From the NCBI GenBank assembly GCA_947561715.1, contig OX387199.1:10235001-10299000 (forward strand): a DNA stretch of 64,000 bases, in the 5' to 3' direction. Each line of letters opens with the position of its first letter. Position 1 is the stretch's first letter. The notes beneath the pieces were generated by a model. It was not told where the DNA came from, did no database searches, and saw only the letters and a program-made list of their open reading frames with translations. This document shows positions 1-64,000 of the stretch, piece after piece. Both the position numbers and the translations under genes were made by a program. Origin of the DNA: Ascidia mentula (Eukaryota; Chordata; Ascidiacea; Phlebobranchia; Ascidiidae).

Positions 1-3000
1 TTTAAATGTTTTAAAGGCCTTCTCAACATCATTTGGTGAACTGCAAGACAATGTATGTAGTTTGTTAACTATTACCATCCTAATGCACAGATGCTTTAAA
101 GCAGATTATATTATTTAGCTTTAGAAAAACCCTGGTGTTCGGGTAAAGCTTTAAATTAATTAAGGGTAAAGTAGCACATTGGTTGAAGTTGATACTAATT
201 TGTGAGCATGGCATTTGTACAACCACACACAGCAAAGTTAAAAAAAATTAGCTTGAACATATATATAATCAAAATTTGGCATATTCGTCATTTAATTTTG
301 TAGGAATCAAAAGGCCTGAAGATATGCAGAGAATGGAAAATGCTTGACATGTCGCAATCACAATTATCTTCCAATTTCAATGATGCTTGTAATGTTCTGG
401 GCAAATTAGATGAAAACTTAGATCTTTGTGATGGTTCTGAAAAAGATATATTAGCACGACTCCCCACAGTTGCTCTTAAACTCTGCAAACATTCCTTGCA
501 TTTGAGGCAGAGAGCAAACAACTGGTATTTAAAATGTTTGGCCAATGTGGAAGATATTACAGGTACAAACACCAAACATATATTGTTGTTTTCATCTTTT
601 TCAGCTCAATATTTGAAAATCAACCTCTCACATTAGTTCAATTAGGTGTCGATTAGGAGTATGAAAGCAAGATGTATGTTATTTAATGACAGTTTTAAAA
701 TCTTTTGTGTTTGTTTCAGGTGATATTATTGAAAATTTTAATACCCTGCGAAAACTTGAGCCTACAATTGCCCAGTCAAAGGATGACGACCTGCAGAAAA
801 AGAGATTGTCTGAAGCAAAGCACATTCAGTCTAGGAAAAGGAAGGCTTTAGCTGATTTATTCAAACTTCTTCGATCATTGGGTAAACACCATTTTACTGA
901 AAAGCACAGCGCAAGATTTTTAACTAATTTGCTTTGAATAGGCCTCTCCTACCGAAAGGGAGTGATTTGGAAAAACAATTTAGCTACCACAGAAATTTTG
1001 TTGACACCAAATCCTCTGAATGAAATGGAACAAGACTTTCCAGGCGGCATCAATTTTCATGTTTTGGCTGATGATTATTTTTACCGACTGATGTTGAGGT
1101 GGACAGCTATGCTTGCTGCATCACATTCACCCAATAAGGTTGTAACCAAAAGCCCTTCACTAATTTTCCCAGACTATACAAAAATGTAATTTGCAGGAAG
1201 TTGGGCTGGCAAATATTCAGAGAATGACTGGATTCACAAATCACCTGCTTAAGATTGCTGCTAAGCAACGGGAAACCTTGAGTGAACTAACCAACATGCA
1301 CTCAAGCATGAATAACTTTCAGTACAGTTTGTCAAAATATCAATCTGCTACTGGTTAGTGATATTACTCCATTCATCTGCAGTATAAGATTAAATTGTTA
1401 CTTTGTGTAATCGAAACTAGGAGTGGTCTATATTGTAACTGTTGCAAATAACCTAAATAACCATATACACAACTACTAATCTGTCACTTTTTAAATTTTA
1501 TTAGATTCTATTTGTCTGCATCAACAATTTGTGGTTGAATGTTTGCACAATTGTCTTGAGGCAGCTGTGGTGTGGCTTGATTCCATCAAGAAGTTCAAGG
1601 TTATTTTGGGATCCTGTCCAAAAGATGATAACAAAGGTTTCATCAAAATCACTTTCATGTTGCCACAAAACTAATAATGCTTGTCCCCAGATTTGTCATC
1701 ATTACCCTCCTGTGAAAACCCATGCTTGCAAAATGATAGTGTTTGGAATAAAACCATGGAACTGGTGGACATAGAAATAAAAAACACAACTGAGATGTGT
1801 GAAAATTTGAACTCTGAACTAACCAAGATTTGTGTTACCAGTGAGAGTGGGTTAGCTCTTAAAAAAGGTAATGTTCACATATGACAATTGGTATATGCAA
1901 ATAAGACAAAAGGCAACAAATATATTTCTAGGTGCTTTTGTGTCTGATTCCCTGCAACTTTTGGTTATTGGCAGAATTTCAGAATTAGAAAAATCTTCTA
2001 TTTCTATCTGCGAAAAACTTTCAGATGTCTTCAGCCCTAATAGTTCAAATGCATCATTTGCAAACCCACTGTGTCATTCCCCAGTTCTGGTTGATGTTGT
2101 TGAAGGCAGGCAAACAATTTTACAGGTTTACAAGGAAATTACACAAGTTACAGGTATAAATTTTTATGTTTGATAAGTCCATGCAGGCATGGTTCTTTAA
2201 TGTCAAAAAGAAACATGAAATTGCTGTTGATATTTTTACTTACAAAAATGTCTTTAACTGTGGTTTATTACTTTTTTAGGACAACAGCAACATACCATGG
2301 TTGACATGAAAGAAATTGTAAAAGAAACCCAAAAACTCATTTATGTAATTTTACTTTCAACACAAAACATGAAAAAATCCTTTTTGGACATTGTAAGTAT
2401 TTTTGCAAAAGGAATATTTTTGTCTACTTTTGGTAAAGTCCTGGATTAGCAAAACTATTTTAATTTGCAGGATGTTTCCAATGAGTGTGAACCTTTATTA
2501 GAAGGTTTGCTTGGTAAATTTATTGTGGATCAACTAGAAATCGATTCATCAAACTTGCAACTCACGCAAGTTCAAGCCAGATTAGTGATACTTGTTGACA
2601 TGCTGAAAAACTGTACAAATTCAGAAGATGACAAACCTGTAAGAACCATAGTTAAAACAGCTTTTTATGTTTTGTTTAATCTAAAGACAAAATTGTCTTA
2701 ACCCAAACAAAAAAGTAAATTAGCTTGCTCACCATAAACCTAGTTCTTCAATGTACCATAACGTTCTACGCCTTGATTGGTTCAAAAGCAAACCAAAGTC
2801 TTCGACTTTCACAAAGATTTTTCTGACCTGTGAGCTAGTTTGCCCTGTAACAAACATTTTCAGCCTTTAGTGAGTATACTGAGGTTGAACAAAGCATGTG
2901 TTTTTATTGCATTACATTAACTCTTTCTCCAAACTATTTTGATCCTGTCTGTTTGTGTCAAAAAGTCCCCTTAGTTTGTTTATGACCTACTTTTGTGAAA

Positions 3001-6000
3001 TTTAACATTTTTGCTGAATTTGTAATTTTTTAGATTCTTCACTCTGTGCTGCTTGCCATTGAACCTTTCATTGTTGAATACAACGCAATATTGGAGCAAA
3101 CTATTACCTCCACAGTGCTGGCCCACCGTTCAACTACCAAACTGGCTTACATTCTTTCTACGATTTTTGTTGAAGTTCTTAGCAAAGGTTTCTGTCCACC
3201 ATCTGATGTTGAAGAGGAATTATCAGGTGTGATTCCTCTTTGATTAGAAAACTTGTTTAAGGTGTAATGCTTTGGAATTACATTACACCAACTTTCAATC
3301 TGATCTCCTCATGTTCATTCTCACTTCCTGTGCAACAACACATATATTTTGTATGAATGCCTGAACAGTGAACTTAAAATCTAACTAAATATTTTTGTGC
3401 ATGTGGTTCCAAAATGTTTTGATGCTGTTAGGTCTCAATGTCTATGCTAAGAAAATTGTGATGTTTTTTCAGCCAACAAATGGAAGTTAAGTACTATAAT
3501 TTTGTCTAGCACTTCTACAGCATCAAAACATTTTGGAAAAATTTTGTCTAGTAGTTCTACAGAATGGGTTCTAAAAAAACTTGATTGATTCCAAATTGCA
3601 CATGAATTCATTTCTATACAACATTTGCCAGGTGATAAAGGTGAACTGAAAGAAGTGGAGGATGCTGGTATAGGGGAAGGTCAGGGTGCAAAGGATGTGA
3701 GTGACCAAATAGAGGAAGAAGATCAGGTTAATATTTTTAATTTCTATATGTGACTTTATAACTTCTGTTTTAAATCCTAAGTTGTTTGCTTCAAAAGGTT
3801 TTCAATCGAAATGTAAATTTTGCCTGTACTTCCAGGCATCATCAGTATTGCCAAAAAAACATAAAACAAATCAGTTTAAAACTGAATATTTATGTTCATG
3901 GGTGAAATATATGTGACATTTAAAAACCTTATGAAGGAACAACATAGGATTTAAAACAAGAGTAGTTGTTTATATCCCAAATGTTGTATTTAAAACAATC
4001 GGTTTAGTGTTAAAGTCTTGTCCGAACATGCGCCTGTTTATTTTTAAACTAAGGTTGAGGATACCCCTGGCACAGAATCAAAGGATGATGAACACGATGA
4101 CGAGGAGGACATTCCTGCAGAAGACAATGCTATTGAAATGTCAGAGGACTTTGAGGGCAAATTACACGACCCAGAAAAAGCAGGAGACGATGAAAATGAT
4201 CAGGATGAGAAAAGTGATGATGACATTGAAGAAGTAAGTTTTAAATATTTGATTTGTATTCTTTCTTTTTGGTTGATTTGTAATGTTTATTAAATTTGTT
4301 GAGGCAGTGGAAATTTGTGTATATTTTTGTGGTATATCATATCAAAAAAAGTCTTGCAGTTTATTTTTTTATTATTTTTTCTTTGAAGAAAGTTGTATCA
4401 GCCAATAAATAAAAAAATCAGCAAGTTTTTTTTTTCTTGCAGGAATTAGATAAGCAAATGGGAGAGCTTGGTGATGATGCTGATGCAGACAAACTGGATG
4501 AAAGGATGTGGGGATCTGATGACGAGGAACATGAAGAAGAGGACATCAAAGATACCAAAGAGGAAAAGGGTGCTGGAATGGATGCTGTGAGTTTCTTTCT
4601 CCTCACCTTATTTAATAAATTATAATTATTGCAAACTTGTTTATAAACCAGCACTCATTCTCAATATATTGCTCAATATTTCCAGGGACAAAGTGAGTTA
4701 GCTGCCAAGGATGAACAGATTGGTGATGAACAAGGTGAAAAAAATGAAAAGGAAAAGGAAGAAGAGGAAGCAGTTGATGAGAAAAAACTTGGTGATCAAA
4801 GTGAATTTGATCCAAACGAACGGTATATAAGTTTTTAATAACCTTGTGTTTATGTAAATATATATCTAATATATATTATGGCTTGTGTATAAGCTGCAGA
4901 CAGATGGCCACTGTTTCGACCTAAAAGGTCTCATGAAACACAATAGAGCAGCCGTCTGCCCGATCGACATTTTCAGGTTTATACAGAAACTCAATACAGT
5001 TATCAACAAACAGCATGTTTCAGTGATCCAGTGTAGTTTCTATTCCCTTTTTCATTTTGTGGTGAATTTGTGTTAGTGATGACCATCATGAGGAGGATGC
5101 CAAGGACGCAACTGACGAAATGGAAATACCTGAAGATCTTAAACTGGATGAAAATGAAAATGATGATGGTAACTTTTGAACTAAAGTATTTTTTGCTTTC
5201 ATGAACCCGTTTTTGGTTATTAGGGGAAGAGGAAAATCACACCGGGCAAGATGATCTGGGTGCTATGGAAACAGAGGAGAACACAGTCGATGGCATGTTT
5301 TACCTCTTTGTTAAATGACCCACCTAATTGTTAGTTTAATGTAACAGTATTCAATTAAGATTTGCTGAACTATTTTAATGTGCAACTAAACTGCACTTAT
5401 TAATTAAAGAAAACAATTTGCAGAACCTGATGATTTGGAAAATGATTCAAAGGAGGATCAGACACATGATGAATTGGAAGAAAAAGATGAAAATATCACC
5501 GATGATCATATGGTGGAAGAAATGCAAGATGAGACAAACTTACCATCACCAGAACAAAGTGATGTGGATGATGTTGATGAGAAAACGTCACAGGAAAAGA
5601 ATGAAGAAGCTCAGTCGAATGAAGTTGATGAAAACAAGGAAGAAAACAAGGTTAGGATATTAGTCTTTGATTTTGCGACATTTATTACAGAACAGATGGT
5701 ATGTTCAATGCATCATGTTTCAAGTAGTTAATGTGTGTTATGTTTTGTTAGGATGGTCAGGAAGATATTCCCTCGCAAGGAAATGAACTTCCTGTGGAGG
5801 AAGATGTAAACACTGATGAAAATACAAAAGACAGAACATCTAGGTTTGTTTGGTCACATGTATTATTTGATATGCAAAACTCCCTCTTAAAAACAAGCTC
5901 CGTCGGTTGCCCAAAGATGTTTAAAGCAAGGGCTGTTTTTTTTTCAGAAAACAGCCCATTGCAACAGAGGAAAATGTTCAACAAAGTGAAAGTGCCACGG

Positions 6001-9000
6001 AACAAGTTACCCAACAAACAAAAGAGAAAGGTATTTTAATATTTAGTGTTTTATATGCTGCTCCTAGAGATTTTAAAGGGTCACAGGTCAAACAGTATTT
6101 ATGAATAAAAACAATAAATAAATATTAAGAAAATTCGGCTATTAAGTAATCTTAGTTTTCTATCACAATATTCAAGTGAAAATCGATGTCTTCCACATGA
6201 AAAAAAATTAACAGGTATCGATGAACAAAGTGCTGGTGCTGCGCCATCAAGTGAGCAGAAATCAGAGTCAGCAAGTGACATGATTGCACAAAATGCAAGT
6301 AATGTTGAACAAAATGACATGTCATTGGAAAGTGAAAGAAACATGGGAAAGTCAGATTCCAAACGCAGTTTGGCGGACGCAAAGGTTTGTTGCCCCCTTC
6401 GTGTGTTCCATTCTGCTTCCAGAATGAACCTCTAAATTATGTTTCTTTTTGTAATTTTTCTTATAAAAAATGTTTCACTGCAAAGTAAACTTACATTATA
6501 TGTATAAGCAATGAAGCCAATAATGTTGTTTAGTAAAATATTTCAACAGTGCAGTTTTGGTTTGATTTACAACGACTTTGCCAACTAAATAGCCAAGCAG
6601 TAGCCATATTCATATTGCACCAAAAAAAATAAATTCTTTGAGACTTATTATACATCGGTAAAGATCTGAAAATGTACATTTCGTTTGTTTAACTGCGGAT
6701 TCTTCAATACTTTAGGATGAATATGTAAAGCGGGTTCGCACTGTAGAGAACAAGATTGAAGAAAGATCAACTAAAAATCCCGAGAAAGTTGAAGCAGAAA
6801 TGTACATGCATGTAGAGGACGAAAGCAATGGGTAAAACCGGCTTTTCGGACATTCTTCAACATTTTGCAAGCGATCTAACATATTGAATACATGTATACA
6901 CAATTTATCCATATTAATCATTTTATTTTAAACCAACTATTCATTACTATAGCTTGTTCTATTGTATTTTTCGTGTTTTTCGCGATTATTTTATTGACGA
7001 TAAATATGTCGTCGATTTCAGATATGACCAGCAAACATTAGATGCAGCCACCGACCAGCAAGTTAACGAACAGAAACCAGAAAATTACCCTGAAAATGAA
7101 GATCATTCAGAGGTTTGAAAGATTCTTAAGATTATAACACTTACAGGTAATCAACTGTTTGTGATCTTGTTTTAGAATAAAGACACGAAAGATATGACAG
7201 ACGAGAATGCAGAACTTCAAGAAACAGTTGCTGCGGATAATGGGGAAGAAAAAATGGAAATGTCGAATTCAGTATCACAAGTAAGATTATTAAAAAAAAC
7301 GTTTTTTAACTTAGGGGTGATTGTCCCTTTTTAGCGTACTAAAGTGGTCCGAGTCAATATATCGTAGGTATCGTATCTCACTGCACATTTCCCAAGTTAC
7401 AGAGCTGCCGCACAATGCATGGCGAGTACAAACGACGGCTAAACATTTTCCAAACTTTTATCTGTTTTTCACTTGCAAAAAACATGTTTGGCTGTAACGA
7501 GTGGGTCATGTCTTGCGACCTTTCACAGGATTTATTGCAAACGCATGACACGAAGAATGCGGAAGAAGAGCTTTGTGAGACCGAGCCACACGAAACTAAA
7601 ATGGTTAAGAGGGATTTGGCAATTTCGTCCATTCATACAAATCGTAAGTGACGCATGTGGCAAACTAATAAAGACTGGCGCATTGATCCTGCTTTATTGT
7701 AGTTGAACACTGGACACCATGTGAACAGTTCACGTCTTTCTCACATGAAGAGATTCAGGAGATTCGCAACAGCATGGAGAAACAGTTACGCGAAGCTGAA
7801 ACAAGTGATATTTTGTTGCAGGTAACAAACAATGGCTTCGCTGTCAGCATATTTGTTCCTTAATCACTCAATCGAATGAAGCTCAGTAAACGTCCCAAAT
7901 AAAAGTGTTTTAGGGGCAGAGCTTTTTGGCATCACTATATCATATATGTTTATTTATTACTGTGTCCAAATAACTTTTCTTTATTTTTTGTTTTCATTCC
8001 ATGTTCATATTAATCCTGTGATGTAAGTGAGAGTATTAAAGGGAAATTGCAACGCTTGCCAATTATCTCTTTAAAACTAGCATAATCTGGCCCTTGGTTT
8101 GGCATCGTCTTTACATCAAATATATCCAAATACTCTTATACAGATTCAGAATAAGCAACTTGTGATGGCTTCAAACTAAATCGAGTTTTCTAGAATAACA
8201 AATCAGCTAACATCGGTCTGAGGCTTGTTGCTTTCAATGAAATATATTATGTATAAGCAATAGAGCCAATAATGTGGTCGGAACAGTGGCCCTGTCTGCA
8301 GCTCGCTGCAAGAAATATATTATTACTTTTAAATATACTGCTGCAATATTTGATCTACATTGTGAATGAATCTGTAGTTGCTAGCAAATTACGTTTAAAA
8401 ACATTTTTGCTATGTCTGGCCTGCTCCAGTCCCATTTCAAAAATTATTTAAATTATTTTAGGAGTCCGAGAGGCTTTGGCAACAATATCTTAGCCTCACA
8501 CAACCTTTATCTCAGCAACTCAGTGAACAGCTTAGACTGATTTTGGAGCCGACCCAAGCAGCTAAACTAAAGGGAGATTACAGAAGTGGTCGTCGCCTCA
8601 ACATGAGGAAGGTATCAAACTAATCATTTCTTGATGTGTAGATGTTGGGACCAGATTTGTAAGTCGGGCTTGTGGGGTTTATGCCGGTTCGAACTTCAGT
8701 TAAAAATTGGGCAGATTGGGTCGGAATTAACATTAAGCCACATTTGTGTTGTAATTACACTTTCTTTATAAACAGAAGAACATGTGGTGACGTCATTATA
8801 CGTAGACAGCGCCCAAGTATTTTTTTGTGAAAAAAATGTTTGTGTTGGTTTGCACAGGCAATCACGAACTAATGTAATAAACATTTAAAATATTATCCCA
8901 TCAATAAAATATGAGGTGTTTACAGGTGATTCCATATATAGCGAGTGGATTCCGAAAAGACAAGATTTGGTTGAGACGCTCAAAACCAAGCAAGCGAGCT

Positions 9001-10321
9001 TATCAAGTAATGCTGGCAATGGACGATTCTTCAAGTATGGCCGACAATCATACAAAACAGGTGAATATTAGCGGCATTTCAACCAATATCTATACCAAAA
9101 AAATGTTTCCTGATCAAGTGAAAAGTTTTCTGCAGGAAATTATAGTTGTATTTACAAAGCTGAAAAATCAAATACAATCAATATTGGTATTTATTGCAGC
9201 TCGCTTTTGAGTCGCTTGCGGTTATATCATCTGCCTTGTCGACATTGGAAGCTGGGCAACTAGCCGTGTGCAGTTTTGGGGAAGACACGAGGATATTACA
9301 TGACTTCAATCAACCGTTTACCGACCAATCCGGCGCTTCGATACTTCAAAAGTGCTCTTTTCAACAAGAACAAACCAAAATTGCAAAAGTACGTATTTAA
9401 CCAGTTTGTGTCGGTTTCAAGACACTTTAAACAGTTAAATACTTTAGAGGCATTTGAAAAAAGGAATTTGTGGTTTTGTCTGCCAAAAAATCCGTTTAAA
9501 CAAACTATCATGTCGAAAAACTTTGCTTTTAGCTCCTAGAGGCAAATTCGAAGTTTATGAAATGCGCTCAACTGAATTACACATCGTCGGCTGATCCAAG
9601 GGTTTCCCAACTTCTTCTCATAATATCAGGTACAATCCAGACTAACATTGCCTATTATGTCACTCAAGTGCAGTAAAAATGACCAAAAATTAACCCAGTT
9701 ATTTATCCATTAATTAAAATTTTGGTAAAAAAATGCCATCGTTTTTTTTTTCTTTACGTTTTAATTGCAAGACCTTTTGTAGATGGCCGGGGAATGTATA
9801 TTGAAGGGCGGGAAAGAGTCGAATCCGCTGTACGAGCTGCTAGGGATTGTGGAATATTTATCGCTTTCGTAATTCTCGACAACCCGAGTATGAAAGATTC
9901 CATCTTGGACATTAAAGTTCCCATTTTTAAACAGGGAGGCCAGGTTAGTGCATCGACATGCTATTTCTAAAATTAAGCCGTTTAACGTTCAATTGTGTGC
10001 ATACAAATGATACCACAAGAAATGCTTCTAAAACCAAATTTAATGAATTGCTTCTACATTTGCCATGGAATTCAATTTAATGTGAGCTGGAGGCAATTTG
10101 GCATTTTGAGAGTTCATATTCCTACAAAAAATTGAATCTAACCGAGAGAAGAGGTTGGAAATAAAAACTTTGTTTTGTGCATTTAGATGCCGGAAATTCG
10201 ATCGTACATGGAAGATTTTCCTTTTCCTTTTTACGTTGTGATTCGTGACGTAACCGCTTTGCCAGACACCCTGAGTGAAGCGCTCCGTCAATGGTTCGAG
10301 TTGGTCACCACTACCACTTAA
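1..10321 (+). CDS. MDN1: Midasin, C-terminal half (5' end outside window)
   Basis: Midasin is the giant nuclear AAA ATPase that strips assembly factors from pre-60S ribosomes. The window holds only its back half, spliced from about 30 short exons on the plus strand, the first clear one at about 304-564. Positions 304-3225 encode the helical linker. About 3634-7640 is a long Asp/Glu-rich stretch broken into many small exons (for example 4053-4233, 4441-4587, 5425-5649). About 7702-8610 is the conserved segment before the VWA domain. The VWA domain runs from about 8925 to the stop: its MIDAS motif is DDSSSM near 9022-9039, followed by exons at about 9200-9388, 9537-9630, 9782-9942 and 10184-10321. 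The protein ends RQWFELVTTTT. An in-frame TAA near 1660 is avoided by an intron of about 69 bp ending at 1690. MIDAS contacts Ytm1 and Rsa4 in other species. The family call is very sure; individual exon edges are approximate. Confidence 0.93.
3407..3561. repeat. Small inverted-repeat element in an MDN1 intron
   Basis: A perfect 22-bp inverted repeat (left arm TTCCAAAATGTTTTGATGCT plus GT at 3407-3428; right arm at 3517-3538) encloses about 88 bp. Part of the right side is also directly repeated (TTTTGTCTAG...TTCTACAG at about 3500-3520 and 3542-3561). This looks like a tiny MITE or fold-back element inside the intron between the exons ending near 3225 and starting near 3634. No coding capacity is seen. 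Confidence 0.5.
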
Positions 10322-11366
10322 CATCCACTGCCTAATTCTTCCTTTTCTCATGGATTTAGGCGTACTTCGACGATTTCTTGTTGCATCACTGGGAGTTGTG
10401 TTTTTAAGAAACGTTTGTCGCAAAACGCCTTTTTTACAAGCACTGTATCTAATCAACCACTGATATGCAATGCGCAAAATAGAAGGCAGAGGCGGTGTAA
10501 AATGATTTGTTTGTTTTGGATTCAGCGGATATGATCAGAGTTACACAAATAACGTTTACGCGGAACAAGTCGTTCGCCATACGAGCACGTCTAATAAAAT
10601 AACTTATGGTAACCACATTTGGCCATTCAAACCGTCCTCCGAGTGGACTAGGCCTACAAAATAGAGTTTATCCAGCAAATAGTCTAACGCCGTTTTGCAG
10701 AGGAAATCGAAGCTAACTCAAAGTTGCATATCTGTGTGCATAAAAACCAAACCAAAAACTTCAAGTTGGCCTAAACCACCCACAATAAAACTAGTCAAAT
10801 TCGCTTTATATGTTGGCCAAAGGGCCCATGACTCCTCCCAAATATGGATGGATTTCCGGTAAATGTTCATAATTTTTAAATAGGCTTTTCGTTCAAATAG
10901 ATACATAGATGAAATAAGACATTTACTATGCTTTTTAAAGGGATATATAGGCCTATTTATAATGCAAGAAAACTGACAGATTTTAACCTTTAATGTCGAT
11001 AACCGCATATAAATCAGATATATGGTGTGTTTCCTTTTTGCAAACGTGAGTCCCTGCAAACCCACTGGAAATAAACGTTTCCATGCTAGCGGATTTGGTG
11101 GGAATCGTCACAACACAATTGCATGCAAAATCGATTAAGAAGAACCTCTTTAATTTACTGAATACACTAATGCTTCAGATAGCGATCCCCATCTCACAGG
11201 ATTGAAGAAAAGGATGCTTTTGATAAAAAAAAAATTATATTTGTTGCAAAACCGTTTTAACGCATGACTGCCCAAGGAAAACAAATTACAATTTGCTTTC
11301 AGTTTGTGCTCGTGGTGATCTACTGGAAGTATCTGAACTGGTGTTTGGTAAAATAAAACTTTCAGG
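10322..11366. other. Intergenic: MDN1 3' flank and erlin promoter
   Basis: No gene is supported here. The stretch holds the 3' flank of MDN1 and the upstream region of erlin. Open frames on the minus strand at 10040-10477, 10718-11065 and 11150-11552 have no recognisable domain; the first is simply antisense to the last MDN1 exon. Confidence 0.6.
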
Positions 11367-14300
11367 ATGCCAAATAGTGCAATTGCTTTTGGAGTTGCTG
11401 TTGCAACATTTGCCATAATTATAAACTTTGCCTTGCACAAAGTGGACGAAGGTGTGTAAATGGTGTGATTTTCTTGATGTATTTTTAATGTCTGTCCACC
11501 ATGTTTGCATTTGAATTTTGCAAAAGATTTTTTTTGAATAATGTATTTTCAATATGGTATATTTTGAATGATGTCTGAGGATATAATTGTTATTTTTTAC
11601 TTTAAGGTCATGTGGCTGTTTACTACAGGGTAAGAATATTTTTTGTAAATATTTATTTATGATATTGGTATGATTTATACATTCAAGGCATGAAATCTTA
11701 ATTTATTTTCTGTAATAATTGTTATAAACCTTATCAATAATGTTAACTGTTGAAAATTTTTCAATTGCTGTGTTAAGGGAGGAGCTCTTTTATTATCGAC
11801 GGCTGGTCCTGGCTATCATGTTATGTTTCCATTTATCACAACCTACCGAACAGTACAAACAACATTGCAGACAGATAAAGTTAAAAATGTACCATGTGGA
11901 ACAAGGTAGCATACATATTTCACTCCACTCTTATGGCCTTTGATACTGTCCCTAAAATGTTGTATGCATTGTATTGAGAATTATTATGTGCGATGTAGTA
12001 AGAACTGACTCTGCCAATAATGCTGACTTTTTAGAAAAACAATTAATTTGTTTCAGTGGTGGAGTTATGATATACTTTGACCAGATTGAAGTTGTGAATA
12101 TACTGTCTCCTGCAGCTGTGTATGAAATTGTTCGTAACTACACAGCAGATTATGACCGGGCACTGATTTTCAACAAAGTTCACCATGAACTGAACCAATT
12201 TTGTTCTGTTCATTCCTTACAGGAAGTCTATATTGCCAAGTTCGGTGAGTCAGCCACTCTGGTGTCTGAGTTATGCGAGTTTTTTGTCAAAATATGCTGA
12301 CTTGGTTTACACAATGCACAATGTTTTAATTTTTTTCTTGCTATTCCAGTAGCTTTGTTTTACATGCACAATATCATTATAAAATATAGAAATTGTGTGC
12401 TAAAGCATTTGTATGGTAATGGTTAACAATAATATACATTAATACCAACATTTATCATGTAAATTGTTACAGATCGCATTGATGAAAATTTAAAGAGGGC
12501 ATTGCAACAAGATCTGACTGAAATGGCTCCAGGTTTATTTGTCCAGGCTGTAAGAGTGACCAAGCCAAAAATTCCTGAGCTAATACGAAAAAATTATGAG
12601 CTTATGTAAGATTGATTTCTTTGTTATTTTATGCACAATATGCATTTCGTATTTATGTTATTTTTACTGATACTTTGTTAACATCATACGACAACTTAAT
12701 CAATTTTTTAAGTTTGATCGTACAATAGTGCAATTGTTGTTTAGGGAAGCAGAGAAAACAAAATTGTTAATTGTAAACGAAAAACAGAAAGTCATTGAGA
12801 AAGAAGCAGAAACTGAAAGAAAAAAGGCAGTGATAGGTATTTCAAACATTGTGCTTTGTCCAGATAAATTGGTTTGTACATTCTAAACACACTCTAGTAT
12901 ATAGATCTGTGTCCATTATCAAATTTTTCCACCACTTGTGTTTTTTTTTATTGTTATTTTCTCTTTTTTGCATGTTATTTATTTTGAAAGGTATCTTATT
13001 TTGTGGTTAGTCTGCCACACACTTGCTACAATTTAATTTAAAAATCTCTTTGTGCTTTAGAGGCAGAAAAAGTCGCCCAAGTTTCAAAAATTCAATTTGA
13101 ACAAAAGATAATGGAAAAAGAAACACAACGAAAAATTTCTGAAATAGAAGGTGAATGCCATGTAAATTTTAACCCAATGGTAAACTATGTTGAGTTTGCA
13201 ATTCTAACTTGTTATACAAAATGGTTTAAAGTGAATCTTGTCTACATTTGTAACTTCATCATGGGGGTCTTCAGTGTTTGTGGTTAAAACAAATGTTGTA
13301 AGAGCAAAATGGAGAACAACAAACACTTATCCAGAGATAAAACATATGCTTTAAAAACCACAATGAGTGGAAGAGGAAATTAAATTTGACCTCACAAGTG
13401 TTATTTTGTATAAGCACATGATAAGGAATCCAACATACTTTTATTTGGTAATGGAGCTCTGTCATGCAAGGAATATAAACTTAAAAATGCAGAACAATTT
13501 AGAGGTGTATAAAGATTGTATGATAATTACTATTATAAAAGTAACACAAATTCGTTTGAAGTTAAAATCGTCTAATTTGATCAAAATACATTTGTGAGTG
13601 TTGTAGCTGATTGAATGACAATCATCAACACATGTAGTAAATTTGTATGTTTATGTTTTAATCCTAAATGCCACAGTGGAAAATATTAATATGGTTTCAT
13701 GTGGTTTGTGTAATAAATTGTCTTCAAACAGATCAATCCCATCTTGCAAGAATGAAGGCGCGCACTGATGCAGAGTGCTATAAAGCAACTAAGGAAGCTG
13801 AGGCAAACGGGGTAATAAATTTATTCTTGTGTATTGAGTTTGTTAGCAATATCAATTACCAAGATCACCTTTCTTTATCACAACTTCACACCAGTCAAAA
13901 TGTTATTGTTTTCTTTGTTTAAAAATTAATTCCTTTTTCTTCATCAAAGTTTCAATTATTCTGACTAATTTTTTTTTTGTTACCTTAATTTTTCCCCAAA
14001 AAGCTGGTAAGATTTTGTTGTCTGTTTTCTCGTGAACTTCCAACTTCTGTGTGACCTGCCAGTGTGACTAGAACTGGCTTGGTCGGCAAAGAGGTTTAAA
14101 TGCCAAACTAAATGCCATGAACAGCATTCAGGAAATTATATACATTGTGACCTGTGGTATGATTGAAATATCGCATTGTGATGAGTCGTACATTCGCCCA
14201 AATCCCACACTGAATCACCCCAGTAGTATGATATCTGGCATTAGATATTGTAAAATATGAATCTGACAGTCTTCTGGTGAAAAACAACAAATATACACCT

Positions 14301-15151
14301 TTTTTAAAAAAAAGATTGTGTTTTCCCACGTTTCGCCTGTACGAACGAGTAGGCTTCTTCAGAGAATAAAACAAACACAGTAGCAAACCCACGGGCAATG
14401 AAATTAAGCAACGAAAAAGTACAAAGGGGCACAACAGCCAACCATAGGTGACTTTACTCCTTTTTAATTGGCAAATTTCTGTGATGAACCTTCGAGCTGC
14501 TAAGAGTGTCGATTTACTGTTTGAAAAAGATTGTGGTTTCTGACATTTCGCCTGAAGTAAACTTTATTAATTTGTCAATGGGTGGTTTGATAAATGCACT
14601 GTATGTCAGTACGAATTTAACTGGGAAAAGATCTAAGCAAAAAGTTTGCAATTAATGCATTTTTACTATGTTATATGCAACTTTTTTTATTTTTTAGAAA
14701 GGCTGTGATGTCATTGTAACTCATAAAAAAGAAACTTTGCTGCAAACAGTTTCATTCATCCCAGCATAATTTGAATTCCGAACTTTATGACCATGTTTTA
14801 TGAAATAACATTGCAAGTTTGCCTCTCTTTACTTTCAGTGCGCACTATTTTATTTTTTTGCTAACCCTCATTCTGTTGCAGTTAAAACTGACACCTCAAT
14901 ATCTGGATCTGAAGAGAATTGAAGCAGTTGCACAAACTACAAAGATTTATTATGGACCTAATATTCCCCAAATGATGTTTGATAGTTTTAACACAAATAT
15001 TCCTCTCCCAAAGCTGAAAGAGACAACAGTAAGTTTCCACAATGCTGCATATTTACAGAAAAATACATTTTGTCTCACAATTTTGTAGGATGAATTTGCT
15101 CCAATGGAAGAACTAACAAAATCTTCAACCACAGCTAAAAAATCTCCCTAA
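11367..15151 (+). CDS. ERLIN1/2: Erlin, ER lipid-raft SPFH-domain protein
   Basis: Erlins form large ring assemblies on the ER membrane that recruit RNF170 and drive ubiquitination of activated IP3 receptors; they also restrain SREBP activation. Ten exons fit: 11367-11451, 11607-11629, 11778-11905, 12057-12244, 12473-12605, 12745-12836, 13061-13150, 13731-13810, 14881-15028 and 15089-15151. Residues 1-25 start [20 protein letters not shown], a hydrophobic signal anchor. An SPFH/band-7 domain follows ([15 protein letters not shown], then [14 protein letters not shown]), then a Glu/Lys-rich coiled coil and the assembly segment ending near [13 protein letters not shown]. The total is about 340 residues, normal for the family. 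Exon 2 is only 23 nt. The start is the first ATG in frame with the signal anchor. Whether it is orthologous to ERLIN1, ERLIN2 or their common ancestor cannot be told here; a single ancestral erlin is expected outside vertebrates. AATAAA near 16093 could be its poly(A) signal. Confidence 0.93.
13980..14700. repeat. Repeat-like filler in erlin intron 8
   Basis: The large erlin intron 8 (13811-14880) holds sequence of more mixed composition than its neighbours, with the phrase ACGTTTCGCCTGTAC followed by AGGCTTCTTCAG at about 14329-14361 and a related TTTCGCCTGAAGT at about 14546. A similar phrase (TTGCCTGTAC..CCAGGCATCATCAG) occurs in an MDN1 intron near 3818-3848. This suggests fragments of one dispersed element. 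Ends are not defined. Confidence 0.35.
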
Positions 15152-16623
15152 ATTCCAGACCAATCGGGTAATATTTTTTGAAACTACATTTAGTTTGACC
15201 AACTAACCCATGGTTACTTTGTTGTTTGTGTTTTTTTGTGCAATCAGTTAATTTACCCAATGATGCCAGCTTATTTTAAAATAGCATTCCTTTTGGTATT
15301 AATTTAAAATCCCCCAAAAATGTTTTAAAATTTCTCATGAATAATTACTGCAACACTAATATTGAACAATAAGCAGCTGTAGTTAAACAATGAAAATCAT
15401 TCCATGCCAATTGTACTAGAATGGTACAGTCCATTTTGACACTCTTTGTTTAAACCTGGATTGTTGGCTCTTCGCATGTTAATGCTTAGTGAGACTATTA
15501 GGCCAAATTGGTTGAGATTTACTGCACTGGCAGATGGTTGAGTCAGTTATGCAAAATATCCTCTTTGATTGTCGCACAGAAATAAGTTGTGTATTTGCTT
15601 CCACAGAACACAACATTCATTTGTGTGTGTTTGTTTTCTGGTTGTAGTGGTAAAATAGTAATGTAATTGTAAAGATATATAAAAAAAAAACTGTCGTGTT
15701 GATTCCAATCTTGTTTCATTATTTTCACATAAACAAGTTCTGCCAATGTTTTTAGAAAATTTCAGTTTCAACCGAATAACAATCGAGAAATTGCTTTGTT
15801 CAAATCGTATTTGTAAAACACCTCATCAAAGTGCTAATTACCTGTGCTGTGTTTTTGAATTTAAAGTCGAATGCCTTTGTCTAATCACCATTGAGAGACC
15901 AACTTAAACTTTTAACAAGTTTCTAAAGTGACTATTCGTTTATACTCAATGTGGCTCTTATTTCAAGTTTTGAATTTTGTTTTGGAGCAAATTTAGATAT
16001 GCAAGTATTGTGTTTCTATCTTCTACAATGTCACTTTGCTGTTGGATGTGTTTTAGTCAGTTTATGGGCATTGACATTGCCACAATGTGAAATAATAAAA
16101 TCATTGATAAAAAAATGTTGAATTTTTTTAAGACTGTTGTTCTCATGTTGGATTTGGGTCGAAACAAGTTGAAAGAAACGGAGTTTTGGGTAAATGCACA
16201 TGCTAAGAAAGTGTTAGGATGTCAACCCCTTTAATGGCAATTTTGTTTCAACTTTTAAGGAACATATTATCAGTGCAACAACCACGCACGTAAGGGCAAC
16301 CTGGTTGCAAGTCATCGTTATGTTGTTGTTCCTTCATCTTACAGATATTCTTCTATTGCCTTGAGCGTGCAATCCAAGCAACAAAACGCAAAGAAAGCAG
16401 TTAATTTGCAAACAGGAAATTGTGCAAGTTACACATTTTTAACAGTTTTGTTTTCTGTAGGTATTCATACGGTTATTACCTTTCCTCTTAACGCTTATTC
16501 CGAATTTGTTATTGCCATGCAGGACAATCGAGGGACATATTTAAACTAAATGAACCCATAGCAACACAACACGGATATTTTTCTAGCGCCGTTTGTTTTC
16601 GGTAAAAGGTCAACAAACAATAA
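15152..16623. other. Intergenic between erlin and the tektin-like gene (tail to tail)
   Basis: No coding region is supported. It includes the long AT-rich 3' flank of erlin, with AATAAA near 16093, and the 3' flank of the minus-strand gene ending at 16624. Short open frames at 15543-15771 and 16361-16549 have no recognisable features. Confidence 0.6.
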
Positions 16624-19621
16624 TCATCCATTAAACATCTCGTTTTTTTCTGTGCGAACGTCCGCCGCAAGCAACCCCGTAAAAAACTCCGTGTTGGTTT
16701 TCACGGCAAGTTTCTTCCGGCACCGGAGGGACGAGAAAACAATCTTCCACAATCTGCTGGGTTGCACGGCGAAGTTGTTTGGCATTCCTCCTACACTGAA
16801 AAAGGATTATGTTTGAGTGAAAACTTAACACATATTTTTTTGGAAACTTGCCATAGGATTATAGAAATTAAAACCAACCATCGAACCGTGACATGCATTA
16901 GGTGCATTATTTAGGCTACGCATTTTTTTAATTGCTTTTATTTCCAGGGCATAGGCTTTATAGACTAACAGGTACCAGGTATAAAGGCGCCGTATAAAAA
17001 TAGATCGGGGCATTTTTTGGCCACTCTACTACCTGTTACAAGTTACCAGGTAGAGGTTATTAGGTGACAGTCAAATTTTTATAATTAAAGCAACGGGCAG
17101 ACTAACTTGATTTAAATATGAAAAATCACACAGAATATTTTTCGAGTGTTGAAGATGCGAACACTAAATGGAACTTCCGAGGGTCGCCTCTATGCAGCAC
17201 AGGGTGTATTTTTAATACGTTTGTTAAAACTATAACCTCCTAATTATTGTAAATAACCCTGATAGCATCTACTTTATGTATGATGCCGCTAAACTGCGAA
17301 GATAATAGATCAAACAAAAATATTCGACTTTATAAGCGTTGGCCTCCATTTATAGGAGCTTTGTAAACTTATGGTAAGTTATTATCACAGAAAGTACAAA
17401 TTCTTTTTGCATGCAGTAAATAGGATAGTTTATCATGTATTTTAAAAAATTGTTGTACTCTAGTTTTACCTCGGCTAAATCCTTCATCACTGAGATGCAG
17501 TCGCTCGACATAGGTGGCGGTAAAGATCCGTTTGTAATGTCACACAAACATTTTGGAGGATCTTTTGTTTCCCATGCACGTATCGGTTTTCTGTGTATTA
17601 TGCAGTGTTAATAAAACCCGACTTGTAATTGGACTCCATATTAATTGTTGTGCTGTTAACCGCGGGAAAATAGTTCTCCCTTTGGCGTGAATAAGAGAAA
17701 GCAGAAATAATACCATGCTTTCGCATAGCAAGGCAGGATCGCCCCACTGCGCAGGCCCGTTATATTTGGCAATCACAGCTCTAATATTCTAATCATAAGG
17801 TTCACAGGCTTCGCAGCCAAGGCATTGCAGCCTAGCTGGATCAGCCACTTTTCCCGACAAGTCGCAGCGAGATCTGAAAAATCAAGCTCCCGGTGAGGTT
17901 TGAACTCACGACCGACCATGGTAGAGCGTTGGGCCTGAATAGCCCAGAGTCGTGAGTTCAAACCGCACCGGGAGCTTGATTTTTCAGATCTCGCTGCGAC
18001 TTGTCGGGAAAAGTGGCTGATCCAGCTAGGCTGCAATGCCTTGGCTGCGAAGCCTGTGAATCTTATAAAAGAGAAAGTGTACGCTTGGCATCGCCCGTGT
18101 TCATTGAATGAAATAGGCCTGATTGTTGCATGGAGATGTTTCAGTCGTTATAATTTCGACATAAGATACTTTAAATTTCCTCGTACCTGGGCAGTACTGC
18201 GTTTGCGGCAGAACATGGCGATGTTGTCTCTTTGCGACCAAAAGAATTAGATGATTTGCTAATAGGAACTTGTGTTGGTACGCCGGTGGAATCCTTAGTA
18301 CAAACCTGGACATCAATGCGATGTGTATAAATTTATGTATAGCCTACAAAATGATTTAAGGAATAGCCTAAAAGCTATTAAAACGTAGCTTGGTTCGAGA
18401 CTGATTTCTAGTAGGTTTAAGAAAATGCAAGTTGATAGTTATATAATTACTCTCACCAAACAACTATTACTGCCTTTTACTTCAACCACATGCTTGTTTT
18501 CAGGTTGTACGCTTTTTCGAATGACTCCATGTTCTTCCTTCTTGGACAAGTAACTACGCTGCTTTTGAAGACCTCCTCTGTTACCGGCGTATTGTAACAT
18601 TGTTTGCTGCAATTTTCACAAGAAATAATTTGTAATTTCCAATTTGTAACCATCAACTTAGTATGGCAATATATTCATTCTAGTACTTAAAAGTACATAA
18701 AAATAAACACAAACTTGTGAGGCAAAAAAACTGTCTTGCCTGTTCCATGGTTTTGCGCGCATCTTTAATGTGGTGCCGACAGCGGTTTGTTGCTGCAATG
18801 ATATCTGGACACATGTCAAGGACTCTCGCTTTTTCGAAAATCGTGTTGCTTAATTTGTTGCGAATTTTTCCCATTTTCTGTAATTTTGCTGTCATTTAAG
18901 CAGGTTTTTGCTTTGTACAAAAATACGCACCTGCAGCTGCTCACGAACAACCTTATACTGTGTACGCAATTTACTTTGGGCAACCAACATTTTGGTGCGA
19001 TCCAAGCGCACGGTGTCACTTCCGCGTTCCCATAAACTGACCATAGTGTCGCGGGCCCGGTTTTTTACGAGACGGGGACGCTTTAAAACAGCTTCTTGTC
19101 GATTGGAACTTAATTCAATGTTTAACTGGTCCAAACTTCGGGCAAGTCCTTCTCGTATCTGAAACAAAAAAATATGAAAACACACAGGTTAACTAAGACT
19201 TTACCAGGATTTACTAGGGTAATTTAAGGCTCTTCTGGCAAAACAACTCATTTGGACGACGTTTCGGTCGTTACATTACCCTAGTAATATGCCTGGCAGC
19301 ATCAGCAGCAAAATATTTGCCAGGATTTATTTTGCACACGTTATTTTGTTTTACGATATTAGTTACGCCTCGTCAACAAACCTTTAACAAAGACTTTATT
19401 TCTTCATTTATTCTGTCAAGCTTCTCACGCAGGTTAAGAACAACCACTCGCAACTGCCGCATATATGTGTGCACTTTAGAGGCACTTGCTCCTGCGCCTT
19501 GATCGACGTGGCAGCCATCTTTCAACGTGGTCATCAAAGTATTGGCCTGCAGATCAAATCCTGCACTTACTTGGACAGACCATTTTGTAGAAGGTGGACA
19601 TAAACCAGCGCTATTGGGCAT
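16624..19621 (-). CDS. Coiled-coil, tektin-like protein (possibly TEKTL1/CCDC105-like)
   Basis: Five minus-strand exons fit: 19382-19621 (MPNSAGLCPPSTKWSVQV start), 18931-19158, about 18742-18888, about 18487-18606, and a last exon of about 16624-16797 that ends in a lysine/arginine-rich tail. A separate frame through the region before the last exon gives nothing, so a large intron (about 16800-18486) is needed. The product is about 260 residues, almost entirely helical and charged, with REKLDRINEEIKSLLK, then RPRLVKNRARDTMVSLWERG and AATNRCRHHIKDARKT. The order of a coiled coil, an RP..(K)..D..WE stretch and further coils resembles what I recall of tektin-like TEKTL1/CCDC105, which lines sperm axoneme doublets. 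That match is from memory and weak. The coding call is good because the exons splice in frame; the identity is uncertain. Confidence 0.6.
17739..18062. mobile_element. Fold-back tRNA-derived SINE in the tektin-like intron
   Basis: About 17795-17913 and 17950-18066 are near-perfect inverted repeats of about 120 bp around a spacer of about 36 bp. The spacer plus right arm reads like a tRNA-derived SINE head: an A-box-like TGGTAGAGCGTTGG, an anticodon-arm-like TGGGCCTGAATAGCCCA (loop would carry GAA), a B-box-like GAGTTCAAACC and an acceptor-like ACCGGGAGC. The SINE body follows. The outer left flank (17739-17795, starting CGCCCCACTGCG) extends the body and recurs at 36458-36570. Ciona has a described composite tRNA SINE (Cics-1); whether this is that family would need a comparison. 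Confidence 0.75.
19204..19296. repeat. Short palindromic MITE-like element
   Basis: CCAGGATTTACTAGGGTAAT at 19204-19223 is matched in inverted form by ATTACCCTAGTAATATGCCT (then GG) at 19275-19296, giving a 93-bp imperfect palindrome. The inside carries GACGACGTTTCGGTCG. It lies in the first intron of the tektin-like gene. A related GACGTTTCGGC phrase appears at about 27802. It is probably a small non-autonomous DNA element. Confidence 0.5.
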
Positions 19622-20333
19622 TTTTTTGTGAAATTATAATTTGAAAAGCGTTACTCTGTCTTGGCCTTAAATGTGTGAAACGATTGTATGATAATAAATT
19701 TCGTTTGTTGCGCAAGAAAGTGTTTTGTTACCGCATAAATTAATTATTTGGAACTTTTTTGCACAGAAATTATGACGTCAAAATGATACAATAGTTAGGT
19801 TCTGCCTGGTGCTGCCGGGTCACGTGACTAATTACGCACGAGTGCCTTGTTGAAACCAAAGTTTCCCACAGAAAGTTGAGAATTGGTTGAGCTGTTCGTA
19901 GTTTTACGCATAATTAAACTGGCAGCCTATGGGATTGTATATTATTTTCGGCTTTGGCGTAAGATTTGTGAATCAAAATGTGCCAGATATATTTTGTCAA
20001 AAAATATTTAGGCCTATTGACACTAGTTTTTTGAGGATTAGAATGGAAAAAGGCTGAGTTGTTCGTTGATATAACTTGATTTCATTTAACCGCATACAGA
20101 CGATAAAGTGATATCAAACTGTAAATGGCCTAAATTGTTAATCACTGTTTGTTTTACAAGTAGGCTAATTCACAAGTAAAACATTTACATTTATAAATCC
20201 CATCCCCGCCAGTAAATTGTTCCAGGTTAGAAAACACAAAACTTGATTGGAATTTGAAGCAACCAATCCTTATAGAATTTTTTAGTTGAAACAAACAAAA
20301 TATTACTGACTATCCAATTTGGTATTTTGTGAA
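19622..20333. promoter_or_regulatory. Divergent intergenic region between the tektin-like gene and eIF4E
   Basis: The two starts (19621 on minus, 20334 on plus) face away from each other across 712 bp, so this stretch must hold both promoters. A locally GC-richer piece with TGCCGGGTCACGTGACT at about 19815-19831 contains a CACGTG E-box, a common element of ubiquitously expressed genes. No gene is seen here. Confidence 0.5.
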
Positions 20334-22547
20334 ATGTCCACATTGGACAAAAAGAGTGCTTCACCATCTGGTGAATTGAAGCAGAAAGAATCACAGGAAA
20401 ACAATAACAATGATGAAAATTTGGTTGTTGCCAAGAAGGAAGAAGCTGTAATTGAGCCAGAAAAGTACATTAAACACCCACTCCAGTGCAAGTATGTGCA
20501 AAAGCAGTTATCTATAAACTGTTGTTTGAAAACATTTTGCTGTTTGTGACAAAAAAAAACGATTATTTGCAGGTGGGCCCTTTGGTTTTTCAAAAATGAC
20601 AGAACAAAAAAATGGGAAGACAACTTGCGCCTTGTAACAAAATTTGACACAGTGGAAGATTTTTGGGCGTAAGTAAAATGATTTTGTCTGCCTTTCTTCC
20701 CTCAATGACAGCACAAGTGTGGTTCGCCCTGACTACTTACCACATTATTGCCAAAATGATTCTCCTTTCCTGAATATTTATGTGTTTAAAACCTAAATCC
20801 AGCTACAGCAACAGTTTTAAAGCCTTTTTTTGTTTGCATGCCAAATTTTTTTTACTGCATGGAAAAATTGTTTGGCATGCAAATGTCTAAACAGAAACAA
20901 TTAACAGAAAGCATTAAAGACGTTTTATCGTTTTCATTGCATGCGTGCCTTGGGGTCGCACATGCAAAAAGATTTAGTCCTGCATGCCCAAAATCTTGCC
21001 TGAAACGGCCATATTCTGCAGACTAGGTCAGGGTCAGGATGACTCTGTGTGTTTCTTTACTGGGTTAATATTTTTTTTTTAACTCTGTGTTTATACTGGT
21101 AAAACAAATGTGGTTACTAAACTTTATGTTGTGTTGTGTAATATTACATGTATTTACTCGTTTGGTAAAATTATGTATAAACACCAAGTTTCAAAAAATA
21201 AATGTGAAACTATTACTTTTAATCTTAAGCAACTTTTCAAATGACTAAATTGTTTTTTATGTTTTAAGATTGTTTAATCACATACAACTGTCAAGCAAAC
21301 TTCAAAGTGGATGTGACTATAATTTGTTCAAGGTAAAACTATTAACACTTTTGTGTCAACTTTATATGAAAACCTTCTCAATGCCACTGCACTGGTAGTA
21401 CAGTATACATATTTTTGCATGTAGTACACAGTTGTGTGGCCAGCCAAATATATAATTTTGGGGTGTAAAAGATTTTGCTTAAAAAAAACATGTCTTTTTG
21501 AACAATTAACTACTCATATGTTGATAATATGTACAATAAAAAAACCTGCACTTGTGGTTCCTGGACTAGGATATGTGGAAGGGGCCATTTTCGTCCTCTT
21601 GACTACAACAATGATAGTTTATGACAACCAAATGTCATAATTGACTAAATTTATCCTAATTTAAAAAAGTATTTTGCATAATTGTCAACAAATGACTTTT
21701 TATGATATCGTGTAGGATGGCATCCAACCTATGTGGGAGGATGACGCAAACAAAAAGGGAGGCAAATGGATGTTGCAACTAAGCAAACAACAGCGAGCAT
21801 CAGATCTTGACAAAATATGGCTTGAAACGGTTGGCTGAATTAAATTTATCAACTTTAATCACTCTTATGAATTATAGTGTTGATTTTTTTTTCAAAAAAC
21901 AAGTACGTTTTTATCCTACCACTTGTATGCAGTACAAACACCTCCAAAACTAGTAACCCCTCAAAATAAGTAGTTACATAAAAATTATTGTTTCTGACAG
22001 CTTTTAGTATTGATTGGAGAAGGATTTGGCCCTGATTCTGAATTTGTTAATGGTGGTGTTGTCCAAGTGCGCAATAAAGGTGACAAAACTGCTATATGGA
22101 CGTCTGATTGCAAAAACAAAGCTAGTGTTCTTCATATTGGGTAAGACAACATTGATTCTGAGTATGTTTTTCCAAAAAAAGGGTTTATTTAAAACAAGAC
22201 ATTGTTTTGTAGTACATGTACTAAAAATATATTGCAATTATGTCTTGTTTATTATGTATATATATCCTTATTGTTTAAAGTGGATTATAGTGCATTTTTT
22301 TGTTTAGTTATTTAATTTCTTCATGCTTAAGAATTCTAAAGCACATAACTTTTTTTTCAGTGAAGTGTACAAACAGCGCCTTGGTCTTCCGAAGAAAGTT
22401 ACAATAGGATTTCAGGTATTTGCTACACAAAAACACAAAATTATGTCAGCTCTCGGTATTAATCATCTTAAAACATTTTCATTGCAGGCTCATGAGGACA
22501 CAATGAGCAAAACAGGATCTACTGTAAAAAGTATATACCATGTATGA
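20334..22547 (+). CDS. EIF4E: Translation initiation factor 4E, mRNA cap-binding protein
   Basis: eIF4E binds the m7G cap and eIF4G to start translation. Seven exons fit: 20334-20491, 20573-20668, 21269-21332, 21716-21829, 22001-22140, 22361-22415 and 22488-22547. The start is the ATG followed by STLDKKSASPSGELKQKES, a disordered, charged N-terminus. The core begins HPLQCKWALWFFKND, whose tryptophans include the first cap-stacking residue. QPMWEDDANKKGGKW carries the second cap-stacking Trp and the following Glu, and AIWTSDCKNK the third cap-pocket Trp. The protein ends STVKSIYHV, matching the usual C-terminus of class I eIF4E. The length of about 228 residues is close to the vertebrate protein. 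AATAAATAAA follows near 22602 as a likely poly(A) signal. Confidence 0.96.
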
Positions 22548-23354
22548 TGCAATCCACAGCGTGTTCCACAAACCGTCTCAATTGATATGAAGTACACTGC
22601 AAATAAATAAATTGTAAAAGTTTTTCTGAAATCAATTGCTTTACCAAACTGTTTTTGCCTCATATGAATTTCCATCTAAAAACATAATTTACTGTTTTAA
22701 AGCGAACAGTTAAAAACCCTCCTCAATTAACATCAGAGTCACGTTTTTGCTGCTGTATTTATTGTTCATGAAGTTTGTTTAATTTGTGGTGTATTGACAC
22801 CAATTTTAAGGCACGGGTATGGTAAAAACACCAGTTGTGTTTTGGGTGTTGGGAGACTTATTAATTTTTTGTGCTTAAACATATTTGTTTGCGATGTTTG
22901 GGTATTACTTGCAGCCTTTATTGTGCCTCTTCGAATATTTGGTGTTTTGTTAAAGTTTTTCAACGAACTTCTGTTCCAGTGCAACATGCTTATTAAAAAT
23001 TTGTATATCCGCATGACACAATCCAATAGGACTGTAAACAAGTTGCGATTAATACCTGTCAAAATAATTCGTTTTGTTGGCACATAACTTTTTGGTATTC
23101 TTGTTATTTGCTTTCTGAATGTGCAGAATGCTTTTCCTGTGCAAATTGTTGTTTTTCGCGTGTTTAGAAAATTAAACTCCTGTGTAAAGTGTACAAGGTC
23201 TTCCAGGCCGTGTTTCAAAACACCGCTTTAATTTTATTTCCCACATAAGATATCTATGTAGCAGAGGTTCGAAATGATTGTTTTGCCGAAGTGAACGCAC
23301 AAAGCGCGGGCATCTTTGCTCTGAAAAAAAAACGAAAAGACCAAGGCGGATACA
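22548..23354. other. Intergenic between eIF4E and TFAM
   Basis: This 807-bp stretch holds the eIF4E 3' UTR and the TFAM promoter. A 150-codon open frame on the minus strand (22766-23218) has no domain, no signal peptide and low-complexity composition, so I do not call it. The distance is too long for the tightly packed operons known in tunicates. Confidence 0.55.
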
Positions 23355-25319
23355 ATGGTGGCCTCAGCTTTGTGCAAAGGTTTTTTTCAATTAAATAGGT
23401 TTGTACAATGGGATTAAATTTCATGATATTGTAACGGGTGAAACTACAAAATACTTGATAACTGAGAAATGTTAGTCTTTGAAGTATGTTTATGTTTTCT
23501 TCAAGCAACTCCTGAAAAGTATGTAAAAGCAGGGATTTTCCTGCGGTGTAAGCGCTGGAAAGATTTGGCCGTTAAAGTTTGTCAACTTACGAATTTGGGG
23601 GTAAAGGCAGCTTTTCACAAGCACCTATTTTACGTTTGTTTTTCTATAACATATGAGTATGTCCACACATATTATCAATGTTACATGATCTGTCAAACAC
23701 AGTTAAACTTATCCACAGACCCAAGGTTCCGATTGTTATATGTAATGCATTTCTTTCCACTCAAACACCCCCCAAAAGACCTATGGGCAGCTTCTTTTTG
23801 TTTGTCATGGATGAAAATCGACAAGGTAAGTAGTTATAAGTCTTAGTTTTGTTTGGGTGTATTACAACTTACCAGACTTTTGCACACTTGACATATATAC
23901 TACATATTGTCACCGCACAACACATGCACAGCAGGGGTGCACCATGACAATATAATGTATACAGTAATATTTAAAACATGAATTTGGAAAAATAACATTA
24001 TTTTTTGTTGTTAAGTGGGAATATCCAGAAAAGAGTTTGTTAAACAAAGTGCTGAAAAATGGAAATTACTTAGTGATTGGGAGAAACAGGTTAGTGTATG
24101 AATATTTGTTTGAATTTTAGTTCTGTTTGATTTCAATGATTATAAATGCCATTGCAATTCTTGCAGCCGTATGTCGACAAGCAGAAAGAATCATTGGAGA
24201 GGTACAAACAAGAAAAAGATGCTTTTCTGGAATCATTATCAGATTATGAACTTGACCAGGTAAAACATGAAAAAGCAATGAGGAGCAACGAGAGGTTTAA
24301 AAGAAGGCAAAAGAAAGTAAGTTTGTTTGTTTCTCTTTGTATTTTAGAAATTGACCGTGGCAATGTTTGTGTATATTGGCAATGTCTAACAAACACAATT
24401 ATGATATCATGACTAAGAATAATAACTATAATTTTCCTTTCAGCTAAAAAAGTCCCTTGGCATTCCAAAACAACCACGTAATGCATACATTCTGTTCGTG
24501 CAATCTCAGATGCCTAATTCGAACGCACGAACTTTGTCACAACACACTGAAAGAGTAAAGTCTATTGCAGCTGATTGGAGAAATCTTTCTGAAAATAAAA
24601 AGCAGGTAAATAAAATTTCCCCTTTTTTATGACATGTTTTTGTGATTTATTCAAAACCTGCTCCGAAAGCATCAGGGGTCATTACTTTTATTTTTTAGTC
24701 AAATTGAGGCCTATCTGTACCTCTTTGTTGATTGCAGTTTTTTGTTTGAAAAGATCCTTTGCAAAAATTCTATGCACAATTATTTTAAAATAGGCTTTTC
24801 CAAAAGTGTTTTTTCTTTGACAATAAAATGCTAAATAACTTGATACACAAACAAAGTGTTGAAAAATTCAAAAGTTGGTGTTTGTAAGAAGCAGGAGATC
24901 AAATTCTGAGCATTGGCATAGCCAAATTTCCAAAATAAAGATAAAGATTTGCTTAATTGTTTTTTTTTTCTTTAGTGACACATCTTTGCAAGTCATTGAC
25001 TCTTTTTGTATAATGCTAAGTCATCAATTAAACTTTAATATGCTTCCTGAAATATTTTTTTGCATCACAACTCTTTACTTGTACAGTACAAAAATGTTTT
25101 TGTGTGTTACAGGTATTTTATGACAAAGCTGCCCAGGATAAGGAGAGATACAAAGTTGAATTGGAGGATTACGTTTCGAACTTACGTGACAGCGGACATG
25201 AGGAACTAATTCCGAAAAACTACATTCTACAATTGCGAAGGGTAGAAAAGAAAAAAGAACAAACTCAAAATCTACAAAAACTGATCGATGAAAGTACAGA
25301 AAAACTTCGAAATCTTTAA
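23355..25319 (+). CDS. TFAM: Mitochondrial transcription factor A, two HMG boxes
   Basis: TFAM packages mitochondrial DNA and starts its transcription. Seven exons splice in frame: 23355-23379, 23506-23600, 23726-23825, 24016-24089, 24167-24316, 24444-24605 and 25113-25319. The N-terminus MVASALCKATPEKYVK is basic and nearly free of acidic residues, fitting a mitochondrial presequence. HMG box A begins TPPKRPMGSFFLFVMDENR and includes FVKQSAEKWKLLSDWEKQ. A basic linker follows (NERFKRRQKKLKKSLG). HMG box B begins IPKQPRNAYILFVQSQMPN and includes SIAADWRNLSENKKQVFYDKAA. The C-terminal tail is coiled and charged. Two boxes with a basic linker and tail is the TFAM layout, unlike single-box SOX proteins. 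The first two exon edges are less certain than the rest; the acceptor at 23725 was chosen because it keeps phase. Confidence 0.87.
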
Positions 25320-26870
25320 CTTTCGACCATTGTCACACTAATGATTTCTGTTGGCGCATTGCTGTAAAACTGATGGCTTTTTACTTTGTTTTGTTGCATT
25401 TGAAATTGTTTCACGAATTTCTCACGGTCGTTGGTCTTTTTGCGACAGCGCAAATGTCGTTGTGTGTTCATGAAAATTCTTTAAAGTTAAAAGATGTACT
25501 ATTACACCAGCACAACTTCTGTGAACCAGAGTATTCCGACGACATATATGTGTAAATAAAAAAAAAATACAGCTCGTATCTACATCTCTTAAAGCCTTTC
25601 ATAGTGAAATGTACGGTTGTAAGTTCCTGTTTAACCACAGACCTCACATACAACTGTATGTACGGACCAATGATTATCTCTCGCAAGAATGTTCTCTCCC
25701 TCAAGAAATTTATGCGGTAGAATGAGTCTCCACCGCTCTAACCCCAAAATTTCAGAAAATAAAACATACCAAGCAATTTGGAATGTAAAGTATATACAGC
25801 CTAGTTATGGTATAATTCAATGACTGTTCTTATGGAGGGAGTAATTATTCCTTTAAAATCAACAACAACCTCTCAGAAATCTCACGATAGACGTGGACCT
25901 ACACTGAAAGTACAGGCGAAGAATTCTTTATAGTTGACCAGGAGATTAATCCGACCAGAAGACTTTCCCGACTTAATTGTGGTATATTTTTCTAAAGGAA
26001 ACACTTCATAAAACGGCGAAACTTCTTACGCATTACGCGTTTAGCAGTAAATAAGTGACAGGCCCCACAAGAGGTTCGTCGTTGTATGCAGTATACGCGG
26101 GGCCCTACTTGTTTAGAATGCGTATGAATATGAAAAGGAACACAATTGTTTCCTTTTAAACAGACAGATTTCAACCCCAATGCACTTTGTTTTCTTCTCT
26201 ACTGGGGCATTACTCTGGTGATAATGTTTGCTTGTGCTATGGATAAAGGCTACACTGGCAGTAAAAGTTTATTATCATTTATCTGGTGGCTGTTACGGGA
26301 CAGTTTTACCCTCTTGCACGTACCTTATGTGTTGCCAGACTAGAGTTTCCATTTTTGTCACGTAAAATATTTTGAGTCCCAAATTATAATATCGATGATA
26401 TTTTTACAATCTCGGGCGTGACCTCATTATGTAGTCTGTGACCCCCTTCTTGGCGTCATTTCTAAACAACATTTCTTTCAAACTCTGTACCAGTCTGGCT
26501 AACTTTTGAATGTGTGGTTGCATGCTTCATCACACGGAACGTACGATATGTCTGTCTCCGTTCTTCTAGTTACATTGTTTTTCGCATGACTATAAACTTG
26601 CTACACCTATTTCACAACATTGTCCAAAAACCAAAGTCCATATTGCCCAAACACTGCAAATGTAGGTAATTTGTTACGTCATTTCTGCAAGATGATGGCT
26701 ATAGACTTATGAAGCATTTTATGGCTTGACAAACTTCTGTTTTAATTATTTAGTTTCTGAAAAACTTCACGACCCACATTTATAAAAAAAAACGGTGGTG
26801 CGTTTTCGTCAAGATTTGTGTCAGATGAAGCCATTGTGTTTGCCATGTTTAAGCACAACATGCGTCTAAG
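25320..26870. other. TFAM 3' flank and repeat-like spacer
   Basis: AATAAA at about 25554 is the likely TFAM poly(A) signal. Beyond it no coding region is supported. Open frames such as 25992-26180 and 26146-26343 lack any domain. Confidence 0.5.
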
Positions 26871-26879
26871 TTAACGCAA

Positions 26880-26995
26880 CTATGAGGAATGTTTTACGTT
26901 AATTCACCAGGTATCAAGGTTCGTCCGGACGTGGATTTTAGCACCGAAATTCCAGACGTGTCCGGGAAAATCCGGACGTCTGACAACCCCAGGCT
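26880..26995. repeat. Repeat with inverted TCCGGA(CGT) motifs, hAT-end-like
   Basis: CGTCCGGACGTGG at about 26922, CCAGACGTGTCCGGGAAAATCC at about 26952 and TCCGGACGTCTGACAACCCC at about 26971-26990 give repeated inverted copies of the same motif. Read on the minus strand the element starts GGGGTTGTCAGACGTCCGG, which resembles the ends of some hAT transposons. The other end is not identified. Confidence 0.35.
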
Positions 26996-27161
26996 ATACA
27001 AATAATTGCTCAAAAAGGAACTGTTGGCAACAAAGGCCAATCGAACGAATAGTCTTCCAAAAGCAGTTGAAGGGTCGCAGTTGGTTTGTCGGAAAATTTT
27101 GAAGGAATTGCATCAACGCGAACCCAACATCAAACCTGTCCAGAAAGTCCCAGAGACAACA

Positions 27162-27545
27162 TGCTGCCTGCAGGTCCTGTCAGAACAAAACCGAGATCTG
27201 TGCTGGTCGTAAGATCAAAAACCATGATCTAAGAAATCACGTTGTGACCTGTGGTACCGAAATCCAGCATGATCTGAGAGATCGAAAATCTTGATCTGTT
27301 TATTTGTGAAAAGAGTCGCAAATATATAGGGAGATATCAAAGACGAGGCAGAAACAAAGAGATAATTGATGCGATTACGCGACAAAGGAGACTTAGAAGA
27401 AGTAGCCCAAGTTAAAAGACGTAACGCAAGCGAGATAACTAGCGATGGCGCCAGAAAGACGGGTGTAAATGTAAAAGAGTAGAAAGACCAAGTTTAAACA
27501 AAATATAAATAAATATTCGAATTACGACAAGCCAAAATCCCTACA
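27162..27545 (-). mobile_element. LTR of a retrotransposon fossil with a short internal leader
   Basis: Read on the minus strand this unit starts TGTAGGG and ends in CA. It matches, in inverted orientation, a similar unit at 60052-60424 over almost its whole length. A related stretch of what looks like internal leader continues to about 27060. The family cannot be assigned without the coding part, which is absent. It is a broken remnant. Confidence 0.6.
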
Positions 27546-27794
27546 CAGTGGCAAATGAAAAAACCCGTACCTTATTTGCGATTAAAATGTAATCCTAGTA
27601 ATGTGTATCGACTACTGATCTGCACGGTACATATTAGGCCTGCTCGCAAACGATAAATGGCAGGACAGCATTTTTTGTCGAATACACATTGTTCTCAAAT
27701 AGGAAGATGACAATAAACTTGACCCATGCCATGTGATTGGTCATCTCACAATTAAGTTGAAATTGTCTTGAAACCGGAATAATTTTTGTATTCA

Positions 27795-27860
27795 TTCAGG
27801 ACGTTTCGGCAACAACTAATGCCATCATCAATTCAATCGTTACTGAAACGTCCTAAATAA
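27795..27860. repeat. Small palindrome around GGACGTTTCGG
   Basis: CATTCAGGACGTTTCGGCAA at about 27795 and, inverted, TTACTGAAACGTCCTAAATA at about 27838-27857 form an imperfect hairpin with a loop containing GCCATCATCAATTC. It resembles the element at 19204-19296 in the GACGTTTCGG phrase. Confidence 0.35.
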
Positions 27861-28422
27861 ATACAACATGTCTGCAAGAATGTATCAAAGTTGGTTGCTT
27901 ACAATTACGGAAAGCTAACATGGGGTTTGGGAAACTGGAAAGTTGAGAATCTCCAACATAAAGGATTAGTTGTGCCTTGATAATGGCAACTTCTTAACAC
28001 TTGTTATAGCGTAGCATTTTATTTGAAAAAGTTCGTGGTTTGATTATGGTTACAACCGTACGGATAAATGTGATTTGTTTTTGTTCACTTTCGCGGGCTT
28101 GTATGTTTGGCGTTTGATTAGGTATTGAAACCTTGTGCTTTTGTGACTTATGCAAAAATGCAATTAATTTGCTATGGAAAGGGGGTGCTATGTGTGCTAT
28201 GTTTTTGAAAGTTGCATAGGCAAATAATGTTTTTATGTGGATACAGTCGTTTTATCCGTTTTATCACCAATCGATGATGACGTCACAATAAACAAGCTTA
28301 AGATGCAAATTTGAAACGATGGGATAACGGATTTCATTACAGTCAACTACTAAACCATCAAATAAACTATGCAGGGTTTTAAATTTTAGTACTGCATAAA
28401 TATATGCTGTAGTTTTTAAATT

Positions 28423-31400
28423 ATGTCAAATAAAAAAACTCGCAGTGAAGAATATAACTTGTATTTGGATGAAACAAGTCGAGTCAGTGCATTGGATTTG
28501 TATGAAGATCTACTCACTGTTGATGATGATAAAGGAACTTTATTGTCTGTCACAGAGGTAAACATTGAAAAGAAACAACTGCAAGAACAAAATCAACTTC
28601 TTTTGCACCAACTTTCTCAAGCTACAGCAAATGTAAGATATTTCTTGTAAAACTTTATCTTTAAAAATTGTAAATAATAGTTAAACACCAGGCAATTTTG
28701 ACTTAATAATTGGACACATTTTTTCAGTTAAAAAGCATAACAGAACAAAACAACTCTCTGAAGCAAAACTTTGCATGCCTTCTGGAAACAGCTAAAACAG
28801 AATTAGAGAGAAAAAACAAAGTAATTGCACGACTGTCTGGAGCATCTGAACCACAGTAAGTCCAAATCTGTAATATTAGGCAAGTTAGGGAAACTTTTTT
28901 GGTATATATATATAAAATATGACCACACAACAGCATTCCAAAAAATAACCAGACCTTCCGTGCAAACAATAACTAAATATGTTATTTAGTAAATGTGAGA
29001 TTGCTTTCAATGTTGAATCCTTACAGGCTTCACAATAAACCCAAAAGCTCTCAAGATCGTGAAAAAAGCTCAACATCGCTTAAAGGAAGAAGAGTTGATG
29101 ATTTTACGGCAAATGGTAAGAAGCACTTCATGCATAAATTTCCACACACTAATATTTTCTGTCTTTTTTAATGTAGTAAGGGATGGAGGCAAAGGTAAAC
29201 CTGAATATATACCTTCACATAGACCTCAGACAGCGCTTGAGGCAGGTGAAAGTGGGTTGCAATTGTTGCCTGAGAAACTTGTGTCAACTAACAAAACAAG
29301 GCACAGTAAAGATGATAGAGGCAGTCCACACCTGAAAAGAAAGAGCATACCAAATGATGTGCCTGAACAAAAGCGCGCGAGAGATTCTCATAAATCTGAT
29401 AAATCAATGGACAAAAAGAAATCTACTGATAGATCAAGTGCCTCACATAAAGACAGAGGTCACCGTGATAGGCAACACCGCAGTTCTTCACGTAGCTATG
29501 ATCGATCACCAATAAGTGACAAGAAAGCTAAAGATAAGACATTGGCAAATAGGAAGGAGTACACTTCTAGAGACGACGAAAGACAAAAGTCATCATCCAG
29601 AGACCTAAGACACAAACTTAGGTCACGATCCAAACGAGCAAGCAATGATGGGTCTTCTAAACATTCTTCCAACAAAATGACTTTGAAAAACTCACTACCT
29701 ATACCTGAGGACAAATCAATGAGGAAATCTGAAGGGAAACAAGATTCAACAGAACCTGCAGTGGTTCGCACAAAAGAGCCTTTAAAGCGAAAAGCAGACT
29801 CCTCTACTGATGTGAGAAGAAACCAGAAAAGGGAGCATCATGTTCAAAAAGGCAAAACTGTAGTTCTTGAAGTTCCTCACAAACTTTTCTGTGTTGACAA
29901 GCCCAAAGAAGCTGCACAACGACAAACGGTTCCCACATGCAGGCATAAAGAAGTCAAAACAACAGAAGCTAAACAGAACAAAGAAGTACCCGACAGAAAT
30001 GATGAAGTACATGGAGAAACAAAAGCACAGAGACGAAATAATGATGTTAACCCAAAATTAGGTAATGCTAGTATATGTAAGGCGGACAATGCAATGGTAC
30101 CTGATAGCATTACCAGCACATGTGATGGTCCATTATTTGACATGCCAAACCTTGATATATATGATCAACTTGACTTTAATGAGGACTCACTTGTGTCAGG
30201 ATTAGCTGAGAGTAATAGTATGGGTAAAAGCCCCTCAAAAGACTTTAAAAAACATTCTGCAATAAGTTTTCCACTAAAGTTGGAAACTTTTGAGCCAAAA
30301 AGAAATACAGAACTGAAGTCAATAAAGAAATCACCCTGTGTTAAAGTTCCAGCGACAAACAAGAATTCAACCAATGAAATTCCATCTCCACTTAAGAAAT
30401 GTACCAGACTATTACTGGCCACAAAAACATTGACTGCAGTGGAACCAAAGTTGTTGAATGTTACCAAGTCCAACAGTGCTGGTAAACCTCCAACACTCTC
30501 AAGTACAATAGAAAGTGAAGCGCAACAAAGTGAGACAACAGAAACTTCAGATCAACGGAAGCAAAGTTCCAAGTCCGTAACAAAATTAAAACAGTCTGTA
30601 TCAAGTACTGCATTAATACGTTCGCGTTCATGTGACAACTCTATATTGCAGAACCAAGCAATGGTCCATCAAAAACACAGTGCACAAGCAAATGCACCAA
30701 TCGGACAATCAGTCAACTTGCTGGAGACAAATTTTAAACCTGCAGTTTTGGACACAGAGTATTCTAAAAGAGAAAAATCCAGCAAACACTCCAGTTCTGA
30801 ATTGATTTTAGAGAAAGGAATTATCACAACACAGAAGACTGTTTTAAAATCCTCTTCACTTGCATCTAAAAACAATTCAAATGAAAGTACAAAGAGTTCT
30901 GACTCATGCAGCAATTTCGAAATATATGACAATCAAAAAGTAAAAGAATCACTACAAGGAGCAAATCACAAAAATATTGAGAATGTTTTCCATAACCCTT
31001 CACTAGAACCATTGAAAGTTAAACCATTGGTCAAGTCAAAAAATTCTGAACATACTATTTCACCGTCACTATGTGAAACTTCCAGTACTTTTGTTTCACA
31101 TCAACCTGAACCAAAGGCTGTTGCCAAGGCCAGTGCTGGCGGAGGTAAGTTCATTTTTATTGTGCTGTTTAGAATTTTGTGTTATCTTGTTTCAGTAACT
31201 ATGCTATGTTTTAGATACAAAAGGTGTTGGAGAAAGTTTCATGCATTATTATCGCAATGCATCTCTTCACTGTTTACTACATCTAGCTAGGAAGAAACTA
31301 GACAAGATTAGTAAGTCAATAAACACTTGAAAATTGAAATTAATTCCTGATTTGGTTAATATTATTTTAATATTCAGTGTGTTCTAAGAAGACCCAATCT

Positions 31401-32706
31401 CATAAACAGGAAAATCAATTAGACAATTCGACAAAAAAAGGTTTGATTTATTGTATGTTTAGTAGTTGACAGTAATACATCATAACTTTAAGTCACTAAT
31501 TATTTTAGAAGGCACTAAATCGAGGGAAGTCTGGTTAACAAGTCTAAAGGAGTGCCAGCATAGGCGCAAACTGCGAAGTAGGTGGTTGTCCGAAATTGAA
31601 ACGGAAGAGAAACCGTCACCACAACATGAAGATATTCCTGCTCTTTCCACCAGTTCCCAACCACTGAGTAAGCCAATTTTAAAAGTGGTAATGATTAAGG
31701 TCTTTAATGGCAATATTTTTGTTTGACTCAAGACTCCTTTTGTTTAAATCAGAGGCAGTAGGGATAGGCGTCGAATTAGGGGTGACATGTCACCTAAGTT
31801 AAAAATTATTGTCAGAAAAACCACATGCATTATACTATGTGTTAACCTAGTTTCAAACGACCTGCATTATCACTGTCACAATCAAACACAAGTGTCTCGT
31901 GATTTTGTTACTTCGTCATTACTAAATTTGCAATAGACCGAATGAAACAAAAATGTGCCGCTTTCAGTAAGGGGGTTCGTAATTTAAGTGTTTAAAATTT
32001 AATGCTATGACTGACGGAATGTTTTTTGCGTGGTTTCAAAACCTGAAAAAGTCACCCTTAATATTTTACGAAACGTTAAAAAATCGACGCCTATGGCTGT
32101 AGGTGGGTAATTGGTCGGCATCGTAATATACAAAAGTAGTTATCCAATGTGTTTCGCACACATATGAGCAAGTAGTCATGCCAAGCAATCAAAAATTTAG
32201 AAAGCTGTAACGGACATGGCAAAAATGCAATAATTAAATTTAAGTGACTAATATTTGGATTTGGGTGAAATTTAGTTTTCGAACACCACTACAAAATCGA
32301 AATTTGTTGCCGGCCGATTCATCAGACAAATTATTTTTCGTGTGCAGTCGAACCATCAACGATGTCGTGCAACTCCTGGTCAAGACATGAAGAGTCCATA
32401 AACAAATTTATTGGTTTGGCCGACTTCGCCAAGATTCTCACCCCCATTAAATCCCTGGCAGACGAAAGCAATTCAAAAGGTATAGGCGTAGTCAAGGCTA
32501 ACAGCGTAAAAAAAACAAACGAACGTATTTTTGACAGGCTCTTCAGTGGATATACACAAGCTCCAGCAGACGTGCAGAAACGTGTTCCCATTCAAACCAT
32601 GACGTTTTACACTACCAATTTTATATTTTATTTTCTATCTATGTTACTTCAACCCTCAATAAACCAAACACTGTTATGTCGATTTGTTTATTTGCTGTTA
32701 TTATAA
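28423..32706 (+). CDS. CASP8AP2: CASP8AP2/FLASH-like histone mRNA processing factor
   Basis: FLASH works in histone locus bodies with LSM11 of the U7 snRNP to cleave histone pre-mRNAs. Eight exons fit: 28423-28632, 28728-28855, 29027-29110, 29178-31144 (one large exon), 31215-31310, 31378-31440, 31509-31667 and 32348-32706. The N-terminus has [17 protein letters not shown], then a coiled coil containing [19 protein letters not shown] and [12 protein letters not shown]. These line up with what I recall of the human N-terminal region (LDLYEEILTEEG; NQSLKKN..L.KTARVEINRK). The large exon is Ser/Lys/Arg-rich and disordered, with an RS/RD-rich patch near 29440-29650. The last coding stretch reads into hydrophobic codons past an internal AATAAA at 32656, so the true stop may lie upstream or be spliced. 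I see no clear C-terminal SANT-like domain. The N-terminal call is good; the end is uncertain. Confidence 0.7.
31751..32100. mobile_element. MITE with GGCGTCGA terminal repeats in a FLASH intron
   Basis: The left end CAGTAGGGATAGGCGTCGAA at about 31750-31770 is mirrored by a right end AATCGACGCCTATGGCTG at about 32079-32097. It lies in the intron between 31667 and 32348, has no ORF, and carries a GGTGACATGTCACC palindrome near its left end. The shared GGCGTCGATT core links it to the element at 36018-36590. No clean target-site duplication was found. Confidence 0.5.
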
Positions 32707-34684
32707 GTTGGCTTTTTGAGCAGCATCCCGTGCTCTTATTTTTTCCAGCTTTGCAACTTTAGCAACAGATTTGTTGCCCATAATTCCACCACCCCAATGG
32801 CGACGAATCTAAAAAATGAATTAGTTTTAAAACTAGATTGCTTATGGGTCAAATGATAGATTAGCAAATTTAGCTCAGGATTTTTCAGTTGACAACACAT
32901 ATTTTTCAGTCGAAGAAATTCAATGCATCACAGCTTGGCAAGTACCAAATCAAGAAATACCGGCTTTTTACCTCTTCAAATCGATCATTGTAGTTGGTCC
33001 GTACACTTTCAATCAGCTTGCTTAAGGTGCCTTTGTCCTCACTGAAACCCAAACAAATTGGAACATCAATTGAAAAATATTTATAAATCTTGGGACTTTT
33101 TATACAGCAAGTTGGCCTCAGAGATCTTGGTGATGAAAAATGTAATCAGGGTACATCGTTATAGCAAATATGTTGGTCATCACAGGCCAAAAAAAGGATT
33201 AAGAGAGAAACAGAGGCTTACTTGTTGACATCACTAATGGCCACACAAGTGCAAGTTTTCCTGTGCACCAAGCGCCCAAGTCTGGACTTGCCCTTGATAA
33301 TGCAGTATGGCACATTCATTTTGCGACACAAAGCTGGCATGTACAACACAATCTGTACAATATAACAACAGAAAGTCAAGAGACAGCGAAAACAAACAAA
33401 ACTTTAGATCCAAACCTCGACAGGGTCAACATCATGGGCAATAACCACAAGTTGGGCTTTCTTCCGCTCAATCAGGTTTGTCACGGTGTTCACTCCACTG
33501 GCAACAACAAGAGGCCTTCTTGTTGGTGTGTCCTGCTTACCTGCAGCTCTGAATAAAATACGTCATTTAAATATCTAGGTAAGCTAAGAGAGCTGTCACT
33601 TCTATATTTACTGCATTATCATTGGGCGAACATTTAAATAATCAGGAGTAAGTTAATCAGAAAATGAACACAAAGACCCATCTTAATTGTATCACAGAAA
33701 CTTACCGGTCTTCTGCCCGTTTTCGCAAACGGTTTTTCTTTTCCAACTTTGTTTCAGGCTGATACTTCTTCGCGAGTCGGAAGAGGGAAGCAGCTGGGGG
33801 AGAATAGCAATATGCAACAATGCACAACACATCACAGTAACAGTAGAAACCATTCACATGTAACGTGTGTGCATTGAGCGGCCAAAACACTAATAAGTGT
33901 AATTTGACCAACTTGCATGACAGAAGCCAATGCAAGGGACAGCATTTATAGATATAAATCTGCATAAAAATCGAAGGTAAAATCAAATGGGCAAAGAGAA
34001 ACCTTTCAAGCCTATGGTTTCTTTCAGTATCAGAATAGGTAAGGGATTTGTCATCAAACTTAGCTCAGATGGCAAAAAATTTATCATCACAACACCTTTT
34101 TTATTGATTTCTTATTTTATGATATTATTACCGGTTTGCTTGTCAAGTGTGTTCGAGAATTGATTAATCGCAGGAGGCACTTTTAAGCGTCTCTGCAACA
34201 CAACTTTCTGACGCTGCAATCTAATGTACTTCGGCCATCGTACAAAGTGGGTCAAGTCTCGTTTTGGCTGAATGTCCTGACCTGTTGATAACATTTAATT
34301 TAAGTATTTGTAGTCCGCCATTAGACAAGATAAAAATCCTGGTAATATGTCTCAGTAGAACGGATGTTTGATAGCATGTGCAAACGTTTGCATACTATTG
34401 GCAGAATTATAATTGTCATCACCGACATCTAGCTGTAAATTCAACCCTACCGACGAAACGCAAGCTTACCGATGCCAAAGTTTTTTGGCCTCTTTTCGAA
34501 GAGAGGATTGACCACTTTTTTGGTCTGTGCCTTTCGGGCCAACAATGGGGCTGGCGCAACGCGCTTCCCACGAGATTTCTTTCCTTTCGGCTATAACAGC
34601 ATATTTCACATTTAATAAACAAGTTTTGGTGATACACAACTCTTTAGAAACCAAGATTAGCATGGATTCAAACACACTTACCAT
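32701..34684 (-). CDS. RPL7A: 60S ribosomal protein L7a (eL8)
   Basis: This is a core protein of the large ribosomal subunit that binds rRNA through its L7Ae domain. On the minus strand the first exon holds essentially only the ATG (34682-34684), a pattern common in ribosomal protein genes. The next exon (about 34474-34589) starts [20 protein letters not shown], and the following one (about 34131-34283) has [20 protein letters not shown]. Further exons carry [19 protein letters not shown] (about 33702-33796), [18 protein letters not shown], then [20 protein letters not shown] and [16 protein letters not shown]. The end is [20 protein letters not shown] then DAAQKANL and the stop at 32701-32703. 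The full length is about 265 residues. Its introns host C/D-box snoRNAs, as in vertebrates. The stop codon lies within 6 bp of the possible FLASH stop on the other strand. Confidence 0.97.
33112..33190 (-). ncRNA. SNORD24: C/D-box snoRNA U24 (SNORD24)
   Basis: Minus strand, inside an RPL7A intron. The outer ends TTGGCC and GGCCAA pair perfectly (33185-33190 with 33112-33117). Box C is TGATGA at 33178-33183 and box D is CTGA at 33118-33121. The stretch before box D, CACCAAGATCT, is complementary to the conserved 28S rRNA sequence GATCTTGGTG. ATATTTGCTA further upstream is complementary to the adjacent 28S TAGCAAATAT. These are the two antisense elements of U24 as I know it, and vertebrate U24 also sits in RPL7A. 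U24 guides 2'-O-methylation of two cytidines in 28S rRNA. The D' box is not a clean CTGA after the second guide. Confidence 0.88.
34024..34096 (-). ncRNA. C/D-box snoRNA candidate with a 28S guide
   Basis: Minus strand, in the RPL7A intron 33797-34130. All four boxes are present in order: C (GTGATGATAA at 34081-34090), D' (CTGA in CCATCTGAGC near 34065), C' (TTGATGA near 34051) and D (CTGA at 34030-34033). The guide before D, AATCCCTTACCTATT, includes 11 nt complementary to the conserved 28S stretch TAGGTAAGGGA (from memory). The terminal stem is weak, so ends are approximate. Confidence 0.65.
34347..34428 (-). ncRNA. C/D-box snoRNA candidate, target unknown
   Basis: Minus strand, in the RPL7A intron 34284-34473. 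The ends ATGTC (34424-34428) and GACAT (34347-34351) pair perfectly, with box C TGATGA at 34416-34421 and box D CTGA at 34352-34355. An internal GCAAACGTTTGC could form a hairpin. The guide before D reads ACATCCGTTCTA; I could not place it on rRNA from memory. Size and host fit an intronic snoRNA. Confidence 0.62.
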
Positions 34685-35880
34685 GATACAACCAACCGCT
34701 AGAGAGTCAGAAGCAAAAGGCGGTGCTGGAACGAAAAGTAAGACTCGTGGTTGTTTAGTTATTCAACCATAAAATTTAAAATTTTATTTTCGTTGGGGAT
34801 AGAAAAAACTAAAAATGCCTTTTTCATGAAAATCCAAACAACTTTAAAATTATGAGAAAATTATGTTTAATGCTTGTGGCAAATTTCGAAGATTTTCAAT
34901 ATGTAGCCTATGTCAAAGTTGTATATCAGAGATTGATGCCAACCTTCGGGTTTGTTTGATTACAATACTTGAGAGTAATCAGTGTTGTCCATAATGTTTT
35001 GGAAAATTAAGTAAGGTATGGAGACGAGAACTCGCTCAGAACATAGGGCAGTCGCCTTATCTGGAGCCAGTCAATTCCTACTGGAGACTCATACGCTATA
35101 TTGGCCTGAGAGACCCATCGCCAGACAGGGATACTATTCCTTCAAGCTGCTATAGCTATATAAGCTGCGGACTCAACACAAATAAACGTGTAACTCCGCT
35201 TGTAATCGTCAAATCGAAGGCAGTCGAAGGGCAAGATTTTTATATTAACACTTGTCCTTCATCGACTTGGTCTTGTTCCTTTCACCGAATCATTCATTGT
35301 CGCGAAGTATTTTTAATTCCTTCATACAATTTTTTTTGCCCAAACCGCAAGTTCGTAATTGTGGTACTTTGTTAATTGTTTACCAACTCTTGTACATACG
35401 ATTAATTGTTTACTAAAATCGTATGTGTAGTGAAGTTTGTGTACGAGTTCAATGCACATACGATACATATGTTCAAGTGAGTATACTTGCTTTTCTTGCA
35501 ATCATGGTTAGTATTATGTTATTTGGTTGTCACACAACGAATTTACTAATGTTCATCCAGAAGGCAAGTAATGCATTGCTTTTCAGCTAATTTCGACTAA
35601 GGCAGATCCGATTTTTAGTGAAAACTAATCATTATGTTTGGACTATTTTTGTGGGTGGCACCAAAATTTATTTGTTTGACCCTGCATTAGAAAATTGGGC
35701 AAAATACGTTTACAAATGAATAGCACTCCACGGTAATAGAAAATATTAAATTGCCCCTGGTTTATTTGCTTCAACCAATTCAACCATTTCTTGGCTGGAC
35801 AAAACAATACCAGACAAGACAAGAAAAACTTTACAGACACTGCTAACACAAATGAACTACAGATTTTCTTCAGAAATAAA
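34685..35880. other. Intergenic: RPL7A promoter, repeat-like block, PRDX4 3' flank
   Basis: No coding region is supported. 34685-34780 should hold the RPL7A promoter. The central part (about 34983-35250) has a TATATAAGC box near 35158-35166, an AATAAA near 35180 and ends TGTT/AACA, which together resemble a solo LTR. No second copy in the window and no clean target duplication support this, so it stays tentative. Confidence 0.4.
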
Positions 35881-38181
35881 TTACAATTCACCCTTGGCTT
35901 CTGAAGTTTTGTGGAAGTATTTTAGCTTGTCTTTGGGATCCGGAATGATCTGAAACGAATTACACTTATAAATACATTGACAGTTTCAAAACCAAAAAAC
36001 CTAAGGTAATAGAACGTCCAGGGCGTCGATTCTTGCTTTTAAGTATTCGATACGCGACGCCACTGTTTGACACGGGCGGCCTGTAAAAATGTTACCGTTA
36101 TGCGGTATGACAAACAAACCAACTCCATTGTTGTCAACCAAAGTCCACAAAATGAATTACTACTGTAATTTACTACAGTTTTCTGTTTTTGAAGATTGGG
36201 CGCCAACGATTTGTTATTAGTTATTACCACCAGTTTCTACGGCAAAAAAATATTAGTCAATTTTTTGCCGTAGAAACTGGTGGCAGAAGTAGTTTGGAGT
36301 GATGGGTGCTTGCACAAGTCGTTTAATTGCAAACCGCAAAAAATGAATTGGGGGAGAGTTTTTTATTTTTAGTCATCATCAAACAACAGCATTCAACTGG
36401 TCGGTTACGTAACGTTAAACGCGTAGTGCCATTATCGTTTGCTATTTTACGCTCCAAATCGCCCCACTGCGTAGGTCCTTGCTTGGCGATCACAGCTAAC
36501 GTATCGCGATCATGAGGTTTTCAGGCTTGGCAGCCAAAGCAATGCAGCCTGGCTGGATCAGCCACATTTTGGTTAAAAAAAATCGACGCCCTGAGCACCT
36601 ATATGTAGTATGTTTTGCAAATAGATCACAATACTTTATATTAATACTGATGGGTTGTACTTCCCAGAAATATGAAAAATCACAATAATTAATTCTTCTC
36701 AAAATACCCTAAATAAGATTTTAAACCCCCAAGAAAACAATTCCAAATTTCATGTACATTCATACCACTCTCATTGTACTTTAGTTAACATATTGTGTTG
36801 TATAACCCTACAATTTGATACATAAACATTGGTAATCTTACAGTATCTTTTCCTGGTTGCCAACCAGCTGGACAAACTTCACCATGCTCATCAGTGTATT
36901 GAAATGCTTGCACTAACCGAAGAGTCTCATCCACAGACCGACCAACTGGGAGATCATTCATAGTAATCTGCCTTAAAATGCCTTTGGCATCAATTATGAA
37001 CAGACCCCTATAAAAACAGATATGTTTTGTTCTTTTAAATGCTTCCCGGATGCAACCTTTTTATGTGAATGTTACCTAAGAGTATGGCCTAAGTCTTCCA
37101 ACAATACCCCATAATCTCTTGATATTTTGTGTGTGAGATCAGACAAGAGTGGAATATTCATTTTGCCAAGTCCACCTTCTGATCTGGGTGTATTAATCCT
37201 GTAATGGAAAATATATTTGCAAATGCAACCAATGGTCACCAAGGCTGTTCCAAGTCTGCACATACCAGGCCAGGTGGGTAAAATGTGAGTCAACAGAAGC
37301 TGCCACCACCTCAGTGTTGATTTTTTTAAACTCTTTAATTCGATCAGAAAAGGCAATTATTTCCGTTGGACAAACAAAAGTGCTAAAAACAAACATAACA
37401 TTAATACTGCTTTAATCAACAGAGATGGAGCCTTGTATGACACTTACAAGTCAAGTGGGTAAAAGAAAAGGACCAGATATTTTCCTTTGTATTGACTCAA
37501 ATTTAATGTGGTAACTTCTCCATTTACAATAGCTGATGTCTCCCACTCAGGTGCTGGCTTTGAAACTGCAAAAAAATATTATTGAATCCCATAAAATTGC
37601 AGCAATAAATATATAATTATTATACACACAATAAGTATTAGCATAAATTTCCCTTTCCAAAAAACACCTATTAAACAGGAAAAGCATACCAGCTAACTGA
37701 CTCTGTGCTGCACTACCAATACCTGGAAACAAACACAATTTAAAAAAGGGTCACCTTATTGCACTGTTTAATCAATTACACAACTTACTACTTAACCAAA
37801 CTAAATGTCACCAAATTACAACCTTTGCATATTGCAATCACTTGGTCTTAATTGCCACACAAATAGCTAACTCACTACTATGCAAAAATACATGGATTTG
37901 CTGGCAAAGTTAACCCTCACCTGAACTGTCTCTGTATTAAACTAATATTTATACATACTAGTTAGGCAATGTAATCATTTTAACAGTTTTTCTTTTATCT
38001 GCTAACTCCGCTGAAGATATTTTTGTAAAATGAAGCACTTACTTTGTGCTTTAGTTGACTGGAGAAGATGACTGGTGTACGTTGGCCAAAAAACACCAGG
38101 AAATTGGTTGGCATTTTGATTTTCGACACATTCTGAGACCCAAATCACACCAAATAACACCACAAGTAGTTTTCCGATCAT
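35881..38181 (-). CDS. PRDX4: Peroxiredoxin 4, secreted/ER 2-Cys peroxiredoxin
   Basis: PRDX4 reduces hydrogen peroxide in the ER lumen and passes disulfides to PDI. Seven minus-strand exons fit: 38043-38181, 37690-37722 (33 nt), 37448-37565, 37266-37382, 37076-37198, 36842-37007 and 35881-35949. The N-terminus [20 protein letters not shown] is a signal peptide, which sets it apart from cytosolic PRDX1/2. An N-terminal extension follows, then the thioredoxin-fold core ([36 protein letters not shown] with the peroxidatic Cys). [19 protein letters not shown] holds the GGLG motif of sensitive peroxiredoxins, and [14 protein letters not shown] holds the resolving Cys. The C-terminus ends SEAKGEL, similar to a KDEL-type ER retrieval signal. 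Its largest intron (35950-36841) contains a nested repeat. Confidence 0.95.
36227..36283. repeat. Perfect 23-bp hairpin
   Basis: CCACCAGTTTCTACGGC followed by AAAAAA at 36227-36249 is exactly mirrored at 36261-36283, with an 11-base loop. It sits in the PRDX4 intron inside the TIR-bounded unit and may be the core of a smaller fold-back element. Confidence 0.7.
36458..36570. mobile_element. Second copy of the tRNA-SINE body
   Basis: CGCCCCACTGCG at 36458, then GATCACAGCT, then CAGGCTTGGCAGCCAAAGCA and TGCAGCCTGGCTGGATCAGC, matches the block 17739-17850 of the fold-back SINE over about 110 bp at high identity. The tRNA-like head is not present here. Confidence 0.65.
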
Positions 38182-39950
38182 TCTAAGCGGTTAATAAACC
38201 TACAAAAGTTTTTGTTACATTATATGTCCAGATAGAGTGTTTGTATATATGCAATGCTCATGAAAATGAAATAGCAAAAAGATTACTACGAGTATGCAAG
38301 TTTAGGTATCGAAAATACACATTTTGCATTGTTTGCAATTATATATCCGCTCTCCATATTCAAAAAAATAATAATTAAATTACAGACAGCTCGTTTTGTT
38401 TAGACTTCTTCAAACGCTGCTTGTGCTTTTTCGGTTGCTGCCAATAACATCTGTGCAGTCATGCGGAAAACTGCGACACGTGGAGCATTACTAACTCGCT
38501 ACTTGCGCTAGTTGCTCTTGCTTTTGTTTCAAGTGCATTGACCATGTCCTGTTATGATGCGCAGGTTTTTATGCTTCTCTTGTAAACATGAATACAGCAA
38601 ATCTACCAGGCCCTGCAAAGACAGTTAATAAAGACAAAACTTTTTATTCCACGTGTTATTAAAGTCTATGAACGGCATATGGCCCGCACGGCATTCCACA
38701 TACAGTTGCCTGTTAGCTTCACAACGGATATAATAAGTCACTCCGCATGATGATTTTATTGAGGAAGTGGATCCAATCACTAAAACTGCCAATCCTGTGG
38801 TAGCGGAGCAACGTTTGTGCCTTATTTGTAACTTTCTGGTTTTTAGTTAACCTTGTAGCAACACGCATGTTTCCCTACTTAATTCTTCACACATTTGGAA
38901 CACAGACGGACCGAAGGCTGTAGACGGTGTTAGGCTTTCTGGCAGAACTCGCACAGCCTTTTGGCATCCGGCTCGACGACAGACCTTTTTTTCATTGTAA
39001 CTTGTTAAATACCCGTTCGCACTTTACTCGGCCAGTTGGTTATCTCAGTTCGTTGTCATTCTCTGTCATTTTACTCTGCCGCCCAACTAGTCTCGGTCAC
39101 TTAACTAAACAACTGGTTCCGAACGTTTCTTAAATAATGTCATATTAACGATTTTACTGGCCCTTTTTCATATTTTACTGAAACCCTATGTAGTGTATCA
39201 GGGGTGGCCAACGCGGCGATCTTTCAGCTTCATCTGGTCGATCGCGTCTGATTTTGTGTTGACTTTACGAAACAAGCAAAAAAACATATTTTTTGACCAA
39301 ATTCACCGGGAAAATCAAAAAATCTTGTATTGACACATTATACTGAAATTTTGGGTGTCAGAACACAACAATACTCAACCTCCCTTGCAAACTCGATCAA
39401 AGTAACAATCATGTGGGGAAAGTGTTTACACAAGTTCGATTCCACCTTTTAATATTTGCATCGCCTTTGAATCGATTGGGTATAAATAAAAAGTTTTGTC
39501 TATTGTTCGCTGACAAGCTATGATCACCCCTGCAGTAAGTTGTATGATGACCCAACAAAAAGTGTTTTCGAAACACACAAAAACATTTCTACCATAAAAT
39601 ATTTTTAATGGATTTGGAAGGAATGTCTGGAATTAATTTAAAAGGCTACTGGTTAAATATAACTAAAGTTAAGGATCCGGAACTTGAACAAACACAATAA
39701 ACGAGTAGTTTTGTCGTATACTCTCTCAAAAGTCTGTAAATGTCGAGACAGGAAAAAAAACAAATCAGTTCAATCACACAACCCATAACAAACAACATTT
39801 TGTAGAGTTACAAAAATTGCAAACTTAGTAGCGTTTTGGTTGATGCACTTATACAACTGCTACATCCTTCCAGTTGTAATTGCAAATCAGTACCCGCAAA
39901 AAGTGCACTTTAAAATTACGACCTGTAGATAGTATTAAATAAAAAATATT
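38182..39950. other. Intergenic: PRDX4 promoter and spacer with a hAT-like MITE
   Basis: No gene is supported. 38182-38400 should hold the PRDX4 promoter. A 68-codon frame at 38927-39133 has no recognisable domain. 39199-39535 is a transposon-like unit listed separately. 39770-39950 is similar to the region downstream of the second ECI1 copy (43660-43940), so it belongs to the duplicated block. Confidence 0.5.
39199..39535. mobile_element. hAT-like MITE
   Basis: The unit opens with CAGGGGTGGCCAACGC and closes with GATCACCCCTG, giving at least 8 bp of exact terminal inverted repeat of the CAGGGGTG type usual for hAT elements. The flanking 8-mers TAGTGTAT and CAGTAAGT agree at 5 of 8 positions. 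It is about 337 bp and has no ORF. Confidence 0.6.
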
Positions 39951-41570
39951 CTACTTCTTTCTATTTTTGAGGTTTTGCAAATATTTGCCAAGGACCTTTT
40001 GCACTTTTGGTTTTTGCAACAACCAGACAAAGTTTTCAATATCTTCTTCCCTCTCCGACTGAAGTTTCTCCACATGTGTCCCACGAAATTGTTTTTTGGT
40101 AATTGCAAAGGCAGGTTGTGGAATTTGAATCATCTTCTGCAGTTGTGCCATCGCTGTAGGTGCGACTTCATCTAATTTTACAACTTCATCTACCAAACCT
40201 AAATGTTCAGGGAAAGGAAAAAATGTCCTAAAACAGGTTAACTACAATTTGAATTTTCATATTTAAATTTTTAACTTTTAATGATAAGTTGGTTTACATT
40301 GCAATTATTCAAGACATGCTTTTATGTAGTTGAATACTTTAAGAAGAACAGGGTCATAAATGTCTAGACTGACCTATGCCTAAGGCCTGGTCAGAGGTAA
40401 ATAGAGTCCCATTTGCCAGTTGCAACTCAGTCTGTCGAATGCCAACTGTGGATGTCATCAAGTATGTGAAAAAGTATGGAGGAGATATACCAAGTTGTGT
40501 TGCAATTAAACCTATTGTTTTTCCTTCCATCATCACTCTGAAAGCAGTATAAAAACTATGGAAACAAACTCAAAAAAATATATCTACCACACACAGGACA
40601 GATTAGCAACCTTTACCCAACAACTAGAACTAGTTACTTATATATTAGCACATATACTTGCATATAAATTAGCATACAATTTTTTTTATAATATGCGGGA
40701 GTAAACCTGGTGTATTTTTGCCTAAAATACATTTACAAAGCATAACTTTGATACAATAAAACATGCACCTATAATCGCACATAAGTGACAGGGCACATCC
40801 ACCAGCTGGAGCATGCCCATTAATTGCTGCAACCACAGGCTTTGGGAAGTTGTATGTGTCCAAATACCATTCTTGAACAGCTCTCCAGAGGTCACCAAGC
40901 TGTGCATCGGATCTTTAGACAAATACTATTTTCAAAGAAACTTTGTTGCATCATCTTCATCAAGGGGTTTGCTAAATGCAGCATAATTGCACATTGTTTA
41001 AATTTGCAAGTTTCAAAATACCTTTAGTTGCAATATGTGGTCATTTGTTTGAGCTCAAGTCAACACAATAAACAAAACATTGTATTTTTATGGACAGATT
41101 CATACTTGTTAAACATTTCTAGGATATTCAGGCCTGCAGAGAAAACTTTTCCCTCAAATTTTGATGTTATCATTAAACCAGTGACAGAGGAATCTGCAGA
41201 AAGTTCCTTCATGGTATCTGATATACTGGTCAAGAATTCCCCACTCAAACTATTGACCGGAGGCTCACTGAGAGTCATGGTTGCAATACCTGATAATAAA
41301 AACTAGTTAATTTATGTATTGGAGCTTGGAGGTTATATTAAGACTGGATGAGTACAGATTTAAAACACAGACATTGATTTTTACCAGTCCATTTCTAAAT
41401 GGTTGTTTTAAAATTATTTAAATTTTGTATGAGTTGGGTTGAAAACTTTTAACTTTACCTGTGTCTGGTTGATGCTCAACTACAACATTTCCTCTGCCAA
41501 ACCATCTTGACAAAGTAGTGTGTTTTGTTTTGGAACGTAATAAGCAACGACTTAGAGCACTTATTAACAT
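39951..41570 (-). CDS. ECI1: Enoyl-CoA delta isomerase 1, copy A (catalytic Glu missing)
   Basis: ECI1 shifts 3-enoyl-CoA to 2-trans-enoyl-CoA in mitochondrial beta-oxidation of unsaturated fatty acids. Five minus-strand exons splice in frame: 41459-41570, 41106-41289, 40769-40912, 40374-40537 and 39951-40198. The N-terminus MLISALSRCLLRSKTKHTTL is a likely mitochondrial presequence. The crotonase fold follows: PPVNSLSGEFL, FSAGLNILEMF (oxyanion hole), then INGHAPAGGCALSLMCDYR. Where ECI1 proteins have GLNETQLG, this copy reads GLIATQLG, so the catalytic Glu is Ala and the preceding Asn is Ile. The rest is intact, with no stop or frame break, and normal length (about 290). It looks like a non-isomerase paralogue or a pseudoenzyme. 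Copy B lies directly upstream on the same strand. Confidence 0.93.
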
Positions 41571-43939
41571 GGTTTTGCTTTCCCCCCAATACGAATATGA
41601 CGTGCACTACCAACAAAACAAAAGGACTTGGTTAATGATAATGCAGTACATCGAGCATGCTATACAAAAAGACGCGTTTGATCTGCTAGAAATCATGCGT
41701 GACGGAGACAATCAGCAGAAACTTTTGAAGGTTATAACCAGTTGTGTTTGCATCAAGCAATGCCAGGAATGCAAGAAATGTATATCGATACTTGCAGACT
41801 CGTTCTTTGAAAGGAGCAACCTCCCAATGGTACAGCTCCTGACTATCCTCTACCTTTACCACATAGAGATTTCAAATGATACTTGTGTCCATTACGGCGC
41901 TAGTTCGTCGTTGTTTAAAACCGGATAGCGACTTGTATGTTTGTTACAAGACCCTTCTTGTTGTCTGTATTAAATTTTAAGTTTGTGCGACGTCTCCTTG
42001 CGTGTTTCCAAGCCGGTGGTACGCGACGGCGTTCCGGGTGGTATGCGAGCACTTTTCCGTAATTCGCGGATATAGTTTGAATTGAAAAAACCCTAAGTGA
42101 TCCCAAAATATTTGTTAATTCATACCCTAGGTTACTTTGTAACACTCAACTACGTGGTACGCGTCGAAATTCTGTTTCTCCAAGTGGTACGTACGCAAGC
42201 ACAAAAAGGTTGTGAATCACTGGCTATGGTTACGTACGATTCCGCACTCGGTACTAGTGATGTCTTGCGCCGGATCCGGGTACCCGGACCCGGCCGGATA
42301 TTGACCAATTTTCAATACCTGGACCCGACCGGATAATACACTTAATTTTACCGGATAGTTGGGAAAGCATTTTTGTCTTAAAAATTGACAAACATTTTGC
42401 AAATTACTCGTTTTTGGGACCCAATCTGTGATACTCGCCGACTTCCGATTTTCTGTTGTTTGTTGCATATCATGCTGTGAAACTGGTTATGTGCCTCGAT
42501 TTACCTTTCAAATCATTGGACACTTATCAGTCTCATGCTGTGCCCTTCCTGACCTGGCCAGAATCCAATTTTCAATATCACAAACTTAGCTGGTATTACT
42601 GCTCATATTGTCAGAAAACTTCGCAAACAATGCTATATCAAGATAACACACACATAAATGCACATGTCATTAAATGAGATTTTTATATGTATAATGTGGT
42701 TTATCTTACATAACTTTTGTTACCAGGTAATATATTAATCTTATATGCTCTACCATGCTGCTCATATAAATATGTTGGGTTGGAAAGATTCTTTTGCTTG
42801 TGAAAATAACATATTTACGGAGCAGTTTTTCATTGCATGTGATTAATAAGAAACGCAAGTACAGGCAATGTATAAAAAAATTACCATTTATGTGTTCGCT
42901 TCTAAGTTGTCAAGCTTTTATTTTCCCATCAAATTTTTTTGTGTTATTGCATTATTATGATGCAGATAACATTTTGACCAAAAATAATTTTTTTTGAGAT
43001 GAGACATTTATGTTATGAACCGTCAAACGTTAACGATAAAATTTTGTTTACTCCATTGTAAATAAAGTTTTGTTGTCTAAATCTGTAAGTGACAAGTATA
43101 ATCTGTTAGGCCTTGCCTTTACCTTCAAAATGAGCCCAACATTGTAGAAATCCATTAAGAAATAGCTAAGTTATTAGCAAAAAAAAAAAATATCTATCGC
43201 CATCTTGTGGCAATTTCATAGTGCGATATCTCAAAAAGTACTTGGTAATTTTTTGTAAAATTTGAAACTTTTTGTTATTTTATCATCATAAAGCTGCTGT
43301 GTAAATTTCATTGAATTTGAAAAGGGTCAGGTCAGAAATGTGATTCAAATTGGGTGATTTGATATGAAATCACTCTGGTAGGAATCTACAATTAAGTCCT
43401 AGCTGGGGTATATCAAGTAATTGCCTTTTTTTGGAGATGGCGAATTGCTCCTAGGTCGAAACAATGTGCATTGTTTGCAGTTCACTGAACAAAAACGCAG
43501 GAATGTCTTGGACGCATTTAAAATCACATTACTACCAAAAAATGTTTAACGCAATTTAATATTTATTCTATAATCTACTCCACATAGGACGAGGTGTTTG
43601 TCGCATGTACTTGCCCACATATTGAAACGGGAAAAAAATGATTTTTTTGTGATTTATTGACAAAGATTATTCCAAACCACACAAGACACAACATAACAAA
43701 CAATCAGACCTGTTCGCATATTTCCTCGCACCCAAGATAACAATTACCAAAATTGCAAATTTCACAGCCAATAAACCTGGCGGCCATTCGAACAGAGGTA
43801 GTCTTAGATGTTAAAAATGCATTTTCATTAGCTACTCCGTACCAGTTGCTAAAGATGTTGATCACAAATTACAATTTGTACCGGCAAAAAGTGCACTTCA
43901 AAATTACAACCTGTGGAAAGTCGTTAACAAAGAAAAACT
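41571..43939. other. Spacer between the two ECI1 copies
   Basis: Apart from the transposase fragment, this 2.4-kb spacer has repeat material on its left and AT-rich sequence on its right. About 41980-42226 has four GTGGTACGCG-like words. Read on the minus strand it begins CCAGTGATTCACAACCTTTT, a form typical of hAT ends. 42244-42345 is a CCGG-rich block (GCCGGATCCGGGTACCCGG) that also looks like a transposon end. 43660-43939 resembles the flank downstream of ECI1 copy A. No intact gene is seen. Confidence 0.5.
41600..41928 (+). pseudogene. Merlin/ISXO2-like transposase N-terminal fragment
   Basis: A plus-strand frame reads IMRDGDNQQKLLKVI, then CVCIKQCQECKKCISILADS and FFERSNLPMVQLLTILYLY. 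A Cys-rich knot followed by S-F-F-x-x-S-x-L and a hydrophobic helix ending in LYLY resembles the start of ISXO2/Merlin (IS1595-type) DDE transposases, as I remember that pattern. The frame stops soon after, with no catalytic domain nearby. It lies upstream of ECI1 copy A; the frame's leftward extension is just antisense to ECI1 exon 1. Confidence 0.45.
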
Positions 43940-45731
43940 CTACTTCTTTCTATTTTTGAGGTTTTGCAAATATTTGCCAAGGACCTTTTGCACATTTGGT
44001 TTTTGCAACAACCAGACAAAGTTTTCAATATCTTCTTCCCTCTCCGATTGAAGTTTCTCCACATGTGTCCCACGAAATTGGTTCTTGGTAATTGCAAAGG
44101 CAGGTTGTGGAATTTTAACCATTTTTTGCAGTTGTGCCATCGCTGTAGGGGCGACTTCATCTAATTTCACTACTTCATCAACCAAACCTTAACATTCATT
44201 AAGAAAAGATAAAACAAAACTTCCAAAACTAGTAAACTACAAGTTTTAATAAATTGATACAGTGATATACATAAATTTATATGCACATAGGGTGAACAAA
44301 CTATTACTGGGGTGTCAGAAATTATTATGAACTTGACAGATGGGCCAATATACGTTCAACACGGACAAGAAGTGTTTACATTACAGTTTGTAATCTAACC
44401 CATAAACAATATTTACCAAAAACAAAATAGATGTGCTCTAACATTAAAAAAACAGTGCCTTCAGACAACACTAAATTAAGCAAAACTGGCGGGTAGATTA
44501 AAAATCCAAAGGGTCAGTGTTGTCTGCTTTAGTTGGATCTAAACTAACTGGTGTATCAAGTCAACCGCACCTATTTTCAAGGCCTCATCAGAAGGAAATA
44601 GAGTTCCATTTGCCAGTTGCAACTCAGTCTGCCGAATACCAACTGTGGATATCATAAGGTATGTAAAAAAGAATGGAGCAGATATACCAAGTTGTGTTTC
44701 ATTCAAACCAATTGTTTTTCCTTCCATCATTACTCTGAAAGCAATGAAATGTTAAATATCTCCACCACACACCTAACAGATCTAGCCATCTTTAAGTATT
44801 CAGAGATTTTTATATTTAAAGGTATGGATGCAACAGACAATAACACACCCCCAAAAACATATTTGATTTATGCACAAGTGAGCCTAGTATATTTTACTTG
44901 ATTTCTAAAACATAACTGTAGAACAGAACATCCACCACCACCTGTAATCGCACATAAGTGACAGGGCACATCCACCAGCTGGAGCATGCCCATTAATTGC
45001 TGCAACCACAGGCTTTGGAAAGTTGTATGTATCCAAATACCATTCTTGAACAGCTCTCCAAAAATCACCGAGCTGTGCATCAGATCTTTAAACACAAAAA
45101 ATGTTGTTGCACTATCTTCACCAAGAACTTTATGAATGCAGCACAGATACATACACATACATGTAACATACGCAGAATACAGGCAGCAATGCCATAAATT
45201 AAACAAGATGGGCATATATATACTTGTTGAACATTTCTAGGATATTCAGGCCTGCAGAGAAAACTTTTCCCTCAAATTTTGATGTTATCATTAAACCAGT
45301 GACAGAGGAATCTGCAGAAAGTTCCTTCATGGTGTCTGATATGCTGGTCAAGAATTCCCCACTCAAACTATTGACCGGAGGCTCACTTAGAGTCATGGTT
45401 GCAATACCTGATAATAAAAACTAGTTAATTTATGTATTGGAGCTTGGAGGTTATATTAAGAGTTAAAAGTTAATTTGGGCATTGAAGGTTGTATTTGTTC
45501 AGATTTAAAATTTATACCCTTAATCTTTTCTTCCATATTGGAAGAATGTGTTGGCACATGTACAACATCTGCCGATTTTCATTTTGTAAGAGTTGGGTTG
45601 AAAACTTTAACTTTACCTGTGTCAGGTTGATGCTCAACCATAACATTCCCTCTACCAAAACATCTCGCAGCCAAAGTTACACACTCCGTTTTTGAACGTA
45701 ACAACCCACGACTTAATGCACTTCTCAACAT
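43940..45731 (-). CDS. ECI1: Enoyl-CoA delta isomerase 1, copy B (catalytic Glu kept)
   Basis: This is the sister of the copy at 39951-41570. Five exons fit: 45617-45731, 45224-45407, 44942-45085, 44571-44734 and 43940-44187. The presequence starts MLRSALSRGLLRSKTECVTL. Exon 2 encodes the same residues as in copy A across MTLSEPPVNSL to ILEMFNK. This copy has GLNETQLGISAPFFFTYLM, keeping the Asn-Glu pair with the catalytic Glu. The C-terminus (SEREEDIENFVWLLQKPNVQ) is nearly the same as in copy A. The fourth donor site is GTGCGG, a usable but less common sequence. By residues this should be the active isomerase. Confidence 0.95.
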
Positions 45732-46708
45732 GATTGTGTCTTGGCTGAATATTCAAGTAACCCTATGGTGTGCACTGCCACAAAACACAAATAAATGGGT
45801 TAATTTGCCACATTTTAAACTAATAGAATTTGAATTAGATCAAGACCCCCATTGTTTCAAATATTGCAAGGGCGGAATTGCCGCATCATCACACCTTTTC
45901 AACATCTCGTAAGTTACGACGACTCGTCCAAATCTGCACAAAAAAGAAAATAGGTACAACACTAAATTAAAAAAAATTATTTGTAAAATATACACTCATC
46001 ACGTAACAAAATTAGTAATTATGCTCTTACATTAGAAATCCATTCAACAAATTGTTTGCGGGTATGAATAGCTAATGCATGGATGAATGGTTGGAGCTTC
46101 CTGCTAAAGCAGAGGCCTTATTTCAATAGTTTTGTTTTGTTAAAACACTCAAAAAAAAAAAAAATTTTTTTTAGTTGCAATTAACTCAAGAAATTTGAAT
46201 TTCTCGTGAAAATTTAAAATGACTTTTTTCTGTAAAAGTGAAACTGTATATTTGTAAGATGTAAAAGCTGTGTAGTTGTTAAAAAAATATCACTAACGCA
46301 ACTGTATCCACACTTAATGCAAAAAGAAATTATATTTGCTTTTTTAATGATGTAATTGACTGTTTTACCTGAAAGTATATTGTAAACGCCAATCATAACT
46401 CTCAAAATAGTAACACAAAAAGGGAATTCCCCTGAGGGAAATTATTGGTTACATTTGCAAAATCGCAAGAAACCATCGTCACCACCAAACCATTAATGAC
46501 TACAAGTGTGTTGAGACTAGCAGAATTTAGACATTTTAAATATGTTTTCAATACTACATGTTTCAAATTTTCCCGAATATTGTAGCACATTTTAAAGTAT
46601 TCCGTGTAATTTATTTTGTGTGTGCTTTTTTTGTGGGCAACAAAAATTTGTTTGTAAGACCATTGTGAACTACTTTACTTGTTGTAGAACTGCCTATCTA
46701 GGGCTTTT
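45732..46708. other. Divergent intergenic region between ECI1 copy B and MANEA
   Basis: Starts at 45731 (-) and 46709 (+) point away from each other, so both promoters should be here. The sequence is AT-rich, with a long A/T run near 46150-46172. No gene is supported; ORFs at 45730-45912 and 46402-46590 have no features. Confidence 0.5.
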
Positions 46709-48671
46709 ATGATGTATCGATTGCTTATTAAAAAGCGGAAGATTATTGCACTTGCCCTTATTATAATTTGCACATTTTGGGGTGTAATATATTTTGGGTT
46801 AAAACAACAAGAAAATTTAAACAAAAGGAAAAATGTTGTAAGAAATGAGTTTCGTCATCAGCTTGTTGACAAACCTATAGCAGAAAAAGGCAATCTAAAT
46901 GGCAGCATTTCAACTATGGCAAAAGAAATTGTGGAACTGCAAAATGCATTAGAGTCTGTAAGTTTAGTTTATGTTAAGTAAATTTAAGAATATCAGCAAA
47001 GACCAAACAGCATTTTTATGATTTAGAAGACTGTCAAATCAAAGCCAGATCCAACGTATTTAAACTACAATGTACATGCTTTCTATTATGCATGGTATGG
47101 CACACCTGAGCATGATGGAAAGTACTATCATTGGAACCACGGGTTTTTACCACATTGGGAAAAACAAGTTTCAAATTTATATGCAACTGATCAGCGACAT
47201 CAGCCTCCAGATGATATTGGTAAAATGCCAACAAAACATTATAACTGTAAATAGGAAACAAAACATTTTGTTTTTTGTGCATTATGTAGTGCTGGGATAC
47301 AAATTAAATCGTTAACCACAGTTTTGTTTTCAAAGGTGCAAACTTTTATCCCATACTGGGAGCATACAGTTCAATGGACATAGAGGTTATTAATGCCCAC
47401 ATGGAGCAATTTAAACTGGCAGGAATAGGTACGCTCATAAATAAATATGCATAATTTTTTCAAAGCCACTGACTTAAGTTTGTTATAATTTAAGCTACGA
47501 AAACCCAAATAACATCACTGACATTGCTTACTATAACTACTATATCACATAAAAAGAGCCAATGTTTTGTTGCTAGGTGTCCTGGCACTATCATGGTATC
47601 CACCAACAATGTCTGATGATGAAGGCAAGCCATTAAATGATTTTGTTCTTACTTTGATGAATGTTGCAGCAGAAAATAATATTAAGGTAAACTTGTCTGT
47701 TAAGGTTGATTTACATACTAAAACAACTTAAGAACAATTATGTTAAGGTATGTTTTCACATTGAACCATACAAGGAGAGAAGTGCAAAATCTGTCAAAAA
47801 AGATATTGAATACATTCACAGCCAGTAAGCTTATGCCAAGAGGACTATAAATAAATTTATTTCAAATTTATGTAACAGGTATGGAAACAATCCTGCATTT
47901 TACAAAACCAACAATCTAAATCATCCTGGAAGGAACGGTCTACCCTTGATATATGTTTATGATTCTTACCAAACAAACTCTGATGAATGGAGTACCCTTT
48001 TAAGAGAAGATGGAGCCATGTCCATCAGAGGCACTAATACTGATGCTATTGTCATTGGCTTGCTGGTAGATAAAAAGCATGGGTACGTAATTATTTCAAA
48101 AAAGTAAGCAGGAAAGAGTATTGATTTGCATTTCAGTGAGGATATACTTCAAGGAGGTTTTGATGGATTTTACACATACTTTGCCTCAAGTGGGTTTAGT
48201 TACGGCAGTAATCATGTGCACTGGCATGAATTAGCCAAATTCTCCCAAGACAATAGTCTTTTGTTTATACCCAGTGTTGGACCTGGTTACATTGACACCA
48301 ATGTCAGGTATGCCACTTATCCCTGTCTGTATTGCTTTTACTTTTTTAACTATCTTATCCACTCTAATTTTTTTGCCATTAGACCATGGAATAATGCAAA
48401 TACTAAGGATCGCAATGAAGGGAGATATTATGAAAGGGAATGGCAGTCTGCTCTTGATATTAACCCAAACTTTGTGTCAATTACATCTTTCAATGAATGG
48501 CACGAAGGAACACAAATCGAACCTGCAGTCGCACAGAAACATGTTGAAGTAAATTATTTGTTGGGAAGAAAGCGACGGGGAACCTATTCATATTTAAGTT
48601 ATGGGGAAGACCCTAATTTATACTTGACTTTAACAAGGAAGTGGATTAGTAAATTGGAATCTTTAAGCTAG
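46709..48671 (+). CDS. MANEA: Glycoprotein endo-alpha-1,2-mannosidase (GH99)
   Basis: MANEA is a Golgi enzyme that clips glucosylated mannose from N-glycans that escaped ER glucosidases. Eight exons fit: 46709-46957, 47027-47219, 47336-47428, 47577-47686, 47748-47824, 47879-48082, 48137-48307 and 48383-48671. The N-terminus has a short basic cytosolic piece then a membrane anchor (IIALALIIICTFWGVIYFGL), giving a type II Golgi protein. The GH99 domain starts NVHAFYYAWYGTPEHDGKYY, continues with GVLALSWYPP and KVCFHIEPYK, and includes GFDGFYTYFASSGFSYGS. ITSFNEWHEGTQIEPA is the family's catalytic EWHEG motif. The protein ends KWISKLESLS. The start was chosen as the ATG before the anchor. The length of about 460 residues matches vertebrate MANEA. 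Confidence 0.96.
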
Positions 48672-48802
48672 GAGGCATATGCAGTAAGAATATCAACTAT
48701 GCACTTAATTGTTATTTCCTTGTAATTTTGCAGTTCATTCACAATGTAACGTTGTAGAATTTTTTCATCCATTATAAATTTGACCATAATGAATAAATTC
48801 AG

Positions 48803-50408
48803 TCATGGTTCCAGGTTTCTTCTTTTTACATTAACTATTAGTCCATCGTAGGCTGTAAAAACAGGCCCATCAAACATAGTCTGTGCTTCACGGGTAAGAG
48901 TTTCAGTTGTTGCATCACCTTCACTCAGATCGTGCAACTTACTATCTTTGTATCTGTGAAGAAATCACATTTTTTTGAAAAGATCAATAAAGTAACATTA
49001 CAAAAGCAGCACAGACCTTTGACTAACATGTGTTAGAATAAGCATTCTTGCCTCCACTGCTGACGCGAATTGCGCTGTCATAGAAGGAGTGGAGTGACCA
49101 TTTGCAACGCACTTTTCTTGATGCATATTTTCATTTGTGGCTTCGTGAATAAGAATATCACATTGATGACACATGGCTTGCATCGCCCACGAGTCACAAG
49201 TGTCTTGTAGAATCGCTACCTACATTTAATTGAAAACGCCAGAAACTGTTAAAAAAGTCTTATGTAGAAGTCAGCATACAAAACAACATGTAAGTTGAAG
49301 AAAAAACTTCACATTTATTTAGCCACTTGACATACTTTTCTGCCGGGCTGTGGAAGTCCTATAAACAGTGTAGGGTCAACTATTTTGCCATCTGGCAATT
49401 GAACTTGTTCTCCATTTTTTATTTTGCCAAACAAAGGACCTAAAAACCAACAACAATATTTTATGCATTATTTAAAAACTTGTAAGTTTTATCAAACCTT
49501 TAGGAACGCCAAATTTGATTAGTTTGTTGCTGTCTAATTTTCCTGGCTTAGAGGATTCTGTAAAGACAAATCCAAAACTTGGAATTCTGTGTTTTAACAT
49601 TCCAGCAGAAACTGAAATATTGTTTGTTTGGCATATGGGCCACTGCTTCAATACTTTATCTTGAAAAATAGCTCTGCCAAAATCCAACTCTGAAGGATGC
49701 AGTGATCCTACAAAAATAATATATCATTACATACTGAAGATTTAACAAATTATTGCAGGATGCACCCTTTGCCATATGCTCTGGGTTCCAAACATTCCAG
49801 TCCATGTCGTCAGTTTTTTTGCCACCATACTGAGACTGTACTGGTATTAATTCATGGACAACATATTTAAATGCCAAAACAGATCTTGAAAGGTTTAGGG
49901 CCTCCCTTAGAAACCTAAATGGTAATTGTGGATGAACACTGTTGATTTGTCTCAAGAAAGACAAACCTTCGCAGACCAAGGGGTCCAAAAATTTCTATTG
50001 TGTTTAAACCAGAGGTAGATTCACACAAATCTTCATCACACTCTATCGGATTAAAAGCCATAGAAATAGTACATAGCAAGCCTGAAACAGTATCATGCAA
50101 ATGTAAATGGCTTTGGACTTTGATTTGTAAATATGTTCACCTGGGAGTCCAAACATATGGTCCCCATGTAGATGGGTAATAAATATCTTTGTAATATTTC
50201 CAGGTCTAACGACTTTCAACTTCATAATCTGTGTTTGTGTACCCTCTCCACAGTCCACTAACCACACATCACCTTCATAGCGCAAGGCAATACCAGATGC
50301 ACCTTCAACAAACAAGTCAACAACTTATTATCATATAGGTTACAGACTAGGTTTACCTCTATTTGGTGTTGGGTATCCTGACCCAGTTCCAAGAAATGCA
50401 ATATCCAT
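48803..50408 (-). CDS. ELAC1: Short-form tRNase Z, ELAC1
   Basis: ELAC1 is a metallo-beta-lactamase nuclease that removes tRNA 3' trailers and repairs tRNA ends. Eight minus-strand exons fit: about 50358-50408, 50141-50302, 49967-50081, 49766-49914, 49498-49707, 49336-49439, 49017-49219 and 48803-48953. The start is [18 protein letters not shown]. The zinc motif is [15 protein letters not shown]. Further motifs are [14 protein letters not shown] and [12 protein letters not shown], with a HVSQR near the end. A 52-bp intron (49915-49966) explains an apparent extra loop between LGLRR and FLREALNLS. The protein ends VKRRNLEP. The length of about 350 residues fits the short form, not ELAC2. Its stop is 131 bp from the MANEA stop on the other strand. 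Confidence 0.95.
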
Positions 50409-51795
50409 GATATTTTACAACCACCTTAATTCAGACATTCAGGTCTTTTTTACTTGCTTTAATTCCGTTTTTTAGATAAATAAAATTCCCATTTAAAGCA
50501 GTTTGTGACTTTCAGTTAAAATAGTTTGATTACCACCACATAACAGAGAAACCACTTGACACTTTGAATCAGTCTTGTGGAAAACTAGATTAAAAAATTT
50601 TTAAAGTTGGGCAATACGTGAAAGATATAAATTTTATTAAAATTACAGCAATGAAACCAAAAAATAAACTTCTTGTTACATCCCAAGTAAATTTTAAATT
50701 TTGTGCCAGCTGCTAGGAGTAGTGGTGAAAAGAAAAACATGTGTAAGTCGAAGGCACGTAATGGCAAAAAGGAAACTAATTAGTCGCATATGAAATTGAC
50801 ATACTACAGTATATACCTTCTGAACCACTGATAACCCTGAATATTTTGTTTTCTTTTCAAGTAGAACAACGTTTCCCAACTTTTTCCCCATAGTGTGTTT
50901 CATTTTTGATTGGTGTATGTAAATTTGCAAACCGTAATTTTTCTACAAAAGGGAAACTCCCTTATAAGCAAATTTTTGTCCCTGATTTCTATAAAACTAT
51001 TTCTTAGAGATAAGAATGTTAAAATGCGTATACAATTGTACGTATATTGTATACAGCTAAAAACATAAATGGTGCGAGTGATTTTTGACAACTAATTGGT
51101 CAATGTATGACGTCATTAAGTATTCGGATCATTAAGCGAATATCGGTCTCTATTCTTTTTTTGTGCTGATGGATCCCTAGTGATAGGCAAGGTATGTGTA
51201 CTATATTGAGCTCGATCATTTTTTTTCTTAAATTACTGCCTGTTTGTGTCGAAACTGGGATTAGGCGGTTATTATATGAACATAAAAATCGGCGAAATAA
51301 TAAGTTAGGCCTATCCATGATTTTTTTCACTAAACTGCGTGAGCGACACTGCCGCAAAACAGTTCATGAAAATTATTATGGAACAACTTTAGTGTGTAAT
51401 ATAATAAATTTTTAAATAACACTGTTTCTGCAATTATAATGAAATGGTTCTAAAAATGGTTGGTGCTGAAAGTGTGAGAGGTTTGATCTTTTGTAGCTCG
51501 GTGAAATATGATACCACCAACCAACAAAACTGTGTAGGGTCGCTGAATGGTAGAAACATGTTTTGGAACTTCTCAGCCTTACTACATGGTGTTATGCGTG
51601 TGTATCTAACTGACTTATCCAAACATAAGGTACGCGCTGATTTCGTATAATCATTAAGCAATGACGTAATATGCCCGGCGTTTGGGCGTGTCGGCGGCTG
51701 ATTACAAAATATCGTAGCTTGGGCAATAGCGCGCTCAGTTGATTTCGAAAAGCGTGTAGACAAGATTAAACACAAGACAGACTGCATCAAAAAGC
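50409..51795. promoter_or_regulatory. Divergent region between ELAC1 and the annexin gene
   Basis: The genes start at 50408 (-) and 51796 (+). The 170 bp before the annexin start are locally GC-rich (ATGCCCGGCGTTTGGGCGTG at about 51671) and probably the core promoter. About 51430-51620 (CTAAAAATGGTTGGTGCTGA and following) has the look of a dispersed repeat but no second copy is seen here. An open frame at 51434-51790 on the minus strand has no recognised domain and I do not call it. Confidence 0.5.
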
Positions 51796-54305
51796 ATGGG
51801 TAATATGGAAGCTACGGTAAGCATTTCTATGTTATTCATTTATCGTTGCGAAATAATATGATTCCTCATTAACTATAGTTTTTTTAGTGAGTTTGAACGC
51901 TCATGAACTTTCTAACATTTTGTGATAAATGCGATGTGTTGATTATAAAGTCTAGGTTAGTTTGGTTGGTGTAAAAAATATTTTTACAGCCGACGGTAAC
52001 TCCTGATGAGGATTTCGATCCCGATAGAGATTGTAATCGCCTCCACGAAGCAATGGATGGTGCTGGAACGAGCGAACGGATCATTATTCGAATTTTGGCG
52101 AACAGGTAATTAACACTTTTGGTGTACTTGGCTCTGCCTTCAGGTTTAAGTGTACTGAAAACGTAGTCTATATTGATTTTGTTTCATGTGGACAAAAAAT
52201 CGGAAAAATTCACACCAACTTTCTATAAATCTGAGTTTGTTTCAATTTAGTTCTAAGAATGTGTTTGGCTGTTTTCCAGACCTCTGGTATGGACTAATAC
52301 TTAACTGTTTCGACAAGTAAATATGACAATGTAAAACGTGTGGTAAACAAGCATGGACACAATTTCATTTGTGCGACAGCAGGTTATCTTCATTTCAAGC
52401 GACTCGTTTTTGTTCATATGGTTGAAGTCGGTTGGCCCTCTTTGCGAAGTCGTTTAGTTTCTCTTTCACAACCGTCGCCTCCATGTTTGCCGACAAACAA
52501 ATATGATTTACGTAATATCAGTATGACAGACGCCCGGTGTTTGGTTTCTGTTAAATATTGACGGAATTCCCTGCTTGGGTCGTGCTCCAGACAGTCAACA
52601 CGTCCCGATCACGCCAGCAACGCCCTTAGAAATTTACGAACACGCTTATCACACAAGTCACACGTTAAGTAAATAGCAACTTGGAAATGTACTCTCCTAA
52701 CTTTACTCCACATATATAAGTGGTAATGGAAATCCATTATTAATACGCGTCATCGTGCATGTTATGCATGGCAAACGTTAAGACAAAAAATTAAAAACTT
52801 TACAACCTGTGCAACTGATTTAAACTGGTTGTAGGTCATCGTTGCAACGTCAGATACTGAAAGAACGATTTCAGGAAAATCATGGCGAAGATCTTGTCGA
52901 CCGCTTGAGGTCAGAGCTGAGTGGGGACTTCGAAGAAACCGTTACATCAGTTATGGATGTACGTGTATTTTCCTTGCATCAAACAATATTCAAACAATAT
53001 TTATATTTAAAGCTATTTTCCTCAGGTTCGTGCTGTGTACGATGCGAAACAACTAAGAAAGGCAATGGTTGGACCTGGGACCAATGACGAAATCCTTATT
53101 GAGATCCTGTGCACTAGGCCCAATGAACAGATTAACCGAATCCGGGTTCGTTAAGATTCTCAAAGGATCACGTCACTTCTTGTTAAATTTTACGTGTGTG
53201 GTAAAAACATGTGTTTTGTAATAGCTGGCATATTCTGAGCTGTTTGATCGGGGCTTGGCTGACGATGTTCGGGATGAAACCTCTGGTGACTTCAAACATC
53301 TGTTGATGGCGATGATTCTTGCTGAACGAGACGAGTTATTTGACGTGGATGAGGATCAGGCTCAGGCCGATGCTGTTTCTATATTTGAGGTATAACTCGC
53401 TAAGTGTTGAATATGTTTCAAGAACAAGCGGACAACTGATGTTTAACTGCTGTTTTGCTGAAAATACCCTCAACACATTTGATACACAAAAAATTCTTCA
53501 TTTATGTAAGAATATAGGAAATGGGTTGTTTCTTAAACCTCCTTTTGTATATTCACACGCACTTTATGATTTTCGATGTTTAATCAAGTTGTGGTAGTTT
53601 TCGTCCTGGCGATACTTGCTAATTCTATACGAGTATTTGTCGTTTCCCGAAAATGTAGGCTGGTGAAGGTCGTTGGTTTGGAACGGACGAGGATGAGTTT
53701 ACAAAGATCCTCGCAACGCGAAGCTACCTCCAACTTCGCCTCATTTTCCACAAATACGAAGAGGTAAAGTCCCAAAAATGCCAATAAATATGAATTATTC
53801 ATCAAAGCTGACAATAACAGGTCGCCGGGAACTCGTTTGAGGATGCAATAGAGTCAGAAACATCTGGCAATCTGTGCAACGCATACAAGGCGATCGTGGC
53901 TATAACAAAAGACCACCATGCTTACTATGCACAAAAACTGTTCGACTCCATGAGGGGAATAGGAACCGATGATGATGCTCTTATTCGTCACGTGGTGGGA
54001 AGATCAGAGGTACGTTTGAGATTGTGCCTGACAATATCCTTTTTTTGTTGGTAAAACTATTGCACCTTCAAGGTGTAGGACAAAATAATGTCTTCCAGCA
54101 ATTAGATAATATTATTGTTTACTGACGAATGTTAGGAAAACGCCACCCCCGCCTCCGGTAAACGTTGTTGTTTACTTTGCAGATTGATCTCGGTGACATC
54201 AAGGACAAATACATCGACATGTTTGGCAAAAGTTTGTATGAGGACATCTCTGACGACTGCTCTGGGGATTACAAACGAATGCTTCTCTCCTTAATTAGAG
54301 AGTAG
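51796..54305 (+). CDS. ANXA13: Annexin, A13-like
   Basis: Annexins bind acidic phospholipid membranes in a Ca2+-dependent way. Eight exons fit: 51796-51816, 51990-52105, 52835-52958, 53026-53145, 53225-53389, 53659-53763, 53821-54009 and 54183-54305. Four annexin repeats are visible. Repeat 1 has [18 protein letters not shown], repeat 2 [18 protein letters not shown], repeat 3 [20 protein letters not shown], and repeat 4 [20 protein letters not shown]. Repeats 1, 2 and 4 keep the GxGT loop and a later acidic capping residue (SGDFEE, SGDFKH, SGDYKR). Repeat 3 has the altered GEGRW form also found in ANXA13. The short N-terminus MGNMEAT could be N-myristoylated at Gly2, as in ANXA13. The total is about 320 residues. 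AATAAA near 54447 is the likely poly(A) signal. A13-like orthology is inferred from DPDRDCNRL and [10 protein letters not shown]. Confidence 0.94.
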
Positions 54306-55168
54306 CTGTTTGGCTCCTGCCAATGTAACCACCTGTGTTTTGTGCGTTTCTTAATGTCTACGAGTAATTATTTTACAAGGAAAGCGTAACGTAAATTCGA
54401 TACAAATGATTGTGTGTAATTTTGGAATCTCGTATTTGTGTTTTACAATAAACCAAACCATATCGGTGATCGTGGTTTGTTAGTTGGAATGTTTAGTTAA
54501 ACCTAACATAACTAGGCCAACGCAAACGCATATGTGGCATTTGTAATGTTTTTAAACTATCAATTGCTATTCACAGATTTGCCAGATAACGGTAAAATTA
54601 CATTGAAACTTTTTTGTTATCCACGTGGCCTATACATATGTATTGGGGAATGTTAGAAAACGCATGCAAATTTAATTTATAGAAAGTAAATATGATTCGT
54701 TTTAAAATTGTTCATAGTAAAAACTTAAGTAACTTTTTGTCATATTTGTCATGATATTCCAAAATCGTTTCATCAATATTTCGGGCCAAAATATCAGTAC
54801 ATCCGTTTGTAGGTACGACTTGCACTTGGACATGGATCTCAAAAACAAACAAAAAAAGAAATCATAATTCATTAAAATATGTTGCATTGTATTTGGCGAA
54901 TTGTCCTTGCAAAACAAACTTTACGTTTTTTTCGTATCTTTGCCCGTATCAGAAGATGTGTTTGCTTCAGTTTGAACAGCTCCAGTCATTCCAGTGTCAA
55001 CTCCTGTCGTTTTTCTTAAAATTATTCAGATTTAGTTTCTTTAAACCTTTGTAACAACCGATAATAAATAGTAGCTTCTAACGGCTTGAAGTGTGTCAAA
55101 TTATAGTTAACTGTACGTAGCTTTGCTGTATATTATAATTTTTATATATGAAACTTCTATAAATAATG
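54306..55168. other. 3' flanks of the annexin and MS4A-like genes
   Basis: The genes converge here. A minus-strand frame at about 54921-55015 could encode a short Thr/Ser/Asp-rich tail (GVDTGMTGAVQTEANTSSDT). It may be an alternative last exon of the MS4A-like gene, but its phase does not match the donor I chose. Nothing else is supported. Confidence 0.4.
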
Positions 55169-56919
55169 TCATATTTTAATATTTAATAAAACATGCCTCA
55201 TGTTCGGCGATTCGTCTTCATTTGAAGAAGGTAGTTTTGTTGCCTGACGACTTTTGGGCCGGCTCATCTGAAATTCTTCATCGCTTTCAGTTTCTTCCGG
55301 TCGTCTTGGCGAATGCCCTGATCAATCACATAACTGGTAAATAGGTAGTTATAAGAGGTTCCAATAAAAACAATTATATTATTCTGTAAAATCTGAACGA
55401 AATTACATACGCTTAAGAAGAAGTATTTAACAAATATATATTATGCATGCAGTTACCCATGTCGTAATCTACTCCTGGAGATTCTGTTCTGCTTCTGGAA
55501 CGTCTACTGCTACGCCTGCGATGTCGTCGTCTGTCGTCTTTTTGGTAAAATAAACTATGTGTTTAGTATTTTGCCCAACACTGTAATTAAATATCAACTC
55601 AAGTACAGTTATAACAAAACACGTTGATTCGGTTACCTTGTGAAATATGACGATTCGCTATTTCACCGAAACCTGTTTCTTCAAAGCCGTGAGCAAATTG
55701 AGCTGTTGCGCCTCCATTGGGTCTAACCAACAACACATATCAAAAATAAAATGTAGAATAATTGACTCATGCTTTTTTATTTCAACCTGTGAGTGTTTAC
55801 ACGTACGAGACTCCTACATGAGTATATTCTATTTCATGCATAGTACAACCATACAAGTTTAAAATAACCTTTGGATGGATACCCAATGAGGATCTTAATA
55901 ATTATTGATTCTCATCGACAAGGCATGCTTAACAGCTTTGTATGTCGGCTACAAATAAACACACCTGTACATAGCGAGAAACAACTCGGCAGCATGACGG
56001 GCAGGTAATGCCATTACAGCCACATGACCCGGTTCCATTTCATCGCTTGGCCCAACACGAGAACTACGAAATCTTCCACTTCTCTCACTGAGCTTCTGTT
56101 CAACACAAGTGTGAGTTGTGTGTTTTCAAACCAATAAAAACCCTCACTTTTGGCGAAATGCACTTCTCCCATCCTAGCGCATTATAACAAATGACGAACG
56201 AAACCGTCGATATTATGATTTCTATGAACGCAACTAAAGCTGTAACACCGGCTACGATAAGCTGTAAAACACAAAACCAGATAATGAATGTATAAACGTT
56301 TACTTTGGCACCTAAACTTTAAAACCTGTCTGGGATTCGTGGAGTTGCTTGCTTCTTGTGCGATGGCCAAACCAGAAAAAGCTGCCAAAGCGAGTGACGA
56401 CAACATGCTTACGATGGAAAATACGATTAACCACCGAACCAACTTCTCGTTGTCCGACTTGGCAGCAGTTATTGACAAAACTCCGCATACTGGAAACTGA
56501 ACAGCAGGATCGGGTTAAAGTGTTTTTGTAAGACAGATATTTTTGCCAAAAATGACACACTATCGTTCCAAACCAGTATATATTATTTCAATTATAACGA
56601 CTTTTCAAAAGATATGGAGCCAAAGTTTACTGCTTGATTTTGTAAAAAGGTTAGAGTTGCTATTCATATCAAAGCAGAACACCATAAAAATTACCGAAAG
56701 GGATATCCAAATTGGAAATCCAATGAGACCAAAAAACGAGTTTGGCGACGTTTCCTGGGTGCGAATCCACACAGCTGCAACACCTAATACCACGCTTGAC
56801 GCCCACGTTGCTATGTGAATCACGGCCAATGTCGACAGGAGCGTCACGGATACCTGGAGAACCCTGACTTGCTGGTCAGCTGTTGTGGTTTCTCTACTTG
56901 CCTGGCCGTGGGACTGCAT
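55169..56919 (-). CDS. MS4A-like four-pass membrane protein with an Arg/Ser-rich tail
   Basis: Minus-strand exons: 56695-56919, 56326-56496, 56148-56261, 55965-56095, 55637-55722, 55457-55537 and 55169-55317. Four membrane spans are visible: about LSTLAVIHIATWASSVVLGV, GLIGFPIWISLSFPVCGVLS, WLIVFSIVSMLSSLALAAFS and LIVAGVTALVAFIEIIIST followed by VSFVICYNA. The second span with FPIW..LSF..CGVLSITAAKS resembles the MS4A family signature (PFWGGLSFI.SGSLSV). The C-terminal cytosolic tail is long. It contains a motif rich in Gly/Phe (AHGFEETGFGEIAN), an Arg/Ser patch (DDRRRHRRRSSRRSRSRTES) and an acidic end. MS4A proteins in vertebrates are plasma-membrane signalling or chemosensory proteins; the role here is unknown. 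The last exon end is uncertain (see 54306-55168). Confidence 0.72.
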
Positions 56920-58125
56920 TGAACTTTTTTTTTCAGTTTACCAATTATCGTCCGAATAGTTTCACATTTGAGTTCAAATTTTACCACTTACAGTCAACAA
57001 AATCGTTGCGGACATTAGCGTTGTGTACAAAATACTTCTGCCGGGCTTGTGTTTCGGCTGGAGAACGTAACACAACACGGCGTGGTGATGGGATCGTGTT
57101 TCGGATTTGAGGTATCGTTTTGTTGCCTCTTTTGTTTGTTCGGAGCTAAGAAAGACGCGGAACTAAGAGAGGTACGGCCCACACATGTAATAGGAGGGTC
57201 ACCTGTAGCCACCCGAAGTGAGTGTGCATTCTGGAGTGGTCATAAATACATTGCTATAATTCTACAAACAAAGCTCAGTGTCATTTACCACGTATTTTAA
57301 ATTCAGTTGCTGAGAAATTTGTGAAACATAATTTGGACCAAGGTTTTGCGGAGTTCGAAGATTAATTACAGTAGACCTAATTAATTTTTTTCCCTCCGTT
57401 CTTCTAAAATTCTTATTAAAGTTTATTGTTTAGAGAAATTACTAGTTTGACGGTTACGTACGCAGCAAAACGGCCTGAAAAATAAAACCAATTTAAATGA
57501 AACATACCAAATGAACCCTACGTTTTTCAACACTTCTGGGTAAAAACATCTTCAAGCATTGATGACTAATTAACACCGACCCGCAATAATTGCCACTTGG
57601 ATTTTAGCGAATGCGTCATTGTGCCCCAACAAGTTGTTTCAAGCAGTGCGAATAGCACTTCGGGTGTACTTTGCGGTATTGATAGACCATTTTCTAGTCT
57701 CAATGTCAAACCGTGACTGTTCCCACACTTAGCTCTCTCGCGTGTCCGGGGAAACTGTTTTGTTGGAGAAAACCCACAATTCTGCACAATGTTCAACTAT
57801 TTACCCAGCATGTTTTATCAGACAGCAGCCAACGGTAACGCCAACAACACGTCATATACGAATTTTCAATAGCAGAATGATATCAACGTGGAGAGGATGG
57901 GGCCATTATTCAATTCGTCCGAGCGAGTGAAAGAAATACAACACGTTGGTTCCAATATCAACAAACACGTTTAGTTTTGGCTTCTCCGGGACGATTAGTG
58001 CAAATATTATTGTAGTTCTGGGGCACAAATGAATTTTCGCTAACGGCAAAATTACGAAAATTGCGACGCAAAACGATTTACACGCAACATTGCCAATACT
58101 GAAAGTTGAGCAATTTTTATCACTT
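56920..58125. other. Intergenic: MS4A-like promoter and 3' flank of the unknown gene
   Basis: No gene is supported. Small open frames at 57015-57300 and 57566-57796 show no domain. 56920-57120 should contain the promoter of the MS4A-like gene. Confidence 0.5.
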
Positions 58126-59295
58126 CTAGTAACCTTTCGTCGATACAAACACCGGGAGATGACTTCGGTTTCGCAAAACTGTTGGTTTGGCTGGAATTTT
58201 GTTGAATGATTCAACGTCACTCAGCAGAGAGTTGGACGCTGACTTTGCTCCAGATCTAATTGAAAATAATTTACATTAAACGTCAAACTTGATTCACTTG
58301 AAACAGTCGGATAAAAACTATAAATTAGAAATTTTGTCAAATTCATAAAACTCATTATACTCAATCGCAAATTGAATGCAGATAATGTTGTAATTCGAAT
58401 TTTAATTTTTTTCTTATCACCTCATGTAAAGTCGAACGTTTTGTGGATACGTATTTGATTTTTCGTCATCAGTGCTACAGGTGTTTGTTGCATCAACACT
58501 GGGCAACTTTACAGTGACTGTATACTTTGACCTCTGTCGGTTAACAGTTTGTGGGATTTGTAACGTCCTCTGAACCGTCTCACGATTTCTCATCGCTCTG
58601 ATAAGATTCGCTTTTGCAATGATGGTATTCCTGTCGGGACTGGAGCTCAGAATATCACACAACTTTGCCAGATTGATCTCAGCATTGTACTTATTCACGC
58701 GAGCTCGACTGTGTATCGAATCTTGCACGGTGTTAGTCGATTGATCAGTCGTTTGAGAGCGAATTCTGCGCGATTGGAGATTTGGTTCCATCGGAAAGGA
58801 AGAATCACCCCGGGTGCTCGATAAAGTGACGTCAGATTTTACTCTTCTTGATTCTGGAGTCAGGGAAAAGTTTCTGGTGTTTCCTTTCAAATGCTTAAAA
58901 ACATGCCCGTAGCTGGACAACGACCGGTGATCTGACATTAAATCCACTAACGTTCGATGGAATTCATCAGGCTTGTTTTCTGGCTTACCGCTGTAACGGC
59001 CGGTGCAAGTGCGTGTAGGAGTTGATTTCTTTTGTCGTTTTACTTGGGCGCTTGACCAGCGTCTGCTTCGTGCAACTGAATGCCTGATTTCGCGTGATGT
59101 TATTGCAGTGGCGGGGCACGCGGATTGAACGTACCCACTACAAGTTATTCTGGCCGCTATTGAAGATGATGGCGACCTTTTGAACAATGTACGCTTACTG
59201 GGCATCACGACTTGATTTTCTTGACTTGCACTTAGAGCTCGTTGAAGCGCTTTTCGAATGTGTCCATAGTTAGTCGCATCAGGGTCAAACGGCAT
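58126..59295 (-). CDS. Unrecognised two-exon protein
   Basis: The main exon (58421-59295) is a 291-codon open frame from MPFDPDATNYGHIRKALQRA. A donor at 58420 joins in frame to 58126-58255, adding SGAKSASNSLLSDVESFNK then SHLPVFVSTKGY before a stop. The product is about 335 residues, basic, Ser/Thr/Arg-rich and probably mostly disordered. The best-ordered parts look helical: DEFHRTLVDLMSDHRSLSS and NAEINLAKLCDILSSSPDRN followed by TIIAKANLIRAMRN. No signal peptide or membrane span is seen. I do not recognise a family and give no function. The long single-exon frame in AT-rich DNA, moderate GC and a clean splice support it as real. Confidence 0.65.
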
Positions 59296-60051
59296 GTTTT
59301 CCCGTTACTGTTTTATGTTACTTGTATAGTCTTAATATCCCAGAGTTTTTAATATCCCCAAAAAATTAAGTTTCTGTGCCCAAGTATGCTACATGATTAA
59401 GCTCACACTCAAACACAATGCTAAATAAAAGTGTTAACTTCCGTTCATAAGCCTAAAGGCGCTCATATTTATTGAAACAAGATAACTTCCATCTCTACAA
59501 CTTCCGTTACGTCCAAACTTTGAACATTCATTTTCACAGCTTCATACACGAACCATCGGTGTAACGTTTTCGTCACCTACACTGTCAACAGTAGTCCCAG
59601 ACCTATTCAAGAGGAGAGTGGTTTGGCGTCCGCGACATTTGTCACACAATCACAGTTCAAGAGTCTTTACAAACATTACGCTTTTAAGTCACTGCCGAGC
59701 CATGTGTGTTTGCGCGACGACAAAACAAAGCTATTTTTGAGTTTTTTTCTTTAAATCCAAATCGGCCTCTGCTCCGATGTCCTGTGTTTGTAAAATAATA
59801 AATAAAGCATCTTGTTACGACAGCGTTTATTTAAATACAGTCATGAGTGCCACATGCCAATTTAAAACAATTGGATGTGATAGCGTGTGGATGATGATTT
59901 GATGTACATCTGATTATGTCATCAACCTAAATCTTTTCTTTCAGGCAGTGGTGATAAACTGACGACCGGTTGGAAAATTCCGGCCCGCCTTGTACCGTTT
60001 TATGGCCCGCATCACTTAGTTTTGCGCTGGCTACAGGACTGTAGATTACTG
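59296..60051. other. Upstream flank of the unknown gene and spacer
   Basis: The promoter of the 58126-59295 gene should lie just right of 59295. Nothing coding is seen. Confidence 0.45.
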
Positions 60052-60424
60052 TGTAGGGAATTCGGCTTGTCATGATTCGAAACACTTTAATATTTTGTTT
60101 TAACTTGGTCTTCTGAAACTGCTTTCTACTCTTTTACATTTACACCCGTCTTTCTGACGCCATCGCTGGTTATCTCGCTTGCGTTACGTCTTTCAACTAG
60201 CGCTACTTCTTCTAAGTCCCCTTTGTCGCGTAATCGCAGCAATTATCTCTTTGTTTCTCTCTCGTCTTTGATGTATCCCTATATATTTGCGACTGTTTCC
60301 ACAAATAAACAGATCTTGGTTCTCGGTCTAACAGATCATAATGTGATCTCTCAGATCATAGTTTTCGAACTCTCAGATCATGGCTTTTGGTCTCATTTTG
60401 TTCTGTCAGGATCTGCTGCCAACA
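60052..60424 (+). mobile_element. LTR of a retrotransposon fossil, second copy
   Basis: The unit runs TGTAGGG...AACA, 373 bp, and matches 27162-27545 in inverted orientation. It is followed at 60425 by TGGTGTCGAAAGC, which looks like a tRNA primer-binding site, and a short leader to about 60475 that also matches the other copy. No coding part is present. It is a broken remnant; similarity between copies suggests moderate age. Confidence 0.62.
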
Positions 60425-60475
60425 TGGTGTCGAAAGCTTGATGTCGGGTCTTCGCCCATGCGACCCTTCAACTGT

Positions 60476-61807
60476 GATTGTGATGTAATAACGTGACATT
60501 ATAACGAGGAGTCGCGGTGGTGAGCCTTCTTGCATTGTTGTTTTTACAGGCACTAAGGATCCTCTTTTTTAAGCGAAATATTTGTCTTATATGACAAGAC
60601 TGGCAGATTTTAGCCTGGAAAGTAACGTTTCTGTGATTGTGGTATAATTATACATGAGGTGAAAATCGCAAGGTCCAATTGCAACAGAATGGAGAATGAT
60701 TCCCAGAATCAAATAACAAGCATTTATGAGCAAAGTTGTACGACCTGCGAAAATCTAGGACACGCGACACTGAACAAATTTGACACCCCCGTTTTAATGT
60801 ATATACAAGGTTGTACCCAATTATCCCTACACTACAATATCGATGAAAGCAAAATATAATTAAGCCCTAATTCTGTGTAGCGTAAACAGAACACGTAGAG
60901 CCACAGCCTGCGCCATAAGTTTTGGTAACACCGAAATTTATTCCAAATCAACGGATGCCACTTCCACATGCTATTCGGCTGGATTTTAATGGAGTCACTC
61001 ATGGATTTTATATACATAGCACACAAGTACTTAACATTCGACCCAGGTATTGGCCAACTGGCTTTCGGGGAGGTCGTATAAGGATCCTTAATCCCAAACC
61101 TATTAGCCCATCCTTTAATTTGTCAGGGTAGTACTCGCATAATTGCATTAAATTTGAACGATATTTTAAACTAAAATGCTGACTTTAATTCGAAGATCGC
61201 ATAGTTCAATGTTTCTCTTAAAATATGGCAAGTCTGAGTGAAAAGATGCTATTACTTCGCAGACGGCAACGTTTTTAGCTCTTAGTCGTTGTATAAATTG
61301 TGACGTGGTGTATGATGTTAAACAACAATCCCTAGTTGAATAAGATCGCTTTCAGGAATTCTTGTTCAACTGCATTTATAAAAGTCGGTAGCCTACATTG
61401 CGAAAACGCAGTCGGCCCACAACAAACATAATCTTCTCAAACTTTTTTTAAGTATAGGCGTCGTAACATGTGTGTTTGAACCTGACTATAGCAGAGAGAA
61501 AGCATCTCGGCTGTCACAAATAAGTATTCCAAAACAACGTTATTTTTCTGGAAAATGTAAATTAGCACCTCGTGTGCCATTCATACTACTTCCGGACAAT
61601 TGTATTAACCGGATTTGCTTCACGCACAACTTGTTTGTTTAATTTATTTCGACACAAAATTGGCAGTAGTCAACAAACATAGCTCAGAACAGTTAAAAAG
61701 TTTCTGAAGATAAAAAACAACACGACGGTGCACACATAAATTGTGTACACTGGTAACCAAAATAACAGAATAAACATATTTTGCTCCCTGGAAAAAGTAC
61801 GTGTTTA
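60476..61807. other. Spacer, no gene seen
   Basis: About 60900-61130 is less AT-rich than its surroundings and could be a fragment of another repeat, but it has no frame or end repeats I can support. The remainder is AT-rich 3' flank of the C18orf63-like gene. Confidence 0.4.
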
Positions 61808-64000
61808 CTAGTTTTGTCCTGCCTTTTTAAATAGGCTGTCAAATCTACTGGCATTTGCCTTCACTGTAGCAGTTTTTGTCTGTTTTGTACTGAGCAAGTT
61901 AGGGCAAATAGCAACTTTTCGTTTGCGACTAGTTTGCTTATTGCTGCTTGCAGAAGAAAACAAGTCGTCAAACAATTTGGAGCTTCCCACTCTACCTGCA
62001 TGACATTCCCCACTTTGCTGATACTGAGATTGTCCTGACAGCTTTTTTGTGGAATCAACTCTGCTTCCAACTCGATCTCTGCGCTTGTCTTTAAAAAGGA
62101 CCAAAACAAATACAATATTTGTTTGTTTAACAAACTTAGCTAAAAATCCCACCACTTTGTTTTGATGTTGAAATGCAATTTCCACGATTAAAAATGGGAA
62201 TAAACTTTCCACTGGAAGATAATGGAAATTTGCTGAGAAGTTTTTTGTCAATTGAGGTCGACTTTAGAACATTTTTGTCTGAACCTGACGATGTAAATTT
62301 TTGAAAAAAATAAAACTATTTGTCATAAACTTACCTCAAAACTGTTAAAACAAAGTATTTAATTCACACCACCCTGGGCAACATTTGTATCATTAAGTTA
62401 AACTTAGTAGAAATTCCCTTTCAAAAAAAAAGTTAAAACTAATAATTTTAATAATAACAATGGTATAACAAATGGTTATAATAATGAGGACACCCTTTAA
62501 ACGTAAAAATATTAACATCATGTGCCATTTTATATTACACCTTTGAAACAACCTTCAATGAAATAAAGTAATTTCATGGTTTAAAGTTGTTTTGCAGTGC
62601 ACTGAGTATGGAGTTTTTTCATACCTGTACAATATTCATTATTGGAAAATTGGGTTGGAGGAATAACATCAGTACTTGGAACCTAGTTGGTAAAAACATC
62701 TAATGACTCAAAAGACAACATGCCATGAATAATCAAATATAAATGTTAAACTTACACGTTGTGCATCATTTTCCACATGTTTGCATGCTTGGAAATGGAG
62801 TTTATTTGCAGGGACAACCTGTGGTTTCTCTTCATTGTTTTTGTACATTTTATCATCGCATCTATCATTTGAAAATTTAATTTTGTTCTGTGGATGAGAT
62901 GATAAAATTGAAGATGTGATTACAAACAATAACTTAAAAAAAACTTCATTAAATAACCATATTGCTCTGATTATTTTTGACTCACTTGCTTCTCACATTT
63001 TTGCCTAAACATATTACAAGGATATCCAATAAACCACTTTATCACCTGAATGTATCTTGCAGGACATGTTGAAGTCAAATAGGATTGAGAGAAAAATTCA
63101 AGTTCTATTCCACACACTTGATTGCAACTTTCATTCAGATTTGACATGAATGTCTGATGTTAAATAATATCAATTAAAAAATGCAAAAAAAAAATATTTT
63201 GGGCACTTTCAAACCTTTACTATTTCATGACCATCACATCTTGGAAATTTCTGTATTTTGTTATTTCGCACACATGTAAATGGGTAAGTAAAAAGATTTG
63301 GACCTAAAGGTTTGATGTAAACACTACAATAAACTGCATCCTCTTCATCAGCATCAAGAATGTACCCATACTAAAATGCAACTTTGCAATTCACAAAAAT
63401 TGAATGCACATAAAAAAATGTTTTCTTTGTAAATATGTGTACCTGGTTTTTCCAATACTGACCAATAGATTCATAATTTTTAAATACCGTTTCATTGCCA
63501 TTCATGTTTAAATTCCTACTAATTTTTACAATTTGTGCACGTTTCATAGATGGCAGAATATGACACCATGACAGATTTATGTAACAATCTTCAATCTTGA
63601 AATTTTGATCTTCTTGAAATTTTTGTAATGCCTGGAAATGAATAATATGGTTTATTATTTTAACTTTTGTGGTGCCTGTAAACAAATAATAGGGTTTTAA
63701 CAAATAAAGCATTTATGGAAAAAAAAATGCAGGGATTTAAAATGTCTCACCTCCGTGCATATTCCATAATTTTCCAATTGTGGTGGTGGCAGTCTCACAA
63801 GGCAGGGTTTGAGGTGAATTATAATTTCTCCATTACTTACATTAATATCTGCATCTGTTTTAATTAATGCAAAAACGTACTTCTTTTTATTTGTTGTCAT
63901 GAAAGTTATAAACTAAGGACAATTATAAAATTACATAAGAATATAGATAATCAAACTAAATATACACATACCAATAAACTTACTCACTGCTGACATTTTC
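61808..64000 (-). CDS. C18orf63: C18orf63 homologue (DUF4708), N-terminus outside window
   Basis: Minus-strand exons in order: about 63987-64000 (cut by the window edge), 63752-63911, 63442-63632, 63215-63372, 62985-63155, 62755-62889, 62627-62681 and 61808-62088. The conserved part has CLVRLPPPQLENYGICTE, then LSWCHILPSMKRAQIVKI, QYGYILDADEEDAVYCSVYI and LFTYPFTCVRNNKIQKFPRC. These align well with what I recall of human C18orf63 (IRLPPPELKEF; LSNWCYVLPSMKMGQII; FTYPLSCIRS). The C-terminal part is disordered and ends with a Lys/Arg-rich piece (SSNKQTSRKRKVAICPNLLS, then DSLFKKAGQN). The function is not known in any species. The family call is confident; splice edges in the middle are approximate. 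Confidence 0.87.

Follow-up and report, generated by a model that had tools for sequence, protein, structure and literature searches.

Crotonases catalyse hydration, hydrolysis, isomerisation, dehalogenation and decarboxylation, according to PMC3660561, which also describes the roles of two glutamates in enoyl-CoA hydratase, Glu144 and Glu164. In PaaG, an isomerase, only one Glu is catalytic, which the authors regard as being in line with an isomerase active centre (PMC4498308). Replacement of such a Glu by Ala has been described for two related enzymes, both assayed as hydratases and not as ECI1; in rat MFE1 E123A the hydratase site is inactive and the crystals hold unconverted 2E-enoyl-CoA (3ZWB; PMC10988713), and DmdD E141A shows ~1/88,000 of the kcat/Km for methanethiol release with ester hydrolysis undetected (PMC3660561). 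The crotonase fold can also double as a protein-interaction platform, as in the CDYL-type crotonase-like domains, but these are ECI2-like in sequence, nuclear and reported to have crotonyl-CoA hydratase activity (PMC6385973), which sets them apart from the gene described here.

The ECI1 gene pair of Ascidia mentula

In the assembly of Ascidia mentula (195.8 Mb across 79 contigs) two genes for mitochondrial enoyl-CoA delta isomerase 1 (ECI1), copy A and copy B, were found in tandem, both on the minus strand of one 23 Mb contig; positions given below are those of the window, the whole stretch of 64,000 nucleotides that was analysed. ECI2 catalyses the same reaction as ECI1 and the Glu of its QSPEG motif is catalytic, and in ECI1 we take the Glu of the motif GLNE to be the isomerase base, moving the proton between C2 and C4. 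Copy A (39951..41570, minus) runs from ATG to stop through five exons and encodes 283 aa. Copy B (43940..45731, minus; exons 45731-45617, 45407-45224, 45085-44942, 44734-44571 and 44187-43940) likewise has five exons from ATG to stop, encodes 284 aa and carries an intact GLNETQLG. The mitochondrial code is the ascidian one (table 13), with AGA/AGG giving Gly in conserved COX1 motifs such as MIGGFGNWLLPLM, as expected of a tunicate.

Searches of Pfam and PDB with copy A gave a match to PF00378 (ECH_1) of 161.8 bits (gathering cut-off 27, E 2.5e-47), and the closest structures were rat ECI1 1xx4 (E 7e-56) and human ECI1 1sg4 (E 2.4e-54), followed by 3lke (E 5e-25). ECH_2 was also listed for both copies. 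A short Peptidase_S49 match, just over the cut-off of 24.9 bits in copy A (26.8 bits) and just under it in copy B (24.6 bits), was taken as cross-matching of a shared fold. The two copies are identical in 262 of 284 aligned columns (92%), and copy A is ~41% identical to the ECI1 proteins of 1sg4 and 1xx4.

A six-frame search of the genome with copy B gave 14 matches, ten of which are the exons of copies A and B and four distant crotonases; among the best candidates scored in this search there was no third ECI1 copy to serve as an outgroup. A bacterial outgroup candidate consisted of a single distant match, 23% identical, and was left out of the analysis.

Of the possible polyadenylation signals, AATAAA is absent within 500 bases 3' of the stop codon of copy A, where ATTAAA is found at 39609, and copy B has AATAAA at both 43658 and 43567. 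The acceptor of the last intron in copy B is the less usual TTAAG (window 44188-44192), the equivalent in copy A being TTTAG. Downstream of the gene pair, peroxiredoxin-like exons were recognised by eye at 35900-38180 on the minus strand.

Loss of the catalytic glutamate in copy A

In an earlier, sequence-only reading the segment 40374..40537 of copy A was stated to have lost the catalytic Glu, with GLIATQLG in place of GLNETQLG in copy B and human ECI1. This was borne out, and the segment is exactly exon 4 on the minus strand (164 nt). The sequence in rat ECI1 (1xx4) is GLNESLLG, and human ECI1 (1sg4) is identical to copy B in this motif. Codons 158-159 of copy A (40501..40506, minus) read ATT GCA (Ile158-Ala159) where copy B (44698..44703, minus) has AAT GAA (Asn159-Glu160), a change of two adjacent codons with one transversion each, so that the catalytic Glu of GLNE is present in copy B (Glu160) and replaced by Ala159 in copy A, and the preceding Asn by Ile. 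Asn159 and Glu160 of copy B are invariant in a three-row alignment of copy B, rat and human ECI1, and since the human and rat proteins carry Asn-Glu like copy B, copy A is the copy that has changed. Judged from its sequence, copy A is a natural Glu-to-Ala duplicate of ECI1; no other natural ECI1 lacking the catalytic Glu was met in a limited literature search.

The same exchange, Glu to Ala in the aligned column, is found in rat MFE1 E123A (PDB 3ZWB), which, unlike copy A, was made by engineering a peroxisomal enzyme with two functions and is not a natural gene. Copy A scores higher against the mutant 3zwb (64.6 bits) than against the wild type 3zw8 (62.3 bits), while for copy B the order is reversed (58.8 against 61.5 bits). 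These scores fit an alignment of the lost Glu to the MFE1 Glu123 column, which is supported in this way if the two chains differ only there.

When analysing positions that are acidic in other crotonases no substitute for the lost Glu appeared. In ECI2 (human 4u18, 2f6q), which has close relatives in the Ascidia mentula genome, the acid of QSPEG lies eight residues further on, and this position (+8 from the ECI1 Glu column) is occupied by Pro in both copy A and copy B. At the columns of Glu144 and Glu164 in rat ECH, aligned by motif, copy A has Ala in both places, and an ECHS1-like protein of the same genome (encoded on C69 and, we assume, correctly named by its motifs) reads GGCEL and QPE. The sequence part of the earlier claim of an apparently catalytically dead copy is therefore upheld by the lack of an acid at two other columns that are acidic in the crotonases compared. 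Because the proton-moving Glu is replaced by Ala we propose that copy A no longer isomerises, and by analogy the loss of activity in the mutants of related enzymes also suggests that isomerase activity would be lost.

The sequence-only reading had also mentioned a different crotonase reaction as a possible new role. Copy A would then run a reaction that does without this Glu, for instance decarboxylation, in which Tyr168 might serve as a new group, and crotonases are indeed mechanistically diverse (PMC3660561). Tyr168, gained from Phe nine residues after the lost Glu, is the sole polar group gained in this neighbourhood. However, no acid has been gained, the ECH Glu144 column and the ECI2 +8 position hold Ala and Pro, and exons 2 and 3, which encode FSAGLN and PAGGC, contain only 0 and 1 amino acid differences. 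Apart from the gained Tyr168 there is thus little in favour of this suggestion, and we consider it improbable.

Integrity of the copy A gene

The reading frame of copy A is open over 283 codons with neither an internal stop nor a frameshift, and all four introns are GT-AG, the borders of exon 4 being ...tttcag/A and G/gtcag. Exon 1 (41459..41570, minus) encodes an Arg/Lys-rich N-terminus with no acidic residue within positions 1–28, which by eye is presequence-like. Exon 2 (41106..41289, minus) and exon 3 (40769..40912, minus) encode the FSAGLN and PAGGC segments, which we take to supply the oxyanion hole; both segments are identical in copies A and B, and FSAGL and PAGG are present also in rat and human ECI1. 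The earlier description of copy A, with an intact frame, intact splice sites and retained oxyanion-hole residues, agrees with these observations, and the presequence that it names is a candidate one by eye.

Exon 5 (39951..40198, minus), encoding the C-terminal part, is in frame only together with exon 4, and skipping of exon 4 results in an early stop, so that exon skipping was ruled out as an alternative. As exon 5 is under constraint (see below), exon 4 with its 164 nt is predicted to be translated. No alternative or mutually exclusive exon 4 was found by tblastn in the 64 kb window, where the three hits with exon 4 were copy B, copy A and a chance hit (E 1.5).

Divergence between the copies and selection on copy A

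Exons 2–5 contain 13 residue differences between copies A and B, distributed by exon as 0, 1, 8 and 4. Seven of these could be polarised with rat and human ECI1 and all seven are changes in copy A located in exon 4 (N158I, E159A, A166P, F168Y, P194T, E197Q and K200G, copy A numbering), and besides the Asn-Glu pair exon 4 carries six more differences from copy B. At five of these six sites copy B matches rat or human. The remaining six differences are unpolarised (one in exon 3, one in exon 4 and four in exon 5) and none was assigned to copy B. Only sites that rat or human ECI1 conserves can be polarised, which applies to none of the five differences outside exon 4; the location of all assigned changes in exon 4 is therefore partly due to the fact that only exon 4 changes fall at such sites. 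None of the silent changes could be polarised. Exon 1 contains nine further differing columns, all unpolarised, and one gap column in exon 1, with no rat/human residue, was excluded from the polarised count.

An error in assembly or base calling, or a rare allele of copy A, could in principle produce such a sequence, which rests on a single assembly. Against this, two adjacent codons and six more residues of exon 4 differ together, the introns of the two copies are strongly diverged and the genes lie in tandem within one 23 Mb contig, which makes an artefact very improbable.

The pairwise dN/dS between the copies is 0.15 (dS 0.28), or 0.12 with exon 4 left out, and for exons 1–5 the values are 0.13, 0, 0.04, 0.25 and 0.11. 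Simulations were started from the copy B sequence with omega 0.03 for copy B and the rate scaled to silent differences, using simple models with branches split equally, no nucleotide outgroup and omega values up to 1. Under these models an omega of ~0.1–0.3 fits exons 2, 3 and 5 in copy A and values of at least 0.5 were rejected (P 0.002), while exon 4 fits 0.3–0.5, with 0.2 borderline (P 0.046) and both 0.1 (P 0.002) and 0.75 (P 0.012) rejected. Neutrality across the whole copy A branch was rejected as well (0/400 simulations per rate). Since exons 2, 3 and 5 exclude an omega of at least 0.5, the substitution pattern indicates that copy A was maintained as a protein-coding gene during most of its history; the selection check suggested in the sequence-only reading showed exons 2, 3 and 5 to be under purifying selection. 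Of the marks of a pseudogene, neither a disabled frame nor a neutral pattern was found over the branch as a whole.

Exon 2 and the final 54 bases of intron 1 are almost identical in the two copies (41106-41343 and 45224-45461), resembling gene conversion, whereas other intron sequence differs strongly between them. Clustering of silent differences (30 of 231 eligible codons) was not significant, neither by the longest gap (P 0.20) nor by the sum of squares (P 0.08). Gene conversion was rejected as a source of the apparent constraint on this ground, and also because it would erase silent and amino acid changes equally, and the simulation rate had been set by those silent differences still present.

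A more recent loss of constraint has to be considered separately. Copy A could be a duplicate that was freed from selection only recently and is now turning into a pseudogene, with the active-site changes as early decay after a long period of selection. Late neutrality is tolerated by the simulations for ~0.2 of the branch (P 0.06–0.18) but not for 0.3 (P 0.01–0.03), and neutrality over the last 10–20% is compatible with the five differences in exons 2, 3 and 5 (P 0.06–0.57). Decay should, however, scatter its changes, and 8 of the 13 differences are found in exon 4, which holds 54 of the 246 codons (binomial P 0.0024); nor is there a stop, a frameshift or a broken splice site anywhere in the 283 codons. 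Exon 4 also has a slight excess of silent differences (10 of 28, P 0.068). The ratio of amino acid to silent differences, 8:10 in exon 4 vs 5:18 in the other exons, does not differ significantly (Fisher P 0.18). We regard early decay as a tentative explanation that deserves attention but is rather doubtful.

Related genes and a possible function of copy A

Copy B and the ECI2-like genes of the same genome could cover the isomerase reaction, a point in favour of decay; with these genes present fatty-acid breakdown need not suffer if copy A has become inactive, and this redundancy favours both the decay and the retention of copy A as a pseudoenzyme. The ECI2-like genes include a cluster on contig C70 near 2.04 Mb with four exons of the catalytic region, the ECI2 Glu being present in three. 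The sequence of the fourth (G000:C70:2043013-2043183; L025:9014-9184, minus) is MGI--DAFSLYIFPKIMG; it is two residues shorter than its neighbours, has an Asp close to the position of their ECI2 Glu, and may represent another isomerase paralogue whose catalytic acid has changed. Two further tandem copies (G000:C67:20840743-20844744; L023:1743-1844 and 5644-5745, minus) were named by motif and are presumably dienoyl-CoA-isomerase-like.

The reading that we prefer, with a probability of about 0.5, is that copy A is a retained pseudoenzyme, a translated mitochondrial protein with the ECI1 fold that would no longer act as a delta3-delta2 isomerase; it draws on sequence comparison and on the analogy with the mutants. 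Copy A would then be expressed and, being 92% identical to copy B, would probably still fold and trimerise, binding enoyl-CoA through its unchanged oxyanion segments with no turnover. Most likely it would join copy B in mixed trimers as a subunit without catalytic activity, or serve as an enoyl-CoA binder, and the high identity of the copies makes the mixing of A and B subunits plausible. A more specific and unlikely version of the retained pseudoenzyme makes copy A a partner dedicated to copy B. The dead sites of mixed trimers would then capture and hold enoyl-CoA esters, and in this way tune unsaturated fatty acid flux or buffer enoyl-CoA in the mitochondria of tunicates; as the trimer partner of copy B, copy A would be a naturally occurring equivalent of the Glu-to-Ala trap mutants.

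Regulatory subunits have repeatedly arisen from catalytically dead copies that persist next to active ones. In Ascidia mentula a live copy B, 92% identical, adjoins copy A, and a single pair of proteins therefore suffices to examine both binding without turnover and the mixing of subunits.
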